DNA of 64,000 bases from Aliarcobacter skirrowii CCUG 10374 (lineage in GTDB: Bacteria > Campylobacterota > Campylobacteria > Campylobacterales > Arcobacteraceae): contig NZ_CP032099.1 in the NCBI RefSeq assembly GCF_003544835.1, positions 806,001-870,000 on the forward strand, read 5' to 3'. This document shows, one piece after another, positions 1 to 64,000 of the stretch. Under the pieces are notes generated by a model. That model ran no database searches, had not been told where the DNA came from, and worked only from the letters and a program-made list of their open reading frames with translations. Made by a program: the position numbers and the translations under genes. Numbering within the stretch: position 1 is the first letter of the stretch; each line of letters starts with the position of its first letter.

Positions 1-20
1 TAGAGATAAACTATATGAAT

Positions 21-794
21 TTATTTCATAAAAGTATTTAATCTATGACACATTTTAACACCATATAAGTATATAATCCAAGAGATATATATCCAAAAAA
101 ATGTAAATAATAAAGTAGCAAGTGAACCATAAATAGTTGTGTAAGTTTTATTATAAATTACATAATATACAAATAGATTTTTTGTAATACTTAAAGTTGC
201 TAAAGTTACAAATGATGATATAAAAGCAGCTTTAATAGATACTTTTTTATTTACACTTACTTTAAATAGAGCAAAAAATATAAACCAAGTAAACAAAAAT
301 AGTTGAATCTGTTTTAAGAAACTATTGTCATAAAAAGTTAATAAAATATTTAAAGCTACAAAAATAGTTGGAAAAACTAAGAAAAATATTGTGTATATAA
401 AAAATGATTTATATATAGCTCTTCTTTTTGTTTTATGAATTTTATTTACAATATAGTCATAATCTTTGAAAAACATAATATATACAAAAAGCATATAAAA
501 TATTCCCAAAAGTCCTAGCTTGTCAGAGTTTGATATATAGTTTTTTAAAGTGGTAATAATTTCACTAGAGTGCGTTGGATTTAAAAAATTGAGTAAAAAA
601 TTTGTAAAAATATCTAAATAAGCATGAAACTCTGGAAATTTTGAAATTATTGCAATTGCAAGAGCAATTATTGGAAGTATTGAAAATATGGTAAAAAAAC
701 TAAGACTAGCAGCAAAATAAGTGGTATCGTCATTGAAAAATGAATCAATACCATCAATAATCTGTTTTAGAATAGGTTTTTTACTTTTTTTCAA
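21..794 (-). CDS. YihY/BrkB family inner-membrane protein
   Basis: A 257-residue protein of the YihY (UPF0761, formerly 'ribonuclease BN-like') family. The N-terminus has the family pattern of a short basic stretch, then a segment around residues 24-50 (TTYFAASLSFFTIFSILPII) leading into the first membrane helix; about six hydrophobic helices follow. Family members are integral inner-membrane proteins whose biochemical role is unsettled. The start is a TTG lying one base after the glcD stop codon, so translation is probably coupled to glcD. It is the last gene of the bcp to yihY minus-strand run. Confidence 0.8.
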   Translation of the reverse strand: MKKSKKPILKQIIDGIDSFFNDDTTYFAASLSFFTIFSILPIIALAIAIISKFPEFHAYLDIFTNFLLNFLNPTHSSEIITTLKNYISNSDKLGLLGIFYMLFVYIMFFKDYDYIVNKIHKTKRRAIYKSFFIYTIFFLVFPTIFVALNILLTFYDNSFLKQIQLFLFTWFIFFALFKVSVNKKVSIKAAFISSFVTLATLSITKNLFVYYVIYNKTYTTIYGSLATLLFTFFWIYISWIIYLYGVKMCHRLNTFMK

Positions 795-795
795 A

Positions 796-2184
796 CTATA
801 GTCCCATTTTAAATGGATTTAAAATATTGTTTGGATCAAAAGCTTTTTTGATATTTCTAAATAGATTCATCTCAGCTTCACTAAATGCAATATCCATAAA
901 TGGTGCTTTTGATAATCCAATACCGTGTTCACCACTTAAAGTTCCACCCATATCTACAACTAGTTGGAAAATCTCTTCAATAGCTTTGTGACCATCAGCC
1001 ATCTCTTTTTCATTTGTTTTATCTTTTACCATAACATTTACGTGAATATTTCCATCTCCAGCATGTCCAAAACAAGGAACTTGGAAACCATATTTTTCAC
1101 CAATTTTATAAATCTCATCTAAAGCCTCTGGAAGCTTACTTCTTGGAACGCTTATATCTTCATTTAATTTTTTTGTTCCATAAACCATAGTTGCTGGACT
1201 TGCATTTCGTCTTGCAAACCATAGTTTTTTGCTCTCTTCTTCATTTTGAGCAACTATAAAATCAATTGAGCCATTCTCTTTAAATGACTCTTTTAAAATA
1301 TTTAGCTGATCTTCTATTTCAGCTTCACTAGAAGCATCTACATCTCCAATTAAAATTCCACCAGCATTTTCTGGCAATGAAATTTGAGGAAACTTTTGCT
1401 TTAGTGCTTTTATTACAAGTGAGTCTAAAAACTCCATTGCAACAGGATTTGCACCACTTGCAAGTGATTTAAATACAGCTGTCATAGCACTATTTACACT
1501 TGGAAAAACTCCCATGTAAGTTTTTTTGAATTTTGGTTTTGGGATAAGTTTTAAAGTAATTTCAGTAATAACCGCCAAAGTTCCTTCGCTAGCTATTAAA
1601 ATACCAGCAACATTATAACCAGCAACATCTTTAATAGTTTTTTTACCAGCTACGATAATATCACCATTTGGAAGAACTGCTCTTAAAGCCATCACATAAT
1701 CTTTTGTAATACCATATTTAGCAGCTCTCATTCCACCTGCATTTTCACTTACATTTCCACCAAGAGTTGAGTACTCCTCACTTGCTGGATCTGGTGGATA
1801 AAAAAGTCCTACCTCTTCAACTGTTTTTTGAAACTGCATATTTATAACTCCTGGTTGAACAACTCCAACCATATTTTGCATATCAATTTCAAGTATCTTA
1901 TTCATATGTCTTTCAAGTGATAGAATAATTCCTCCATTTGAAGGTAATGCACCACCTGTAAATCCACTTCCAGCACCTCTTGGTACAATTACAATTTTGT
2001 GTTCATTACAATATTTTAAAATATCACTTACATCTTGTTCATGTCGTGGAAAAACAACAGCATCTGGCTCAAAACGGCTTCTTGTAGCATCGTAGCAAAA
2101 AGCTATTAGATGAGCTTTATCAGTTTTGATATTCTCATCTCCTACAATAGAAGCAATAAAATCTAAATGTTTTTTATCTATCAT
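796..2184 (-). CDS. glcD: FAD-linked oxidase, glycolate/D-lactate oxidase subunit GlcD
   Basis: A 462-residue flavoprotein that probably oxidises glycolate or D-lactate and passes electrons to the respiratory chain. The PCMH-type FAD-binding domain is visible at residues 35-215, with the FAD loop RGAGSGFTGG at 69-78. The C-terminal substrate domain has GHAGDGNIHVN and, near the end, GTLSGEHGIGLSKAPF. Length is normal for GlcD. No GlcE or GlcF gene is adjacent, so it may act alone or with subunits elsewhere. The ATG follows the stop of the upstream pgbA-like gene by one base, which supports coupling. The exact 2-hydroxyacid substrate cannot be told from the sequence. Confidence 0.85.
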   Translation of the reverse strand: MIDKKHLDFIASIVGDENIKTDKAHLIAFCYDATRSRFEPDAVVFPRHEQDVSDILKYCNEHKIVIVPRGAGSGFTGGALPSNGGIILSLERHMNKILEIDMQNMVGVVQPGVINMQFQKTVEEVGLFYPPDPASEEYSTLGGNVSENAGGMRAAKYGITKDYVMALRAVLPNGDIIVAGKKTIKDVAGYNVAGILIASEGTLAVITEITLKLIPKPKFKKTYMGVFPSVNSAMTAVFKSLASGANPVAMEFLDSLVIKALKQKFPQISLPENAGGILIGDVDASSEAEIEDQLNILKESFKENGSIDFIVAQNEEESKKLWFARRNASPATMVYGTKKLNEDISVPRSKLPEALDEIYKIGEKYGFQVPCFGHAGDGNIHVNVMVKDKTNEKEMADGHKAIEEIFQLVVDMGGTLSGEHGIGLSKAPFMDIAFSEAEMNLFRNIKKAFDPNNILNPFKMGL

Positions 2185-2185
2185 C

Positions 2186-2938
2186 TTATAATCCTAAAAT
2201 CTTTTTATAGTGTGAATCATAACTCTCTTTTTCTTTAAACCAATTTTTTATATTGAAGTTTATAAGAGATTCTCTTATATCTTCAACTCTTGTAAAAAAT
2301 GGAAGTTTTTTCTCTAACTCTTTATTTGTTTCAAAATTTATTTTTTTTAAAATTGAAAATGTTTTACTATCAACTATATATAAACTATTTTCAACTAAGA
2401 AAAAAATAGTTCCCAAATTTTGTTCAATTGCAAAATCTTGAATCTCTTTTTTTGTTGGATATAAAGAGTTTTCATACTTTAATTTTGCAGCAAAAATATC
2501 AGGGTGTATAAATCTATGACTTGAAAAATCTTTTGTAATTTGATTAAAACTCTCAAAATTTGGAGCAATCAAAAGAGAGTTTTTGTACATAAAGTTTAAA
2601 ATAAACTCATCGCCTACTTGAGGCTCTTTTTTTGTTGTAGCTATTGCATCTTGTTTTAAATCTTCAAATTTAAAAAATTCAATTACACTAAAATTTTCAT
2701 CAGAAATCACAACTTTTGCATTAGATACAATAATTTGCAAATCATCACTATATTTGTGAACTACAACTCCAGTTTGACCTAATTTTAAATTTCCAATTGC
2801 AATAGTTGAATTTTTTTTGTTAAAAATATCTTTTAAAGTTGTACTTTTTTCTTCAAACTCATTTGCAAATGAGCTTTGAAAAGAGATAATTAAAAAAGCA
2901 AATAGAAAATATTTTTTTAAAAAATTATTTAAACTCAT
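2186..2938 (-). CDS. Exported protein with plasminogen-binding (PgbA) N-terminal-like domain
   Basis: A 250-residue exported protein. Residues 1-25 form a signal peptide ending near SSFANEF. Residues about 40-170 (TIAIGNLKLGQTGVVVHKY and following) resemble the N-terminal domain found in Helicobacter PgbA-type proteins and conserved as a periplasmic/surface protein in Campylobacterota. The C-terminal lysine tail that binds plasminogen in H. pylori PgbA is absent, so plasminogen binding should not be assumed. The start overlaps the last 14 bases of bcp, indicating co-transcription. Family assignment is by recall of the pattern, so moderate confidence. Confidence 0.6.
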   Translation of the reverse strand: MSLNNFLKKYFLFAFLIISFQSSFANEFEEKSTTLKDIFNKKNSTIAIGNLKLGQTGVVVHKYSDDLQIIVSNAKVVISDENFSVIEFFKFEDLKQDAIATTKKEPQVGDEFILNFMYKNSLLIAPNFESFNQITKDFSSHRFIHPDIFAAKLKYENSLYPTKKEIQDFAIEQNLGTIFFLVENSLYIVDSKTFSILKKINFETNKELEKKLPFFTRVEDIRESLINFNIKNWFKEKESYDSHYKKILGL

Positions 2939-3437
2939 TTTGTAACTCTTCTAATTTTTTCTCTACCTCATGCACATGTAAAATCTCTATTTTTTCACCT
3001 TTAATGCTTTTTTTGGCTCTTACACTTACTTTATCCCAAATAGCTGCAATTTCTCCTTTTGGATTAATTATAAATGTAGTTCTTACAACTCCCATAAACT
3101 CTTTTCCCATAAATTTCTTTAGTTGCCAAACACCATAGTCTTGAGCCATTTTTTTATCTTCATCAGCTAATAAAGTAATTGCTAAATCATACTTTTCTAT
3201 AAATTTTCTATGTTTTGCACTATCATCTGGGCTTACACCAATAACTGTTGCTTTTAGATTGTCAAATTTATATAAGTTTGCAGTAAAATCACAAGCTTGT
3301 GTTGTGCATCCAGGTGTCATATCTTTTGGATAAAAGTATAAAACTATCCAATTTCCAACAATATCTCTTAGACAAATCTCTGTATCATCTTGATTAAAAG
3401 CACAAAAAGCTGGTGCTTTGTTGCCTACTTTTAACAT
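2925..3437 (-). CDS. bcp: Thioredoxin-dependent peroxiredoxin, BCP/PrxQ type
   Basis: A 170-residue peroxiredoxin that reduces hydrogen and organic peroxides using thioredoxin. The active-site stretch YPKDMTPGCTTQACDF carries the peroxidatic Cys44 and a resolving Cys49 five residues later, the atypical 2-Cys arrangement of BCP proteins. The ATG at 3437 is chosen because AAGGAG lies just upstream; a longer frame from a TTG at 3452 would translate that ribosome-binding site. It is first in a run with the pgbA-like gene, glcD and yihY, and its 5' leader contains a stable hairpin (3456-3479). Confidence 0.92.
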   Translation of the reverse strand: MLKVGNKAPAFCAFNQDDTEICLRDIVGNWIVLYFYPKDMTPGCTTQACDFTANLYKFDNLKATVIGVSPDDSAKHRKFIEKYDLAITLLADEDKKMAQDYGVWQLKKFMGKEFMGVVRTTFIINPKGEIAAIWDKVSVRAKKSIKGEKIEILHVHEVEKKLEELQNEFK

Positions 3438-3455
3438 ATATTCTCCTTTCAAATT

Positions 3456-3479
3456 GGTTCCCTAATTTGAAAGGGAACC
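3456..3479 (-). promoter_or_regulatory. Hairpin in the 5' leader of bcp
   Basis: A 7-bp perfect inverted repeat (GGTTCCC / GGGAACC, 10-nt loop) ends about a dozen bases upstream of the bcp ribosome-binding site. It could be an mRNA 5' stem, an attenuator or a residual terminator. It is seen directly; its role is inferred. Confidence 0.4.
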
Positions 3480-3517
3480 GTTATTATTTAACTTCTTTTA
3501 AAAGAAGCAAACTCTAA

Positions 3518-3540
3518 AGGGCTTTAAGAATAAAGCCTTA
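3518..3540 (-). terminator. Probable terminator after cmoA
   Basis: Directly after the cmoA stop, the minus strand reads AAGGCTTTATTCTTAAAGCC followed by CTTTAGAGTTT. It is a GC-capped stem with a short U-rich tail, consistent with a weak intrinsic terminator. Confidence 0.5.
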
Positions 3541-4248
3541 CTATTTAATTGCTATAAAAGTTGCAAAATTTAACCATCTAAAAAGTGTTTCACAATCTTT
3601 AAATCCAGCATCTTTTATCATCTTCTTATTCTCATCTTCAGTATAAGGAATAAGCACATTTTCCAAAGCCTCTCTTTTTTGAGCTATCTCAAATTCACTA
3701 TATCCTTGATTTTTTTTGAAACTATAATACTCATCAATTAGCTGTTTATTTAAAAAGCTATTTGATGATACTAATTTTTCACTGAAAATAAAAACTCCAC
3801 CATCTTCTAAACTATCATAAATCTTTTTTACAAGTTTTTCTCTATTTATTGGTCTTATAAATTGTAAAGTGTAGTTTGAAAAAACAACTCTTGCATCTTT
3901 TAATTCTACATTAAAAATATCATCATTTATAAGTTTTATATCAACTCCAAAAGCTTTTGCTTTTTTACTTGCATGTTCTAGCATTGCAGTTGAGTTATCT
4001 ATTCCTATTAAATTAATCCTATATTTACTACTTTTTTTTAATTCAATCAAAGTTGATGCTGTTGAACAGCCCAAATCATAAACATTTGAATCATCTTTTA
4101 AAAAATTGTTTGCAAAAGTTATAGATAGTTTTTGCATCTGCTTATAAAATGGAACTGATCTATCAAGCATATCATCAAATACACTTGCTACCTCTTCATC
4201 AAACTCAAACTGTTTTGAAATTGTTTTATTAAATACTTTATCAATCAT
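3541..4248 (-). CDS. cmoA: Carboxy-S-adenosyl-L-methionine synthase
   Basis: A 235-residue class I methyltransferase-fold enzyme that converts SAM and prephenate to carboxy-SAM, the donor for the cmo5U wobble modification of tRNA. SAM motif I is [11 protein letters not shown] at residues 56-66, followed by the acidic [11 protein letters not shown]. The family-typical beginning ([24 protein letters not shown]) and the ending [13 protein letters not shown] match CmoA over the full length. No cmoB lies in the window. It sits downstream of ribF with a 13-base gap and ends at a terminator. Confidence 0.88.
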
Positions 4249-4261
4249 TTGGACATTTTAC

Positions 4262-5122
4262 CTAAATATTAATAAAATAATTTCTTGCAATTAAAATATC
4301 ATTTAATATAGCATTTTTTAAATCCAAAAAACTATTGAATTTTTGATTATCTCTTATAAAATCAATAAACTTTATTTCAATATTCTCATTTTTTACATCT
4401 ATATTTTTATCTAAAATATGAGTTTCAACGGCAAAACTATTATCAGTTGTAACTCTATGCCCTAAAAAAGTAATAGAGTTATATTCAATTTTATCAACTA
4501 TAGTTTTTGTAACATAAACACCACTTTTAGGAAGCAAAAAATCATTTACTTCTATATTAATTGTTGGAACAAACTCATCTTTTCCTAATCCTTGACCTTT
4601 TATAACAGTTCCACAAATTTTATACTCTTTTCCTAAAAAATCATTTGCCTCTTTTATTTTTGCCTCTTTTATAAACTCTCTTATGACTCTTGAGTGAACA
4701 GAAGAGTTATTTAGCTTTATCTCAGGTACTACAACAACTTCTCCATCAAATAAACTATTTAAATCATCTGCTTTGTAAGCTCTATTTTTACCAAAACCAA
4801 AATCAAAACCAACAACAATTTTTTTTAAGTTTTTAAAATCATTTTGAAGCATTTTTATAAATTCAACCCCATCAAGTGCTTTTATATCTTCTAAATCATA
4901 ATAAAAAATAGGATACTTTGTGTACTCTTGTCTATTTTTTTTGGGTGTTAAATTTGCATATCCTGTTTCTATGCTAATAATAGCACCATTGGGATTTAAG
5001 TTTTTAAATAACTCTTGATGAGCAATATGCATACCATCAAATCCACCAATTGCAATTGAATCTATACTGTTTTTGTCTATATTACTATTTACTAAAATAG
5101 AAGAACTCTTCTTCATTTCCAT
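4262..5122 (-). CDS. ribF: Bifunctional riboflavin kinase / FAD synthetase
   Basis: A 286-residue enzyme making FMN and FAD from riboflavin. The N-terminal nucleotidyltransferase domain has the family motif GGFDGMHIAH at residues 26-35 (the HxGH-type loop). The C-terminal flavokinase domain begins near residue 165 with GTVIKGQGLGKDEF and PTINIEV, then LLPKSGVYV. The start overlaps the tlyA 3' end by 38 bases; the ATG at 5122 has GTAGGA just upstream, and an ATG two codons later is an alternative. Adjacency of ribF and tlyA suggests one transcript. Confidence 0.85.
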   Translation of the reverse strand: MEMKKSSSILVNSNIDKNSIDSIAIGGFDGMHIAHQELFKNLNPNGAIISIETGYANLTPKKNRQEYTKYPIFYYDLEDIKALDGVEFIKMLQNDFKNLKKIVVGFDFGFGKNRAYKADDLNSLFDGEVVVVPEIKLNNSSVHSRVIREFIKEAKIKEANDFLGKEYKICGTVIKGQGLGKDEFVPTINIEVNDFLLPKSGVYVTKTIVDKIEYNSITFLGHRVTTDNSFAVETHILDKNIDVKNENIEIKFIDFIRDNQKFNSFLDLKNAILNDILIARNYFINI

Positions 5123-5804
5123 CTTTTCCTACAAGCTTACTAATGCTGTTATAATTTAATTTCCAATTCAAAGAAAATGCTTTGCTTAAGAAGTTTTCTT
5201 TAGCTTTTAAAATCGCATTTTTATCTTTTACTACACCTTTTTTATCTCTTTTGACACCAGTTCCTACTTCAAATTGTGGTTTAAAAAGTATAATTATATT
5301 TTTAAAATCTAAAGAGTTTATTGATTCAATAATCTTTAAAATAGAGATAAAAGATACATCACAAGTTACAATATCAAAGCTAATATCACTTTTAAAATCT
5401 CTAATATCGCAGTTTTCAAAAAACTCTATTTTTTTATCTTTTTTAATCTTTTCATGAAGTTGATTAGTTCCAACATCTACACAAACTACTTTTTGAATAT
5501 CAAATTCTAGTAAAATTTGTGTAAAACCACCTGTGCTACTTCCAATATCAAGAGCTATTTTATCTTTTAAGTTAATCTTACTTTTATTTTTTAGCTCATC
5601 TAAAAAATATTTTAGTTTATAAGCAGCTCTACTTACATAAAAATCCTCTTCAAGAAGCTCTATTTTCATCTTTTCATCAACTAAAAATGAGGCTTTTGAT
5701 ACAATTTTGCCATCAATTTTTACTTTATTTGAAAGAATTAGTTCAAGTGCTTTATTTCTACTTTGAATATCAAAGTGTTTGCTTAAGTATAAATCTAATC
5801 TCAT
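5085..5804 (-). CDS. tlyA: TlyA family rRNA 2'-O-methyltransferase
   Basis: A 239-residue protein with an N-terminal S4 RNA-binding domain (residues 1-60, MRLDLYLSKHF onwards) and an FtsJ-like Rossmann methyltransferase domain with SAM loop LDIGSSTGGFTQ (85-96). TlyA enzymes 2'-O-methylate cytidines in 23S, and in some species 16S, rRNA and influence sensitivity to capreomycin-type antibiotics. Length fits the short campylobacterial form. The gene follows the 5820-6287 gene by 15 bases and overlaps ribF. Confidence 0.9.
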   Translation of the reverse strand: MRLDLYLSKHFDIQSRNKALELILSNKVKIDGKIVSKASFLVDEKMKIELLEEDFYVSRAAYKLKYFLDELKNKSKINLKDKIALDIGSSTGGFTQILLEFDIQKVVCVDVGTNQLHEKIKKDKKIEFFENCDIRDFKSDISFDIVTCDVSFISILKIIESINSLDFKNIIILFKPQFEVGTGVKRDKKGVVKDKNAILKAKENFLSKAFSLNWKLNYNSISKLVGKDGNEEEFFYFSK

Positions 5805-5819
5805 ATATATCTAAATATC

Positions 5820-6287
5820 TTATTTAGATGCTTTTTTAAATTCATCTACAAGTCTTAGCTCTTCGTCTGTTGTAGGTTTTACAAAAGTTTCATTACCACC
5901 ACTTTTTTGTAAATTCATTATATTTTGAATAGTTTCATTATCTAAATCTACTTTTTTACCTGTAACTTCATAAATAGCAGTTTGTAAATCTTGTTTTAAA
6001 GCTTGAATATACTCTTCAGGGCTAAGAGGTGCTTGTCCTGATTCGGCTCTTTGTTTTTGTAACTCTTCTAAAATCTCTTTAATTCTCTCTAACTCTTCTT
6101 TTGTAAATCCAGTTTTAGAAACAAACTCTAAGTCACCTAAAAGTTCACTTCTCTCTTTTTTTTCAGCTTTATCTTTCTCTTGATTTTCTAAAAAAATATC
6201 AAATCTATCTTTTTGTTCTTCACTTACTGAACTTTTTGTATTTGGATTTGAATTTAAAATTGAATTTGTATTATTTGAAATTTCCAT
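5820..6287 (-). CDS. Conserved hypothetical protein, charged and probably coiled-coil
   Basis: A 155-residue protein with no signal peptide or membrane segment. The first 40 residues are polar and Asn/Ser-rich, followed by a Lys/Glu-rich segment and a helix around residues 65-80 (KEELERIKEILEELQKQRA) that could form a coiled coil. The C-terminal half has LSPEEYIQALKQDL and a conserved-looking end. I do not recognise a family. The ATG at 6287 is preferred because AAAAGG lies upstream; an in-frame ATG at 6311 has no such site. It heads the operon with tlyA, ribF and cmoA, but function is unknown. Confidence 0.6.
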   Translation of the reverse strand: MEISNNTNSILNSNPNTKSSVSEEQKDRFDIFLENQEKDKAEKKERSELLGDLEFVSKTGFTKEELERIKEILEELQKQRAESGQAPLSPEEYIQALKQDLQTAIYEVTGKKVDLDNETIQNIMNLQKSGGNETFVKPTTDEELRLVDEFKKASK

Positions 6288-6433
6288 AAAAAGACCTTTT
6301 AATCTAAACATTTAATATAAAATTTTGAAAAATTATAACAATATTACCTTAAAGTAAATAAACTCTAAAAAGTCAAAATTTATACCAAATATTATAAAAT
6401 CTACAAATAAAATTTTTACAAAAAGAGTTTAGT

Positions 6434-6733
6434 ATGAAAAAAGAAGAGATTTTACATAAATTAAAAGAGATAAAACCACTTTATGAGAAAGAGGGTTTAG
6501 AGATTTTAGGACTTTTTGGAAGTTATGCAAAAGATACTCAAAATGAGTTTAGTGATATAGATATTGCATATAGACTTGATTATAATAAATTTTCACAAAA
6601 ATATGTTGATGGTTTTTCAAAACTTTTAAGAATAGAAGAGATGAAAGATGAACTTAAAAAGATATTTAGAAAAAATATAGATTTTGTTCCAGATAAAAAT
6701 AAAAAAATTTTACAAGGAATAATCTATGTCTAA
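6434..6733 (+). CDS. MNT-domain nucleotidyltransferase antitoxin (MntA-like)
   Basis: A 99-residue minimal nucleotidyltransferase. The signature GSYA at 29-32 is followed by SDIDI with Asp41 and Asp43, the metal-binding pair of the polymerase-beta fold. In characterised MntA/HepT pairs this protein AMPylates a tyrosine next to the HEPN active site and so neutralises the toxin. It overlaps the downstream HEPN gene by 8 bases, the usual arrangement. It sits between a housekeeping operon and yigZ, without other signs of a mobile region. Confidence 0.82.
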   Translation: MKKEEILHKLKEIKPLYEKEGLEILGLFGSYAKDTQNEFSDIDIAYRLDYNKFSQKYVDGFSKLLRIEEMKDELKKIFRKNIDFVPDKNKKILQGIIYV

Positions 6734-7079
6734 AGTAAAGTTTAGATTACAAAAAGTCTTAGAGATAATTTGTGATATAGAGTTTATTATGGATAATAGT
6801 AGTCTAAAAATTACTCAAGCAGTAGAAGATAGAGTTTTAAAACCAGCAATAAGAATGAACCTTGTAAGAATAGCTGAACAGTTTTCAAAATTAAAAGATG
6901 AAAATGAGTTTAAAATTTTAGACTGTTTTTCAAGTAAAGATTTAAAAGGAATTAGTGCTGTAAGAAACTATATAGCACACGATTACGATAGTACAGATGA
7001 TAATATAATTGAGGATGTGATTAGACACAACTTACCAGAGTTAAAAAATATTATAGAAGAGTTATTAAAAAAGAACTAA
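6726..7079 (+). CDS. HEPN-domain RNase toxin (HepT-like)
   Basis: A 117-residue all-helical protein with the full HEPN RNase motif R-x4-H-x-Y: Arg80, His85 and Tyr87 in VRNYIAHDY. In HepT/MntA systems Arg and His form the RNA-cleaving site and the Tyr is the AMPylation target of the partner nucleotidyltransferase. All three residues are present, so the toxin looks intact. Translation is coupled to the upstream antitoxin by overlapping frames, and the stop is immediately followed by the yigZ ATG. Confidence 0.85.
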   Translation: MSKVKFRLQKVLEIICDIEFIMDNSSLKITQAVEDRVLKPAIRMNLVRIAEQFSKLKDENEFKILDCFSSKDLKGISAVRNYIAHDYDSTDDNIIEDVIRHNLPELKNIIEELLKKN

Positions 7080-7652
7080 ATGAAATTTGTACAAAAAGAG
7101 TTTACAGCAACACTAGAAGAGAAAAAATCAAAATTTTTAGCTTTTTTAGTTCCATATAAAGATTTTGATAAAATAATGCAAAGATTAAGAAGTGAGCATC
7201 CAAAGGCTGTTCATTTTGTATATGCTTATAGATATTTAAATGAGTTTGAACAAATTGTTGAAAATAGTAGTGATGATGGAGAACCACGAGGAACAAGCGG
7301 AAAGCCAACTTTGGCTGTTTTAAGTGGTGCTGGTATTATAAATAGCGCAGCAATAATAGTTCGATATTTTGGCGGAATAAAACTGGGAACTGGTGGATTA
7401 GTTCGAGCTTATGGTGGCTCTTTAAATGAAGTTATAAAAATTGCAGAGTTTTTTGAGTATAAAAAAACAAAAAGTTTTACTTTGGAGTGTGAATACTCAT
7501 ATTTATCACAACTTGAGTATATTTTAAAAGAGCAAAATATAGAGATATCTTCAAAAGAGTTTGAAAAAGAGGTTAAAGTAAATATAGATATTTCAGAAAA
7601 AGATTTTGAAATTTTAGAAAAAAAACTATCAAGAGATGTTAAAATATTTTGA
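7080..7652 (+). CDS. yigZ: YigZ/IMPACT family protein
   Basis: A 190-residue protein of the YigZ (UPF0029) family. The N-terminal domain has the family stretch DGEPRGTSGKP and, after it, VRYFGGIKLGTGGLVRAYG around residues 95-115. The C-terminal ferredoxin-like domain is present, so the length is close to full. Bacterial members are linked to translation regulation and ribosome association, but the molecular activity is not established. The ATG abuts the hepT stop, suggesting read-through of the toxin-antitoxin transcript. Confidence 0.82.
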   Translation: MKFVQKEFTATLEEKKSKFLAFLVPYKDFDKIMQRLRSEHPKAVHFVYAYRYLNEFEQIVENSSDDGEPRGTSGKPTLAVLSGAGIINSAAIIVRYFGGIKLGTGGLVRAYGGSLNEVIKIAEFFEYKKTKSFTLECEYSYLSQLEYILKEQNIEISSKEFEKEVKVNIDISEKDFEILEKKLSRDVKIF

Positions 7653-7726
7653 TTTTTTAATTTCGTTTAAAAACTATTAATAAATTTTAAATAAAATCGG
7701 TCAAATTTATATTTTAGGAAAGAAAT

Positions 7727-8986
7727 ATGCCACCTACTACCTTGCAGATAATTGCTGCAGTTATATTTGCAATTGCAATTATTCATATATTCTCAGTTAA
7801 ATATTTTGAAAATTTAGCAAATAGAAGCGAAAAACACTCTGGACTTTTCCACCTTTTGGGTGAAATAGAGGTTGTTTTTGGAATTTGGGCTATGATTTTA
7901 GTAATTTTTATGTTTGTTTTTCTTGGAAAAGCAGAAACTATGGATTATGTAAATAATAGAAACTTTGTTGAACCAATGTTCGTTTTTGTGATTATGGTTA
8001 TTGCAGCAACAAGACCAATATTACACACTGTAATAGCAGTTGTTAAGAGATTGTCGAATATTTTGCCAAGAAAAGGTGCAACAGGATTTTACTTTGTAGT
8101 TATGTGTATTGTTCCTTTGTTTGGTTCATTTATCACAGAACCTGCTGCTATGACCCTTGCAGCTTTAATTTTAAGTGATAAACTATTTTCTCAAGGTATT
8201 TCAAATAAACTAAAATATATGACTTTGGGAGCTTTATTTGTAAATGTTTCAATTGGTGGAACATTAACAAACTTTGCTGCACCACCAATATTGATGGTTG
8301 CTCAAACTTGGGATTGGAGTAGCTATTTTATGCTTATAACTTTTGGTTGGAAAGCTGCTATTGCAATATTTTTAAATACTAGTATTATTATGCTATTTTT
8401 CTTTAAAGAGTTATCTGCTATAAATATACGAACAACAGTTAGTGATAGAGAAAAAATACCATTTGTTATAGTTTTAATTCACTTTTTATTTTTGGCTTTA
8501 GTGGTTTATTTTGGGCATTATCCACCATTTTTTATGAGTCTATTTTTACTATTTTTAGGTGTAACTTATGCCTATCAACAATATCAAGATAGATTGATGC
8601 TAAGAGAGGGATTATTGGTTGCATTTTTCCTAGGTGGACTTGTGATTTTAGGCGGTCAACAAGCTTGGTGGCTAAAAGATATAATTCAAAGCTTAACAAA
8701 TGCTCAAGCATTTTTTGGAGCTATTGGTCTTGGAGCATTTACTGATAATGCAGCAATTACATATTTAGGTTCATTAATTGATGGTTTAAGTGATGAGTTT
8801 AAATACTATTTAGTTGCAGGAGCTGTTACAGGTGGTGGTTTAACAGTTATTGCAAATGCACCAAATCCAGCTGGTGTTGCAATATTAAAAAACCATTTTG
8901 AAGATGGTGCTGTTGATCCTAGATATCTATTCTTAGGAGCAATTTTCCCTACTATTGTTGCTAGTATTTGTTTTATTATTTTATAA
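7727..8986 (+). CDS. Putative Na+/H+ antiporter, inner membrane
   Basis: A 419-residue polytopic membrane protein with about eleven hydrophobic helices. It matches the 'putative Na+/H+ antiporter' family (Na_H_antiport_3 type) common in Campylobacterota: an early LLGEIEVVFGIWAM, a central FGSFITEPAAMTLAA, and late SAAP-like segments FTDNAAITYLGS and NAPNPAGVAIL. Charged residues inside helices (the Glu of ITEPAA, the Asp of FTDNA) are plausible ion ligands. Preceded by AGGAAAG before the ATG. Ion specificity is inferred from the family only. Confidence 0.75.
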   Translation: MPPTTLQIIAAVIFAIAIIHIFSVKYFENLANRSEKHSGLFHLLGEIEVVFGIWAMILVIFMFVFLGKAETMDYVNNRNFVEPMFVFVIMVIAATRPILHTVIAVVKRLSNILPRKGATGFYFVVMCIVPLFGSFITEPAAMTLAALILSDKLFSQGISNKLKYMTLGALFVNVSIGGTLTNFAAPPILMVAQTWDWSSYFMLITFGWKAAIAIFLNTSIIMLFFFKELSAINIRTTVSDREKIPFVIVLIHFLFLALVVYFGHYPPFFMSLFLLFLGVTYAYQQYQDRLMLREGLLVAFFLGGLVILGGQQAWWLKDIIQSLTNAQAFFGAIGLGAFTDNAAITYLGSLIDGLSDEFKYYLVAGAVTGGGLTVIANAPNPAGVAILKNHFEDGAVDPRYLFLGAIFPTIVASICFIIL

Positions 8987-8998
8987 GGAAATGTTTAT

Positions 8999-9487
8999 AT
9001 GATTTCAGATTTCTCGAAATTTGCAAGAACTAATAAGAGTTTGATAGTTTTTTCAAACTCTTTTGATCATGTTGAAGTTTTTAAAAAATTTTATAATGTT
9101 AGAGTAAAGCCAAATGAGTTTGGTTATTTGAAAATAAATGAAGATAAAATCTGTCTTTTACATGAAGATTTAAAGTGTGATTTAATAAATGGAAAAATAG
9201 ATGAGGCTATTAAGCAAAAACTTCTTGAGATATTTAAAACCGATTCAAGATATATTGTAACTTCAACAAAGTTTATAATATTTCCTAAAAAGTTTGGATT
9301 TAAAAGAGTTGCTAATAGAATTTTTAGAGATTTTATTATTCAAGGTGCTGGAGAGATCTTATTTGAGATTAGTGACGGTAAAGTTATTGTTAAATGTTTT
9401 GGAGAGGCAAAACCTTTAAATGTAAAATCAAGAGCAATTGATTCACTGATTATTCAAGATGAGTTAGAAGCTGAGTTTTGTGATTAA
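8999..9487 (+). CDS. Conserved hypothetical protein
   Basis: A 162-residue soluble protein with no signal peptide or membrane helix. It has mixed alpha/beta character, with a basic central part (KKFGFKRVANRIFRDF near residues 97-112) and beta-rich flanks. I do not recognise the family. The start is supported by AAGGA upstream, and the 13-base gap to the antiporter suggests co-transcription. It converges on, and overlaps by four bases, the small zinc-ribbon gene on the other strand. Confidence 0.6.
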   Translation: MISDFSKFARTNKSLIVFSNSFDHVEVFKKFYNVRVKPNEFGYLKINEDKICLLHEDLKCDLINGKIDEAIKQKLLEIFKTDSRYIVTSTKFIIFPKKFGFKRVANRIFRDFIIQGAGEILFEISDGKVIVKCFGEAKPLNVKSRAIDSLIIQDELEAEFCD

Positions 9488-9750
9488 AACTCATCTTCAT
9501 CATCAGCTTGACTATCAAAGCAGTAAATACACTCTTCATCAAAAAAAGAGTATTCATCATAAGTATAAAATCTCTCACAACTATCACACTTAAAACAGTC
9601 ATACTCTTTTGCTAAAACTTGCTCAAGTTCTTCCGCATCAAGATTGAATTTTAGTGCATAATCGTCAAAGATTTTATAAACATTTTTATTCCTATCATTC
9701 TTAAGCTCTTTGGCTAAATCTGCAAGATTATCAATATCTTCTATCTTCAT
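9484..9750 (-). CDS. Small acidic protein with a zinc-ribbon-like cysteine pattern
   Basis: An 88-residue protein. The N-terminal 50 residues are helical and charged; the C-terminal part has CFKCDSC and, about 20 residues later, CIYC, five cysteines with CxxC spacings that would suit a zinc ribbon. The tail is very acidic (DSQADDEDEF). The function is unknown. It is divergent from thiI across 83 bases. Confidence 0.6.
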   Translation of the reverse strand: MKIEDIDNLADLAKELKNDRNKNVYKIFDDYALKFNLDAEELEQVLAKEYDCFKCDSCERFYTYDEYSFFDEECIYCFDSQADDEDEF

Positions 9751-9798
9751 ATTCTTTACCTTATTCTAATGTGAAACCTGTATTATCTCAAAAAATGG

Positions 9799-9804
9799 TA
9801 TAAT
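9799..9804 (+). promoter_or_regulatory. -10 box of thiI
   Basis: TATAAT 30 bases upstream of the thiI ATG, in an A-rich context with no clear -35, which is typical of sigma-70 promoters in this phylum. Confidence 0.55.
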
Positions 9805-9833
9805 TAAACCTTAAAAATTTATGGGTAGAGATT

Positions 9834-11294
9834 ATGGAAGAACAAAATATAAAAACACAAAAATTTATTATCAAATATTTTACAGAAATTATGATAAAAG
9901 GCGATACTGCAAAAAGGCATATGATTCAACAACTTTATGTAAATTTACAAAGTATTTCAAGTCATATTAGTAAAGATATAAAAATTAAAAAATTTTTTGA
10001 CAAAATAGAGCTAGAGACACCAATTGAGTTTAGTGAAGAGTTAAAACAAAAACTTTTAAATACATCTGGAATACAGCAAGTTTTAGAAGCAATTACTATT
10101 GAAAATATGAATAGTTTAGATGATATAAAAGTTGAAGTAAACAAGCATATGGCAAATACAATTACAGATAAAACTTTTGTTGTAAGAGCAAAAAGAGTTG
10201 GTCAACAAAATTTTAAATCTATGCATATAGAGCAGACAGTTGGTGGATATATGTTGGCAAACAATCAAACAAAAGGTGTTAAGCTAAAAGATGCTGATGT
10301 TACAATAAAGCTTGAGTTAGAGCATAATAAACTTCATATAATTACTAAAAAGTATGAAGGAATGGGTGGTTTTCCAATAGGAACTCAAGGTGAAATTTTG
10401 AGTTTAATGTCAGGAGGATTTGATTCAACAGTTGCTTCATATTTATCAATAAAAAGAGGAGTAAAAACTCACTATATATTTTTTAATCTTGGTGGAGTTG
10501 CTCATGAAATTGGAGTTAAACAAGTTGCTTGGTATTTATGGAATAATTATGCAAGTTCTCATAGTGTAAATTTTATTACAATACCATTTGAAGATGTTGT
10601 TGGACAAATTTTTAAAGATATAAGCCCTTCATATATGGGAGTTATGTTAAAAAGGCTTATGGTTCAAGCTGCACAAGAAGTTGCAAAAAGTTTAAAAATA
10701 GATGCTTTATTAACAGGAGAGAGTGTTGCTCAAGTATCTAGTCAAACTTTAAGAAATCTAAGTTTAATTGATGATGTTAGTGATATTTTGATTTTAAGAC
10801 CACTTGCATTTATGTCAAAGCCTGATATTATAGAACTTGCAACAAAAATTGGTACAAAAAAGTTTGCTGAAGCTATGCCTGAGTATTGTGGTGTAATATC
10901 AAAACACCCTGTAACATCTGGAAGTTTTGAAAGAGTTAAAAAAGAGTCACAAAATTTTGATTATACTGTTTTAGATGAAGCTATTAAAAATGCAAAAGTT
11001 AAAAGAATATTTGAAGTTTTAGATGATGTTTGTGATATTGGTACTTTAGAAGTTGTAAATAGTGTTGAAAAAAATGATATTGTAATAGATATAAGACAAG
11101 ATGATAATAGTATAAAACTTGATTGTGAAGTTTTAAAAATACCATTTTATAGATTGAAAAATGAGTTTAAAAATTTGGATAAAAACAGAAACTATCTTTT
11201 ATATTGTGATAAAGGTGTTTTAAGTCAACTTCATGGACAATATTTAAAAGATGAAGCAGGATATACAAATATAAAAGTATATCGACCAAATTAA
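9834..11294 (+). CDS. thiI: tRNA uracil 4-sulfurtransferase ThiI
   Basis: A 486-residue enzyme for 4-thiouridine at tRNA position 8 and, where the pathway exists, sulfur transfer to the ThiS carrier for thiazole. Domains in order: NFLD/THUMP (about 1-170), PP-loop pyrophosphatase with SGGFDST at 193-199, and a C-terminal rhodanese domain from about 395 ending with LLYCDKG, Cys458 being the persulfide-carrying residue. A further cysteine in PEYCGVISKHP corresponds to the second redox cysteine. Length equals the long, rhodanese-containing form. A TATAAT lies 30 bases upstream. Confidence 0.93.
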   Translation: MEEQNIKTQKFIIKYFTEIMIKGDTAKRHMIQQLYVNLQSISSHISKDIKIKKFFDKIELETPIEFSEELKQKLLNTSGIQQVLEAITIENMNSLDDIKVEVNKHMANTITDKTFVVRAKRVGQQNFKSMHIEQTVGGYMLANNQTKGVKLKDADVTIKLELEHNKLHIITKKYEGMGGFPIGTQGEILSLMSGGFDSTVASYLSIKRGVKTHYIFFNLGGVAHEIGVKQVAWYLWNNYASSHSVNFITIPFEDVVGQIFKDISPSYMGVMLKRLMVQAAQEVAKSLKIDALLTGESVAQVSSQTLRNLSLIDDVSDILILRPLAFMSKPDIIELATKIGTKKFAEAMPEYCGVISKHPVTSGSFERVKKESQNFDYTVLDEAIKNAKVKRIFEVLDDVCDIGTLEVVNSVEKNDIVIDIRQDDNSIKLDCEVLKIPFYRLKNEFKNLDKNRNYLLYCDKGVLSQLHGQYLKDEAGYTNIKVYRPN

Positions 11295-11316
11295 ATTAAA
11301 AAAAGGTATAAGATTA

Positions 11317-12657
11317 ATGAAAAAAATAGTGTTAATATTGATTGTTGTTTTGGCTGTTTTGGCTACTTTCTCTTTTATAGTTAAAAGTAGTGTAAATAGT
11401 GAGATTAAATCTAAAGTAGAAGAGATAAGAGCTAGTGGTTTTGATGTAAGTTATAATGAGAGATTCTCTATTTTTAGTATAAAAGCAGATGGAGAAGTAA
11501 AGATTACTAATCCAAAAGAGGCTTTAAATTATATTGTTTTATTACAAGAGTATGAAGAGCAACGAGAGAATTTACAAAGAGTTTTTGAATCATTTGATGA
11601 ATATTTAATGTCACAGATTTTTGAAGGTATGGTTTATGAGTATGATTTAAACTTTTATTTATTGACTTCAGATCTTGATTTAAATATATATTTAACAAAA
11701 TTATCAACTATATTAATGCAAGAGTTAGATAAATCAAGACAAAAGCAGAAAGTTCAACTATTTATAGATATGTTAAAAAATAGAGATATTCATATCAATC
11801 TTGATGAGGATTTAAACTATAAACTTAAAGATATAAATCTTTCAAATGAAGATTTTGAATTTATTCTAAAAGGTGTAAATGGCTCAAAAAGTGATATGAA
11901 TATTGATTTATTTGAATTGACAACAACAAAAGCTGGTGTGAATATAAGATTAGAAAATATTGAAAGCAACTATAAAGAGAGTAGTAAAGATGAGATGATA
12001 TCTGATTTTAGTATAGAAAAAATCAATTTTTTTGCAGATAAATTTGATTTTAAAATAGATAAATTAAAAATCTCTTCTTTTTCAAAAGTTTTGCAAAACT
12101 TATTAAATAATAAAACTAATATCTCATTTGATAAATTTTATTTAAATAAAATAGACTATTACGAAGATGAGTTAAAAACAGAGCTTAACAATATAGATTT
12201 AAATTTTGATTTACAAAATTTCCCTTTTCAAGAGTATAAAGATTTTTTAAATGCCTATGCAACAATGAATATTGATATGCAAAGATTTTTTGAAAAAGCT
12301 CAAATACTTTTAGAAGCTATATCTGATTCAAAAAGTAATATTAAACTAAAGGCAGATTCAAAAGATTTTATCTTTCAAAATTTACCTATATTTAAAGAGT
12401 TAAAAATAGATGGAGATATTATTGTTAGTGAAAATTTAAATAATATGAATTTTTCAAATGCAAATGATATTTTTGAAAAACTATATTTTGAAATCAAAGT
12501 TGATAAAGAGTCTGTTAAAGAAGCTATTATTGATGGAAGAGTTAATAGACGAAATGAAATAGTTATTATAGAAACAGAGGATAAAAAATATAATCTATTT
12601 AAAATTGAGTTAAAAGAGGATGGTATTTTTGTTAATGATAGTTTTAAAATAAGATAA
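11317..12657 (+). CDS. Membrane-anchored periplasmic protein, paralogue of the next gene
   Basis: A 446-residue protein with one N-terminal membrane helix (residues 4-22) and a long periplasmic part. I do not assign a family with confidence; a weak likeness to the DUF945/YdgA type is possible. It is clearly paralogous to the gene at 12685: both open with a helix, then a segment of the form 'K-V-x-E-[IL]-x-x-x-G-F' and a GEVKI/GKIEI strand, and both end with an ELKEDG[IL][FY][VI]N motif. The two genes are separated by 27 bases. Repeated beta-strand-like segments suggest a bridge-like or lipoprotein-handling fold, but this is inference. Confidence 0.6.
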   Translation: MKKIVLILIVVLAVLATFSFIVKSSVNSEIKSKVEEIRASGFDVSYNERFSIFSIKADGEVKITNPKEALNYIVLLQEYEEQRENLQRVFESFDEYLMSQIFEGMVYEYDLNFYLLTSDLDLNIYLTKLSTILMQELDKSRQKQKVQLFIDMLKNRDIHINLDEDLNYKLKDINLSNEDFEFILKGVNGSKSDMNIDLFELTTTKAGVNIRLENIESNYKESSKDEMISDFSIEKINFFADKFDFKIDKLKISSFSKVLQNLLNNKTNISFDKFYLNKIDYYEDELKTELNNIDLNFDLQNFPFQEYKDFLNAYATMNIDMQRFFEKAQILLEAISDSKSNIKLKADSKDFIFQNLPIFKELKIDGDIIVSENLNNMNFSNANDIFEKLYFEIKVDKESVKEAIIDGRVNRRNEIVIIETEDKKYNLFKIELKEDGIFVNDSFKIR

Positions 12658-12684
12658 AAAAATTATAGATAAAAGGAGATATAT

Positions 12685-14613
12685 ATGAAAAAATTATCAA
12701 TTTATGTTGCTTTGATTTTTTTAGCTGTTGTTTTACTATTTTTTATAGTTAGAAACTCTATTGAAAATAGAGTAGATGCAAAAGTAAAAGAGTTGAATCA
12801 AAATGGTTTTTTTGTAAATATAAACAAAAATATTGGTTTTTTAAGTTTTGAAGCAAAAGGAAAAATTGAGATAGCTTATCCATATAAAGCTATGGTTTAT
12901 ACTATAAATCAAATGAGTGATGGAGAACTTAAGAAGCAGTTTCAAGACTATTTAGAGCTATTGCCAAAAGATGAGATTGATGTTTTTGTTGAGGGTTTAA
13001 CTTTTGATTATGATATTGTTTCAAACGGTTTTGGTACAAAATATGATTTAAATCTATATCTAACTAAACTTCCAATTAGATATATGCAACATCAAAACTA
13101 TTTTGGATTAGTAAATGCTCTTCCAACAAATATGATGCAGATGCTAAATAATAAAGAGATTAGAATAAATATAGACCAAGATGGAAATTTCAAACTTGAT
13201 GATTTGACGCTTACACTAAAAAATAGTGGTCTTTTAAATATTAGAGGTGTAAATGGAGATAAAAAAACTCTAAATATACCTCTATTTAAAGTTGAAAAAG
13301 CATATTATGGTGGATATATTGATGAGAGATTAATTATTGAAAATATGAATTTCTCATATTTTGAAAATAAAAAAAGTAGTAAAATAGACTCTAAAATATT
13401 TATAGAAAATTTTACTCACAAAAGATATGAAACTATTTTAGAGTTTAAAAATTTAAAACTTGACTCTTATTCAAAATATCTCAATGATGATTTACAAATA
13501 AAATCTGATTTATCTTTTGATACTTTAAGTAAAAAGAGATATAACTTTGATTTTACAAAAGTTTTAAACAACTATTTTGAGTTAAAAGATTCATCTTTTG
13601 TTGTAAAATTTGAAAATTTACCATATAAAGAGTATCTTGATTTTTCAGCTTCAACTTTAACAATTGATTATAATAAAGCTTTAGAGAAACAAGATGAGTT
13701 TTTTGATCTTCTTTCTCAATCTGATTTTATGATAAGTTTAGAGGGAAATTCAAATGATTTATCATTTATGAATGATAAATATTATGAAACATTAAAATTT
13801 GATGCGAAAATAAAGCCAACAAATTTTACAAATTTTTCAACTTTAAATGATATTTTCTCTATATTTAAAGTTGATTTAGAAATTGATAGTAAATCTGCAC
13901 AAAAATTTTCTCAAGCTATTTTTAAAGATTTTATACAAGAAGATATAGTTTTTGAAGATACAAATCAAGATAATATCAAGAAATTGGCTATTGAGTTGAA
14001 AGAGGATGGACTTTATATAAATGGTAATTTAGTAATTAAAGCAGATAAGTTAATAGTAAAAAATAGCTATAACTCAAATAATCAATATAATAGTTTAGGT
14101 CATCAGGACTATTTATATAATACAAGTTCAAAACTTTATCACACTTATGAACTTATCTCTCCTAATTTGTTAAGAGTAAATTTCAAATATAAAACATCTT
14201 TAAAAAATGATTTAAAAAATGGTGGAATAACTGTATCATTTCCACAAATTTTAGATAGCTCAAGAGTAAAAGCGATTAACTCAAAAACATTTAAAGATAT
14301 AAAAACATATCAAGCTGGTGATGATATTTTAGGAACTACTTTAAATACAAAAGATATAAAAGCACAATATCTTCAAATAGATGCTTTTGATGATAAATGG
14401 AGCAATATAGATGAAGAGAAAGAGTTTAGTGTGGATTTTGATATTAGTGGTTTAACTTTCAGTACTTTAGAGATAAATTTAAGAGCTTATTCAAACTCAA
14501 AAGATTTAAAAAGTGAGTTGGTACCAACAAAAACAGAGAGTTTTACAAAAGATCAACAAAACTACTATATAAAAATTGCTGATATTTATATTTATGATTT
14601 AATCACAAAATAG
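12685..14613 (+). CDS. Membrane-anchored periplasmic protein with an extra C-terminal domain
   Basis: A 642-residue paralogue of the preceding gene. Residues 5-22 form the anchor; residues about 25-460 align in order with the neighbour, up to IELKEDGLYINGNLVIKADK. Residues about 470-640 are an added, beta-rich domain with no counterpart next door. Preceded by AAGGAG. The pair looks like a tandem duplication followed by domain gain or loss. It ends at a strong 28-bp palindromic terminator shared with the convergent DUF3817 gene. Function unknown. Confidence 0.6.
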   Translation: MKKLSIYVALIFLAVVLLFFIVRNSIENRVDAKVKELNQNGFFVNINKNIGFLSFEAKGKIEIAYPYKAMVYTINQMSDGELKKQFQDYLELLPKDEIDVFVEGLTFDYDIVSNGFGTKYDLNLYLTKLPIRYMQHQNYFGLVNALPTNMMQMLNNKEIRINIDQDGNFKLDDLTLTLKNSGLLNIRGVNGDKKTLNIPLFKVEKAYYGGYIDERLIIENMNFSYFENKKSSKIDSKIFIENFTHKRYETILEFKNLKLDSYSKYLNDDLQIKSDLSFDTLSKKRYNFDFTKVLNNYFELKDSSFVVKFENLPYKEYLDFSASTLTIDYNKALEKQDEFFDLLSQSDFMISLEGNSNDLSFMNDKYYETLKFDAKIKPTNFTNFSTLNDIFSIFKVDLEIDSKSAQKFSQAIFKDFIQEDIVFEDTNQDNIKKLAIELKEDGLYINGNLVIKADKLIVKNSYNSNNQYNSLGHQDYLYNTSSKLYHTYELISPNLLRVNFKYKTSLKNDLKNGGITVSFPQILDSSRVKAINSKTFKDIKTYQAGDDILGTTLNTKDIKAQYLQIDAFDDKWSNIDEEKEFSVDFDISGLTFSTLEINLRAYSNSKDLKSELVPTKTESFTKDQQNYYIKIADIYIYDLITK

Positions 14614-14616
14614 AAT

Positions 14617-14644
14617 AAAGAATTGAGTTTAAACTCAATTCTTT
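14617..14644. terminator. Bidirectional intrinsic terminator
   Basis: A perfect 28-bp palindrome (AAAGAATTGAGTTT and its complement) directly after the 642-residue gene, with T-runs on one side and A-runs on the other. It lies between convergent genes and can stop transcription from both. Confidence 0.85.
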
Positions 14645-14931
14645 TTTAAGTTTTTTATATCTTTTTCTATCAAAATAAATAAAAATGGAATTAGTGAATA
14701 TATAAAAAGTTTTATACTAAAAAATAGCTTCCATCTTTTTTCAATCATAACTCTATATAAAGCCAAACAAAAAAGAATAAAAAATATTCCATGTAGCATT
14801 CCAAACACTTTTACAGCCATAGGTTCTGCAAAAAAATATTTTAAAGGCATTGCAAAAAAGACTAAAATAAGATATGAAATCCCTTCGATTATTGATATAG
14901 CTCTAAATTGAGCAAGTTTTGTTCTAAACAT
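14635..14931 (-). CDS. DUF3817 family small membrane protein
   Basis: A 98-residue integral membrane protein with three hydrophobic segments. The family features are an N-terminal FRAISIIEGISYLIL, then MPLKYFF, and VFGMLHGIFFILF. DUF3817 proteins are widespread small inner-membrane proteins of unknown function, sometimes fused to or near transporters. Its 3' end overlaps the bidirectional terminator. Confidence 0.8.
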   Translation of the reverse strand: MFRTKLAQFRAISIIEGISYLILVFFAMPLKYFFAEPMAVKVFGMLHGIFFILFCLALYRVMIEKRWKLFFSIKLFIYSLIPFLFILIEKDIKNLKKN

Positions 14932-14991
14932 TTTAACCCTTAAAAAAAATTTGAGGCTTATTATATAAAACTAAACTATATAAGAACTTAG

Positions 14992-15038
14992 AGATTTTTT
15001 AGTTATTTTTAAATATAGTACATCAAACTAAAAAATCT
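14992..15038 (+). promoter_or_regulatory. 13-bp inverted repeat upstream of an outer-membrane protein gene
   Basis: AGATTTTTTAGTT at 14992-15004 and its exact complement AACTAAAAAATCT at 15026-15038 flank a 21-base AT-rich centre, ending 10 bases before the ATG at 15049. It could be an operator across the promoter or a 5'-leader stem that would control access to the ribosome-binding site. Confidence 0.5.
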
Positions 15039-15048
15039 TAGGGAAAAA

Positions 15049-15537
15049 ATGAAACTATTTTTTAAACTATCACTTATTACAATCTTTTTAACTACTTTTT
15101 TAAAAGCTGACAAAGTAAACTCTTTTTATATTGGAACTTCAAATGCTAAAATCTTTAATGAAACTTATACAGAACTAGGGCTTGGTTTTGGTACAAGTGG
15201 ATATTTTGATTCAATTATTTTTGGTTTATATTATAATTTGAACTATGGAAATATAAGAGTTGAAAATAAAAGTAAAGAGGTATCAACATTTTCTACAGAT
15301 TTAAAACTAGGTTATGCTTTTTTAAATAGAGATTTCTCTATTTATGCTCTAGGAGCTGCTGCTTTCCAAAGTATTGGAAATATTGATGGTGCTGGTTTTG
15401 GATATGGTGGTGGAGCTGAGTATAAAATAGCAAAGAATTTTGCATTAAATTTTGAGTATAAAAAGTATGATATGGTTTCTAATAAAGAAGATTATGATTA
15501 TGAAAAATCAAATTTGTATTTGAAAATTATTTTTTAA
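15049..15537 (+). CDS. Outer-membrane beta-barrel protein
   Basis: A 162-residue exported protein: signal peptide at 1-20 (ending LKAD), then alternating strands typical of a small eight-stranded OmpA/OmpX-like barrel, with glycine-rich GFGYGGGAEYKI and a C-terminal strand ending in Phe (YLKIIF). It is paralogous to the gene at 29452: both have F-G-Y-G-x-G, the KKYDM motif and the same ending. The pair brackets the CRISPR-Cas locus. Its promoter lacks the GACA-N5-TGTC motif that its paralogue has, and carries a 13-bp inverted repeat instead. Confidence 0.75.
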   Translation: MKLFFKLSLITIFLTTFLKADKVNSFYIGTSNAKIFNETYTELGLGFGTSGYFDSIIFGLYYNLNYGNIRVENKSKEVSTFSTDLKLGYAFLNRDFSIYALGAAAFQSIGNIDGAGFGYGGGAEYKIAKNFALNFEYKKYDMVSNKEDYDYEKSNLYLKIIF

Positions 15538-15549
15538 ATAATAAAAAAC

Positions 15550-15580
15550 GACAATTTCTGTCAAAAAATCAGTATAGAAT
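15550..15580 (+). promoter_or_regulatory. Operator and -10 box of the type III CRISPR operon
   Basis: GACAATTTCTGTC at 15550-15562 is an inverted repeat (GACA-N5-TGTC), followed after exactly 12 bases by TAGAAT (15575-15580). The first gene, csx20, begins 25 bases later. One of five identical arrangements in the island. Confidence 0.75.
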
Positions 15581-15605
15581 TAATTAAATTTATTAAGGAT
15601 TATTT

Positions 15606-15989
15606 ATGAATAAAATGTTTTTGCTATTTTCTCATACTTTAACAAAAAATCAAAAGGATGATGCCATGAAAAGTTTTGGCATAGAAGAGTTTATATATCT
15701 TCCAAAAGAGTTACAAGAGCTTTTTAGTAATGTACCTAATGATTTAAAAAAGTTGAGTGAATATTTAACTCCAATAAAACTTTTTTTAAAACAGTACTCA
15801 AAAGAAGGAGATTTTGTTTTGATTCAAGGAGATTTTGGTGCAACTTATATTTTAGTAAATTTTGCAAAAAGTTTGAAACTAAAAGCAGTATATTCAACTA
15901 CAAAAAGAGTTACACAAGAGTTTGAAGAAGATGGAAAGATTATAAAAAAATCAATATTTGAGCATGAAAGGTTTAGAGATTATGAATAA
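15606..15989 (+). CDS. csx20: CRISPR-associated protein Csx20
   Basis: A 127-residue protein matching the Csx20 family end to end: MFLLFSHTLTKNQ at the start, then LPKELQELFSNVP, and the conserved core GDFVLIQGDFGATYILVNFA followed by YSTTKR. Csx20 proteins are type III accessory factors with a Rossmann-like fold, proposed to be ring nucleases that degrade cyclic oligoadenylate and so switch the response off. That role fits the presence of a Cas10 with an intact cyclase motif and a CARF-HEPN effector in this operon. It is the first gene after the motif-bearing promoter, and its stop overlaps the next start. Confidence 0.82.
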   Translation: MNKMFLLFSHTLTKNQKDDAMKSFGIEEFIYLPKELQELFSNVPNDLKKLSEYLTPIKLFLKQYSKEGDFVLIQGDFGATYILVNFAKSLKLKAVYSTTKRVTQEFEEDGKIIKKSIFEHERFRDYE

Positions 15990-16404
15990 AAATTGTATAA
16001 AAGAGCTTTTAAATAAGGAGTATTTTGTGTATATAGTTTTTAAATTTTTAACTATTACAACAATAGTACTTGCTATATATTTTTTATTAAATATAGAGTC
16101 TATAGGAAATTTATATTTTGTTATATCTTTATTTGTAGTTAATATCTTTTTGACTATTACTACAAGTAGATTAAAAACTCCAAAATTAGCAAAGTGCTTG
16201 TATAAAACTCCTATTTATATAAACATTTTTGTTGGTTTATTTATCTATCTTGGACTTGGACTTTTTGTAATATCAGCATCAACAGGTTTTGTGCATATAA
16301 ATATTGTTTATTTTAGTGTAGCTTTGTTTATTTTTGGAGTTTCTATATATTTTTATATTTGCAAGAGAAATAAAATTTTTGAAAAAAAGGATAGTGATGT
16401 TTGA
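15982..16404 (+). CDS. Four-helix membrane protein in the type III CRISPR operon
   Basis: A 140-residue protein with four predicted membrane helices (roughly residues 17-37, 44-62, 78-103 and 108-130), short loops and a basic end. The ATG at 15982 overlaps the csx20 stop (ATGAATAA) and is preferred over upstream TTG/ATG codons inside csx20 because AAGG lies close before it. I recognise no family. The position between csx20 and cas6, with overlaps on both sides, implies a role tied to the type III response, perhaps as a membrane effector. That role is inference. Confidence 0.65.
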   Translation: MNKNCIKELLNKEYFVYIVFKFLTITTIVLAIYFLLNIESIGNLYFVISLFVVNIFLTITTSRLKTPKLAKCLYKTPIYINIFVGLFIYLGLGLFVISASTGFVHINIVYFSVALFIFGVSIYFYICKRNKIFEKKDSDV

Positions 16405-16762
16405 TTATATATTTAAACTAATTACAGATGCTACAGTTTGGTTTACTTTTTTTACTATGTTATTAATGATTTTTAATACATATAGATTAATAAAAAGAAT
16501 GAATAAAATAGATATCTATTTTAATGATATAAAACTACCAATTCCAATATTAAGAAAAGAGTGTACAAGAGGTGAAATTCAAGGTGTTTTGGGAGTTTTT
16601 ACAAAAGATATGCAAAGATATAATATTGAATTTATGGGAACTATAGAGTATTTAAATAGACTTACAGATGTTCAAAATAATAAATCAAATAAATTGGTAA
16701 TAAACATAAGCGAAAAAGAGTTGGAGCAGTTTAAAGATGAACTATACAAAACTAACAATTAA
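16397..16762 (+). CDS. Single-pass membrane protein in the type III CRISPR operon
   Basis: A 121-residue protein: one helix at about residues 8-29 (FKLITDATVWFTFFTMLLMI), then a basic stretch YRLIKRMNKI and a soluble, presumably cytoplasmic domain of about 85 residues containing RKECTRGEIQGVLG. The ATG at 16397 overlaps the preceding stop; its own end overlaps the cas6 start by 26 bases. No known domain was recognised. With the preceding gene it could form a two-subunit membrane device responding to the Cas10 signal. Confidence 0.62.
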   Translation: MFDYIFKLITDATVWFTFFTMLLMIFNTYRLIKRMNKIDIYFNDIKLPIPILRKECTRGEIQGVLGVFTKDMQRYNIEFMGTIEYLNRLTDVQNNKSNKLVINISEKELEQFKDELYKTNN

Positions 16763-17534
16763 GATAAACAGCACTGACAAACCACCATACTTTATGGGCT
16801 CTCAGCTTCGTGGAGCTTTTGGTTATGCTTTGAAAAATATAGAAAAAAATGTTGAAAACTCTTTGTACAGTAAATTTTTTGAAAAGAAAAATGAGATACA
16901 TCAATATAGATTTGATATAAGATTGGGTTTACAATTTTATGAATTTTCATTCTATCTTTTTGATGACTCTTGTGATGAAATTTTTATAGTAATAAGTGCT
17001 TTTTATGAGATGCTTACAAATATTGGTTTGGGAAAAGAGAATAAAATCTATAAAGATTTTGAGATATATTTAAATGATAATATTATTTATCAAAATGGAA
17101 ATTTAAAAGAGATTACAGACTATATAAAAACTTTTAATCAAGCTAAAAAGTATAAAGATGAGATAATTCTAACTTTAGTAACTCCACTTCGTATAAAAAA
17201 AGATGGAAAATTTGTAATAGATGATAATTTGGAGTTTGAGTCAATTTTAAAATCAATATATCGAAGAAGTTTAGCTATAAAAAATAGTGAATTTGAGAAA
17301 ATACCATTTAAACCAAGATATAAAATTAAATCAAAGGATATATATTTTAATGATTTAAAAAGATTTAGTAATTTACAAAATAGTAGTATGAATTTAGGAG
17401 GTCTTATGGGAGAATTTTGGATAAGTAATTTAGATGAAAAAAGTTATCAACTTTTGAAGCTTGGAGAGCTAATTGGAGTTGGAAAACAGACAGTTTTTGG
17501 GCTTGGAAAAATAACTATAAAAGGAGTGAAATAG
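16737..17534 (+). CDS. cas6: CRISPR pre-crRNA endoribonuclease Cas6
   Basis: A 265-residue RAMP-fold protein. The N-terminal ferredoxin-like half starts with KLTIKINSTDKPPYFMGSQLRGAFG; the C-terminal half carries the Cas6 glycine-rich loop GVGKQTVFGLGKI at 247-259. It cuts pre-crRNA inside the repeat, expected just before the final eight nucleotides ATTGAAAC that become the crRNA handle. No other Cas6 is visible in the window, so it must process both plain and insert-bearing repeats of the adjacent array. Catalytic residues vary in this family and are not assigned. Confidence 0.78.
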   Translation: MNYTKLTIKINSTDKPPYFMGSQLRGAFGYALKNIEKNVENSLYSKFFEKKNEIHQYRFDIRLGLQFYEFSFYLFDDSCDEIFIVISAFYEMLTNIGLGKENKIYKDFEIYLNDNIIYQNGNLKEITDYIKTFNQAKKYKDEIILTLVTPLRIKKDGKFVIDDNLEFESILKSIYRRSLAIKNSEFEKIPFKPRYKIKSKDIYFNDLKRFSNLQNSSMNLGGLMGEFWISNLDEKSYQLLKLGELIGVGKQTVFGLGKITIKGVK

Positions 17535-18956
17535 ATGAGTGAATATTTGTATGGGGCAAGTTTACAAGGTCTTCAAGAGTTTATATTTAAAACAAATAAA
17601 CTAAAAGAGATAATTGGTGCTAGTGAAATAATAAAAAATTTTGATAAATTAGAATTAAAAAAAGAGTTTGATTTAAAAGAGGATGCAACTATAATTCTTC
17701 AAGCAGCTGGAAATTTAAGAGTAATATTTAAAAATAAAGAAGATTTAGAAAAAGTTGTGCTAAAACTTCCACAATATATGATGCTAAAAGCTTATGGAGT
17801 TACAATTTCACAAGCTGTTGTAGAGTATAAAAACTATAAAGATTCTTCACAAGAACTAGAAAAGCTTTTAAAGATTCAAAGAAATAAAAGTAATATATCT
17901 TTAGATACTCACTTTAATATAATACAACAAAATCCACGAACAGCTCTACCTTTGATAGATAGTGAAAATGATAAAGCAACAGCTCAAAAAATAGTAGAGT
18001 TCAAAAAATTTGCAAAAGAGATAAAAAAAGATGACAAAGATAGTATTTTTGATATATCTTATTTATCAAATAAAAAAAATAAAATAGCAATTATTCATAT
18101 AGATGGAAATGGTTTGGGAAATATTGTAAAAGATTTAACAGAAGCAGATATTAAAATGTTTTCAAAAAAACTTGATGATGCTACAAATGAAGCTTTTAAA
18201 GAGTGTGTAGAAAAAGTTTTTAAAAGTGAAGATAGTAAGCTTAAAAAAAGAGATGTAATTCTAGGTGGAGATGATGTAACTTTGATTTGTGATGCAAATC
18301 AAGCTTTGGATTTCACAAAATATTTTTTAGAGCTTTTTGAAGAGAAAACAAAAAATATATATACAAATAAAGAGAAAAATATAAGTTATGATTTAACAGC
18401 TTGTGCTGGAGTTGTATTTTGTAATGAAAAATATCCATTTCACTATGCGGTTAAACTAGCAGAAGATTTATGCTCTTTTACCAAAAAAGATTCTAAAAAA
18501 TATGCGAAAGAAAAAAAATTAAATCTTGCACCATCTTCACTTATGTTTCACAATATTCAAAGTTCAAATGTAGAGAGTTTTTCAAAGTTTATAGAAGATG
18601 AACTTACAATAAACGGTATTAGATGTGATTTTGGACCATACTACTTAAAAGAGATAGAAAACAAAATCTCTATAAAAAAATTTCAAGCTTTAGTAGATGA
18701 TTTCAAAAAAGAGAACTCACCAATAGCTAAGCTAAGAGATTGGCTTACAACACTAAGTCATGATAAAAATTTAGCAAAGCTTCAACTAGAAAGAATCAAT
18801 CAAATAAGTAAAGATAAATGGGATAGTAAAAATTTATATGAAGGTACTTCACTAAAAAATCTAATAGTAAAAAAAGATGGTTTAGATAAAACTCCAGTTT
18901 ATGATGTACTACAAATACTATCTGTAACAGATGAAAAAGAAGGAGATATAAAATGA
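17535..18956 (+). CDS. cas10: Cas10-like large subunit, HD-less, with GGDD cyclase motif
   Basis: A 473-residue Cas10/Cmr2-type palm protein. The first palm motif IIHIDGNGLGN (Asp190) and the second, LGGDDVTLI with GGDD at 244-247, are both intact, so synthesis of cyclic oligoadenylate is expected when target RNA is bound. No N-terminal HD nuclease domain is present: the protein begins directly with LYGASLQGLQEFIF, a palm-1-like opening. A C-terminal helical domain follows from about residue 370. AAGGAG precedes the ATG, one base after the cas6 stop. Defence output must therefore rely on ancillary effectors and RAMP-mediated RNA cleavage. Confidence 0.85.
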   Translation: MSEYLYGASLQGLQEFIFKTNKLKEIIGASEIIKNFDKLELKKEFDLKEDATIILQAAGNLRVIFKNKEDLEKVVLKLPQYMMLKAYGVTISQAVVEYKNYKDSSQELEKLLKIQRNKSNISLDTHFNIIQQNPRTALPLIDSENDKATAQKIVEFKKFAKEIKKDDKDSIFDISYLSNKKNKIAIIHIDGNGLGNIVKDLTEADIKMFSKKLDDATNEAFKECVEKVFKSEDSKLKKRDVILGGDDVTLICDANQALDFTKYFLELFEEKTKNIYTNKEKNISYDLTACAGVVFCNEKYPFHYAVKLAEDLCSFTKKDSKKYAKEKKLNLAPSSLMFHNIQSSNVESFSKFIEDELTINGIRCDFGPYYLKEIENKISIKKFQALVDDFKKENSPIAKLRDWLTTLSHDKNLAKLQLERINQISKDKWDSKNLYEGTSLKNLIVKKDGLDKTPVYDVLQILSVTDEKEGDIK

Positions 18957-19468
18957 GATATAAAATCACTTTTTTAGATTATTGGCACTTAAGTAGTGGG
19001 CTTAGTTCTGGTGCAAAAGCTGACTCAACAGTTTTAAAAGATAAAGATGGTTTACCATATTTTAGTGGTAAGACAATCAAAGGTTTAACAAGAGAGATGG
19101 CTGAATTAACTATGGACGAGAAGTTTATAAATATCTGTTTTGGAAATGAAGGAAATAGTGCTGGAGCTTGTTATTTTAGTGATGTAATTCTTGACGATAG
19201 CACAAGAAAGATTATTGTAGATAAATCTTTACAATCAAATTTATATACTGAACTTGCTTCTACAAAAATAGATGAAAATGGTATTGCAAAAACAGGAAGC
19301 TTAAGAGAGATAGAGGTTGTAATTCCTATTACACTTTATGGAACAATAGAGAATATCCCAAAAGAATATCAAACAAGTATGATTAATGCATTAAAAAGTA
19401 TAAAAAGAGCTGGACTAAACAGAAACAGAGGTTTAGGAAGATGTAAAATAGAGATTGTAGGAGAATAA
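18953..19468 (+). CDS. Csm3-like Cas7 RAMP protein
   Basis: A 171-residue single-RAMP protein, a backbone subunit of the type III effector. Typical features are an early GLSSGAKADSTVLKD, GLPYFSGKTIKGLTRE (the 'x-P-x-x-x-G-x-x-x-K-G' element), and the C-terminal glycine-rich loop GLNRNRGLGRCKI at 154-166. Aspartates in the ADSTVLKD segment are candidates for the target-RNA-cutting residue. It overlaps the cas10 stop by four bases (ATGA). Shorter than classical Csm3, as is usual in III-D operons. Confidence 0.8.
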   Translation: MRYKITFLDYWHLSSGLSSGAKADSTVLKDKDGLPYFSGKTIKGLTREMAELTMDEKFINICFGNEGNSAGACYFSDVILDDSTRKIIVDKSLQSNLYTELASTKIDENGIAKTGSLREIEVVIPITLYGTIENIPKEYQTSMINALKSIKRAGLNRNRGLGRCKIEIVGE

Positions 19469-19470
19469 AA

Positions 19471-20850
19471 ATGAAGAAAATATATTATAAATTAACATTT
19501 CTAAGTGATATTGTGCTTCAAGGTTCTTCAAATACTCTAGGCAAAGTTGAAACATTGGATTATATTACAGGAAGCTCAATTTTAGGAATTGTTGCCAAAA
19601 ATTATGATAAATTTGAAAACCCAATAGATATTTTTCATAGCAAAAAAGTAAGATTTGGGGAAGCTACACTTTTGAGTGAAAATAAAGAGTGCTACAAAGC
19701 TCCACTTTGTTTTTTTGCTCCTAAAGAAGATTTTGATAAACAAGAGGTAAAAAACAATCACTTTATAGATTATAAAAATCAAGAAGAGTTAGATAAACAG
19801 TACAAACAGATAAGAACAGGTTATATAAACTCAAATTTAGATTATTTAAATCTGGATTTTACTTATACTCAAAAAGCAGCTTATGATAAAAAAAATAGAA
19901 AATCAGAAGATGGGAAAATGTATGGATACAACTCTATACAAAAAGGTACTTCTTGGATTTTTTCTTTAAAAATTGATGATACTATTAATCAAAATGATAA
20001 AAAACTCTTAGAAGACTCTTTAGTAGGAGTAAGATATTTGGGAAAATCAAAATCTTCATCTTATGGAAAAGTAAAAATAGAAGAGCTAAAAGATTACAAG
20101 CTAGAAAATATTGAAAATCCAATTACAACTGGTGTAAACTACATATATGTAAAATCTTCTTTGGCTCTATTTGATGAAAATGGTATGAGTACCTTTATTC
20201 CTACAAAAGAGAGTTTAGCTCTTGAAAATGCCAAAATAGTATGGGAAGAAACACAAATAAAAACAAAAACTTTTACTCCTTACAACTCAATAAGAGAGTG
20301 TTTTGATTTTTCAAGAAATATTATTCAAAGAGGAAGTGTAATTGCTCTTAAAAATATAAGTCCAAAAGATATAGAAACACTAAAAAAAGGCATAGGAGCA
20401 TATTTAAATGAAGGATATGGAGAAGTTTTGATAAATCCTAGTTTCCTACTAAAAGAGGATAAGTTTTGTCTAAATAAAAAAGATATAGTTTATGAAAAAA
20501 TCGAAAATGAAACTTCAAAAATAGATGATGACTTAGTGGCATTCTTGAATAATAAAAGTGAAATTTCAAAAAAGACTTTGACTTTAGTAGAAGAAGTAGA
20601 GAAATATATTGAAGAAAATAAAAATAGCTTCAAAGGTGTTTCAAAATCACAATGGGGACAAATAAGAGCATATACTCAGTTTCATAAAGAATCTTATAGA
20701 GAAAAAATAAAAGATTTTATCTCTCATGGTATTTCAGAAAAACAGTGGAAAGATGCAAAAGAAAAATTAGAAAAACTTTTAGATGAAAAGAGTTTAGAGT
20801 TTATCAAACTTTTTTCTATGACGATGCCAAAAAAAGATTTGGAGAAATAA
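19471..20850 (+). CDS. csx10: Csx10 family RAMP (Cas5-like), type III-D marker
   Basis: A 459-residue two-part RAMP protein. The N-terminal half includes GSSILGIVAKNY and GVRYLGKSKSSSYGKVKIE, the glycine-rich loop; the second half has SIRECFDFSRNIIQRGSVIA and GIGAYLNEGYGEVLINPSFL, characteristic of Csx10. A charged C-terminal extension runs from about 350. Csx10 is the Cas5-like subunit that caps the crRNA handle end in III-D complexes. Its presence with csx19 is the reason for calling the operon III-D-like. Confidence 0.78.
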   Translation: MKKIYYKLTFLSDIVLQGSSNTLGKVETLDYITGSSILGIVAKNYDKFENPIDIFHSKKVRFGEATLLSENKECYKAPLCFFAPKEDFDKQEVKNNHFIDYKNQEELDKQYKQIRTGYINSNLDYLNLDFTYTQKAAYDKKNRKSEDGKMYGYNSIQKGTSWIFSLKIDDTINQNDKKLLEDSLVGVRYLGKSKSSSYGKVKIEELKDYKLENIENPITTGVNYIYVKSSLALFDENGMSTFIPTKESLALENAKIVWEETQIKTKTFTPYNSIRECFDFSRNIIQRGSVIALKNISPKDIETLKKGIGAYLNEGYGEVLINPSFLLKEDKFCLNKKDIVYEKIENETSKIDDDLVAFLNNKSEISKKTLTLVEEVEKYIEENKNSFKGVSKSQWGQIRAYTQFHKESYREKIKDFISHGISEKQWKDAKEKLEKLLDEKSLEFIKLFSMTMPKKDLEK

Positions 20851-20851
20851 A

Positions 20852-22144
20852 ATGGAAAAATATAGACATATAGCACATATAATTATAGAAGCAAGAACAG
20901 CTTTAAAAATTGGTTCAAATAGTATTGATGCACTTCAAGATAGCCCAATTCAAAAAGATTGGAATGGATTACCTATGATTTTAGGTACCTCTTTGGCTGG
21001 AGTTTTACGAAAAGAGTTTGATAAAACAAAAGTAAATGATGTTTTTGGAGATGAAGATTCAAAGAAAAAAGAGTCAAAAGGTTCAAGAGTGATTTTTTCA
21101 AATGCACTACTATTAAATGAAGATAAAAAAGTGACAGAAACTCTACTTTTAGAAAAAAGTGATTTCCTTAAAAATTTTGAAATTCTACCAATAAGAGATC
21201 ACAACTCTATGAATGATAAAGGTGTTACAAATAAACACGGAAAATTTGATGAAGAGATTATATACAAAGGAACAAGGTTTAAATTTAGTATAGAATTAAT
21301 CTCAAATAAAGATGACAAAGAAGAGTTTAAATCTATTTTAGATGAATTATATAAAAATAGCTTTAGAGTTGGTGCAGGAAGTTCAAAAGGTTATGGACAA
21401 ATAGAAGTTTTGGAAATAACTTACGATACTTTTGATATTACAAGTAAAGAGTATATTGAGTTTTCAAGCTCTTTAAATAAAACTCTAAAAGAAAAATATG
21501 AAAATAAATCTATCATAGATGATAAATATATAAAATATGAGTTAAAACTAACTCCAGATGACTTTTTTATGTTTGGAAGTGGATATGGAGATGAACAAGT
21601 AGATATGACTCCTGTTGTTGAAAAAGTTATTGATTATGAAAATAAAACTTTGAGTGAAGAAAAAATAGTTATTCCAGCTAGTAGTGTAAAAGGTGCAATA
21701 TCACATAGAACTACTTATCACTACAATCTTAAGAAAGGAAACTTTATAGAAAATGGTGTGAAAGCTCAAATTGTTGAAGATATTTTTGGTGCAAAAAAAG
21801 ATAAAAAAATAGATGGTTTTAAAGGAAATATCTTAATCTCTGATTTGTATTTAGAAAAAAATGATACAAAAATATTTGACCATGTAAGTATAGATAGATT
21901 TACAGGTGGAGCTATTGAGGGTGCTTTATTTCAAGAAAAAACAGTAGCTAGTTGTGAGAGCTTTATTTTAGAGATACTTTTAAATAAAGAAAAAATAAAA
22001 GATGAGGTAGCTATAGAAGCATTTGAAAATGCTCTAAAAGATATCACAACTGGAATGTTAAGCTTAGGTGGAGCCACTACAAAGGGGCATGGAGTTTTTG
22101 GTGGAATTGTTTTAAAGATGGAGAAAAATTATGAAAACTTATGA
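20852..22144 (+). CDS. Fused double Cas7 (Csm3-like) RAMP protein
   Basis: A 430-residue protein with two RAMP units. Unit one (1-200) has GTSLAGVLRKEF and the loop GAGSSKGYGQIEV; unit two (220-425) has PASSVKGAISHRT, HVSIDRFTGGAIEGALF and the loop LGGATTKGHGVFGG. The SIDRFTGGA stretch is typical of Csm3-like backbone subunits. The fusion would supply two consecutive backbone positions in the effector complex. It starts one base after the csx10 stop and ends 14 bases inside csx19. Confidence 0.8.
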   Translation: MEKYRHIAHIIIEARTALKIGSNSIDALQDSPIQKDWNGLPMILGTSLAGVLRKEFDKTKVNDVFGDEDSKKKESKGSRVIFSNALLLNEDKKVTETLLLEKSDFLKNFEILPIRDHNSMNDKGVTNKHGKFDEEIIYKGTRFKFSIELISNKDDKEEFKSILDELYKNSFRVGAGSSKGYGQIEVLEITYDTFDITSKEYIEFSSSLNKTLKEKYENKSIIDDKYIKYELKLTPDDFFMFGSGYGDEQVDMTPVVEKVIDYENKTLSEEKIVIPASSVKGAISHRTTYHYNLKKGNFIENGVKAQIVEDIFGAKKDKKIDGFKGNILISDLYLEKNDTKIFDHVSIDRFTGGAIEGALFQEKTVASCESFILEILLNKEKIKDEVAIEAFENALKDITTGMLSLGGATTKGHGVFGGIVLKMEKNYENL

Positions 22145-22544
22145 AGAGATAAAAAACTTCTATATAAATTTAGAAGGTAAATTTGAGGGATATTTTCAAA
22201 TGTCAGATGAAAAACTAAACAAAGTTTATCAAGAAAAACAAACTTTACCATCTTGGGAAGATTTACACGAAGATAAAAATTTTATTCTTGAAGCTTGTTT
22301 ATTTGATGGAAACAGAAGCATAACTATAAGAAATATTGGAAACTCTTTTGTTTTAATAGATAAAAATATAAGTGATTTTAAAGAAGAAAATATCACAAAA
22401 CAAAGCTTTATCACAAATGGCTATAAAGAAGTAATTATAAGCCAAATTTGGGAAGAAAAAGAGGATGAAAATTGTCTAAACATAAAGGTTTTAAAACCAA
22501 CTATTCAGCTTTTTTCAGGATTTAAAAAAGGAGAAACAAAATGA
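22131..22544 (+). CDS. csx19: Csx19-like protein (type III-D)
   Basis: A 137-residue protein found in the usual place of csx19. Recognisable features are LPSWEDLHED, a strand SITIRNIGNSFVLID and a C-terminal LFSGFKKGE. Csx19 proteins are small III-D components, possibly taking the small-subunit role, but their function is not well established. Overlaps on both sides show tight coupling to the RAMP genes. The name rests on context and pattern, so moderate confidence. Confidence 0.65.
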   Translation: MKTYEEIKNFYINLEGKFEGYFQMSDEKLNKVYQEKQTLPSWEDLHEDKNFILEACLFDGNRSITIRNIGNSFVLIDKNISDFKEENITKQSFITNGYKEVIISQIWEEKEDENCLNIKVLKPTIQLFSGFKKGETK

Positions 22545-24331
22545 TTACAGCACCATATAACTTTGTACCACTAAATAAAGAAATTTTTTATCCATCTTGG
22601 GCTGATGATGTAAGTCATGATGTGCCTTTTAAAGATGGTGAGAGTGGAGAGATAGATATAACTATCACAGCAAAAAGTCCTATATTTATACGAAATCATA
22701 GTAAAGATAAAGAAAAACCAACAGATGAATTTTGTCATCATATAAACCAAAATGGTGCAAAAGAGTTCTATATACCATCTTCAAGTATAAAAGGAATGGT
22801 AAGAAATGTTTTGGAGATATTAAGTTTTTCAAAAATTACAATAAATGAAAACTATAAAGATATTTTTGGTGTAAGAGATATGTCAAATCAAAAAGAGTTA
22901 GTTGGTGGTGCAAATGGTTGTGGTTTTTTAATAAAAAAAGATGATGAATTTTATATTGAAGACTGTGGACAAATTTTAACTATTTCTCATACAAATCTAG
23001 AAGAAAAATTTAAAAATTTAAAAAAACTAGAGAGTGCAAAAGAGAAATACAATAAATTTGGACTTTTAAAAGAGTTGAAGTTTAGCACATATAAAAAAAT
23101 TATGGATATAAGAGGAAGAAAAATTCCAAAAAATATGGCTAAATTTGATAATAATTCTTCATTATTTGGTAAATTAGTTTTTACTGGAAATATAGGAAAT
23201 AAAAAGCATGAATTTATCTTTAAAACAAATGGTAAGATTTTAGAATTAGATAAAAAAGTATTTAACAACTTTTCAAATGTATATTTCAAAGATGAAAATT
23301 CAGTAGATGGACAGTTTTGGAAACAAAATTTTCCTAAAACCTTAAAAATACCAGTATTTTATATCAAAGATAAAGATAGCAATAAGATAAAACATATAGG
23401 ACTTACTCAATTATTCAAAATAGCTTATAACAAATCTATTTTTGAAGCTTCAAAACAAAATATAAAAGAAAATAAACTAGATTTAGCTCAAACTATTTTT
23501 GGATATGTATCTAAAGAAAAAGCCTTAAAAGGAAGAGTTCAATTTAGTCATTTTAAAAGTACAATACAAAGATATGAAAAAGAAGTTGAACAAGTTTTAG
23601 GAACCCCAAATCCTACTTACTATCCAAACTATATTAGACAAACAAATACAAATAGAGATAAAGTAAATAAATATATTACTCTTATGGATAGTAATGCACA
23701 AATTTCAGGTTGGAAAAGATACCCACTACATAGTAGTATTAAAAATCCACCGTTAATAAAAAAGAAAGATGGTAGTATAAATCATGATATTACAACACAT
23801 TTTAAACCACTAAGTAAAGATACTGTATTTAAAGGTAAGCTTAGATTTCATAATCTAAAAAAAATAGAGATAGGAGCACTACTGAGTGCTATTACATTTC
23901 ATGGACAAAGTGATAAATATATGCACAATATTGGGATGGCAAAATCTTTAGGATATGGGAAAATAGATATAAAATTAGAGCCAAGAAATCTAAAATATAC
24001 ACAAAATGAGTATTTAAAAGAGTTTGAAAATGAAATATCAAAACATATACCAAATTGGAGAAATTCTGAACAACTAAAAGAGCTTTTTGCTATGGCAAAC
24101 AGAGATATAAATATAGATAAGAATAAAAACTTAGTTTATCAGTTACTTGAAAATCCAAAACCAAAATATAAAGATAAAAATGATTTTACAGGTGCAAAAA
24201 AAGATAAAGATTATTTGCTTCCATATTCAGGAATAATACCAAATAATGCTAATAAAGCAAAACAAGAACCAAATAGAGGTGATAACAAAATGAACGGTAT
24301 AAGAATTGTTAGCAAAGTAAATAAAAAATAA
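22541..24331 (+). CDS. RAMP superfamily protein, TIGR03986 type
   Basis: A 596-residue multi-unit RAMP protein. The opening ITAPYNFVPLNKEIFYPSW, then HDVPFKDGESG and AKSPIFIR, is the signature of the TIGR03986 family of type III proteins. Further elements are IPSSSIKGMVRNVLEIL and, near residue 465, GMAKSLGYGKIDI, the glycine-rich loop. Predicted to be the large Cas7-like subunit at one end of the effector filament. It overlaps the csx19 stop by four bases and ends 10 bases before the CARF-HEPN gene. Confidence 0.8.
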   Translation: MITAPYNFVPLNKEIFYPSWADDVSHDVPFKDGESGEIDITITAKSPIFIRNHSKDKEKPTDEFCHHINQNGAKEFYIPSSSIKGMVRNVLEILSFSKITINENYKDIFGVRDMSNQKELVGGANGCGFLIKKDDEFYIEDCGQILTISHTNLEEKFKNLKKLESAKEKYNKFGLLKELKFSTYKKIMDIRGRKIPKNMAKFDNNSSLFGKLVFTGNIGNKKHEFIFKTNGKILELDKKVFNNFSNVYFKDENSVDGQFWKQNFPKTLKIPVFYIKDKDSNKIKHIGLTQLFKIAYNKSIFEASKQNIKENKLDLAQTIFGYVSKEKALKGRVQFSHFKSTIQRYEKEVEQVLGTPNPTYYPNYIRQTNTNRDKVNKYITLMDSNAQISGWKRYPLHSSIKNPPLIKKKDGSINHDITTHFKPLSKDTVFKGKLRFHNLKKIEIGALLSAITFHGQSDKYMHNIGMAKSLGYGKIDIKLEPRNLKYTQNEYLKEFENEISKHIPNWRNSEQLKELFAMANRDINIDKNKNLVYQLLENPKPKYKDKNDFTGAKKDKDYLLPYSGIIPNNANKAKQEPNRGDNKMNGIRIVSKVNKK

Positions 24332-24341
24332 AAGGTTAAAA

Positions 24342-25592
24342 ATGGCAAAAATTTTAATAACTCTTCTTGGAACTGGGAGTAAAGCAAAAGGCGATAACAC
24401 AAATAACAATTATGAATTAGCAGATTATATAATTGATGATAAAATTTACGAAAAAAGAGCATTTATATCTAGTGCAATAGCAGAGCATTATGAGGTTGAT
24501 AAAATATTTACAATAGGTACAAAACAATCTATGTGGGATAATTTGTGCGAATTTTATAATACAAATGAAGAATATCATTTTGAAGTATTGAATTTAAAAG
24601 AAAAAGAACTTTTAGATGAAGATAAATTAGAAGGCTTATCAAGTGCAATTGATAAGAAACTACAAAACAGTGGCTCAAAATGTTTTATTATAGAAAATAG
24701 TGAAAGTAGTGAAGAAATTTGGCAAATGTTTGAAAAAATGTTACATATTTTAGATGATGTAGATGATAAAGATGAGTTATATTTTGATATTACACATCTT
24801 TTTAGGTCAGTTTCAGTTTTTTCGATGATAATTGCAGAATTTGCACAAATTACAAGAGATATAAAAATATCAGGTATGTTTTATGGTTTATTAAAAAAAG
24901 GCAAACCTTCAGTTGTAGTTGATTTATCTTTATATTTTGAATTTTTAGCTTGGACTAGAGCTATAAAATCTTTAAAAGATTACGGAAATGCAAGTGAGCT
25001 ATTAAAACTTTTAGAATCTAGTAATCAAAGCAAGGAGATAGTAAATAGCTTTAAAAGTTTTGCATACTCTTTAAGTATATCAGATATGGGAGAGCTACAA
25101 AATAGTATTGAAATTTTAAAAGGAAAAATAGATAAATTTGTATTAAGCAATAATCCTATTGTAAGATTAATATCAAAAGATCTTTTAGAATTTATAAATA
25201 GATTTGGAAAAATCAAAAAAGATGAGCTAGCCAAATTTCAGTTTGAATTAACAAAATGGTATAGCCAAAACAACAATCATGCTATGGCATATATTACACT
25301 TGCAGAAGCTTCTGTTACTGCTGTTTGTGAAGCAAATAATTTGGATGTAGCATCTATGGAAGATAGAAAAAAAGCACAAAATATATTATTTGAATATAGT
25401 AAATGGAGTAATGACTACCCAAAGGAACTCCAAAAAATAGGAGAAACATATTCAAAAATAAATAATATTAGAAATAATATTGCCCATAAACTTTCAGGAA
25501 ATTCAAAAAGATCAAAATCTACCCCTACAAATAGTGTTGAAAATTTATCAAACTATATAAATATTTTGGAAAGTTTATTAAAAACAAAATAA
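24342..25592 (+). CDS. CARF-HEPN RNase, Csx1/Csx2 type (TIGR02221-like)
   Basis: A 416-residue type III ancillary effector. The N-terminal CARF domain begins AKILITLLGTG and has the family motif FDITHLFRSVSVF at 148-160, part of the cyclic oligoadenylate pocket. The C-terminal HEPN domain carries R-x4-H as RNNIAH (Arg377, His382), the RNase active site. It is expected to bind the second messenger made by Cas10 and degrade RNA non-specifically. It is the last gene of the interference operon; the adaptation genes start from a separate motif-bearing promoter. Confidence 0.83.
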   Translation: MAKILITLLGTGSKAKGDNTNNNYELADYIIDDKIYEKRAFISSAIAEHYEVDKIFTIGTKQSMWDNLCEFYNTNEEYHFEVLNLKEKELLDEDKLEGLSSAIDKKLQNSGSKCFIIENSESSEEIWQMFEKMLHILDDVDDKDELYFDITHLFRSVSVFSMIIAEFAQITRDIKISGMFYGLLKKGKPSVVVDLSLYFEFLAWTRAIKSLKDYGNASELLKLLESSNQSKEIVNSFKSFAYSLSISDMGELQNSIEILKGKIDKFVLSNNPIVRLISKDLLEFINRFGKIKKDELAKFQFELTKWYSQNNNHAMAYITLAEASVTAVCEANNLDVASMEDRKKAQNILFEYSKWSNDYPKELQKIGETYSKINNIRNNIAHKLSGNSKRSKSTPTNSVENLSNYINILESLLKTK

Positions 25593-25613
25593 ATATTTTT
25601 TTAAATCAAAAAC

Positions 25614-25644
25614 GACAATATCTGTCAAAGTTTTCATATATAAT
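25614..25644 (+). promoter_or_regulatory. Operator and -10 box upstream of the adaptation genes
   Basis: GACAATATCTGTC at 25614-25626, then 12 bases, then TATAAT at 25639-25644. It drives the 41-aa gene and probably cas2-cas1-cas2. Confidence 0.75.
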
Positions 25645-25671
25645 TTCACAAAATCAAACAAGGAAATATAT

Positions 25672-25797
25672 ATGAAAACAAAAATAACAATAAAAACAGA
25701 CAAGATAAAACAAAGAGTAGTTTGGAACTTCAAACCCACAACAAGAGTAAAACCTAGCAAAAAAATTTATAGTAGAAAAAAAGATATTATTTACTAA
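25672..25797 (+). CDS. 41-residue basic protein ahead of cas2
   Basis: A short ORF with a good ribosome-binding site (AAGGAA) and its own motif-bearing promoter. The product, MKTKITIKTDKIKQRVVWNF onwards, is very basic (16 Lys/Arg) with an aromatic centre VVWNFKP and a C-terminal KPSKKIYSRKK. No family assigned; similar tiny basic 'W-x-x-x-P-x-T-R' proteins occur in phage and accessory regions, but this is recall only. It is placed 33 bases before the first cas2, so a nucleic-acid-binding role in adaptation or regulation is possible. Confidence 0.55.
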   Translation: MKTKITIKTDKIKQRVVWNFKPTTRVKPSKKIYSRKKDIIY

Positions 25798-25830
25798 ACA
25801 TAGCAAGTTTTAAACAATAAAGGGGAAAAT

Positions 25831-26097
25831 ATGAAAAATTATCTAGTTCTTTATGACATTTTTAATACAAAAAGAGCATATAAAATAAGAAAATATCTTT
25901 ACAAACACACAACAGGTGGGCAAAAATCAGCCCTAGAAATTCCACTAGATGAAAAACTATCAGATAAGCTAATATTTAAATTAAATAGCTACACAAAAGA
26001 TATAGACAAAATAAATATTGTAAAGATTTACAAAAACCCAATTCTACTTGGAAAAGCTTCACAACTAAACATAATTTCAAATGGAGTAATAGTATGA
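25831..26097 (+). CDS. cas2: Cas2-like protein, first copy
   Basis: An 88-residue ferredoxin-fold protein: LVLYDIFNTKRAYKIRKYL carries the Cas2 YDI motif (Asp9) and the R-x-x-K-x-x-K-x-L helix, followed by GGQKSALEI. It would dimerise as the scaffold between Cas1 dimers during spacer capture. It has a strong AAAGGGG site. Its TGA overlaps the ATG of the cas1 remnant (ATGA). It is quite different in sequence from the second cas2 at 26706. Confidence 0.78.
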   Translation: MKNYLVLYDIFNTKRAYKIRKYLYKHTTGGQKSALEIPLDEKLSDKLIFKLNSYTKDIDKINIVKIYKNPILLGKASQLNIISNGVIV

Positions 26098-26114
26098 AAA
26101 TAGCAATACCTTGA
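26094..26114 (+). other. Original cas1 start reduced to a seven-codon mini-ORF
   Basis: ATG at 26094 has GGAG eight bases upstream and overlaps the cas2 stop, as expected for the true cas1 start, but it reads only six amino acids (MKIAIP) to TGA at 26112. That TGA overlaps the TTG (26111) that opens the remaining cas1 frame. Confidence 0.6.
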
Positions 26115-26719
26115 TAGCAAAAGATATTTTACTTGACAAAGTAAAACTACACAAATTGCATTTAGAAAAGTATGAAATAGATTTAAATATAAAATTAATT
26201 CTAAAAAAAATAGAAAAAGCACAAAATATAGATGAACTCATGGGAATAGAAGGCTCATTTGCTAAAACATATTTCAAAGAGTTTTTCTCACTTTTGCCAA
26301 AAAATATGCACAAAAACAAAAGAAGTAAAAATCCACCACAAGACCCAGCAAATGCAGTTTTGTCACTATTTTATACACTCTACTACAATATAATTTCAAT
26401 AAAACTTTTAACTCATGGTTTTGAACCATCTATTGGATACTTGCATACGCCATTTCGTGAACACAATGCTTTGGCATCTGATTTAATGGAGCTTTTTAGA
26501 GCAGATATAAATGAAGAAGTTATACAAATATTTAAAGAAAATCTTCTAAGCTTAGATGATTTTACAAAAAAAGGTGGAGTCTATTTAAAATATGAAGCTA
26601 GAAGTAAGATTTGGAAAAGATTTTTAGAGCTAGAAGCAAGATTAAAATCAAAGCTAGATAAAGAAGTAGCAAACATAAGAGCAAAAATCTCAAAGGATAT
26701 TTTAGATGAAGTTGCATGA
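26111..26719 (+). CDS. cas1: Cas1 lacking its N-terminal domain
   Basis: A 202-residue frame covering only the C-terminal helical domain of Cas1 (normally about 300-330 residues). The integrase triad is present: Glu47 in GIEGSFAKTYF, His112 in GYLHTP, and Asp124 with Glu127 in ASDLMELFRA. The N-terminal beta domain, which makes the Cas1 dimer interface, is missing. The frame has no ATG; a TTG at 26111 overlaps the TGA of the mini-ORF that starts at the original ATG, so reinitiation is conceivable. Either a decayed gene after an internal deletion or a minimal Cas1; a full Cas1 elsewhere could serve the array. Confidence 0.7.
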   Translation: MIAKDILLDKVKLHKLHLEKYEIDLNIKLILKKIEKAQNIDELMGIEGSFAKTYFKEFFSLLPKNMHKNKRSKNPPQDPANAVLSLFYTLYYNIISIKLLTHGFEPSIGYLHTPFREHNALASDLMELFRADINEEVIQIFKENLLSLDDFTKKGGVYLKYEARSKIWKRFLELEARLKSKLDKEVANIRAKISKDILDEVA

Positions 26720-26978
26720 TTATATTATTTGTTATGATATTTCAGATAAAAAAAGATTGGTAAAAATATCAAAACTACTTGAAAAAACAGCAGCTAGAAT
26801 ACAATACTCTATATACTTTTATCCAAAAGTAGCAAAAGAGTGTATAGATGATTTAGTAGAAAAATTGAATAAACTAATAAATCAAGAAGAGGATGATATA
26901 AGAATTTATAAAATTGATATTAAAAATAGTATCCATCTAAAAAGTGGAATAGATTTGCAAAATCCATTTGTGATTTGA
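26706..26978 (+). CDS. cas2: Cas2, second copy
   Basis: A 90-residue Cas2: IICYDISDKKRLVKISKLLE has the catalytic-type Asp in YDISD, followed by ARIQYSIYFYP, the canonical 'R-x-Q-x-S-[VI]-F' strand. It matches standard Cas2 better than the first copy. The ATG has AAGGA upstream and overlaps the cas1 stop by 14 bases. Two Cas2 genes flanking one Cas1 is an unusual arrangement; each could pair with different Cas1 proteins. Confidence 0.85.
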   Translation: MKLHDYIICYDISDKKRLVKISKLLEKTAARIQYSIYFYPKVAKECIDDLVEKLNKLINQEEDDIRIYKIDIKNSIHLKSGIDLQNPFVI

Positions 26979-27188
26979 TAAGAATTTAAAGGGATTTTAA
27001 ATGCTTTTAAGCTACTGTTTTGTTTTGTTATTTAAAAATCTATTGTTAACTTTATATAAGATTTTTTTAAGAGTAACAAAAAACTTCTATCTAGCTATTT
27101 TTGGGCTAGAGTTTTTTAAAACTACTATCTTTTTTATATTTAAGCAAAATATAAGATATAGAAGTAGTGATTTTATGGTATGTAGAAG
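26979..27188 (+). promoter_or_regulatory. CRISPR leader
   Basis: 210 bases of AT-rich, non-coding-looking DNA between the second cas2 and the first repeat. It contains a short stem (CTAGCTATTTTTGGGCTAG, near 27093-27111) and AT-rich promoter-like stretches such as TTAACTTTATATAAG. The opposite array end has the degenerate repeat, so this side is the leader. It lacks the GACA-N5-TGTC motif. Confidence 0.75.
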
Positions 27189-27698
27189 ATTACAACATTG
27201 ACCCGATTTATAGGGGATTGAAACATAGCTTTTTCGTTATTTATTACTATCATTTAAATTACAACATTGACCCGATTTATAGGGGATTGAAACGTATTCT
27301 CGACATTGGAATCCTCCTTGATTATAATTACAACATTGACCCGATTTATAGGGGATTGAAACTTTCCTCCCTTTTTGAATAGGGCACATTTTTAAATTAC
27401 AACATTGACCCGATTTATAGGGGATTGAAACTTCACAACTTGACCACTTCTTCTAGCTAAATCAATTACAACATTGACCCGATTATTAGGGGATTGAAAC
27501 AACTTGTCCTAAACCCCTTTTGGGTATGGTTAGCCTATTACAACATTGACCCGATTATTAGGGGATTGAAACTAGTATCTGCTACTCCACCTACAGGGCT
27601 TTCACATTACAACATTGACCCGATTATTAGGGGATTGAAACAATATTCTTTAAAGGCTCTACTGATAAGAACTTTATTACAACATTGACCCGATTATT

Positions 27699-27775
27699 TT
27701 TGCCTTTGGCAAATTCAGTCATCACTAAAAATTACGAAATCGCCAAGGCTCATTTCTATTTTTAGGATTCAGAAG
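27699..27775 (+). repeat. 77-bp repeat-loop insert, copy 1 (repeat 8)
   Basis: Splits the repeat starting at 27676 between GATTATT and AGGGG. It contains hairpin TTTGCCTTTGGCAAA, then a long imperfect stem (CTAAAAAT...ATTTTTAG outside, GAAAT...ATTTC and GCC-AA-GGC inside), flanked by direct ATTCAG repeats. Variable sites: T35, C45, T70. Confidence 0.95.
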
Positions 27776-27843
27776 AGGGGATTGAAACTAAAGTTGCGTA
27801 TCCATATTTTGTTTTTCTAAATTACAACATTGACCCGATTATT

Positions 27844-27920
27844 TTTGCCTTTGGCAAATTCAGTCATCACTAAAAATCACGAAATCGCCAAGGCTCATTT
27901 CTATTTTTAGGATTCAGAAG
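27844..27920 (+). repeat. 77-bp repeat-loop insert, copy 2 (repeat 9)
   Basis: Same insertion point in the repeat starting at 27821. Differs from copy 1 only by C at insert position 35 (AAATCACG). Confidence 0.95.
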
Positions 27921-27989
27921 AGGGGATTGAAACCAAATTGTGCTAAAGCATTTCCTTGCCCAGTATATTACAACATTGACCCGATTATT

Positions 27990-28064
27990 TTTGCCTTTGG
28001 CAAATTCAGTCATCACTAAAAATTACGAAAAGCTAAAGCTTATTCTATTTTTAGGACTCAGAAG
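27990..28064 (+). repeat. 75-bp repeat-loop insert, copy 3 (repeat 10), divergent stem
   Basis: Same insertion point in the repeat starting at 27967. The inner arm is changed to AAGCT-AA-AGCTT in place of GCC-AA-GGC, two bases shorter overall but still base-paired; T35 and C70. Confidence 0.95.
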
Positions 28065-28635
28065 AGGGGATTGAAACTACAACCCAAGCTCTAGGAACTG
28101 TCATATCTAAATTACAACATTGACCCGATTATTAGGGGATTGAAACGTAAAAGAAGTATCAGAATGAAATAATTTTTCATTTATTACAACATTGACCCGA
28201 TTATTAGGGGATTGAAACAATAACTCTTCTTCATCACAATCATCTTTATCATAGATTACAACATTGACCCGATTATTAGGGGATTGAAACAAGATGGAAA
28301 AATTCTATCGTGTTGATTTCCTTAAATTACAACATTGACCCGATTATAAGGGGATTGAAACTGAACATCGGCAAATATAGTGATATTAAAAGTGTTATTA
28401 CAACATTGACCCGATTATAAGGGGATTGAAACCATCTTTTCAAAGATGTCTTTGTTTGTTATTATAAGATTACAACATTGACCCGATTATAAGGGGATTG
28501 AAACATCTGAACCAGTCTCTAAAGCTCTTTGAAAGTCTAGGATTACAACATTGACCCGATTATAAGGGGATTGAAACTCTTGTATCCTTTTTTTTGGTTT
28601 TTTCTATTCTATATTACAACATTGACCCGATTATT

Positions 28636-28712
28636 TTTGCCTTTGGCAAATTCAGTCATCACTAAAAATTACGAAATCGTCAAGGCTCATTTCTATTTTT
28701 AGGATTCAGAAG
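28636..28712 (+). repeat. 77-bp repeat-loop insert, copy 4 (repeat 18)
   Basis: Same insertion point in the repeat starting at 28613. T35 and T70 like copy 1; C45 is changed to T (ATCGTCAAGG). Confidence 0.95.
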
Positions 28713-28783
28713 AGGGGATTGAAACAAAAAGTCGTATAATTTCCACCATGCGTAAGAGTAATTACAACATTGACCCGATTATT

Positions 28784-28860
28784 TTTGCCTTTGGCAAATT
28801 CAGTCATCACTAAAAATCACGAAATCGCCAAGGCTCATTTCTATTTTTAGGATTCAGAAG
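28784..28860 (+). repeat. 77-bp repeat-loop insert, copy 5 (repeat 19)
   Basis: Same insertion point in the repeat starting at 28761. C35 and T70, identical to copy 2. Confidence 0.95.
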
Positions 28861-28928
28861 AGGGGATTGAAACATAGTGTTGCATAACTTTAATCATTTC
28901 TTTTAATTACAACATTGACCCGATTATT

Positions 28929-29006
28929 TTTGCCTTTGGCAAATTCAGTCATCACTAAAAATTACGAAATCGCCAAGGCTCATTTCTATTTTTAGGACTC
29001 AGAAAA
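28929..29006 (+). repeat. Repeat-loop insert, copy 6 (terminal repeat 20)
   Basis: Same insertion point in the last repeat (28906). T35 and C70 as in copy 3. The right junction reads CAGAAAAAGGGG instead of CAGAAGAGGGG, and the repeat ends in GGGGATTTTGATT, the decayed leader-distal terminus. Confidence 0.9.
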
Positions 29007-29059
29007 AGGGGATTTTGATTTACAATTTTAAAAAGTATAAAGTATTAATAATCTAAAAC

Positions 29060-29090
29060 GACAAATTGTGTCAAAAAAAGATACTAAAAT
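29060..29090 (+). promoter_or_regulatory. Operator and -10 box of the 74-aa membrane protein gene
   Basis: GACAAATTGTGTC at 29060-29072, then 12 bases, then TAAAAT at 29085-29090. The ATG is at 29118. Confidence 0.7.
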
Positions 29091-29117
29091 ATTATAATAA
29101 ACTATAAAGGAGTATAT

Positions 29118-29342
29118 ATGGGAATGCTATTTATTCTTGGAGTAGGTTTTGTGATTTTCGCTTTATTTAAAGTCTATACAAGAAATGATGAGCCAATAGA
29201 TGTTGGTAGTCAAGAAAACGACTATGAAAGAGTTTTATTTTATGATGCTCTTGATAGAGAAGAAGAGAAAAACAAAGATACATCTTCGTTTTTTGATTAT
29301 TTAGATAATGATAATAGTTTTTTTAGTAGTGATGATGATTAA
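29118..29342 (+). CDS. Small membrane protein with an acidic tail
   Basis: A 74-residue protein: a hydrophobic helix at 3-20 (MLFILGVGFVIFALFKVY), then a highly charged, mainly acidic cytoplasmic or periplasmic tail ending in SFFSSDDD. Preceded by AAGGAG. No family recognised. It is the first gene after the CRISPR array and has the same operator/-10 arrangement as the cas operons, so it probably belongs to the same regulon. Confidence 0.65.
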   Translation: MGMLFILGVGFVIFALFKVYTRNDEPIDVGSQENDYERVLFYDALDREEEKNKDTSSFFDYLDNDNSFFSSDDD

Positions 29343-29389
29343 AATATTCAAGAGCTTGTATTCGAGTTTAAATATAAAAAATAAAAAAC

Positions 29390-29420
29390 GACAATCTTTG
29401 TCAAAACAATAAAATATAAT
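29390..29420 (+). promoter_or_regulatory. Operator and -10 box of the beta-barrel/lipoprotein unit
   Basis: GACAATCTTTGTC at 29390-29402, then 12 bases, then a perfect TATAAT at 29415-29420. Confidence 0.75.
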
Positions 29421-29451
29421 TCCTTTCTAAATTAAACAAAAAGGAAAAAAT

Positions 29452-29973
29452 ATGAAAAAAATCACAAAAATTGCTTTAGCAGCAACAATTCTAACGAGTG
29501 CATTAAATGCAGATGTAGTAAAACATTTTGGAGTTACAGCAATAAACTCAGATGTAAAGCTTGAAAATGCAGATAAATTTACAGAGTATGGGGTAAATTT
29601 TGGTCTTACAAAATATTTTGATTCAAATATTTTACTTGGAGTTGATGCTTCAATTACTTTTGGTAATATGGATTTCTCTTCAAACGGTCAAACAGAATCT
29701 ATTTTGATGACAGGTGTAGCAGGTGATGTAAAAGCTGGTTACTCATTTTTTGATAGAAAAGTTGATTTGTATGCAACTATAGGTTTTGCTGGACAAGGAT
29801 TTGACAATGGTGAGTCAGATTCAATAGGTTTTGGATATGGTGCTGGAGTTCAATACAACTTTGCACAACACTGGGCAGTAGCAGCTGATTACAAAAAATA
29901 TGATATGGATTTTGAGGGTTTAGTTGATTATGATTTAAACAGAGTTGGGGTTACAGTTAAGTATCTATTTTAA
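29452..29973 (+). CDS. Outer-membrane beta-barrel protein in the CRISPR regulon
   Basis: A 173-residue exported protein: signal peptide about 1-20 (ALNAD), then strands of a small barrel with GFGYGAGVQYNF, KKYDMDFEGL and a C-terminal aromatic strand VGVTVKYLF. Paralogue of the gene at 15049, which lies on the other side of the cas operon. A strong ribosome site (AAAAAGGAAA) and a consensus -10 suggest good expression when the operator is active. It is followed after 23 bases by a lipoprotein gene. Function unknown; surface change as a response to phage is one possibility. Confidence 0.72.
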   Translation: MKKITKIALAATILTSALNADVVKHFGVTAINSDVKLENADKFTEYGVNFGLTKYFDSNILLGVDASITFGNMDFSSNGQTESILMTGVAGDVKAGYSFFDRKVDLYATIGFAGQGFDNGESDSIGFGYGAGVQYNFAQHWAVAADYKKYDMDFEGLVDYDLNRVGVTVKYLF

Positions 29974-29996
29974 AACTATTTAAACAAGGAAAAAAT

Positions 29997-30284
29997 ATGA
30001 AAAAAAAATTATTTCTAAGCTTAGGTTTATTGTTTACTATTTTGGCTTTTACAGGATGCAATGAAGATACAAATCAATCAAAAATTTGTATCTATGCAAA
30101 TGAAGAGGAAGCAAGTAAGTGCAAAGCTGGAGAGCTTTCATTTTTTGCACCAAACTCTTGGGGAAGTGAAAGATTGCCATTAATCGCAATAGCTACATAT
30201 TGTGACACGAATCATCAAATTATAATGAACAATTCAGGTGTAATTTGTAGATTTATAAATAAAAGAGAAGGTATTGATAAATAA
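29997..30284 (+). CDS. Small lipoprotein
   Basis: A 95-residue protein with a lipoprotein signal: basic start, hydrophobic core, and lipobox LAFTGC with the lipidated Cys at about position 21. The mature part has four more cysteines (ICIY, SKCK, TYCD, VICR) that could form two disulfides in the periplasm. No family recognised. Co-transcribed with the beta-barrel gene under the shared operator, and ends before a strong terminator. Confidence 0.65.
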   Translation: MKKKLFLSLGLLFTILAFTGCNEDTNQSKICIYANEEEASKCKAGELSFFAPNSWGSERLPLIAIATYCDTNHQIIMNNSGVICRFINKREGIDK

Positions 30285-30299
30285 TCAAATCTCTCATTG

Positions 30300-30334
30300 G
30301 CAACTAACTATCTATTTCATATCTAGTTAGTTGC
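30300..30334 (+). terminator. Intrinsic terminator after the lipoprotein gene
   Basis: 11-bp perfect stem GCAACTAACTA / TAGTTAGTTGC with a 13-nt loop, just after the lipoprotein stop and before the next operator. The following sequence is A-rich rather than T-rich, so efficiency on the plus strand is uncertain. Confidence 0.6.
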
Positions 30335-30353
30335 TAAAATAAAAATAAAAAAC

Positions 30354-30384
30354 GACAATTTCTGTCAAACTTTTTGTATAAAAT
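30354..30384 (+). promoter_or_regulatory. Operator and -10 box of the 133-aa membrane protein gene
   Basis: GACAATTTCTGTC at 30354-30366 (identical to the csx20 operator), then 12 bases, then TAAAAT at 30379-30384. Confidence 0.75.
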
Positions 30385-30407
30385 AATAAAAACAAAAAGG
30401 AGACAAA

Positions 30408-30809
30408 ATGAATAGAAACTTCGAACCAGTTTGGGCAGTAAATAGCAGTGAAGTGGGACTTATATTTTTAGGAACACTACTAATTATGGCATTCCCAATC
30501 TTACCTATTTTGGATATACCTACTTTTTTTGTAAAAACAGAGCTAAAAGATTTTCCTTTGATAGTTAAAATTGCAGCTTATGCTTTTTTTATTTGGTTTT
30601 ATATTTATGTAGTAATTCGTTTAGAGATGAAGCTTTTATCTATCTTTTTTAACAATTTTGTAAGAAAACACTATGTAAAAATTGTCTATATTCAGACAAT
30701 TCCTCTTGCATTTCTTATCTCTTCATTTAGATCAGAGAGTTTTGAAGCTCATTTCTCTTTTGTGATTACACTACTTCTTGAACTACTTTTTAAATGGTTA
30801 TTTACATAA
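30408..30809 (+). CDS. Multi-pass membrane protein in the CRISPR regulon
   Basis: A 133-residue protein with about four membrane helices (roughly 16-36, 48-72, 88-106 and 112-130) and no signal peptide. I recognise no domain. AAAGGAGA precedes the ATG. Its operator is base-for-base the same as that of the interference operon. It lies 49 bases upstream of the WYL regulator gene, which has its own -10 box. Confidence 0.6.
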   Translation: MNRNFEPVWAVNSSEVGLIFLGTLLIMAFPILPILDIPTFFVKTELKDFPLIVKIAAYAFFIWFYIYVVIRLEMKLLSIFFNNFVRKHYVKIVYIQTIPLAFLISSFRSESFEAHFSFVITLLLELLFKWLFT

Positions 30810-30858
30810 TTTAGCCTCAAATAGGTATAATAAAAACTTTTAAAAAAGAGGTAAAAAC

Positions 30859-31782
30859 TTGCAAACAAAAAAATCAATACTCCAACTACAACTACTAAAA
30901 GAGCTATTAGAAGGAAAAAAAGTTTGTTTAAAAACTTTCTCATCAAAATTTGATATAAGTCTTAGAAGTGCTCAAAGATATATGCAAGATTTAATAGAAG
31001 TTTTTGGTGATAATATACTAAAAGATAGTGAGCTTTATAGTTTTGTTTCACACTCTATTTTGGATAAAAATATTTTGAATTTCAATAAAAAAGAGCTAGA
31101 AAACTTTGTAGATTTGTACTCTTTGCTCGATTTTGATTTTTCAACAAAACTAGATGATAAAAACAGAACAATACTTCAAAAAATGGAAAAAAAGTACTCT
31201 TCTACATATTTAATAAAACAAAACCCATTTGAAAATTTTTTACAAAAAAAAGAGTTATTGTTTCAAATAAAAGATGCAATCAAAAATAGAAGATATGCAA
31301 AAATAGAGTATACAAGTGACAAAAAATATATTTTTGATCAAGCAAAGATTTTAAAAATAGTATTTGCTGAAGGAAATTTTTATATCGCAGCTTTAACACC
31401 TGATGAGATAAATAGTGGTTTCAAGTTTTTAAGATTGAGTTTTGTAGATAAGATAGATTTGTATGCAACTACTTTTAAAAAAGAGTATGAAGCAGAGGAT
31501 TTTTTAAAAAAATTTCAAACTCTTTTTTCAAACTACAAAAAAGAGCCATTTGAAGTAGTTTTAAAAATAGATGAGAGTGTAAAAAGATTTTTTATAAATA
31601 AGAAGTTTCTATCTTCACAAACAATTTTAGAAAACAAAGATGATTTAATAGTAAGTTTCAAAGTTACAAATAGTATGGAGATTTTACCTTTGGTTAAAAA
31701 GTGGTTACCAAATATAAAAATAGTCTCTCCAAAAGAGATAAAAGAGCAGTTTGAAGAAGAGTTAAGAGAGTATTTGAAATAA
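30859..31782 (+). CDS. HTH-WYL domain transcriptional regulator
   Basis: A 307-residue regulator. The N-terminal helix-turn-helix lies at about 5-50 (CLKTFSSKFDISLRSAQRYM), and a WYL domain at about 135-215 contains RRYAKIEYTS and, in place of the literal WYL triplet, GNFYIAALTPDE. A WCX-like C-terminal extension follows. WYL proteins are often activators or repressors sensing nucleic-acid ligands and are repeatedly linked to CRISPR and phage-defence loci. The start is TTG with AAGAGG upstream; no ATG fits. TATAAT at 30826-30831 gives it a separate promoter without the operator. It is the likely reader of the five GACA-N5-TGTC sites. Confidence 0.82.
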   Translation: MQTKKSILQLQLLKELLEGKKVCLKTFSSKFDISLRSAQRYMQDLIEVFGDNILKDSELYSFVSHSILDKNILNFNKKELENFVDLYSLLDFDFSTKLDDKNRTILQKMEKKYSSTYLIKQNPFENFLQKKELLFQIKDAIKNRRYAKIEYTSDKKYIFDQAKILKIVFAEGNFYIAALTPDEINSGFKFLRLSFVDKIDLYATTFKKEYEAEDFLKKFQTLFSNYKKEPFEVVLKIDESVKRFFINKKFLSSQTILENKDDLIVSFKVTNSMEILPLVKKWLPNIKIVSPKEIKEQFEEELREYLK

Positions 31783-31832
31783 TATTTTGTTATAAGAAGA
31801 TACAATATTAAACTAAAAAAATAGGAGACAAA

Positions 31833-32762
31833 ATGGAAGCAACAATAACATTTGCAATTGCAATAATATTTTTTGCAATCGTAATAATAACAAGAGGTGT
31901 AAAAATAGTATCTCAATCAGATTTATATGTGGTTGAAAGATTAGGTAAATTTCACAAAGTTTTACATGGTGGATTTCATATAATTATTCCAATTATAGAC
32001 AATGTAAGATCAATTTTAACATCAAGAGAGCAGTTGGTTGATATAAATAGACAAGCTGTTATTACAAAAGATAATGTAAATATCTCAATAGATGGTATTG
32101 TTTTTTGTAAAGTCGATGATGCTACTATGGCAACATACAATGTTATGAATTTCAAAGATGCAATTGCAAACTTAGCAATGACAACTTTAAGAGCTGAAAT
32201 TGGAGCTATGGTTTTAGATGATACTTTATCAAATAGAGAGACTTTGAATGCAAAACTTCAAACAGAGCTAGGAAGTGCCGCTGCAAACTGGGGAATTAAA
32301 GTAACAAGAGTTGAAATAGCAGATATCTCTGTTCCTGCATCAATAGAAAAAGCTATGAATATGCAAATGGAAGCTGAGAGAGAAAAAAGAGCTATTCAAA
32401 CAAGAGCAGAGGCTCAAAAAGAGGCACAAATTAGAGAAGCAGAAGCTTTTAAACAAAGTGAAATTTTAAAAGCTGAAGCAATAGAGAGAATGGCAGATGC
32501 AAAAAAATATGAGCAAGAAAAAGTTGCAGCTGGTCAAAAAGAGGCTATGAATTTAATAAACGAAGCAATGAATCAAAATGAAAAAGCAGCTGAGTTTTTA
32601 CTTGCAAAAGATAGAGTTGCTGCTTTTAAAGCCTTAGCAGAAAGCTCTAGTACTGATAAAATGATACTTCCTTATGAAGTAACACAGATGATTGGAAGTA
32701 CATCAGTTTTAGGAGATGCTTTTTTCAAAGGTGCATCAAACACAAAGGCAAACAATGCCTAG
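31833..32762 (+). CDS. SPFH/stomatin family membrane protein (QmcA-like)
   Basis: A 309-residue protein with an N-terminal membrane helix (4-25), an SPFH/band 7 domain (about 25-190: VVERLGKFHKVLHGGFH, LVDINRQAVITKDNV, TLRAEIGAMVLDDTLSNRE) and a long helical, Ala/Glu-rich region ending in a conserved C-terminal MILPYEVTQMIGS. Such proteins form oligomeric membrane scaffolds linked to protease control and lipid microdomains. The NfeD gene that overlaps downstream is the standard partner. Confidence 0.9.
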   Translation: MEATITFAIAIIFFAIVIITRGVKIVSQSDLYVVERLGKFHKVLHGGFHIIIPIIDNVRSILTSREQLVDINRQAVITKDNVNISIDGIVFCKVDDATMATYNVMNFKDAIANLAMTTLRAEIGAMVLDDTLSNRETLNAKLQTELGSAAANWGIKVTRVEIADISVPASIEKAMNMQMEAEREKRAIQTRAEAQKEAQIREAEAFKQSEILKAEAIERMADAKKYEQEKVAAGQKEAMNLINEAMNQNEKAAEFLLAKDRVAAFKALAESSSTDKMILPYEVTQMIGSTSVLGDAFFKGASNTKANNA

Positions 32763-33189
32763 TGCAATGGAATTTTATACTCTAATAGCTTTAGGAATTT
32801 TACTTTTGGCTTTTGAAGTATTTGTAACATCTTTTGTGATTGTTTGGTTTGCTTTAGGATTTATTTTAGTTGGTTTTATATCACTTTTTTATGGTTTTGA
32901 AAATATCCTTTGGCAACTTATTTTAATATCTGTTTTATCAATGTTTTTATTAATTCTTTTTAGAAAAAAAGCATTAAAAAGATTTTCAAAAAGTGAAAAA
33001 GATATAAGTGATAACTTTTTCAATGAGAAAGGTATTGGAGAGTTTAAGCTAGGGCAAATATTTTATAAAGGAACTTTTTGGCAAATTGAACCAAGTTTTG
33101 ATATAAAAAATTTAAGTGAAAATGAAAAAGTAAAAGTTTTAAAAATTGAGAACAATTTAATATATATTGAAAAACTAGATAAGAGATAA
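32755..33189 (+). CDS. NfeD family membrane protein
   Basis: A 144-residue protein with two to three hydrophobic helices in the first 75 residues and a C-terminal OB-fold-like domain (IGEFKLGQIFYKGTFWQIEP, then VKVLKIENNLIYIE). NfeD proteins pair with stomatins. The ATG at 32755 (AAAGG upstream) overlaps the last 8 bases of the stomatin gene; an ATG at 32767 is a fallback. Confidence 0.85.
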   Translation: MPSAMEFYTLIALGILLLAFEVFVTSFVIVWFALGFILVGFISLFYGFENILWQLILISVLSMFLLILFRKKALKRFSKSEKDISDNFFNEKGIGEFKLGQIFYKGTFWQIEPSFDIKNLSENEKVKVLKIENNLIYIEKLDKR

Positions 33190-33209
33190 AATAAGAAAAA
33201 GAATAGAAA

Positions 33210-34736
33210 TTGAATAGACAAAAAGAGATAATATTAACAACACTAAACTCAAGATTTTCGCACTCAAGTCTATCTTTAAGATACTTGTTTGCAAATCTAA
33301 AAGAGTTAAAAGATGAAGCAAAGATTTTAGAGTTTGTGATAAATAGCCAAACTCAAACAATAGTTGAAGAGATTTTAGAGTACAAACCAAAAATTGTATT
33401 AATCTCAACATATATTTGGAATGCTCAAGATGTAGCCGAAATTGTAAAATATATAAAACTAATAAGCCCAAATACAATAGTAGCTCTTGGAGGTCCTGAG
33501 ATTAGTCATCTTCCTCATAGAGTAGATTTTGAAATGGCAGATTATTTTATGTTTGGAGAGGGTGAGATAAGTGTTTATAACTTATGTAAAAATATCTTAG
33601 GTGGAATTAGACCAAAAGATAAGATAATTCATGCAAAGCCAGTTGAGTTTGATAAAATCGCTCTACCATATGATTATTACACAGATTTTGATATAAAAAA
33701 TAGACATATTTATATAGAAAGCAGTCGTGGTTGCCCTTTTACTTGTGAATTTTGTCTATCTAGTATTGATAGTAGTATGAGATATTTGCCTATTGATGTT
33801 TTTTTAAATGAGATTGATAAACTTTGGAATAGGGGGGCACGAAACTACAAGTTTATAGATAGAACTTTTAATCTAAAAATATCTTATGCAAAAGCTATTT
33901 TGGACTATTTTTTAGAAAAAGATGAGGACTATTTTTTACACTTTGAGGTAATTCCTGATAATTTTCCACTTGAGTTAAGGCAGAGATTAAAAAAGTTCAA
34001 AGCAGGAAGTTTACAACTTGAAGTTGGTATTCAAACTCTAAATTTAGATGTTGCAAAAAATATAAATAGAAACCTAAAAATTGATAAAATCAAAGAGAAT
34101 CTAGCATTTTTGAGTTCTGAGACAAAAGCTCATATGCATATAGATTTAATTGTAGGTTTACCAACAGAGACTATAGAGAGTTTTGAGGCAAATCTTGATT
34201 TACTATATACTTTAAGTAGTGGTGAAATTCAAATTGGAATTTTAAAAAAACTATCTGGGACTACCTTAAATAGGCACGATGAACTACATGGTATGGTATA
34301 TAATCCAAACCCACCTTATGATATTTTAAAAAACAATTTGGTAAGTTTTACTCTCATGCAGGACATGAAAAGATTTGCTAGGTTTTGGGATATTGTTTAC
34401 AATAGTGGAAATTTTGTAAAGACTTCAAAACTACTTTTCAAAGATGGTAAAGTGTTTAAAAACTTTTTTGATTTTAGTAAATGGTTGTATAAAAGAAGTG
34501 AAAGTACTTTTAAAATCTCTCTTGATAGGGTTGCTGAGTATTTGTTTGAGTATTTAAGCCGTGATTGGGAAGAGGAGATTTTGGTAAAAACAATTTTGGA
34601 TGATGTGATGATGATAGAGGGTAGAAAAATACCACCATTTTTGAAAAAGTATAAAAAATATGAGAAGGATTTTATTCAAATTGAACAAAGCAGGGCAAAT
34701 AAGAGACAGATTTTAAGGATAGAAAACAATGATTAA
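33210..34736 (+). CDS. B12-binding domain radical SAM protein (DUF4080 type)
   Basis: A 508-residue enzyme: an N-terminal cobalamin-binding-like Rossmann domain (opening ILTTLNSRFSHSSLSLRYL, with VALGGPEISH near 91), then a radical SAM barrel with C-x3-C-x2-C as GCPFTCEFC (Cys175, 179, 182), and a C-terminal DUF4080-like domain. The substrate is unknown; relatives are called magnesium-protoporphyrin cyclase-like or methylthiotransferase-like by similarity only. The start is TTG at 33210 with a weak purine-rich leader. It overlaps the DUF481 gene by 8 bases. Confidence 0.82.
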   Translation: MNRQKEIILTTLNSRFSHSSLSLRYLFANLKELKDEAKILEFVINSQTQTIVEEILEYKPKIVLISTYIWNAQDVAEIVKYIKLISPNTIVALGGPEISHLPHRVDFEMADYFMFGEGEISVYNLCKNILGGIRPKDKIIHAKPVEFDKIALPYDYYTDFDIKNRHIYIESSRGCPFTCEFCLSSIDSSMRYLPIDVFLNEIDKLWNRGARNYKFIDRTFNLKISYAKAILDYFLEKDEDYFLHFEVIPDNFPLELRQRLKKFKAGSLQLEVGIQTLNLDVAKNINRNLKIDKIKENLAFLSSETKAHMHIDLIVGLPTETIESFEANLDLLYTLSSGEIQIGILKKLSGTTLNRHDELHGMVYNPNPPYDILKNNLVSFTLMQDMKRFARFWDIVYNSGNFVKTSKLLFKDGKVFKNFFDFSKWLYKRSESTFKISLDRVAEYLFEYLSRDWEEEILVKTILDDVMMIEGRKIPPFLKKYKKYEKDFIQIEQSRANKRQILRIENND

Positions 34737-35430
34737 AAACCATAAAAAACTACTAATTTTACCAATTTTATTAAACTTTGCAACTGCTGTAGAAAATGAA
34801 GGAAAAGTTGAGTTGTCTTATGTAAATACAAGTGGAAATACACAAACAACTACACTAGCAGCTGATGCTGAAGTAAAATCAAAGATTGATGATATAGAGC
34901 TTAAATTCAAAGGTTCAATAATAAAAAGTAAAGACAACAATGAAGAGTCGGCAAATAAGTATGAGTTAGAGCTACAATCTAGTTATATGTTTACAGATAA
35001 TTTTTATACATATTTGGGTGTAAATTATGTAAAAGATGAGTTTTCTGATTATGATTCAAGATTAAATATTGGACCTGGACTTGGTTATAAGTTTATAAAT
35101 ACAGATGACCATCTTTTGGATATAAAATCTGGAGTTGATTACTCTTTGGATAAGTATGAAAATGGCAAAAAAAATGAGTATGCTGCTTCAAAATCTGAGT
35201 TAAATTATAAATATAAAATAAAAGAGGATATTGAATTTAAACAGATGGTAAACTATCTTGTATCTATGGAGGATAGTGAAAAATACTTTGTGACAAGTGA
35301 GAGTAGTGTAAATGTAAAGATGGTTGGAAACTTATCTTTAGGAGTTAGTTATAAAGTTGATTATATAAATCAAACACAAAAAGAGAAAACTGATAAAAAG
35401 TTTTTAACATCTTTGATATATGATTTTTAA
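34729..35430 (+). CDS. DUF481/YdiY family outer-membrane protein
   Basis: A 233-residue exported beta-barrel: signal peptide ending near NFATAVEN, then strand pairs with VELSYVNTSGNTQTTTL, a motif typical of DUF481, and a C-terminal LIYDF ending in Phe. DUF481 proteins are outer-membrane proteins of unknown function, some acid-inducible. The start overlaps the end of the radical SAM gene. Confidence 0.82.
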   Translation: MIKNHKKLLILPILLNFATAVENEGKVELSYVNTSGNTQTTTLAADAEVKSKIDDIELKFKGSIIKSKDNNEESANKYELELQSSYMFTDNFYTYLGVNYVKDEFSDYDSRLNIGPGLGYKFINTDDHLLDIKSGVDYSLDKYENGKKNEYAASKSELNYKYKIKEDIEFKQMVNYLVSMEDSEKYFVTSESSVNVKMVGNLSLGVSYKVDYINQTQKEKTDKKFLTSLIYDF

Positions 35431-35438
35431 GAGTTTAA

Positions 35439-35519
35439 ATGAACTATAGAGTTATTATTCTTTCACTTTTAGTGTTATATATCTTAGCAGATATTTTTCA
35501 TACATATTTTATAAAATAA
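35439..35519 (+). CDS. Possible 26-residue membrane peptide
   Basis: ATG at 35439, eight bases after the DUF481 stop, with AAGAG upstream, encodes 26 residues that are one hydrophobic helix (YRVIILSLLVLYILADIF) ending in HTYFIK. It may be a real small membrane protein or chance; only the ribosome-binding site and helix-like composition support it. Confidence 0.3.
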   Translation: MNYRVIILSLLVLYILADIFHTYFIK

Positions 35520-35577
35520 TTTCAATAGTTTGTTTCCAAATTATAAAATGATAAAATGGGAAAAAAAAGGTTTACAA

Positions 35578-36369
35578 ATGAGTGAAATATTAATCTACCA
35601 AAATGAAAATGGAAACATCAAAGTAGATGTGATGTTTGAAGATGGCTCAATATGGCTATCTCAAGCTCAAATTTGTGAACTCTTTGGTAAAGCAAAATCA
35701 ACAATAAGTGAACATATAAAAGCTATTTTTGAAGAAGAGGAATTAAATCCAATTTCAACTGTTCGGAATTACCGAACAGTTCAAAAAGAGGGAAATAGAG
35801 AAGTAGAAAGAGATATAGAATATTATAATCTTGATATGATAATTGCCATTGGTTTTAGAGTTCGTTCAAGTACAGGTACCAAATTTAGAATTTGGGCAAA
35901 TGATAAACTAAAAGAGTACATCACAAAAGGTTTTGTACTAAATGATGAGCGATTTAAAAATGGCAACTCTATGGGCTATTTTGATGAACTTCAAAAAAGA
36001 CTTAGAGATATTAGAATATCTGAAAAGTTTTTTTATCAAAAAATCAAAGACATCTATATGACAAGTATTGATTATGACCCAAAAGATGAAAAAACAATTT
36101 TGGGATTACTTGTTGAGCAATATTTAGCATTTGCAGAGACTATGGCAATCCAAAGAACACCTATGTATATGAAAGATTGGATTGCAAGATTAGATGCTGT
36201 TATATCTTTAAATGGTAGAGAGTTACTAACTCATGCAGGAAAAATAAGCCATGAAATGGCAATTGCAAAAAGTGGATTAGAGTATAAAAAGTTTAAAGAT
36301 GAACAAAAGAAAATAGAAAAAATCCAAAGTTTAAAAGAGCTTGAAGAGGATATAAAGAGATTAAAATGA
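35578..36369 (+). CDS. RhuM family protein
   Basis: A 263-residue protein of the RhuM (virulence protein) family. Features are VMFEDGSIWLSQAQICELFG, the VRNYRTVQKEG segment, then DIEYYNLDMIIAIGFRVRS and FRIWANDKLKEYI. RhuM-type proteins occur in accessory regions and next to restriction or toxin systems; the role is unknown, and the N-terminal part looks DNA-binding. The ATG at 35578 follows AAAAGG; an upstream in-frame ATG at 35530 lacks support. It overlaps the flavoprotein gene by four bases. Confidence 0.8.
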   Translation: MSEILIYQNENGNIKVDVMFEDGSIWLSQAQICELFGKAKSTISEHIKAIFEEEELNPISTVRNYRTVQKEGNREVERDIEYYNLDMIIAIGFRVRSSTGTKFRIWANDKLKEYITKGFVLNDERFKNGNSMGYFDELQKRLRDIRISEKFFYQKIKDIYMTSIDYDPKDEKTILGLLVEQYLAFAETMAIQRTPMYMKDWIARLDAVISLNGRELLTHAGKISHEMAIAKSGLEYKKFKDEQKKIEKIQSLKELEEDIKRLK

Positions 36370-37610
36370 TATACGATTTAATAGTTTTAGGAGCAGGTCC
36401 AGCTGGAATATTTGCAACTATTAGTGCAGCAAAAGAGGGCAAAAAAGTGTTGTTGCTAGAAAAGATGCCACAAATTGCACTAAAACTAAAAGCAACAGGT
36501 GGTGGCAAATGTAATCTTACAAATACTTTATCACCTTTGGAGTTTATTGAAAAATTTGGAAAAAATGGCAGATTTATAAAAGATGCTCTTGATGAGTTTT
36601 CAAGAGATGATTTGCTCTCTTTTTTTGCTTCAATTGGAGTAGAAACAATTGCTAAAGATGGATTTAGAATTTTTCCTATAAATCACAGCTCAACACTTAT
36701 TTTAGAAGCTTTACAAAAAGAGCTTCAAAGATTAAGTGTAGAGTTTAAAACATCAATAAATATTGAAAAAATAGAAAAATTAGATGATATTTTTGAACTA
36801 AAAAGCAAAGATAGTATCTACAAAGCTAGAAATTTAGTTTTAGCAACTGGAGGTTTAGGTTATCCAACTTTAGGAGCAACTGGAGATGGATATAGCTTTG
36901 CTTCATCTTTTGGACACAAAATTACACAAACCTCTCCAGCTATGATGCCACTATTTACAAAAGAGAAAAACTTTGGCTCTTGCAAGGCTGATACAATCGC
37001 AAAAGCTATTTTAAAAGTAGATATAAAAAAGTATAAAAACCTAAAAATAAGTGGAGATTTAATTTTTACAAAAGAGGGGCTTAGAGGTCCAGTTATTTTA
37101 GATTTTGCAAGAGAGATAACACCTATTTTAGCCACTTACAATGAAGTTCCTTTGCTTATAAATTTTCTAAAAGGAAAAAATGAAGAGGAGATTTATAAAC
37201 ATCTAAAAGATGAGATATCAAAAAATCCTCAAGATAATATTTTACAAAACTTAGAGACTTTAGTTGCCAAAAGTGTTGCAAATGAGATTTTAAATATTTG
37301 CGATATAAAAAGAGATTTAAGATTTAAACAAATAGAAGGGTTTAAAAGAGAAAAACTAATAAAAACTCTAGCTTGGACACCTTTTACAGTTATTGGTCAC
37401 GATGGATTTAGACAAGCCATGATTACAAGAGGTGGAGTTAGCATAAAAGAGATTGATTCAAAAACTTTAGAGAGTAAAATTATACAAGGTCTATATTTTT
37501 GTGGAGAGCTTGTAGATATTGATGGACCTTGTGGTGGATACAATCTTCAATGGGCTTTTTCAAGTGGTTATTTGGCTGGAAAATTAAAAAGCTTTTTTAA
37601 TAAAATATAA
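36366..37610 (+). CDS. HI0933/YhiN family flavoprotein
   Basis: A 414-residue FAD-dependent oxidoreductase-like protein. The dinucleotide-binding motif GAGPAGIFA lies at 9-17 and the family signature LKATGGGKCNLTN near 44; it ends with FCGELVDIDGPCGGYNLQWA. Family members (YhiN, TIGR00275) bind FAD but have no firmly known substrate. Its 3' end overlaps the convergent membrane-protein gene by 43 bases. Confidence 0.87.
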   Translation: MIYDLIVLGAGPAGIFATISAAKEGKKVLLLEKMPQIALKLKATGGGKCNLTNTLSPLEFIEKFGKNGRFIKDALDEFSRDDLLSFFASIGVETIAKDGFRIFPINHSSTLILEALQKELQRLSVEFKTSINIEKIEKLDDIFELKSKDSIYKARNLVLATGGLGYPTLGATGDGYSFASSFGHKITQTSPAMMPLFTKEKNFGSCKADTIAKAILKVDIKKYKNLKISGDLIFTKEGLRGPVILDFAREITPILATYNEVPLLINFLKGKNEEEIYKHLKDEISKNPQDNILQNLETLVAKSVANEILNICDIKRDLRFKQIEGFKREKLIKTLAWTPFTVIGHDGFRQAMITRGGVSIKEIDSKTLESKIIQGLYFCGELVDIDGPCGGYNLQWAFSSGYLAGKLKSFFNKI

Positions 37611-38395
37611 AAAACAAATAGATAAAAAAGAGGCAAAAGTATAGTTTGAAATATAAATACAATAATCAAATCAACTATATTATCGCTTGAACTATCAACA
37701 GCATCTTTATACTCATCTACCTTTTTTTCATAAAAAGTCATATCAAATTTTTGTCTAAACTTTTCAAAAAAACCACTCTCTTTCTCTTCTACTGATTCAA
37801 GATTTATTTTACTTATCTCATCTTTTGTATTTAAAATGGTCTCATTTAGCTGTTCAATATTGTATTGAGGTTTTATAAAGTAGTCATAACTATACTCATT
37901 TAAGTATGCAACAAATGGAATTGAAAATCTTAAAAATAGTAAAATAAGTGTTAATTTAAGAGCCATATTTTTAATACTTTCTATGTTTTTAAATTTTAAA
38001 AATAGAAATATATTAAAAACTAAAATGGATATTATAAAAGTAAGATTGAAAAAATCATTTGATACAAAATTTAATAATATTTTTTGAATTCCAAGAGATA
38101 CTAAACTAGCTAACATTATAAGTGAAAATTGCTCTACTAAATCATTTATAGGATCAAGTACCTCTCCAACAGCAACAACTACAAATGGAAGATTAATCTC
38201 TGTTCCTTGAGCCAAAGATATAACTGCATTTAGTGCTTTTGCACTTCCAAATACAATTAAAGCTTGATTAAAAGATTTGTCTATAACATCTTTTGCACTC
38301 TCATTTACAACAACACTACTTGAAGCAAAAATAATAAAAATAGATAAGATCAAAATAGATATTTTGCCAAAATTATTAAATATAAAAGTTTTCAT
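37568..38395 (-). CDS. Hypothetical inner-membrane protein
   Basis: A 275-residue membrane protein: an N-terminal helix (11-29), a cluster of hydrophobic helices around 85-180, a charged loop of about 60 residues (180-235, including EEKESGFFEKFRQKF) and a final helix near 240-265. No family recognised. It converges with the flavoprotein gene and overlaps it, so the two mRNAs share a complementary segment. Confidence 0.6.
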   Translation of the reverse strand: MKTFIFNNFGKISILILSIFIIFASSSVVVNESAKDVIDKSFNQALIVFGSAKALNAVISLAQGTEINLPFVVVAVGEVLDPINDLVEQFSLIMLASLVSLGIQKILLNFVSNDFFNLTFIISILVFNIFLFLKFKNIESIKNMALKLTLILLFLRFSIPFVAYLNEYSYDYFIKPQYNIEQLNETILNTKDEISKINLESVEEKESGFFEKFRQKFDMTFYEKKVDEYKDAVDSSSDNIVDLIIVFIFQTILLPLFYLFVFYILLKKLFNFPAK

Positions 38396-38531
38396 AAAGC
38401 GGATTATACAAAATAAAAATCAATATTCAAAATATTTTTAATTAAGCTTGATAGCAAATTAATAGTTTACTAGAAATTAAAAAAAATATACTATAATATA
38501 TACTTTAATATATAAAAACTTAGGATAAAAA

Positions 38532-38957
38532 ATGCTATTGATGAAACTTCAATCAAGAGAGAAATTTGCTTTTTTACAACTTGCTCACTATTTAGCAAGA
38601 GTTGATAATAATTTTGGAAAAGAGGAAGAGGATATAATTTTAGATTATTGCGATGAGATGGGGATTGATAATATTGATTCATTCGATAATTCAAAATTTG
38701 ATTTAGAAGAGATTCTAAGAAACTTTAAGAGTCAAAGAAGTAGAAAAATTGTATTAATGGAGCTTATGATTTTAGTTCATATTGATACAGTATTTAATAT
38801 AAATGAACAGATTGTAATAGAGAAAATATCAAAATATTTTGATATTTCACAAAAAGATATAGAGAATTTTTCTGCATGGGGAAAAAGTGTAGCAAAGTTA
38901 TATGAAGTTGCAAAAGTTTATATGGATGATAGCTACGATGAAGCGATGATTTCTTAA
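38532..38957 (+). CDS. TerB-like helical protein
   Basis: A 141-residue all-helical protein resembling the TerB fold: FAFLQLAHYLARVDNNFGKEEEDII, with acidic residues after the first helix pair, and a second half LMELMILVHIDTVFNINEQIVIEKI with a similar pattern. TerB-like proteins bind metal and associate with membrane stress complexes. It heads a small operon of the 65- and 74-residue genes, the prepilin and priA. Family assignment is tentative. Confidence 0.55.
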   Translation: MLLMKLQSREKFAFLQLAHYLARVDNNFGKEEEDIILDYCDEMGIDNIDSFDNSKFDLEEILRNFKSQRSRKIVLMELMILVHIDTVFNINEQIVIEKISKYFDISQKDIENFSAWGKSVAKLYEVAKVYMDDSYDEAMIS

Positions 38958-38969
38958 TGGATAGATTAA

Positions 38970-39167
38970 ATGCAAGAGATTGAGATTTTAAATAAAAGAG
39001 TTGATAATTTAATTCAAAAATATACTCAAGTTTTGTTGGAGAAAAAAGCCTTAGAGGCTAAAATCTCTGAACTTACAAATGAGAATGATAAATTAGAAAG
39101 ATACAATCAAGATATGATTTTAAAAATTGACACCCTTTTAAAAAAGGCTAAATTAGATGGAAAATAA
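38970..39167 (+). CDS. Short coiled-coil protein, ZapB-like
   Basis: A 65-residue protein that is almost entirely heptad-patterned helix (LIQKYTQVLLEKKALEAKIS and onward), ending KKAKLDGK. Size and pattern resemble ZapB-type division proteins, and the overlapping next gene resembles ZapA, which supports but does not prove a divisome role. Confidence 0.5.
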   Translation: MQEIEILNKRVDNLIQKYTQVLLEKKALEAKISELTNENDKLERYNQDMILKIDTLLKKAKLDGK

Positions 39168-39381
39168 GAAAATAACTCTTCATATAAATAATATGGCATA
39201 TGAATTAGTTTTAGATGATGATATGCAAAAAGAGATTACAAGACATTTTGATTTAAATAAAAATAATGAAACATTTACCCTTTTAAAAGCATATTTAACA
39301 ACTTTAAAAGAGAAAAGAGAGCTTAAATCAAAGTTTGAAAAAGAGATTACAAATATCTCAAATAAGCTTGTAGGATTTTAA
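39157..39381 (+). CDS. ZapA-like small protein
   Basis: A 74-residue protein with a beta-hairpin start (KKITLHINNMAYELVLDDD) and a long C-terminal helix (KAYLTTLKEKRELKSKFEKE), as in ZapA proteins that bundle FtsZ filaments. It overlaps the ZapB-like gene by 11 bases. Its stop lies one base before the proposed start of the prepilin frame. Confidence 0.5.
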   Translation: MENKKITLHINNMAYELVLDDDMQKEITRHFDLNKNNETFTLLKAYLTTLKEKRELKSKFEKEITNISNKLVGF

Positions 39382-39382
39382 A

Positions 39383-39811
39383 ATCAAAGCCTTTTCTCTT
39401 CTTGAAACAATTTTAGTTGTTTTAATATTATCAATTATATTTGCAATTTTTACTCCAAAAGTATCAACTTTTTTTGATTTTGGAGTAAAAAATCAACTAA
39501 AAGTAGAGTATGCTCTTATAAACTCTGCAATTAAGAATCAAGAGTTTCAAGCTAACTTGCTACAAAATAGTTTTCATTTAACAAAATTAGATAGTGCAAA
39601 AATAGATACAAAAGATGAAGAGCTTTTTAAATATATTTTAGAAAATCCTTTTAAATCAACTACAACAAAAGATAAAGAAGTTGGAAAATGGGCAAAAATG
39701 GCAAGTAGTGATTATATCTTTTTTACAAAAAATTCAATTGTTAAATTCTCTTTAAAAAATAGTAGTTTTGAATGTATAAGCCCTGAAGAGATCTGCAAAG
39801 AGCTAGAATGA
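39383..39811 (+). CDS. Orphan type IV prepilin-like protein with a non-standard start
   Basis: A 142-residue frame encoding KAFSLLETILVVLILSII near its N-terminus: a textbook prepilin (cleavage after Ala, F+1, Glu+5, then a hydrophobic helix), followed by a pseudopilin-like body ending near SFECISPEEIC. There is no in-frame ATG, GTG or TTG before the helix, because TAG lies at 39371. The only sensible start is ATC at 39383, which gives a three-residue leader M-K-A and has AGGA seven bases upstream. Either it really starts at ATC, or the start has mutated. It overlaps priA by four bases and is far from the filament operon. Confidence 0.6.
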   Translation: MKAFSLLETILVVLILSIIFAIFTPKVSTFFDFGVKNQLKVEYALINSAIKNQEFQANLLQNSFHLTKLDSAKIDTKDEELFKYILENPFKSTTTKDKEVGKWAKMASSDYIFFTKNSIVKFSLKNSSFECISPEEICKELE

Positions 39812-41655
39812 ACTATTATGAAGTAGCAATTTTAAAATCACCTTTACAAAATCTTACATATCAAAGTGAAGAGTCAATAGAAATTGGCTTTGTAGTTGAA
39901 GTAATTTTAGCAAATAGAAAAAAACCATATTTAGCAGTTATTATAAAAAAAGTTGAAAAACCAGAGTTTAAATGTAGCAATATTTTAAAAGTTACAGAGT
40001 TTTTTTATAGTAAATTTATGCTTGAAATTGCTGATTTTATTAGTAAATATTATGTATGTTCACTAGGACATAGTTTATCTATTTTTCAATTATTTAACAA
40101 AAATATAGAAGAAAAAGAGATAAAAATAGAGTTTAAAAAAGATATACACCTTTCATCTTTTCAAAAAGAGGCAAAAGAGTTTTTAGATATTAAAAAACAA
40201 GCTTTGCTCTTTGCATCTACAGGTGCTGGAAAAACTGAAATATATATAAAAACAATAAAAGAGGTTTTACAAAGTGGAAAACAAGCTGTTTTATTGATGC
40301 CTGAAATCTCTTTAACACCTCAAATGCAAAAGAGACTTGAAGAGGTTTTTGGAGATAGTGTAGCAATTTGGCACTCAAAAGTTAGCTCTAAAAAAAGAGC
40401 AGAGATTTTAGAGAAACTTCAAACTTCTGAAATAAAACTAATAGCGGGTGCAAGATCAGCACTATTTTTGCCTTTTAGAGATTTGGGTTTAATTGTTGTG
40501 GATGAAGAGCATGATGACTCATATAAAAGCGATCAAACACCAAGATACAATGCAAAAGATTTAGCAATATATATATCTAAAAAGTTTGATCTAAGACTTA
40601 TTTTAGGAAGTGCAACACCATCAATAAACAGTTTTTACAAAATCCCATATTTTGAATTAAACAAAACATTTTATGAGACAAAAAAGAGTTATATTTTTGA
40701 ATCTAGTAGCTTAAATATTTCCCAAAAAAGTTTAGAAAAAATAAAAGAGAATCTAAACAACTCGCATCAAACAATTGTTTTTTTACCAACAAGGGCAAAC
40801 TACAAACACCAAATCTGTTTTGATTGTGGCAAAAGTGTTGAGTGTCCATTTTGTAGTGTCTCTATGAGTTTGCATAAAAATGATAGAGCTTTGAAGTGCC
40901 ACTATTGTGGATATACTTCAAAAATTCCAGATGTTTGTCCATCTTGTAAAACTGGAATTGTAAGAAATCATAGAGTAGGAACTGCACAAATTGAGGAGAT
41001 TTTAAAAGAGGAGTTTCCAAATAGCGTTATAAAAAGATTTGATAAAGATAGTGTAAAAACAGAAAAAGAGTTGAAAAATATTCTTGAAGAGTTTAATCAA
41101 AACAGAATTGATATTTTGGTTGGAACTCAAATGCTTTCTAAAGGGCATGATTATCACAATGTTAAATTAGCAGTTGTTTTAGGAATGGATAGTTTACTTA
41201 ATATGAGTTCATATAAAGCTAGAGAAAATGCTTTAAGTCTTCTTTTTCAAATATCTGGAAGAAGTGGCAGAAATGGTTTTGGTGAAGTTATTATTGAGAG
41301 TAAAAATGAGGATTTTTTTAAGCACTATTTGCTTGAATCAAACTATAAAGAGTTTTTGCAAAGTGAGTTGGAGTTTAGAAAAGATTTATACCCTCCATTT
41401 GTAAAACTATCTCGTGTTATTTTAAGCTCAACGAATGGTTTAAAAGTAAAAGAGGAGCTTAAAAAAACAGTAAATGAGCTTCAAAATATAAAAGATATTG
41501 AAATAGTTGGATTTGGAGAGTGTGCTATATTTAAAATTGCAAACAAATATAGATTTGAGATAGTTTTAAGATCACAAAATACAAAAGCACTTTTAAATGC
41601 TTTGCATTCAATAAATAGTGCTAATGCAACTATTGATATGGACACTATTTATTAA
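39808..41655 (+). CDS. priA: Primosomal protein N', replication restart helicase
   Basis: A 615-residue superfamily 2 helicase for restart of stalled forks. The Walker A motif is STGAGKTE at 137-144, and the DEEH-type Walker B is VVDEEHD near 231. The zinc-binding insertion CFDCGKSVECPFC...CHYCGY...CPSC has eight cysteines as required. The helicase C domain has LVGTQMLSKGHDYHNV and QISGRSGRNG. The N-terminal DNA-binding domain is short, as in other Campylobacterota. The ATG overlaps the prepilin stop. Confidence 0.93.
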   Translation: MNYYEVAILKSPLQNLTYQSEESIEIGFVVEVILANRKKPYLAVIIKKVEKPEFKCSNILKVTEFFYSKFMLEIADFISKYYVCSLGHSLSIFQLFNKNIEEKEIKIEFKKDIHLSSFQKEAKEFLDIKKQALLFASTGAGKTEIYIKTIKEVLQSGKQAVLLMPEISLTPQMQKRLEEVFGDSVAIWHSKVSSKKRAEILEKLQTSEIKLIAGARSALFLPFRDLGLIVVDEEHDDSYKSDQTPRYNAKDLAIYISKKFDLRLILGSATPSINSFYKIPYFELNKTFYETKKSYIFESSSLNISQKSLEKIKENLNNSHQTIVFLPTRANYKHQICFDCGKSVECPFCSVSMSLHKNDRALKCHYCGYTSKIPDVCPSCKTGIVRNHRVGTAQIEEILKEEFPNSVIKRFDKDSVKTEKELKNILEEFNQNRIDILVGTQMLSKGHDYHNVKLAVVLGMDSLLNMSSYKARENALSLLFQISGRSGRNGFGEVIIESKNEDFFKHYLLESNYKEFLQSELEFRKDLYPPFVKLSRVILSSTNGLKVKEELKKTVNELQNIKDIEIVGFGECAIFKIANKYRFEIVLRSQNTKALLNALHSINSANATIDMDTIY

Positions 41656-41698
41656 ACTTTTAGTAAAATCTGAAAAAATTTAAAAAGGAGCCAAAGAT

Positions 41699-42391
41699 AT
41701 GATAAATTCAAAAGATGATTTTAATGCACTGTTTGAAACTATTGCTAAAGAGAGTTGGTACAAAAAACCACTAGCATTTGGAATTGCAAGAGTTAATTAT
41801 GGAACTTTAAATCCAAATAGAGTTTTAGAAGCAGTTTTTCCAGTTTTTAATTGGAATGAAAATGAAAAGAGTGCAGCAATTTTCTTAGCAGCATTAAAAC
41901 AAAGTGGTCAAGATGTAGATTGTTTTAAAAGTGAGGGTGTTTACTCTATTAGTGATGGTTTTTTAGGTTATTGTATAGAGGCTTATAAACCATTTTATGA
42001 AGAGAAAGAGAGACATAAAAATCTTCAAGTAATCTCAACACTAGCAAGTTTACCAATAAATAGTGGACTAGGTGCAGATGATTTTAGAGTTGTATTTATT
42101 TTTGAAGATAAAAAACCACAAAGTGTTGAGAGTGTTTATTTAAAACTATATGCAAAACATAGCAAAAAAGTTGAAGATGTAAATCTTGATGGTGTTGAAG
42201 ATTTGCTTACAAACTGTGCTTGGATAGATGGAAAACCAATAGAGTTAGATTGGTTAAGACAAAATGAGATAACTTTAAAAATAGCAGATAAATATCCAAA
42301 AGTTGATTATGTTGGAAAATTTTCAAGATACTTAAACCATATAATTCCAAATGAGAATGAAACTTCGTGTAAAGGTGTACTTTTTAAATAA
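41699..42391 (+). CDS. DapD-like protein lacking the catalytic C-terminal domain
   Basis: A 230-residue protein matching the N-terminal and middle domains of campylobacterial tetrahydrodipicolinate N-succinyltransferase: KKPLAFGIARVNYGTLNPN at the start, VESVYLKLYAKHSKKV, and KIADKYPKVDYVGKFSRYL. Full-length DapD (about 390 residues) continues with a hexapeptide-repeat beta-helix that holds the active site; here the reading ends with NHIIPNENETSCKGVLFK, exactly where that domain should begin. The stop is clean and overlaps the next ATG, with no helix-coding remnant in other frames. It may be a regulatory or structural paralogue, or a truncated gene replaced by a full dapD elsewhere. Confidence 0.72.
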   Translation: MINSKDDFNALFETIAKESWYKKPLAFGIARVNYGTLNPNRVLEAVFPVFNWNENEKSAAIFLAALKQSGQDVDCFKSEGVYSISDGFLGYCIEAYKPFYEEKERHKNLQVISTLASLPINSGLGADDFRVVFIFEDKKPQSVESVYLKLYAKHSKKVEDVNLDGVEDLLTNCAWIDGKPIELDWLRQNEITLKIADKYPKVDYVGKFSRYLNHIIPNENETSCKGVLFK

Positions 42392-44145
42392 TGATAGAGC
42401 TAATAAATATAAAAAAATCATATCCAACTCAAGATTTATATCAAGATTTAAATTTAAGATTAAATAAAGGTGATAAGGTAGGTCTTGTTGGACGAAATGG
42501 AACTGGAAAATCAACGCTTTTTAAACTTATACTGAAAGAAGAGCAACCAGATAGTGGAGAGATTGCAACTCCAAAGAACTATAAAATTGGTGCTTTGAAA
42601 CAATATTTTGATTTTACTGAAAAAACTTTAATAGATGAAACAGCTTTGGCTTTGGGTGAAGATGATAAGTATAATATCTATAAGGCTGAAAAAATTTTAT
42701 TTGGTTTAGGATTTAGTGAAGAGGATTTACAAAAAGAGCCAAAGAGTTTTTCAGGTGGTTACCAAATAAGAATAAATCTAGCAAAACTTCTTTTAACAGA
42801 GCCAAATATGCTACTTCTAGATGAGCCTACAAACTATTTGGATATTTTATCTATTCGTTGGTTAAGAGAGTTTTTAAAATCTTTTGATGGAGAGCTTATA
42901 CTTATAACTCACGATAGAGATTTTATGAATAGTGTTTGTACACATACTATGGGAATTGTGCGAAAAAATGCCTTTATAATTCCTGGAAGTACTCAAAAGT
43001 TTTTTGAACAACTTGCTAGTAATGAAGAGCATTATGAGAAACAAAAAATTGCTCAAGAGAAAAAGATTAAAGATCTTGAAGAGTTTATTGCTAAAAATAA
43101 AGCAAGGGCAGCAACAGCAACACTAGCTCAATCAAAGGTAAAAATTTTAGAGAAAATGGAAGTTATGGAAGATTTAGAGTATGCAAAAGATCTAAAATTT
43201 GATTTTAACTATAAAGATACAAGTGCTAAATTTTTACTTGAAGTAAAAGATGTAAGCTTTGGATATGATAAAAATAATATTCTTTTCAAAGATATAACTT
43301 TTGCATTAAGCAAAGGCGAGACTTTGGGAATTATAGGTAAAAATGGAAAAGGAAAATCTACACTTTTAAATGTTTTAGCAGGTGAACTAAAAGCTCTTAG
43401 TGGGAGTGTAGATTTTCATCCAAGTACAGTTTTTGGGCATTTTGGACAGACAAATATAAATCATCTAAATCTAAATAATACAATTTTAGAAGAGATACAA
43501 AGTGTAAATAACAAAATTCCAGAACCTGTTATTAGAAATATTTGTGGAATTATGATGTTTAGTGGAGATAATGCAAAGAAAAAAATCTCTTTATTATCTG
43601 GAGGAGAGAAAAGTAGGGTAATGCTTGGAAAAATTATTGCACAAGATGTAAATCTACTTTTTCTAGATGAGCCTACAAACCACCTTGATATTGAATCAAT
43701 TGAAGCACTTACAACTGCTATAAAAGAGTTCGAGGGTTCAAGTATTATAGTAACTCACAGTGAAGAGCTACTAAGAGCTGTTTGCGATAGATTAATAGTT
43801 TTTACAAATGATGGTGCAGATTATTTTAATGGAACTTATGATGAGTTTTTAGAGAAAATTGGTTGGGGTGATGATATTGATGATAAGAAATCAAACAAAA
43901 AAGAGGAAAAAAAAGATAAGCCAAAGCTAAATAAAAAAGAGAGTAAACAGTTAAGAGCACAATTGGTTGCTAAAAAGAGTCAAGATTTAAAACCTCTAAA
44001 AGCAGAGCTTGAAGAGCTAGAATCTAAAGTCTCAACACTATTTGGTGCAGATAAAATAAAAGTTGAAAATAGTATTTTAGAAATTATGCAAAAAATTGAG
44101 AATATAAACAGAGAGTTTGACGAAAAAATGGCAGAACTTAGCTAA
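42391..44145 (+). CDS. ABC-F family ATPase
   Basis: A 584-residue soluble protein with two ABC domains in tandem and no membrane part. First Walker A GRNGTGKS at 34-41 and signature FSGGYQIR; second Walker A GKNGKGKS and signature LSGGEKSR; both domains have LLLDEPTNYLD / LFLDEPTNHLD. An arm-like linker rich in Lys/Glu sits between, and a C-terminal coiled coil (about 500-584) follows, as in Uup/YheS-type members. ABC-F proteins act on the ribosome in translation or antibiotic protection. It overlaps the DapD-like gene by one base. Confidence 0.9.
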   Translation: MIELINIKKSYPTQDLYQDLNLRLNKGDKVGLVGRNGTGKSTLFKLILKEEQPDSGEIATPKNYKIGALKQYFDFTEKTLIDETALALGEDDKYNIYKAEKILFGLGFSEEDLQKEPKSFSGGYQIRINLAKLLLTEPNMLLLDEPTNYLDILSIRWLREFLKSFDGELILITHDRDFMNSVCTHTMGIVRKNAFIIPGSTQKFFEQLASNEEHYEKQKIAQEKKIKDLEEFIAKNKARAATATLAQSKVKILEKMEVMEDLEYAKDLKFDFNYKDTSAKFLLEVKDVSFGYDKNNILFKDITFALSKGETLGIIGKNGKGKSTLLNVLAGELKALSGSVDFHPSTVFGHFGQTNINHLNLNNTILEEIQSVNNKIPEPVIRNICGIMMFSGDNAKKKISLLSGGEKSRVMLGKIIAQDVNLLFLDEPTNHLDIESIEALTTAIKEFEGSSIIVTHSEELLRAVCDRLIVFTNDGADYFNGTYDEFLEKIGWGDDIDDKKSNKKEEKKDKPKLNKKESKQLRAQLVAKKSQDLKPLKAELEELESKVSTLFGADKIKVENSILEIMQKIENINREFDEKMAELS

Positions 44146-44156
44146 AAGATAAAGCT

Positions 44157-45230
44157 TTAGTTTATAGGCAAACTAAAGCTATATCTCATCCCTTCAGACT
44201 CTATTGATTCAATTTTAAGTTCATTCTTAAATTGATTTAAAATATTATTTGATTCTATAATTAATACATTCTCACTATTTAGAGTAAATGCATCATCAAT
44301 ATGTCCAATCTCAAAACCATTATTTGATACTAATATATTTAGAGTATCTTTTTTTAATACTACTGTCGCACTAATTTGTTTTTGAGTTTTACCTTTTTTA
44401 ATATCTTTTTTAATAGTATCTAAAATAGATTGTTCTATAAGGTTAAATATTAGATTTTCTATCCAAGATATAGGAATATTTATCTCTTTTTTATAATCTA
44501 TTTTTAAATCATAATCTAAAGATATCTTATATCTATTATCCATATAGTAGTAAAAATCAGCTCTTTTACTTAGTGTTTCAAAAAGATTTTCAATATGTTT
44601 TAAGTTTTTGTTGTTATTAAATGTATTTTCCAAAAAGTTTATAATAGCAGTTTCAAATCTAATAAGCTGTTCATAAAGTAGTGCATAAGAATTTATTGTA
44701 TCAAAGATTAAAGAGCTGTTTATAAGCTCTTCTGATGAATATTTATCTATATGTTTATTAAAATTTGAAGTATCAAAGAGCGTTATATAAAAAAGAAAAT
44801 TATTTAATCTATTTTTTAAATCTATACTATTTTGTAAAGAGTTTATAATATTTTCAATCTCTTTTTGTTTCACTCCATTATTTACTAAGTGTGAAGTTAA
44901 ATCATTTAATAATATTTTATCATCTATAAAAAATGTTTTTAAGTTTAAACTATCAAAAAGTTCTAGCTTTTCTAAAATTTCTTTAAATTCATCAAAACAT
45001 ATATTAATAGATTGATTTAAGATATTTTTTATTATCAATATATTTTTCTCAATTTTTTTATGTGTTAGATTAAATAAATCTCTATTTAATCTAGTTTTAC
45101 CACCAGTTTCATTTGAAAAAATATTGTCAATATTAAAAAGAAAAATATAATCTTTTTTTAGTTCAATTAATGGCTCTAAAATCTCTTCTACTTTTATATT
45201 TACACTATTTTTAATATTTAGATTTTCCAA
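44157..45230 (-). CDS. GHKL/histidine-kinase-like protein, degenerate
   Basis: A 357-residue soluble helical protein. Its last 130 residues resemble an HATPase domain: WIENLIFNLIEQSILDTI in the N-box position, where the usual catalytic Asn context is altered, and ILVSNNGFEI in place of the D-x-G-x-G motif. No conserved phospho-acceptor His region is evident. It is the last gene of the filament-type operon, three bases after the PilP-like gene. It may be a pseudokinase signalling component, but the fold assignment is tentative. Confidence 0.45.
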   Translation of the reverse strand: MENLNIKNSVNIKVEEILEPLIELKKDYIFLFNIDNIFSNETGGKTRLNRDLFNLTHKKIEKNILIIKNILNQSINICFDEFKEILEKLELFDSLNLKTFFIDDKILLNDLTSHLVNNGVKQKEIENIINSLQNSIDLKNRLNNFLFYITLFDTSNFNKHIDKYSSEELINSSLIFDTINSYALLYEQLIRFETAIINFLENTFNNNKNLKHIENLFETLSKRADFYYYMDNRYKISLDYDLKIDYKKEINIPISWIENLIFNLIEQSILDTIKKDIKKGKTQKQISATVVLKKDTLNILVSNNGFEIGHIDDAFTLNSENVLIIESNNILNQFKNELKIESIESEGMRYSFSLPIN

Positions 45231-45233
45231 AGT

Positions 45234-45992
45234 TTATTCCTTATTCTTAGAACTTATATTTAAATTTGATTCTTGAACTATATTTTTAATAGAATTTTTT
45301 GTAGAGATTGGTTTGTCTATATTTCCAGTTATTTGTTCATATCTTGGATGATTTCTATCAATTGTTTGAAGATTACTTAAGTTTATTCCATAGTTGCTAA
45401 GATATATTGTATATCCTGAAATTTTATCTAAATCTTTAAATAGTTCTATACTTTTTGTTCTAGTATTAATATCAACAATTTTATGACCAAAAACAGTATC
45501 CCCTAACATATATCGTCCTTCAATATTTCCACTAATTTCTGTAGTCTGTTTTGATCTATTAGCTGTTTCATCATCAAGAAGTAAAATCACATAATTTATC
45601 CCATTAAATCTATACATACTTTTAATTTTCAAATCTTTTAATCTTTTTGTTCTTGTAAAATCAGAAGCAATTCTTGCTAACTCATTTTGATGATTAAATA
45701 CATCTTTCTCTCTTTGCTCTTCAGTAATAACACCACCTTGAGCATTAGTAGCTTTTTGTTTAGTTAGCATTTCACGCTCTCTTTGCTCTTTTGTTCTTTT
45801 TATCTGTTCATCAAGATACTCTTTTTCTAAGCCTGTAACTGCCATATAAAAATCTTGTGATTGTTTATCCATCATATCAAGCTTATTTAATTTCTCCTCT
45901 TGGTTTGTACTATTTTCTGTCTCTTTTGTGTTTTCAGCATTTATCAAACTAAAACTCAAAAACAAAATTAATGTTGCTACCTTTAAATTCAT
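45234..45992 (-). CDS. PilP/GspC-like periplasmic protein
   Basis: A 252-residue exported protein: signal peptide at 1-19 (ending LINAEN), a charged helical region (Gln/Glu/Lys-rich, about 30-100), then a compact beta-domain from about 130 containing MYRFNGINYVILLLDDE, GRYMLGDTVFGHKIVDIN and SIELFKD. The pattern of a homology-region beta-sandwich with 'G-D-x-[VF]-x-x-x-K-[IV]' resembles PilP/GspC, which link the inner-membrane assembly platform to the secretin. The ATG at 45992 follows GAGAGGG and is preferred over an upstream in-frame start. Confidence 0.6.
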   Translation of the reverse strand: MNLKVATLILFLSFSLINAENTKETENSTNQEEKLNKLDMMDKQSQDFYMAVTGLEKEYLDEQIKRTKEQREREMLTKQKATNAQGGVITEEQREKDVFNHQNELARIASDFTRTKRLKDLKIKSMYRFNGINYVILLLDDETANRSKQTTEISGNIEGRYMLGDTVFGHKIVDINTRTKSIELFKDLDKISGYTIYLSNYGINLSNLQTIDRNHPRYEQITGNIDKPISTKNSIKNIVQESNLNISSKNKE

Positions 45993-46005
45993 AATTTTCC
46001 CTCTC

Positions 46006-48327
46006 TTATTTAAATTTATATTCATAGTTAAATCCACCAATATATGTTGGATATTTTATAAAAAATGCATCTTTGTGCAATTTTCCACCATCTGCACCAT
46101 AAACCTCTCCTGTCCATTCTCCTGATGAGATATTTGTTAAATAATCACTTGCACCCTCAACCATTAAGAAATCTTTATCTAAATCATATAAGTTTGTATT
46201 AAAAACTGGAATCATAAAAGTATTACCCCAGCTTGTGCTTCCTGATGCATTTCTATAATAAGATTGCATACCCCAACAATACATTTGATTATTTATATCA
46301 ATTCCACAAATACCATTCTCTTCTTGAATAACTTTAACCTGTATCCATTTTATTTTTTTAATAGCATCTGTAAAATATTTATCATCACTATGAGATGAGC
46401 TAAAAAACATATCGCCTTTGAGTTCATTGTACTCATTTACCCAAACAACTCCACTACTAAAATTTGATGGATTATTTAAATCATTTATTGTTTTAGATAT
46501 ATCAGCAGAGATTATCTTAGCATCTTTTGTTGCATCATATTTTAAAAGTCCATTACCATTTGAACTATTATATGTTTTTATCTTCTCTTTTATAGACTCT
46601 ATTTGAATCTTATCTTTAGTATCATTTGATTGAGAAATTTTATAAAAATCACCATTTTCATCTTGTGCTACAAAACCATCAATTCCACCTTTTAAAGATA
46701 CAAAGTTTGGAATAATAGACAAATTTGAGTTATTTGGCTCTATTTTAACTGGAGAGCAAAAATTATATGTTTTACTTCCAAATTTTCTTTCACAAGCTTT
46801 ACTACCACTAACTCCCTCAACTCCCCAAATATAAACTCCCCCAATTTTATCTATTGCACCAATTCTTCTAAATCCTATGGTTGTAATATATGTAATATCT
46901 TCTATATTTGATAATCCATTAATAGAACTATAATTTGTAAATTTTGATGAAACACTCCCATTTCCAGCAAAACCACTAGAGGGATCACCCCAAATATAAA
47001 CATTTCCATCTTCACCTAAAAAGTGCCATATTTGATTGTTTGCAAAGAGTCTATTTACTCTTTTTGAATTTGTTGAACCATCAAAGTGTTTACTTCTATA
47101 CAAAAGTTCACCCTTTCTATTAGTTCCGTCTAAATCATCATACCAAGAGCTACTATTTCCACCAGTTGTACCTCCACAATATACCTCTTTATTTGTAGAA
47201 ATCCCACAAGCACCATGATAAACTGATATAAAAAAATCAATAAATTTTGGTCTATTTGGAGAGTTAAAGTAGTTTTGCTCATAATATTTATCATTATAAA
47301 CATTTGTTTTATCTTTGTTGTATGTATTTTGAACATTATTATAAAGTTTTGCTCTTAAAGGCATAGCTATATTTACTACAACTTCTGAATTTGAATTTGT
47401 GTTACCTGTAAAATATTTACTTCCTTTTATTCCTGTTATTGCTTTACCATTATTTCCCCAAGCATAGATATCACCATTTACAATCATTCCTCCAGCTCGT
47501 CTATAAAAATATATTACAGTCTCTCCTACAGATATGGAATCAGGATTTACTCTTATAAAATTATTTGGACCAATTGCAATTGACTCTTTTATTGTTCTAC
47601 ACTCTGTTTGATTAACACCTCCATAGATACAATCAAATACAGATAGTCCAAGAGTTATAAACTCACTTGGTATTTTTAAATCTTTTACATCTTTAGTTAC
47701 TTTTAAATTTTCATCTTGAAATTGAATTCCAGCTGCAAATGTCATACCTATGTTTGTACTATAAGAGTATTTGTATTTTCCATCATTTCCATAATAATCA
47801 AGTGATACATTATTTAAAATATTATCGTTGTTGCTCAAATTATCATTTGCATCAATTGTAGATTTTATTATAAATCTACCTGCTGTAGGTGTTTGATTTG
47901 GTTTTAAAACTTTATCCTGATTATTTTGAATAAATTTTTCTATAATAGATAAATTTATTTTTGTATTACTATTTTTGTTTAATGGAGCCAATGTATAAAC
48001 TCTATTCGAATTTGTATAATAATATAAAATCATATCATTTAACAGAGTCTCATTTTTTGGTATAAAAGGTTTTATCTCACCATCTTCTATACTCATTTTA
48101 ATTCCAAAAGGGTTTATAAAATCAAAACCATCAACCAAATAAGGTGACAAATCTTCTATTTTTTCTGGTTTCTTTGCTTCTACTATTAAATATTTTTTAT
48201 AAGCAACTGCTATTTGCTCCTCTTTTTGTATTAACTTATCTATCTTCTTTTTATTCAAAATATCAAATTCAGATGAAGCAAATAAGTTTATACATACAAA
48301 TAAGATTATAAAAGATATCTTTTTCAT
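46006..48327 (-). CDS. Exported protein with RCC1-like beta-propeller repeats
   Basis: A 773-residue secreted protein. Residues 1-18 form a signal peptide. Residues about 25-150 carry the module shared with three neighbours (LIQKEEQIAVAYKKYLI). From about 270, RCC1-like blades appear: NGDIYAWGNNGKAI, TNKEVYCGG, DGNVYIWGDPSSG, GGVYIWGVEG, NNQMYCWGMQSYY; several blades contain cysteines. The end YPTYIGGFNYEYKFK is shared with the 945-residue paralogue. Located inside the filament operon, it may be a surface-exposed tip, adhesin or secreted substrate. RCC1 folds usually serve protein binding. Confidence 0.7.
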   Translation of the reverse strand: MKKISFIILFVCINLFASSEFDILNKKKIDKLIQKEEQIAVAYKKYLIVEAKKPEKIEDLSPYLVDGFDFINPFGIKMSIEDGEIKPFIPKNETLLNDMILYYYTNSNRVYTLAPLNKNSNTKINLSIIEKFIQNNQDKVLKPNQTPTAGRFIIKSTIDANDNLSNNDNILNNVSLDYYGNDGKYKYSYSTNIGMTFAAGIQFQDENLKVTKDVKDLKIPSEFITLGLSVFDCIYGGVNQTECRTIKESIAIGPNNFIRVNPDSISVGETVIYFYRRAGGMIVNGDIYAWGNNGKAITGIKGSKYFTGNTNSNSEVVVNIAMPLRAKLYNNVQNTYNKDKTNVYNDKYYEQNYFNSPNRPKFIDFFISVYHGACGISTNKEVYCGGTTGGNSSSWYDDLDGTNRKGELLYRSKHFDGSTNSKRVNRLFANNQIWHFLGEDGNVYIWGDPSSGFAGNGSVSSKFTNYSSINGLSNIEDITYITTIGFRRIGAIDKIGGVYIWGVEGVSGSKACERKFGSKTYNFCSPVKIEPNNSNLSIIPNFVSLKGGIDGFVAQDENGDFYKISQSNDTKDKIQIESIKEKIKTYNSSNGNGLLKYDATKDAKIISADISKTINDLNNPSNFSSGVVWVNEYNELKGDMFFSSSHSDDKYFTDAIKKIKWIQVKVIQEENGICGIDINNQMYCWGMQSYYRNASGSTSWGNTFMIPVFNTNLYDLDKDFLMVEGASDYLTNISSGEWTGEVYGADGGKLHKDAFFIKYPTYIGGFNYEYKFK

Positions 48328-48815
48328 CTATTTTCCCTTGGTTTTTGTATATAGTCAACAAAGTAAATATTTTCAAATTCATCTCTTTGTTTAACTTCTC
48401 CTAAATACTCTAGTATTTTTTTACCAGCTATTTTACCAAGTTCTGTAGTTGATTCTAAATCTACTATTAATATATACCTATCTATACACATCTGTTTTGT
48501 ATCTATAAGAGATAAATTATAATCAACCAAAGAGAAGTTATTGAATATTGATTTTAATTTATTATCAATCTCTTCTTTAGATGCATAGCTAGATTTTACT
48601 AGATTTGTTTTATCTTTAATATTTTGTATATTATCTTTTATTCTATTTGTAACTTCTCTTTTTTCATCAAGCTCTTTTGTTAAAGATACTTTTTCATTGT
48701 ACATTTTATAGTACTCAAATCCTGAAATTAAAAAGAAAAATAGTATATATACTAAAAACAAAATAATAGATAACTTTGATATTTTTATAATCCGTTTTTT
48801 ACTTAAACTAATCAT
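48324..48815 (-). CDS. PilO/GspM-like membrane protein
   Basis: A 163-residue bitopic protein: helix at about 12-32 (KLSIILFLVYILFFFLISGF), coiled coil at about 38-80 (KVSLTKELDEKREVTNRIKD), then a small alpha/beta domain. This is the architecture of PilO/GspM in assembly platforms. It overlaps the PilN/GspL-like gene upstream and the RCC1-like gene downstream by four bases each. Confidence 0.6.
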   Translation of the reverse strand: MISLSKKRIIKISKLSIILFLVYILFFFLISGFEYYKMYNEKVSLTKELDEKREVTNRIKDNIQNIKDKTNLVKSSYASKEEIDNKLKSIFNNFSLVDYNLSLIDTKQMCIDRYILIVDLESTTELGKIAGKKILEYLGEVKQRDEFENIYFVDYIQKPRENR

Positions 48816-49561
48816 TTTAACTCTTCTTTATAAGTTATACAAGATATTAAATTATCATACTCTTTTTGTGCAGTGCTAAAAGCTTTATCTTGTCTTTTTA
48901 TGAAATCATTTTCAAACCTTAACTCTTGTTTTAAAGGGTCTAAAGTAGGATGCGTTAAATAATCTTTTTTTAAGTCAATAAGTCCAAAAAATAGACCATA
49001 GAATATAATAAAAAATAAAAATACTAAAATGGATAGTTTTGTGTAAAATGTCTTTGAACTATCTAACTCATTTAAATTTTCACAAAGTTCGGCTACTTCT
49101 CCTAACTTAAAGCATACAACCTCTTTTTTATCATTTTTTATATTTTCTTGTAAAAGAACTTCTATTCCTGCCCTAAATTTTGATTCAACTATATAATTTA
49201 TTTTTTTTATCTCTCCACCACTACTTAACATTGTAATGTGCTTTGTCATAAGTATTGATTTAATCATATCATCAGTTATAAAACTAGGATTTATTTTTGC
49301 ACTATATATTGTTTTATGATTAAATAAAAGTACATACTCTTCATCTGCAATATAGATTAAAAACTCATTATTTGCCAAATATTTTTTAGATAGAAGATTT
49401 AATGAATAATATTCATAAATACTATTTTTAGGTACATAAACTTCTCTTTTTTTAAATTTATTATAAGTAAATAATCTTTTTGATAATTCAAATCTATCAT
49501 TTAAATAAAAATGTTCACTCTCTTCTTGTGAGTTAAAATCAGTTATTGCTAATCGTACCAT
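48812..49561 (-). CDS. GspL/PilN-like bitopic protein
   Basis: A 249-residue protein with a cytoplasmic N-terminal domain (1-170, an actin-like-reminiscent alpha/beta region with FLIYIADEEYVLLFNHKTIY), one membrane helix at about 173-195 and a short periplasmic helix. GspL or fused PilM-PilN proteins anchor the assembly ATPase to the membrane, and this gene lies immediately after the ATPase gene (13-base overlap). Assignment rests on topology and order. Confidence 0.55.
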   Translation of the reverse strand: MVRLAITDFNSQEESEHFYLNDRFELSKRLFTYNKFKKREVYVPKNSIYEYYSLNLLSKKYLANNEFLIYIADEEYVLLFNHKTIYSAKINPSFITDDMIKSILMTKHITMLSSGGEIKKINYIVESKFRAGIEVLLQENIKNDKKEVVCFKLGEVAELCENLNELDSSKTFYTKLSILVFLFFIIFYGLFFGLIDLKKDYLTHPTLDPLKQELRFENDFIKRQDKAFSTAQKEYDNLISCITYKEELK

Positions 49562-51219
49562 ACTTCTTCTCCCCTTATAATTGCTTGAGCATCCTCATAA
49601 GTTATAAAACCAGCATCATATTGTGCTAAAGTTGCTTTTTCAACAGTCATATACTCAGCAGGATTTTCAAAATCACCACCTGCTCCAATTTTAAATCTAA
49701 CAACTTCTGCAATAGGAACTCGGCCTTTAAAACCTGTATTTCCACAATGTTCACAACCAACTTTTTTATTTCCACCTTTTCCATCAGGTTCACAACAACT
49801 TGTACATAGTTTTCGCACCAGTCTTTGAGATACTATTCCTCTTAAGTTATCAATAACATCTCCCTCATTAATTCCCAAAGAGCTAGTCATCCTTGAAACA
49901 GTTGCTGGAGCTGAGTTTGTATGCATTGTAGAAAATACTAACTGTCCTAAGTTAGATGCATTTACGAGTTGAAATGCAGTTTGTGGCTCTCTTGTCTCTC
50001 CAATAAGTATAATATTTGAATCTTGTCTTAAAATATCAACAACAGCTTCAGGATATCCATATTTAAACTCCTCACTTGCACTTGCAAATTCAGATAAATC
50101 AATTTGGAAGAAAGATTCATCAACATATTCAACAGGATCTTCAATTGTAATAACATATTGTTGTTGTCTTGCAAGTTTTTGAAGTAGGGCATACATAAGG
50201 TGAGTTTTACCACTTCCAACTTGACCAGTTATTAATATCATACCATTTGCATATTTTGTTAGGTTATTTAAAATTTCAATTGTCTCACTAGGATAATTTA
50301 ATCCACCTAAATCATGAGAAACAACTCCTTTACCACCAATCATCCTCATAACTAGTGAGAAGTTTTGTTTTGAGTTTATTAAACCAAGTCTAAATTTAAT
50401 TGGTTTTTTTGCATATTCATAACTAATAATTCCATTAATTGACTCAAAATCTGAATCTTCTTGATCAGCCATAGTTACAAGTCTTCTTTTTAAGGTTTTT
50501 GCAATTGGAATTGGCATTGAACCCATATCAACTTTTATACCATCTATTCTAAACCACAAAAAAGCATTTCTTGAAGTTTTTTGAATATGTATATCACTAG
50601 CTCCAAGTAAAACTGCTTGACCCATTAGTTTTTCAAAATATTTATCAATCTCTTCATCGCTTTCTGTATCAGAAGTTTGATGGAATATAATCTCTCTATC
50701 TTCTCCAAATATTGTAGATAAAACACCCTCTCCAAGAACTATAATTTTTGTAAAGTAGAATTTACTTAAGATATCAAAATCAAGATTTACAACATCTCTA
50801 ATTCCTAATACTTTATTTTTATTCTTTATATCTTCAAGAGTAATCATATACATAGATGAACAAAGCTCTTGTTTTTTATCATCTAAAAATGAAGTAGTAT
50901 CTACATAATATTTTTGAAGTTCTTTGTAGCTATCAAAATATTCATATCCCATACTTTTTACAAATTGTTCATATTTTTTCTCATTTACAATTAAATCAGA
51001 AAAACCACCTTTTAGGTTATACTTATCTTTAATCATATCTTCAATTATAGTTTGAAGATTTGTTTCATTACTATCATCTTTTTTAACTAAATCTTCAAAT
51101 TTTTGTCTATTTATTTCAATAAAATCTTGAAGATTAAATGTTTTTATCTTTTCAAAAAATCTAAAATCAATATTTGGCTTTTTTATTTTTCGTGTTCCTA
51201 CTAAAAATTTTTTAAACAT
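49549..51219 (-). CDS. GspE/PilB-type assembly ATPase
   Basis: A 556-residue hexameric secretion ATPase. The N-terminal domain (1-190) is divergent; the catalytic core has GQVGSGKT (Walker A, 332-339), the Asp-box VITIEDPVEY, Walker B-type IILIGETREP and the His-box LVFSTMHTNSA. A tetracysteine zinc motif CTSCC...CEHCGNTGFKGR follows, as in GspE/PilB and unlike PilT. It powers filament extension or secretion. The start has AAGAAGG upstream, 15 bases after the GspF-like stop. Confidence 0.9.
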   Translation of the reverse strand: MFKKFLVGTRKIKKPNIDFRFFEKIKTFNLQDFIEINRQKFEDLVKKDDSNETNLQTIIEDMIKDKYNLKGGFSDLIVNEKKYEQFVKSMGYEYFDSYKELQKYYVDTTSFLDDKKQELCSSMYMITLEDIKNKNKVLGIRDVVNLDFDILSKFYFTKIIVLGEGVLSTIFGEDREIIFHQTSDTESDEEIDKYFEKLMGQAVLLGASDIHIQKTSRNAFLWFRIDGIKVDMGSMPIPIAKTLKRRLVTMADQEDSDFESINGIISYEYAKKPIKFRLGLINSKQNFSLVMRMIGGKGVVSHDLGGLNYPSETIEILNNLTKYANGMILITGQVGSGKTHLMYALLQKLARQQQYVITIEDPVEYVDESFFQIDLSEFASASEEFKYGYPEAVVDILRQDSNIILIGETREPQTAFQLVNASNLGQLVFSTMHTNSAPATVSRMTSSLGINEGDVIDNLRGIVSQRLVRKLCTSCCEPDGKGGNKKVGCEHCGNTGFKGRVPIAEVVRFKIGAGGDFENPAEYMTVEKATLAQYDAGFITYEDAQAIIRGEEVWYD

Positions 51220-51233
51220 CTTTACCTTCTTTC

Positions 51234-52250
51234 TTATTGATACAGTGTTTTAAAAGTAAATGTAGCAATAACTAAGTTAATAATATCAGAACCAATTACA
51301 ACAGTCACAAGCATAGCTACTAGCCAAAAGAAAAATTTCCATTGTAAAACTAGGTAGTTTATATTTTTTTCATACATAGTATCACATGTTTTATACAAAG
51401 TTTTAGCAAGTTCTGAGTAGTTTGATTTACTAAGTTCTGCTAATCTTATTTCAGCTGTTAGAAGTGTTGGAAAATTATATTTATCAAATGCCATAAATAG
51501 TTTTTTATTTTTTTCAATCATTATTGCTAAATCTTTAAAAAATGGTCTAAGACCTGGTTTGAAATACTCATTTGCCAAAATAGCAGATGTCTTATGAAAA
51601 GATATTCCTGCACTTAACATACCATTTAGAATTCTAAATAGGTATCTTCCATCACTATATGCTTGAGTCTTAAATATTTTATAAAGCCAAGCAGGTCTAT
51701 ATTTTTCTGTGTACATATAATAAAAAAATATAAAAAGAGTTATTAAAATAGAGATTGCTAATCCCCAATATGCAAATGTATATGTGAAATATTTTGGAAT
51801 TCCTAAAAACTGCTCAACATCTGGATTTAATTTTGTTAAATATTCAACATCAGCTTTTAAAAATCCAAGATATAAAATAAGACTATAAAATGAGCCTATT
51901 ATAATTGATAAGGGTAGGAAAATAGGTCCAAGCATTTTCGCTATTAAGTTTGGATTTCCTTTTGTAAATGATAAAACAAGCTTCAAACCCTCAACTGTAC
52001 TTGTACTATTTGATACAATACTATATTGAAAAGTATTTAAAAACTTATATTTATACAAAACCTCTTCTAACTTTTGTTTACCAGTTTCAAGCTCTCTTAT
52101 CGCACCTAAAAGTCTCTTTTTAAATGCAGTTTTTTTTGTAATTTGATCACTATATAAAACTAAAGCTCTTCTTGTATTTGAACCAGTTTCAAGCTTTGTT
52201 ACTAGATAATCTAATAAAAACATCTCATATGGATCTTTAAATAGTGACAT
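51234..52250 (-). CDS. GspF/PilC-like inner-membrane platform protein
   Basis: A 338-residue protein with helices at about 110-130, 160-185 and 308-335 between cytoplasmic helical bundles, as in GspF/PilC. Shorter than classical members (about 400), but with the duplicated F-domain layout (TGSNTRRALVLYSDQITKKT in the first, LFRILNGMLSAGISFHKTSA in the second). It works directly with the adjacent ATPase. Confidence 0.75.
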   Translation of the reverse strand: MSLFKDPYEMFLLDYLVTKLETGSNTRRALVLYSDQITKKTAFKKRLLGAIRELETGKQKLEEVLYKYKFLNTFQYSIVSNSTSTVEGLKLVLSFTKGNPNLIAKMLGPIFLPLSIIIGSFYSLILYLGFLKADVEYLTKLNPDVEQFLGIPKYFTYTFAYWGLAISILITLFIFFYYMYTEKYRPAWLYKIFKTQAYSDGRYLFRILNGMLSAGISFHKTSAILANEYFKPGLRPFFKDLAIMIEKNKKLFMAFDKYNFPTLLTAEIRLAELSKSNYSELAKTLYKTCDTMYEKNINYLVLQWKFFFWLVAMLVTVVIGSDIINLVIATFTFKTLYQ

Positions 52251-52252
52251 TT

Positions 52253-53917
52253 TTAAAATCCTTTAATTTCTCTTAGTGTTATCACATAGACAATCTCTCT
52301 TCGTACATAAGATTTAGAATCTTTACCACCAACTGCAAATCCATCAATTGGAATAATTCCATCATACTCTTTTGCATCATCATGAACAATAATTGAACCA
52401 ACTATTGAAGTTTCACCTAGTTTTACCTCTCTTGATATATTGTACTCTTGATCATTGTATTTTGGAAGACTAACCATATTTCCGCCAGCTAGTGTTGTAT
52501 TATTCCAAGATATAAGTTTTTTAATACTTGGAGTTAGATTTAAAAATATTTTATCTCTTGATATTTTTGCAGATGCTGTTATGCTAGTACCTTCTTTTAA
52601 AGTATTAACTGTAACATCAGAGTCTATCTCATTTGTATCACTATTTCTTGTTGTCTCAATTTTTTCTATATAATCAGTGTTTTCTGTAATTGCTTGAACC
52701 GTTGGAATATTGTTTTTAAGAACTAACATATTTCTACTATAATTCAATATTCTTCCAATATTATTTTCAGATTGAGCCAAAAGTTTTAGGTTTCTAGATA
52801 CTGTATTTTGATCAAAAACAATTGAAGATGAAGATGCTGGTTCTATCTCTCCAATATTTAAGCTAGAACCACTACTATTTATAATATTAGCTCCTAAAAT
52901 ACCAAATGTTCTATCTTTATTTAAAATTAGCTCAACTCTTTCAAACTCAACTATTGCCTCTTTAGAAAAAGATGATTCATAAGCCTTTGCCAAAGTTCTT
53001 ACAGCATTTTCTATATTTTTTGTAGATTTTAAAAATATTAGACCACTAGCTTTATCTATGTGATAAGTTGATAATCTATCATTTGAAATTATACTTTTTA
53101 TCATTTTGTCTAACTCTTCATATAAAACTATAGAAGATTTATTTTCAATTTTACTTCCACTACTGCTCTCTTGATTTGATGTTTGAGATGATGAACTCAT
53201 ATCTAAAAGTGGTATATTTAGCTCAATTACAATATCTTTATATCTTGAAATATTAATGCTCTCTTTCTCATAATCAATATCTACATAAACATCTTTTGAA
53301 CTAGCTAAAGAGTTTAAAGCCTCTCCTAAAGTTTTTGAGTTTAAATTAATTATACTATTTTGGAAATCATTTCTATTTTCAATAGTATTAGCAAGGTTTA
53401 TATTATAACCACTCTCATTTGTAATAAGTTTTAAAAGCTCTTCAACACTTAATTGACCATTTAAAATAAATCTTTTACTATTTATTGATAGTTTTTTTCT
53501 CTCACTTGTGTTTAATAAAGTAACTAAATTCAAATTACCATTCTTTTCTACAACAATAGATTTATCAATAACAGCATTTAAATAGTTACTTAGCTCTTGA
53601 ACAGTATGAATTTTTATTCTACTTCTAGGAATTAAAATATCATTTGATTTTAGAAAATATATTTTATTTTCCATGTTTTCAAGTTCATTTAGTACTTCAC
53701 TTAAAGTTTTATCTTCTAAAATGGAGATATATTTTTGTTTTACCTCATTATTCTCAATCAAACTTTCAGAGTAAGAACTTCTTAAGTTATTTAAATCATC
53801 CTTATTTAGTGCCTCTTTTTGTTTTTCAAGCATTTCATTATGAAAACTTTTAGGAGTACACCCCACAGTAACAAGTAACAAAACTGATAAACCAGAAGAT
53901 AGTAATATTTTTTTCAT
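52253..53917 (-). CDS. Lipoprotein secretin (outer-membrane channel)
   Basis: A 554-residue lipoprotein: lipobox LLLVTVGC with lipidation at about Cys20, N0/N1-type domains (about 60-330, including SRIKIHTVQELSNYLNAVID and LSVEELLKLITNESGYNINL), and a C-terminal secretin barrel with VEFERVELILNKDRTFGILG, ITASAKISRDKIFLNLTPSI and VKLGETSIVGSIIVHDDA. A lipidated secretin without a separate pilotin recalls type IVb pilus PilN/BfpB secretins. It lies between the large RCC1-like gene and the GspF-like gene. Confidence 0.8.
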   Translation of the reverse strand: MKKILLSSGLSVLLLVTVGCTPKSFHNEMLEKQKEALNKDDLNNLRSSYSESLIENNEVKQKYISILEDKTLSEVLNELENMENKIYFLKSNDILIPRSRIKIHTVQELSNYLNAVIDKSIVVEKNGNLNLVTLLNTSERKKLSINSKRFILNGQLSVEELLKLITNESGYNINLANTIENRNDFQNSIINLNSKTLGEALNSLASSKDVYVDIDYEKESINISRYKDIVIELNIPLLDMSSSSQTSNQESSSGSKIENKSSIVLYEELDKMIKSIISNDRLSTYHIDKASGLIFLKSTKNIENAVRTLAKAYESSFSKEAIVEFERVELILNKDRTFGILGANIINSSGSSLNIGEIEPASSSSIVFDQNTVSRNLKLLAQSENNIGRILNYSRNMLVLKNNIPTVQAITENTDYIEKIETTRNSDTNEIDSDVTVNTLKEGTSITASAKISRDKIFLNLTPSIKKLISWNNTTLAGGNMVSLPKYNDQEYNISREVKLGETSIVGSIIVHDDAKEYDGIIPIDGFAVGGKDSKSYVRREIVYVITLREIKGF

Positions 53918-53925
53918 CTCTTTCC

Positions 53926-56763
53926 TTATTTAAATTTAAATGAATAGTCAAAACTATTTATATATGTTGGGTATTTCAAAAATAAATTCCCAGAGTTATC
54001 AAATTTCTCAAAGGACATTTGATCATATAAGTTTTCTCTAGGATTTATAAAGAGTTTATTAACACTTGGAATTTTATCTATATCAAAAGCTCCTGTGTTA
54101 ATAATAGGTAAAGATCTTGCAACATCTCCCCAACAATACATTTGATCTAATCCTCTAGCACCTGTAATTGTACATATAAATGGATTTGATGGCTCTTTAT
54201 CATATATAATTTGAATATCAGCAATTCCAAATCCTTCGTTATCCCAATTTTCATCTACAATAGCACCAAATCCTATTTTAATTCTTCCATTTGAATCTGT
54301 TTTTGAATTTATTTTAAAAACATGCTCTTTTAATCTCATTTTTATATCATTATTAACATTGCTTTTTTCTTCAACAGTAATAAATTTACCACTATTTGAA
54401 TGGTTATTAAAAGTCGCTTCTTGGGCAATATTATTATTTATAAATATTCTAAATTTTTCATTATCCCAAGAACCAAGTTCATATATTTTTATTAAAATTG
54501 TAATCTCTTTATCTTTTGCATCATTTATTAAGTACTCTTTTGATATCGCTTGTGAACCATTTGTATTTATTCTTAAATTATTAGTAGAGTGATTCTTTCC
54601 AAAAACTCCAAGAAATGGTTCAACAACATAATCTTTTCTTGTATTCCACCAAAAGAGACCATCTTGGACTCTTATTTTTCCATCATGAAAAGCGCCACTC
54701 CATCCATTTAAAACACTATTTTGAAAATTCTCTTTTTGACTTGAAAAAATATTTGGTTTAAAATAACTTATATTTTTAAACCAAGCATATTTTTTACTTC
54801 CAACATCAATAGATGGTTTGTTTAAAGTATCTAAGGCATCATCAAAAATAGTTTTATCATCACCTGTACAAGATGTTCCATCTGTATTTTTACAATTTGT
54901 TGCAAATGAGTTTGCATCTTTAGTTTTTAATTCACCATTTTGATTGATATAAGCAATTTGCCAAGAGCCATTTTTATTTAAATATGCTGTTGCAGATGTC
55001 ATTCTCTCATCACCTGAATTTAGAGATATTTCATTTATGTTGTTATTTTCATTTAAATAATAAAATCTTCCTCTATTATCTCTTAGTACAAAAGTATCTG
55101 CTTGTGGTAGGATATAATCTTCAGAAAATCTTATAGAGCTTGAAACTAAAGTTGGCTTTTTTAAAATCTCTTTTAGAGTCTCTCCCCAAATATATAAGTT
55201 GTCATTATCATCTAAAGCAGTGAAAACTCTTCTATCTCTAGTCGCAGATATACTTACAAAAAATTTATCAGGCATAATTTGAGATTTGTTTGAATAGAGA
55301 TTAAAATCATCACTTGCAACACCTAAAATACCATTTGTATTTTTTCCAATAGTATATAATTTTCCATCATCACTTAAAACTAAAATAGCATCTTCAACCA
55401 TAGCAATATCTTTTAAAAATATTGCATTATTATTTTGTGAATTATCATTTTTATATTTTGCAAACTCAATATTTTGTCTAAGAATTGATTTTGCACCATT
55501 TTCGCTAGTAATTTTATATTCACCAATTGGTAAATCTCCATTGCAATATAAATTTCCAGCATGATTTAAAATAATTTTATCATCACTATTTTGATTTGAA
55601 CTATTTTGAATATTTTCACAACTATCTTCTTCCAAGCTGCCATCATCTTTTTGTGTTGCTTTTGATTCAAAAATAGGAGATATTCCACAAACCATTTTAC
55701 TATTCATTGCCATTTTTTCAAATTTTACTCTAAATGGTGAATTAAACCATCTTTTACTAACAATATCTAAATTGGCTTCATTTTCTAAGTCTGATTTTAG
55801 CATCACAGGAGTATTTATAAAATCAGCTGATATATTTTTATCAAGTTGTCCATAGTTTTCAATTCCTGCTTTCTTAAAGCTATTGTCTCCCCAACAAAAT
55901 ATATCTCCATTTGCAAGCATACATCCACCATTTGATCTAATAACTAAATCTTTTGCTTGTGGAATATAGTTTAAAATTCTCTCTTCTAAGCACAAATCAC
56001 TATTTTTTCTATCATTTCTTCTATTTACAATACTCCAACCATCTCCATCTATACCAAATAAAAACTCTCCCATATAATTATCTTTAGTATAAATTTTATC
56101 TCCAATTTCACCTTTTATAAAATCTCTTTGCTTATTATCTTCAATATATTTTGGATAGCTAGAGTAAACATTAATTGTATTTTGATTTGAATCACAATAT
56201 TTGTAGACTAAATCATTTTTTTCTATTTGCCAAAAGTTTCCAGTTGAACCACATTTTGAAGATACTTTTTGAACTCTCTCACCTTTTGCTATTTTTTCTA
56301 ATATCTTTTTTTGTAAAGAGTGATATTTTATAAAAGTACCCTTTTGTAAATCCTCTTTTTTATTGCTAATTGGGGCTTGAGTATTTATTCTGAAATTTTG
56401 ATCAATATAAAAGTTGTATACAAAATTTTCACTTTGTTTATATGGAACATCATCTAGAACCATAGATTTTACAACAACTCTTTGATTTGGTAAAATCTCA
56501 ATTTGAAGATTTCTATCATTAAATGGATTTTTGAAATCTTTAAATTTATCTCCAAGTAGATATATAAGTTTCTCATCTTCAATATCAAATTCACCATCTT
56601 TTACTGGAAGTTTTAACTCTTCAAGAATATATCTATTTATTGCAAGAGCCAAATACTCCTCTTTTGCAATTAATATCTTTACATTATTTATTTTAGATTC
56701 ACTTGTAGTAGAGGCTAGTAAATTACTTAAAAGTAAAGATATTATTACAAAATATTTAAACAT
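53926..56763 (-). CDS. Large exported RCC1-like protein
   Basis: A 945-residue secreted protein: signal peptide (1-17), the shared N-terminal module (LIAKEEYLALAINRYILEE near 30-48), and scattered RCC1-like blades: NGDIFCWGDNSFKKAGI, HAGNLYCNGD, DGKLYTIGKNTNGILGVA, DDNLYIWGE and DQMYCWGDVARS. A middle region (about 690-860) inserts a beta-rich domain with no RCC1 pattern. The C-terminus YPTYINSFDYSFKFK matches the 773-residue paralogue. It lies directly upstream of the secretin gene. Cell-surface or tip location is inferred. Confidence 0.7.
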   Translation of the reverse strand: MFKYFVIISLLLSNLLASTTSESKINNVKILIAKEEYLALAINRYILEELKLPVKDGEFDIEDEKLIYLLGDKFKDFKNPFNDRNLQIEILPNQRVVVKSMVLDDVPYKQSENFVYNFYIDQNFRINTQAPISNKKEDLQKGTFIKYHSLQKKILEKIAKGERVQKVSSKCGSTGNFWQIEKNDLVYKYCDSNQNTINVYSSYPKYIEDNKQRDFIKGEIGDKIYTKDNYMGEFLFGIDGDGWSIVNRRNDRKNSDLCLEERILNYIPQAKDLVIRSNGGCMLANGDIFCWGDNSFKKAGIENYGQLDKNISADFINTPVMLKSDLENEANLDIVSKRWFNSPFRVKFEKMAMNSKMVCGISPIFESKATQKDDGSLEEDSCENIQNSSNQNSDDKIILNHAGNLYCNGDLPIGEYKITSENGAKSILRQNIEFAKYKNDNSQNNNAIFLKDIAMVEDAILVLSDDGKLYTIGKNTNGILGVASDDFNLYSNKSQIMPDKFFVSISATRDRRVFTALDDNDNLYIWGETLKEILKKPTLVSSSIRFSEDYILPQADTFVLRDNRGRFYYLNENNNINEISLNSGDERMTSATAYLNKNGSWQIAYINQNGELKTKDANSFATNCKNTDGTSCTGDDKTIFDDALDTLNKPSIDVGSKKYAWFKNISYFKPNIFSSQKENFQNSVLNGWSGAFHDGKIRVQDGLFWWNTRKDYVVEPFLGVFGKNHSTNNLRINTNGSQAISKEYLINDAKDKEITILIKIYELGSWDNEKFRIFINNNIAQEATFNNHSNSGKFITVEEKSNVNNDIKMRLKEHVFKINSKTDSNGRIKIGFGAIVDENWDNEGFGIADIQIIYDKEPSNPFICTITGARGLDQMYCWGDVARSLPIINTGAFDIDKIPSVNKLFINPRENLYDQMSFEKFDNSGNLFLKYPTYINSFDYSFKFK

Positions 56764-57536
56764 TACTCAACTCCATAAATTCTAGGTTTTCCATCTTCAC
56801 TAGCAATGATTTTTATATATTTTTTACCATCTGAGTAGATAATAGTTCCTATATTTAAATCTTCAAACCCCATCTCTATGTAAATTGGGTCGTCTTCTTT
56901 TAGTGGTGGATTATTTATTCTTTTACTTATAAAAATAGCGCCTTTTTCCATATCTTTTATATTGTATATAATATGTGAATCATTTAGTGTATATTTTCTA
57001 ATTGTTTTTTGATTATCTTTTGGATTTATGCAATATTTATTTGCCTCACATTTACTATAGTCATCTACTTTTAAAATAGTATCTCCATTATTTAAAATTT
57101 TAAATAGATTTTGTGCCTCTTTTGATTTTAAAACTATTTTTACATATTGAAGTTTTTCATCTTTTTCATAAACAGATGTTCTATCTCTATACAGATCTCT
57201 TTTGTAATATAGCTTTATAAACTCATCAGAGTATTTTTTGCTATCAATAGCTATTGCTAATTTATCATTTGAACCACTAAAAAATGCCAAATCTTTACCA
57301 AACATATTTTTTAAAGAGAAATTTGAGCCCAAATAGTAGCTATCTTCTGGATTTTGATTATCTTTTAGTAAATCGTTCATTGTGGGAATTTTAAACTCAT
57401 TTAAAATATATTTCTCAAAATTATATGCTATTTGCTCTTCTCTTTCAATAACATTTGAAAGAGCTAAAACAGTTCTATTATCAAGTGCAAAAAGGTTTAA
57501 ACACAATAAAAATATTGTAAAAATATATTTTTTCAA
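56763..57536 (-). CDS. Exported protein with the shared N-terminal module, short form
   Basis: A 257-residue exported protein: signal peptide 1-17 (LNLFALD), then VIEREEQIAYNFEKYIL, the module also seen in the 247-, 773- and 945-residue neighbours, and YKRDLYRDRTSVYE at about 110. It ends at a domain with GFEDLNIGTIIYSDGKKYIK that is repeated in the 247-residue neighbour (IFSNGTIFYDRDGIKYLK). Two cysteines are close together (SKCEANKYC). No RCC1 repeats. Its stop overlaps the start of the 945-residue gene. Confidence 0.6.
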   Translation of the reverse strand: MKKYIFTIFLLCLNLFALDNRTVLALSNVIEREEQIAYNFEKYILNEFKIPTMNDLLKDNQNPEDSYYLGSNFSLKNMFGKDLAFFSGSNDKLAIAIDSKKYSDEFIKLYYKRDLYRDRTSVYEKDEKLQYVKIVLKSKEAQNLFKILNNGDTILKVDDYSKCEANKYCINPKDNQKTIRKYTLNDSHIIYNIKDMEKGAIFISKRINNPPLKEDDPIYIEMGFEDLNIGTIIYSDGKKYIKIIASEDGKPRIYGVE

Positions 57537-57540
57537 TCTA

Positions 57541-58284
57541 CTACTCCTCTACACTTAAATTTGCAAATTTTTTATCTTTTGCATTCTCATCACCAATTTT
57601 TAAATATTTTATTCCATCTCTATCATAAAATATAGTTCCATTTGAAAAAATATTAAATATTGGTTCATCTTCGTCAATTTTTTCAATGATTATAGGACCA
57701 TTTTTAAATGAGTTTAAAGAAAAAGCTAATAAAAATTTGCTAGGTTTTTCTTTGTATGATGAATCTTCAAAAACATAATCATACTTTTCTACATCTACAT
57801 AAATACTATCTTCAAGATGACAAAGTTCTATCTTGCTTGTATATTTTTCTGGACATAAATCAATGCTATTTATATTTTTATACAACATAATAGTAGCAAG
57901 AAGTTTAGCCAAAGGATTTTGTAGATTAAAATATATTTTATTCTCTATAAAATAACTTCTATCTCTATATGTAGAACTCTCATATAAATTTTTTGCAAAA
58001 CTATCATTTTGTAGCTCTTCAGGTAAATTTGAACTAAAACTTAATATATTTTGATTTTTATCAAAATTTTTTATACTATTATTAATTATTAGCTCATTAT
58101 CTGCTATATAAGAAGGTGTTACAAATCTGAAATCTTGAATTATATGGTTCTCAAAAGAGTTTATAAATCTCTCTTCCATCTCTATAATCTCTTTTACTTT
58201 TTTTGCTATATTTTGAGTATTATCAAAATTAGAGTTTGCATTTATAGATAAAAATAGAACAAGTAATAAAATAAGTTTTTTCAT
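57541..58284 (-). CDS. Exported protein with the shared N-terminal module, short form
   Basis: A 247-residue exported protein, paralogue of the 257-residue gene four bases downstream. Signal peptide 1-17, then IIEMEERFINSFENHII and YESSTYRDRSYF, and the C-terminal GTIFYDRDGIKYLKIGDE. Two cysteines (LCPEK and LCHLE) may pair. It begins inside the end of the 240-residue gene (four-base overlap). Probably a structural or minor subunit; no biochemical function can be read. Confidence 0.58.
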   Translation of the reverse strand: MKKLILLLVLFLSINANSNFDNTQNIAKKVKEIIEMEERFINSFENHIIQDFRFVTPSYIADNELIINNSIKNFDKNQNILSFSSNLPEELQNDSFAKNLYESSTYRDRSYFIENKIYFNLQNPLAKLLATIMLYKNINSIDLCPEKYTSKIELCHLEDSIYVDVEKYDYVFEDSSYKEKPSKFLLAFSLNSFKNGPIIIEKIDEDEPIFNIFSNGTIFYDRDGIKYLKIGDENAKDKKFANLSVEE

Positions 58285-59003
58285 AAGTTATCCTTTAAAA
58301 CTTGATGAACTCTTGCTTCATATCCAATTGTAGAGCTATTTAAACTCTCTTTTATAGAGTAGAGAAATCTATCTTTCAAATCTTTTTTCTCATCTTCGAT
58401 TACATTGTTATAATCTGGAATAAAACTTTCAACTTTTGATTCTTTAAAATCTTTAATTATATTAATATTTGAAACGTCATCAATTTTTTTGTTAGTATCT
58501 AAAATATTTGGTAGTAAAATTGCAAAAAGATAGTTTGTAGCACTATTTACACTATCTTTCCACTCTTTTTGTTCATTATAGAAATTTTTTGAGTGAGGAG
58601 CTATTTGTATCTTATATTCTCCATTTTCTAAAATAAACTGCTCTTTACTTATTTTTGCTCTTAAAGCCATTATTTTTAATCTTTCACTTTGATCTATCTT
58701 TATATTTGCATTCTCATCTATAAAGTTTTTATTTGAAAGATTACTTGAATTATCTCTATCTAATAAAAATGCCTTTTCCCAACTTCCATTTGGTAAAGAT
58801 GCAATTAAATCATCTCTTGTGATTGTGCTTGTATCTTTAATATTATACTTTTTTGCATAATCCTCTTTAAGTTTACTAATGATTTCATAGTTTTCTTGAA
58901 TATGTCTAATCTCTCTTTTGGTATTTAGTGAGTGAATAGCTCCTGCAATAACAAAAATAGATACAACTACAAAGGCAGATTTTATGAAGATATTTGATAC
59001 CAA
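58281..59003 (-). CDS. Pilin-like single-pass protein
   Basis: A 240-residue protein whose first 25 residues are a hydrophobic helix (IKSAFVVVSIFVIAGAIHSL) without a classical prepilin leader, followed by a long amphipathic helix (REIRHIQENYEIISKLKEDY) and a variable globular part. This alpha-helical spine plus head resembles a pseudopilin. The start is TTG, with an excellent AGGGGGAG five bases upstream. Downstream of the abundant-pilin gene and its attenuator-like hairpin. Confidence 0.55.
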   Translation of the reverse strand: MVSNIFIKSAFVVVSIFVIAGAIHSLNTKREIRHIQENYEIISKLKEDYAKKYNIKDTSTITRDDLIASLPNGSWEKAFLLDRDNSSNLSNKNFIDENANIKIDQSERLKIMALRAKISKEQFILENGEYKIQIAPHSKNFYNEQKEWKDSVNSATNYLFAILLPNILDTNKKIDDVSNINIIKDFKESKVESFIPDYNNVIEDEKKDLKDRFLYSIKESLNSSTIGYEARVHQVLKDNL

Positions 59004-59069
59004 AACTCCCCCTAAATTTTTGTTAAAACAAACTAGAATTTTAAACTTAAAACTCTAATTTATCTTATA

Positions 59070-59092
59070 TTTAAAGGGAAAACCCCTTTAAA
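59070..59092 (-). terminator. Hairpin after the main pilin-like gene
   Basis: 9-bp stem TTTAAAGGG / CCCTTTAAA with a five-base loop, just after the stop of the 231-residue gene on the minus strand. The tail is AT-rich but not a clean U-run, so partial termination is likely. This would make the pilin-like mRNA more abundant than the machinery mRNA. Confidence 0.65.
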
Positions 59093-59095
59093 TAT

Positions 59096-59791
59096 TTATT
59101 TAGATAGAACTAATTCGCTTGGACCAAAGTCATAAAAGTAGATTGCAAACATACCATCATCATTTGTTCCTGTTGTCGCTTCTATTGGTAATCTTTGTTC
59201 TGCAGCAGTACCCGTTGTTCTTTTTGCTCCAGCTTCAAATGTAGCACCAGCTGTAGCAACACTAGCTTTTCTATCTACATATGCGATACCTTTTAAATCT
59301 GTTTCTATTTGAGATTCTAGGAAACCTGCATTATCTTCTAAAGTACCTCTACTTAAGTCAACAAAAATTCCAGGTATTGTACCAGGAGTATTTGCTATCA
59401 AAGATATTAACATAGAACCTGAACCATCTGTATTGTTAGTAGCATTTCCACCAAAAGATATAGCTGAGTATTGATTAAACGTATTACCAGTTCTTGCATT
59501 TCCATCTTTATCTCGTGCAATTTGTTCATTTATTTGCTCTGCAAAATAACCATCTCTTGCTAGACCAACTAAAGTGTTATAATATTCAACTGGATTTGCT
59601 GTACTGTAATCATTTGCAATCTTTCCATCTCTAGCAGCAAATTTTAGACCACTTTTAATATTATTAATCTCTGTAATAACACTTGTTTTTTGTGCTACAC
59701 CAGTTATTTTATCACCAGTTCCCCCAAAAGTTTGGAACATATAAATCATAGCCCCAACTACAATGATAATCATCGCTATCAACTGTGGCAT
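59096..59791 (-). CDS. Leaderless pilin-like protein, probable major subunit
   Basis: A 231-residue protein starting directly with a hydrophobic helix (MPQLIAMIIIVVGAMIYMFQ), then TEINNIKSGLKFAAR, and a Gly/Thr/Asn-rich beta-domain ending near NDDGMFAIYFYDFG. It has AAGGGG before the ATG, the strongest ribosome site of the operon, and a terminator-like hairpin behind it, consistent with high expression. No G-F-x-x-x-E cleavage motif exists, so if it is a filament subunit it is not processed by an ordinary prepilin peptidase. Related to the 222-residue gene upstream. Confidence 0.55.
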   Translation of the reverse strand: MPQLIAMIIIVVGAMIYMFQTFGGTGDKITGVAQKTSVITEINNIKSGLKFAARDGKIANDYSTANPVEYYNTLVGLARDGYFAEQINEQIARDKDGNARTGNTFNQYSAISFGGNATNNTDGSGSMLISLIANTPGTIPGIFVDLSRGTLEDNAGFLESQIETDLKGIAYVDRKASVATAGATFEAGAKRTTGTAAEQRLPIEATTGTNDDGMFAIYFYDFGPSELVLSK

Positions 59792-59880
59792 TTGTACCCC
59801 TTAAATTTAAATTTTATAGTTAAAAAACTATTAGGAAAAAATTTTAGCTTAACTATTATTAAATAAGTATTAAAAAAATA

Positions 59881-60549
59881 TTATTTAAAAATTATACAAG
59901 CAAATTTTCCATCATTTTTATCTCCGCTTGTAGTTAAGTTTAAATTTTCATTAATATTGTTAGCTTTTGTAAAGAATATTCCAAATAACTCTTTTTGACA
60001 TAAATCTTTGTATCTATTCTCTGTAAATGCAGGTTTGTTTATTAAAGCTGTTTCATTACTAAAATCAACAAATAGCTTATAACCATTTCCAGCATCTTTG
60101 CTTAAATCTATTGTACTTCCACTATCTTGTGTTGGATTATCGCTTGTAACTATTGGAACTAAAATATACTCAATCTTGCTATTTGGAAATATTAGTTTTG
60201 TTGTTGAATACTTTTTAATATCAGCCTCTACTTCATTTTCAAAAGCAAGATTTATCTCATTTTTTATTGTATTTTCAACACTTCCCAAAGAGCTATTATC
60301 TTTATATTTTAAATTTTCTCCACTAACAGCACTAATATAAGATGGAAATATATCGCTTGAATAGATTTTCGCAAAATTAATTGTGCTTAAGTCACTATAT
60401 AAATTTATATAGTTCTCATTTAAAACCAAAAAACTCTTCTCAGCACTATTTAAAGAGCTTAAAAAAGAGCTATCATCTGCCTCATATCTAGAAAAAAATA
60501 TGATGATTGCAACACTAACTGCAACAATAGTACCTAGAAAATATCCCAT
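59881..60549 (-). CDS. Leaderless pilin-like protein
   Basis: A 222-residue protein with an N-terminal hydrophobic helix (FLGTIVAVSVAIIIFFSRY) and a globular domain whose end, LFVDFSNETALINKP...GKFACIIFK, aligns with GIFVDLSRGTLED...GMFAIYFYDF of the 231-residue protein. Two cysteines near the C-terminus (LCQKE, ACIIF) could form the disulfide seen in many pilins. First gene of the operon, 20 bases after lptB, with AAAGGAG before the ATG, so it may be co-transcribed with lptB. Confidence 0.55.
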   Translation of the reverse strand: MGYFLGTIVAVSVAIIIFFSRYEADDSSFLSSLNSAEKSFLVLNENYINLYSDLSTINFAKIYSSDIFPSYISAVSGENLKYKDNSSLGSVENTIKNEINLAFENEVEADIKKYSTTKLIFPNSKIEYILVPIVTSDNPTQDSGSTIDLSKDAGNGYKLFVDFSNETALINKPAFTENRYKDLCQKELFGIFFTKANNINENLNLTTSGDKNDGKFACIIFK

Positions 60550-60569
60550 AAAAACTCCTTTGTGTAAGT

Positions 60570-61295
60570 TTAACTAAATTTAAAATCCTCACCTAAATAG
60601 TGCTCTTTTACTCTTTGGTCATTTTTTATCTCATTTGCAGTTCCACTTGCTAATAGTGCTCCAGCTTTCATAACATAAGCTCTATCACAAATTTCCAAAG
60701 TCTCTCTTACATTATGGTCTGTTATTAAAACACCAATATTTAACTTTGTTAAATCTTTAACTAAATTTTGAATATCCTTAACAGCAATTGGATCAACTCC
60801 TGCAAAAGGTTCATCAAGAAGTAAGAATTTTGGATTTGAAACAAGTGCTCTTGCAATCTCTGTTCTTCTTCTCTCTCCTCCTGATAAAGATACACCTTTT
60901 CTTTGTCTTATTGGTTCAATATTTAAAAGTTGCAAAAGCTCTTCAACTCTTTGTTGTTGAATCTCTTTATCTTTAAATGCAATTTCAGCTGCTAAAAGTA
61001 GATTGTCTTCAACACTTAAATCTTTAAAAATAGATGACTCTTGAGGCAAATATCCAATTCCTCTTAATGCGCGTTTGTGAAGAGGAAGAGCTGTAATATC
61101 TTCAGCGTCAAAATATACACTCCCGCTACTTGGTTTTACAAGTCCACAAACTGTATAAAATGTTGTAGTTTTTCCAGCACCATTTGGTCCTAAAAGTCCT
61201 ACAATTTCGCCTGTATTAACTTCAAGGCTAATACCATGCAATATTTGTGTTTTTTTAATATTTTTTTTGATATCAACTATTTTTAACTTACTCAT
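60570..61295 (-). CDS. lptB: LPS export ABC transporter ATPase
   Basis: A 241-residue ATPase of the LptBFG transporter that lifts lipopolysaccharide from the inner membrane. Walker A GPNGAGKT at 36-43, signature LSGGERRR at 137-144, Walker B LLLDEP at 158-163 and switch His in ITDHNVRET. The ERRR signature and 241-residue length are typical of LptB. It overlaps the tsaE gene by eight bases. Confidence 0.92.
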   Translation of the reverse strand: MSKLKIVDIKKNIKKTQILHGISLEVNTGEIVGLLGPNGAGKTTTFYTVCGLVKPSSGSVYFDAEDITALPLHKRALRGIGYLPQESSIFKDLSVEDNLLLAAEIAFKDKEIQQQRVEELLQLLNIEPIRQRKGVSLSGGERRRTEIARALVSNPKFLLLDEPFAGVDPIAVKDIQNLVKDLTKLNIGVLITDHNVRETLEICDRAYVMKAGALLASGTANEIKNDQRVKEHYLGEDFKFS

Positions 61296-61704
61296 TTATA
61301 ATGTACAACCTTTTATCATCTTTTTTATCTATATTTATTATTAAAAAATCAAACCCATAATCGCTTAGAATATTTTCTAAAGCACTATTTCCCCACTCAA
61401 CAAAATGTATTCCACTCTTTTCAAACTCTTCAAGCATACCTAAAGCTATAAAATCCTCTAAACTCTTATTATATAAATCATAGTGAAAAATATTTTCACC
61501 ATATTGAACTTGAATTGAAAATGTAGGAGAGTTTACAAGATCTTTTAATCCAATAGATTTTACATACTCTTGCACTAAAGTAGTTTTTCCACTTGCTAAA
61601 TCACCTTTTAATAAAACAATACAATCTCTATTTTGAACTCTTTTTTTAAGCTCATTAACAACTAATGATATATTCTCTAAAGATGTTAAAAACTCTTTTT
61701 TCAT
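61288..61704 (-). CDS. tsaE: tRNA threonylcarbamoyladenosine biosynthesis ATPase TsaE
   Basis: A 138-residue P-loop ATPase needed for t6A37 formation on ANN-decoding tRNAs. Walker A GDLASGKT at 34-41, then NSPTFSIQVQY and the HYDLYN motif near 75, and a C-terminal HFVEWG. It is full length and overlaps both neighbours by a few bases (trpD upstream, lptB downstream), so it belongs to the same transcript. Confidence 0.92.
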   Translation of the reverse strand: MKKEFLTSLENISLVVNELKKRVQNRDCIVLLKGDLASGKTTLVQEYVKSIGLKDLVNSPTFSIQVQYGENIFHYDLYNKSLEDFIALGMLEEFEKSGIHFVEWGNSALENILSDYGFDFLIINIDKKDDKRLYIINE

Positions 61705-62690
61705 TTTAAACTAAGCCTTTTTGAATAGTTTACAATCTCTTCTAATTTTTTATATGCTTTTTGACTTTTTATAGCCTCTCTTGCTATTTCTATTCCCTCT
61801 TTTATATCTCTTGCTTTTTCATCAACTACTAATGCAGCAGCTGCATTTAATAGAACAATATCAAGTTTTGCTCCAGTTGTTTTTCCGCTTAAAATATCTC
61901 TTGTAATTTGAGCATTCTCTTTTGGACCAGCTCCAACTATATCATCTTTAGATGCAATTTTTAATCCATAATCTTCTGGATTTATAATAAAATCTGTAAG
62001 TTTTCCATTATCAAGTAGTGTTGCATAAGTAACACTTGAGATTGATATCTCATCCATTCCATCTTCACTTGATAAAACAATTGCTTTGTTGCAATCTAGC
62101 ATATCTAAAGCTGTTGCAATTTTATTTATAAAATCTTTATGAAATACACCAATTACCTGTTTTTTAACCATAGCAGGGCTACAAAGTGGTCCAATTATAT
62201 TCATAATAGTTCTATGGTCAATAGTTTTTCTAACAGGAGTAATATATTTCATAGCTGGATGATGATTTGCTGCAAACATAAATCCAAAACCAGTATCTTC
62301 AAGCATTTTTGATGTATCTTCAAGACTTAGATTTAAATTTATTCCCAAAGCTTCAAGCATATCAGCACTTCCACTTTTGCTTGTAACACTTCTATTTCCA
62401 TGTTTTGCTACAAATGATCCAACGCTTGCTAGTAAAATAGAGACTGTACTTGAAATATTAAAACTATAACTTTTATCTCCACCAGTTCCTACAATATCAA
62501 TTGCTTTGTTCTTTAACTCTTCACTAATAGGAAGAGCAATCATATGATCTCTCATAGAACTTGCAGCTCCAGCAAACTCTGAAGCTGTTTCACCTCTTTC
62601 ATATAGTGCTAAAAAATACTCTCTTATATCATCTGGTGATAATCTATTTTCAAAAATATCATCAAACTTTGCTTTTGTCTCTAAAAACAT
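61701..62690 (-). CDS. trpD: Anthranilate phosphoribosyltransferase
   Basis: A 329-residue enzyme of tryptophan synthesis joining anthranilate and PRPP. The PRPP-binding loop DIVGTGGDKSYSFNISST starts at residue 65; KHGNRSVTSKSGSADMLEALG and RTIMNIIGPLCSP follow. The length is complete. No other trp genes are adjacent, so the pathway genes are dispersed here. Confidence 0.92.
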   Translation of the reverse strand: MFLETKAKFDDIFENRLSPDDIREYFLALYERGETASEFAGAASSMRDHMIALPISEELKNKAIDIVGTGGDKSYSFNISSTVSILLASVGSFVAKHGNRSVTSKSGSADMLEALGINLNLSLEDTSKMLEDTGFGFMFAANHHPAMKYITPVRKTIDHRTIMNIIGPLCSPAMVKKQVIGVFHKDFINKIATALDMLDCNKAIVLSSEDGMDEISISSVTYATLLDNGKLTDFIINPEDYGLKIASKDDIVGAGPKENAQITRDILSGKTTGAKLDIVLLNAAAALVVDEKARDIKEGIEIAREAIKSQKAYKKLEEIVNYSKRLSLK

Positions 62691-62692
62691 AT

Positions 62693-62941
62693 TTAAATTA
62701 TCCTTTGTACATATTCATCTATTTTTGATTTTGGCGTTGATTTTGTTGTTGGAATTTGAAGAATTTTAAATTTTTCACTATTTTCAAGATATTTTATCTC
62801 TATAATATCTCCAACCTTTACCTCTTTTGCTTTTTTAACGGCATTTCCATTTAAAAATACAACTTTATGTTCTAGCATATCTTCTGCTATTGCTCTTCTT
62901 TTTGTGATATTTACACTGTTTAAAAATTTATCTATTCTCAT
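62693..62941 (-). CDS. S4-domain RNA-binding protein
   Basis: An 82-residue protein that is a single S4 domain: MRIDKFLNSVNITKRRAIAE, then VFLNGNAVKKAKEVKVGDII. This is the size and pattern of RqcP/Hsp15-type proteins that bind rRNA or stalled ribosomes, but the exact subfamily cannot be set. First gene of the trpD-tsaE-lptB run, divergent from argG across about 100 bases. Confidence 0.82.
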   Translation of the reverse strand: MRIDKFLNSVNITKRRAIAEDMLEHKVVFLNGNAVKKAKEVKVGDIIEIKYLENSEKFKILQIPTTKSTPKSKIDEYVQRII

Positions 62942-63003
62942 AAGTTTGATTATATTGAAATAAAAATTAAAAGTGCTTAAATGGTTTTATAGTAAAATTT
63001 TGG

Positions 63004-63009
63004 TATTAT
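63004..63009 (+). promoter_or_regulatory. -10 box of argG
   Basis: TATTAT about 34 bases before the argG ATG, preceded by an AT-rich stretch without a clear -35. Confidence 0.45.
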
Positions 63010-63042
63010 CCCGCCTATAAATTACCAAAACTAGGAAAAATA

Positions 63043-64000
63043 ATGAGTAAAAAAGATATAAAAAAAGTTGTACTTGCATATAGTGGAGGCTTAGATACTT
63101 CTATTATTTTAAAGTGGCTTCAAGAGGAGTATAGTGCTGAAGTTATTACTTTTACAGCTGATTTAGGACAAGGTGAAGAGGTAGAACCTGCAAGAAAAAA
63201 AGCAATTGCTTGTGGAATTAAACCTGAAAATGTTTATATTTTAGATTTAAAAGAGGAGTTTGTTAAAGATTATGTTTTCCCTATGTTTAGAGCAAATGCT
63301 ATTTACGAAGGTGAGTATCTTTTAGGAACTTCAATAGCAAGACCACTGATTGCAAAAAAACTTGTTGAAATTGCAAATGAAAAAGGTGCACAAGCTGTAA
63401 GTCACGGAGCAACTGGAAAAGGAAATGACCAAGTTAGATTTGAACTTGGAGCATTAGCTTTAAATCCAGATTTAAAAGTAATTGCTCCTTGGAGAGAGTG
63501 GGAGTTAAATTCAAGAGAATCTTTACTTGAATATGCAAAAAAACATGGAATTGAAATTTCTCAAAAACATGTTGATGAAAATGGAAACCCAAAAATAAGC
63601 CCATACTCAATGGATGCAAACCTTTTACATATATCTTATGAAGGGCTTCATTTAGAGAACCCAGCTGCTGAGCCTGAAGAGTCTATGTGGTTATGGACAA
63701 CATCTCCTGAAAAAGCTCCAGATAAGCCAGAGTATATTGAAATTGAGTATAAAAATGGAGACCCAATTGCACTAAATGGTGAGAAATTAACTCCTGCTTC
63801 TTTACTTGAAGCTTTAAATAAACTTGGAAATAAGCACGGTATTGGAAGAGTTGATATTGTTGAAAATAGATATGTTGGTATGAAAGCTCGTGGTTGTTAT
63901 GAGACTCCAGGTGGAACTATTATGTTAAAAGCTCATAGAGCTATTGAATCTTTAACTTTGGATAGAGAAGCTACTCACTTAAAAGATGAGTTAATGCCAA
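63043..64000 (+). CDS. argG: Argininosuccinate synthase, cut by the window end
   Basis: The first 319 codons of argG, open to the last base of the window. It condenses citrulline and aspartate with ATP in arginine synthesis. The ATP-binding loop AYSGGLDTS is at 12-20; [10 protein letters not shown]-type [15 protein letters not shown] and [19 protein letters not shown] follow, then [20 protein letters not shown] near the end. AGGAAAAATA precedes the ATG. No frameshift is visible; the usual length of about 400 residues means roughly 80 more codons lie outside. Confidence 0.95.

Follow-up and report, generated by a model that had tools for sequence, protein, structure and literature searches.

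Repeats with a folded 77-bp loop insert in a type III-D CRISPR array of Aliarcobacter skirrowii

The window that we analysed is a stretch of 64,000 nucleotides from Aliarcobacter skirrowii CCUG 10374, whose genome is complete (one contig of 1.97 Mb). It contains a cluster of cas genes followed by a CRISPR array. The cluster encodes Cas10, a Csx10-type Cas5, Csx19, and several Cas7 proteins, plus Cas6, which makes it a type III-D system. The genes beside the array are:

16737..17534, + strand: Cas6, 265 aa
17535..24331, + strand: type III-D effector genes, namely Cas10d, Cas7, Cas5 (Csx10), Cas7, Csx19/Cas11, and Cas7
24342..25592, + strand: Csx1-type CARF-HEPN protein (TIGR02221)
25831..26097, + strand: first Cas2
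26111..26719, + strand: Cas1 remnant, reduced to its catalytic C-terminal part (about 100 residues are gone from the N-terminus)
26706..26978, + strand: second Cas2

Between the csx1-like gene and the first cas2, the DNA (25594-25830) is 78% identical to its counterpart in another species of the genus (G026), even though the adaptation genes differ, and it includes a 41-amino-acid open reading frame at 25672 (MKTKITIKTDKIKQRVVWNFKPTTRVKPSKKIYSRKKDIIY). At 26098-26719, the start of cas1 (ATGAAAATAGCAATACC) is out of frame with the C-terminal part into which it runs. The gene that lies between cas1 and the second cas2 in two other Arcobacteraceae, G043 and G100, is also missing from the window.

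In the family model, the genome's only Cas1 match begins at position 99, and the protein is about 100 residues short of the Cas1 proteins from G043 and G100. Because the genome's only cas1 lacks the N-terminal domain, spacer acquisition has probably stopped, which would leave the array frozen.

The array has the following parts, where V1, V2, and V3 are variants of the loop in the repeat's hairpin:

27189..29019, + strand: CRISPR array of 20 repeats; the leader is on the low-coordinate side, and the degenerate repeat at 29019 is the leader-distal end
27189..27431, + strand: four plain repeats with loop variant V1 (ATTTAT), leader-proximal
27465..27641, + strand: three plain repeats with loop variant V2 (ATTATT), which is identical to the empty site of the insert
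27676..27788, + strand: insert-bearing repeat a, 113 bp, insert at 27699-27775
27821..27933, + strand: insert-bearing repeat b, 113 bp, insert at 27844-27920
27967..28077, + strand: insert-bearing repeat c, 111 bp, insert at 27990-28064; contains a 96-bp block identical to the end repeat of G026
28111..28290, + strand: three plain repeats, V2
28326..28577, + strand: four plain repeats, V3 (ATTATA)
28613..28725, + strand: insert-bearing repeat a', insert at 28636-28712
28761..28873, + strand: insert-bearing repeat b', insert at 28784-28860, identical to b
28906..29019, + strand: insert-bearing end repeat d, insert at 28929-29006, with a degenerate 3' end

Fourteen of the 20 repeats are plain 36-mers, and the other six (111-114 bp) bear an insert. 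Counting from the leader, the order is four V1, three V2, three insert-bearing, three V2, four V3, and three insert-bearing. An earlier sequence-only reading of this DNA had claimed that the plain repeats vary only in the hairpin loop, and we found three loop variants (ATTTAT in four repeats, ATTATT in six, ATTATA in four) and no other difference. Repeat mapping also confirmed its claim that six of the repeats are split at one site by an insert of 75-78 bp; in array order, the inserts are 77, 77, 75, 77, 77, and 78 bp. The insertion point is unambiguous (...CCCGATTATT / AGGGGATTGAAAC, which is between GATTATT and AGGGG). Among the plain variants, V2 (ATTATT) is the sole exact empty site, and V1 and V3 were never hit. 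Comparison of the empty site (ATTATT/AGGGG) to the filled site gives no target-site duplication.

The stem and the 3' handle of the split repeats had been described as untouched. AGGGG and ATTGAAAC are indeed intact in five copies, but copy d (28906), which is the array terminus, is degenerate and no longer ends in GAAAC (AAAAAGGGGATTTTGAT). The direct repeats (ATTCAG) that were noted in the insert are present in four copies, while in the copies at 27967 and 28906 the second one is ACTCAG. The two clusters of insert-bearing repeats have the same order of variants (a, b, and an end type), but their spacers are unrelated, and we rejected the idea that cluster 1 is a block duplicate of cluster 2.

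The possibility that the inserts are an assembly artefact, which had been raised as an objection, is unlikely because the genome is a single complete contig, the copies differ by SNPs, the spacers between them are unique, and two other genomes carry the insert.

When folded in isolation, the insert is predicted to form an imperfect internal palindrome with two hairpins. The predicted energies are -16.3 kcal/mol for the copy at 27676 (z = -3.6) and -16.0 kcal/mol for the copy at 27967 (z = -3.4). If an insert-bearing repeat is folded whole, then the CCC/GGG stem is predicted to close around the insert. So, RNA folding bears out the suggestion that the insert folds on its own within the loop and that the stem of the repeat is kept. 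Because a Cas6 gene is present and the stem closes in silico, processing of the insert-bearing repeats by Cas6 is plausible. In copy c, the middle of the insert's stem is GAAAAGCTAAAGCTTATTC, versus GAAATCGCCAAGGCTCATTTC in the other copies, and the pairing is kept despite the changed bases. Covariation across the insert alignment was not above that of shuffles (59/500) because the copies are too alike. Selection for the structure of the insert is possible. No Rfam model matched it.

Do the insert-bearing repeats function as repeats? Except for end copy d, they have the same ends as the plain repeats, and there are spacers of normal length (32-35 nt) on both sides. Two of these spacers match genes of mobile elements or islands, consistent with an origin from invaders, albeit imperfectly (91-92% identity): spacer 9, which is between b and c, has a 92% match to a helicase-like gene of G022, and spacer 18, which is between a' and b', has a 91% match to a TrbE/VirB4-type gene in a conjugative region of the same genome. 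The crRNAs of both spacers would be antisense to the matched genes. Type III systems need a crRNA that is antisense to the target gene. Spacer 7, which is directly before copy a, has a perfect match in G026. The spacers beside the insert-bearing repeats could either have been acquired in the ordinary way or have been brought in by recombination. The target of spacer 18 is at L174 3975-4008, where the strain's own conjugative region is partly matched by its own array.

We searched the whole genome for the insert and found no copies outside of the array. Among 104 genomes from the family and a sample of 397 from the class, only two relatives carry it, with one copy each (G026 and G015). A family-wide search with a covariance model of the whole 113-bp unit recovered the same eight copies. 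Copies at many random positions elsewhere, which the sequence-only reading had listed as grounds for giving up its interpretation, were thus looked for and do not occur in this genome; in the relatives searched the insert is seen only at the end of an array or of an array remnant. Exact and gapped patterns gave no hits in representative genomes and viral contigs (a collection that may leave out very near records), and a search of phage records with the insert gave no match. A plasmid search gave two weak matches, each covering under 40% of the query.

The flanking genes place G026, G015, and the window in the same chromosomal region. In G026, it is the leader-distal repeat that contains the insert, and the repeats of this array have another sequence (ATTCAATAACAATGACCCGATTTAAGGGGATTAAGAC). 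That array appears to be accompanied by an RT-Cas1 fusion, judging from the translation (by eye) and a hit to the Cas1 domain. In G015, the array is gone, but the insert's downstream portion is kept together with AGGGGATT and ~700 bp beyond it, at 97.6% identity to G026. Upstream of this scar, half of a repeat of yet another, third type (AATACCAATGACC...) survives in decayed form. So, the halves of the repeat that lie upstream of the insert differ among the three species. Because the region and the end position are shared while the upstream halves differ, the insert marks the array end at one locus, and the sequence before it, the first half of the repeat included, was exchanged. Although the sequence-only reading had the anatomy right, the insert's seat at the array terminus in several species was absent from its interpretation.

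In G015, the place of CRISPR-Cas (L055 10155-16125, - strand) is held by genes that look, by eye, like a Zorya-type system and a CARF-like nuclease. This replacement suggests that the locus in G015 and in the window is an exchange site for defence genes. As for G026, one unit of its array has a 103-nt "spacer" (L054, reverse complement of 7709-7848), in which the same sequence of ~28 nt is found on both sides of a repeat that has been cut down to ATTAAGAC. We interpret this unit as the remnant of a damaged duplication.

Copy c shares a 96-bp identical block with the end repeat of G026, while the neighbouring genes are just 81-84% identical. At 84% identity, 96 identical base pairs would be expected by chance with a probability of about 5e-8. 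The window's end copy (d) is about 91% identical to G026. Because of the contrast between the identical block and the neighbouring genes, we conclude that copy c arrived recently from the array end of another species. The simplest reading of the array is that V1-V2-INS(a,b,c) and V2-V3-INS(a',b',d) were two arrays, which have probably been joined end to end.

Hairpins at array ends are also found in other Arcobacteraceae. A related array in G043, which is from another genus, ends in a different two-hairpin module, and it has an internal copy of the module with the repeat end GAAAC. G100 has a homologous hairpin within a degenerate repeat, where it follows AACACAATATGACC. The terminal elements of G043 and G100 are homologous (0 of 1000 shuffles did as well), and covariation supports this. 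A model of the two-hairpin element has matches in 60 of the 104 family genomes, often many per genome. The element is ~90 bp and consists of a large hairpin (...AGTGAACTGCTTCACT...), a small hairpin, and then GAAGG or GGAGG. Some copies are in tandem, and copies are found directly before or behind genes and following 23S rRNA (for instance, L112:9690-9781 and 10289-10380, - strand; L114:4637-4720, - strand; L126-L138; and L139-L158). It had no match in Rfam and was not found in the window's genome.

The insert is not recognisable as a member of this family. Against the two-hairpin covariance models, its best match was antisense, at 5.9 bits (E = 1.7), and model R2 gave no match. We also rejected a general family of "array-end hairpins," as the model from G043 and G100 matches the dispersed copies and not the insert. 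Nor is an insert at the array end general: the end repeats are plain in G156, G273, G371, and G456. Hairpin modules at array ends, and copies of them further inside, thus arose at least twice.

These comparisons suggest that the insert was fixed first in the oldest repeat, at the end of the array, and was then carried within a 113-base repeat, rather than jumping six times. Our preferred explanation is one insertion into an end repeat, followed by the copying of whole repeats and by recombination between arrays. We would put its chances at about even. A folded sequence of ~77 bp would have entered the loop of an end repeat once, in a type III array of an ancestor of this Arcobacteraceae lineage or of a donor to it. 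A single founding insertion is likely. It kept this end position through exchanges, at the same locus, of arrays that have different repeats, as comparison of the three genomes shows, and in this genome it would have become part of a working 113-bp repeat. The insert-bearing repeats would have multiplied whole, most simply if Cas1-Cas2 duplicated the leader-side repeat during spacer acquisition. Since the insert is just upstream of AGGGG, a ruler that counts 8 bp to the end of the repeat would be undisturbed. With 8 bp following AGGGG, this is the only point at which a long insert might be duplicated whole. Recombination would have shuffled copies between arrays; this would include the arrival of copy c from the array end of another species and a fusion of arrays. 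The transcript would keep the CCC/GGGG stem and the ATTGAAAC handle, so Cas6 should still cut it, and the insert would sit 3' of the upstream crRNA and be trimmed.

One part of this proposal is that the type III-D Cas1-Cas2 duplicated the whole 113-bp repeat four times or more, with the insert folding out upstream of an AGGGG ruler. We rate this as a little less likely than not. If it is true, then the size of repeats is not limited to the known range, and they could contain structured cargo. The rulers of the integrases are believed to keep CRISPR repeats short and constant in length, and we know of no ruler from type III-D systems. In type II-A systems, extra bases placed ahead of the ruler only move the second site of integration, whose distance past the ruler remains 8 bp, so that the longer repeat is duplicated (PMC6895254). 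In our array, the runs of the same variant (V1 four times, V2 three times, V3 four times, and insert-bearing three times) look like block-wise copying of repeats. G043 is an independent example, as its array-end module recurs inside the array with the GAAAC end regained. On the other hand, an enlargement by 77 bp is far beyond the 1-3 bp that were tested in PMC6895254, and Cas1 is now truncated. Copy c is too divergent for b and a to have descended from it through serial duplication. The internal copies have GAAAC while end repeat d does not. Also, there are plain repeats leaderward of the insert-bearing ones, so exchange with plain repeats is needed as well.

Could recombination alone account for the array, by gene conversion, unequal exchange, and the joining of arrays from different strains or species, without copying by Cas1-Cas2? 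The two parts of the split repeat (23 bp and 8-13 bp) would provide homology, and recombination between repeats is well documented (PMC8047081). Copy c is clearly a recombinant arrival, the order of a, b, and an end type is seen in both clusters, and the end module of G043 has one internal copy. But this explanation requires at least four conversions in neighbouring repeats that left the unique spacers between them intact, and there are no duplicated spacers to mark unequal exchange. We consider it unlikely, though worth taking seriously. Alternatively, the insert could have a function as a structured RNA or DNA element, such as marking or ending the array transcript or regulating the distal spacers. 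This would fit with its retention at the array end in three species, with the pairing in the central stem of copy c despite the base changes, and with the fold z-scores near -3.5. The idea of an intrinsic terminator was prompted by the A-tract and T-tract that flank the long stem and by weak BLAST matches to hairpins of relatives, some of which are just downstream of genes. However, the hairpin before the T-run is weak (-2.4 kcal/mol, ranking 590 of 653 such sites in the window) and no terminator was called at the insert, so we rejected a terminator. Neither the covariation test nor Rfam favours a functional element, and we found no positive evidence of an RNA job for the multi-copy structured RNA that the sequence-only reading had suggested. 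A functional element seems improbable.

That reading had also raised a site-specific mobile element. A small non-autonomous element could have inserted six times here and independently in G026: the site and the orientation are identical every time, the insert forms two hairpins as an imperfect palindrome, the V2 repeats match its empty site perfectly, the surrounding repeat halves differ between species, and other hairpin elements of the Arcobacteraceae are located at array ends. Yet there is no copy outside of arrays in this genome or in the relatives that we searched, the V1 and V3 repeats were never hit, and the insert is not recognisably part of the dispersed two-hairpin family. Six inserts among 20 repeats would fall into two runs or fewer with p = 0.014 if sites were hit independently, and this clustering makes repeated independent insertion unlikely. 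The lack of other genomic copies and of a target duplication, the runs, and the confinement to the array end in two congeners all argue against an active process, and we think that this explanation has little chance of being correct. A MITE or transposon was rejected for want of both copies at unrelated sites and target-site duplication, though the lack of a duplication would still be compatible with elements that make none.

Our search of the open full-text literature (most subscription papers were outside its scope) turned up no array with a recurrent insert in the loop of its repeats, while array collapse, variation in terminal repeats, and MITEs in CRISPR-bearing genomes are all described. 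One close parallel is from Legionella pneumophila, in which arrays collapse and regrow from the last repeat, and terminal repeats are degenerate (PMC7056967; reviewed in PMC8047081). As in our array, the last repeat is a variant, blocks of repeats adopt the variant, and arrays are exchanged between strains. But in Legionella the variation is of a few bases, rather than a folded loop insert of 77 bp, and in our array the internal copies keep the 3' end that the last repeat has lost. For this last reason, we rejected regrowth from the present end repeat (d). Ruler-based duplication by Cas1-Cas2 in types I-E, I-B, and II-A (PMC6895254) is similar in that the insert is upstream of a conserved 3' block plus 8 bp; it differs in that insertions of 1-3 bp were tested there and in that the local Cas1 is truncated. 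Like the MITEs SMN1 and SM3A of Sulfolobus (PMC3718332), the insert is short, non-coding, palindromic, and multi-copy, but it lacks a target duplication and copies elsewhere and is confined to the repeats of one array. The dispersed two-hairpin element (models R2 and R3) shares with the insert its two hairpins, its seat in or beside a repeat at the array end (in G043 and G100), and an internal copy (in G043), but it has no significant similarity to the insert by sequence or by profile.

Repeats with a 77-bp insert and with real spacers on both sides are a natural experiment in how the integrase measures repeats and how much cargo they can hold. The insert also makes array exchange visible: it shows that the ends of arrays pass between species and that modules from the end appear inside arrays.

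A protospacer search of phage records gave nothing convincing. In an unannotated 636-kb sequence of an uncultured phage (LR756504.1), a 33-bp stretch at 222321-222353 (L177 1501-1533) resembles parts of the array (E = 0.6), and it is possibly a related CRISPR repeat.
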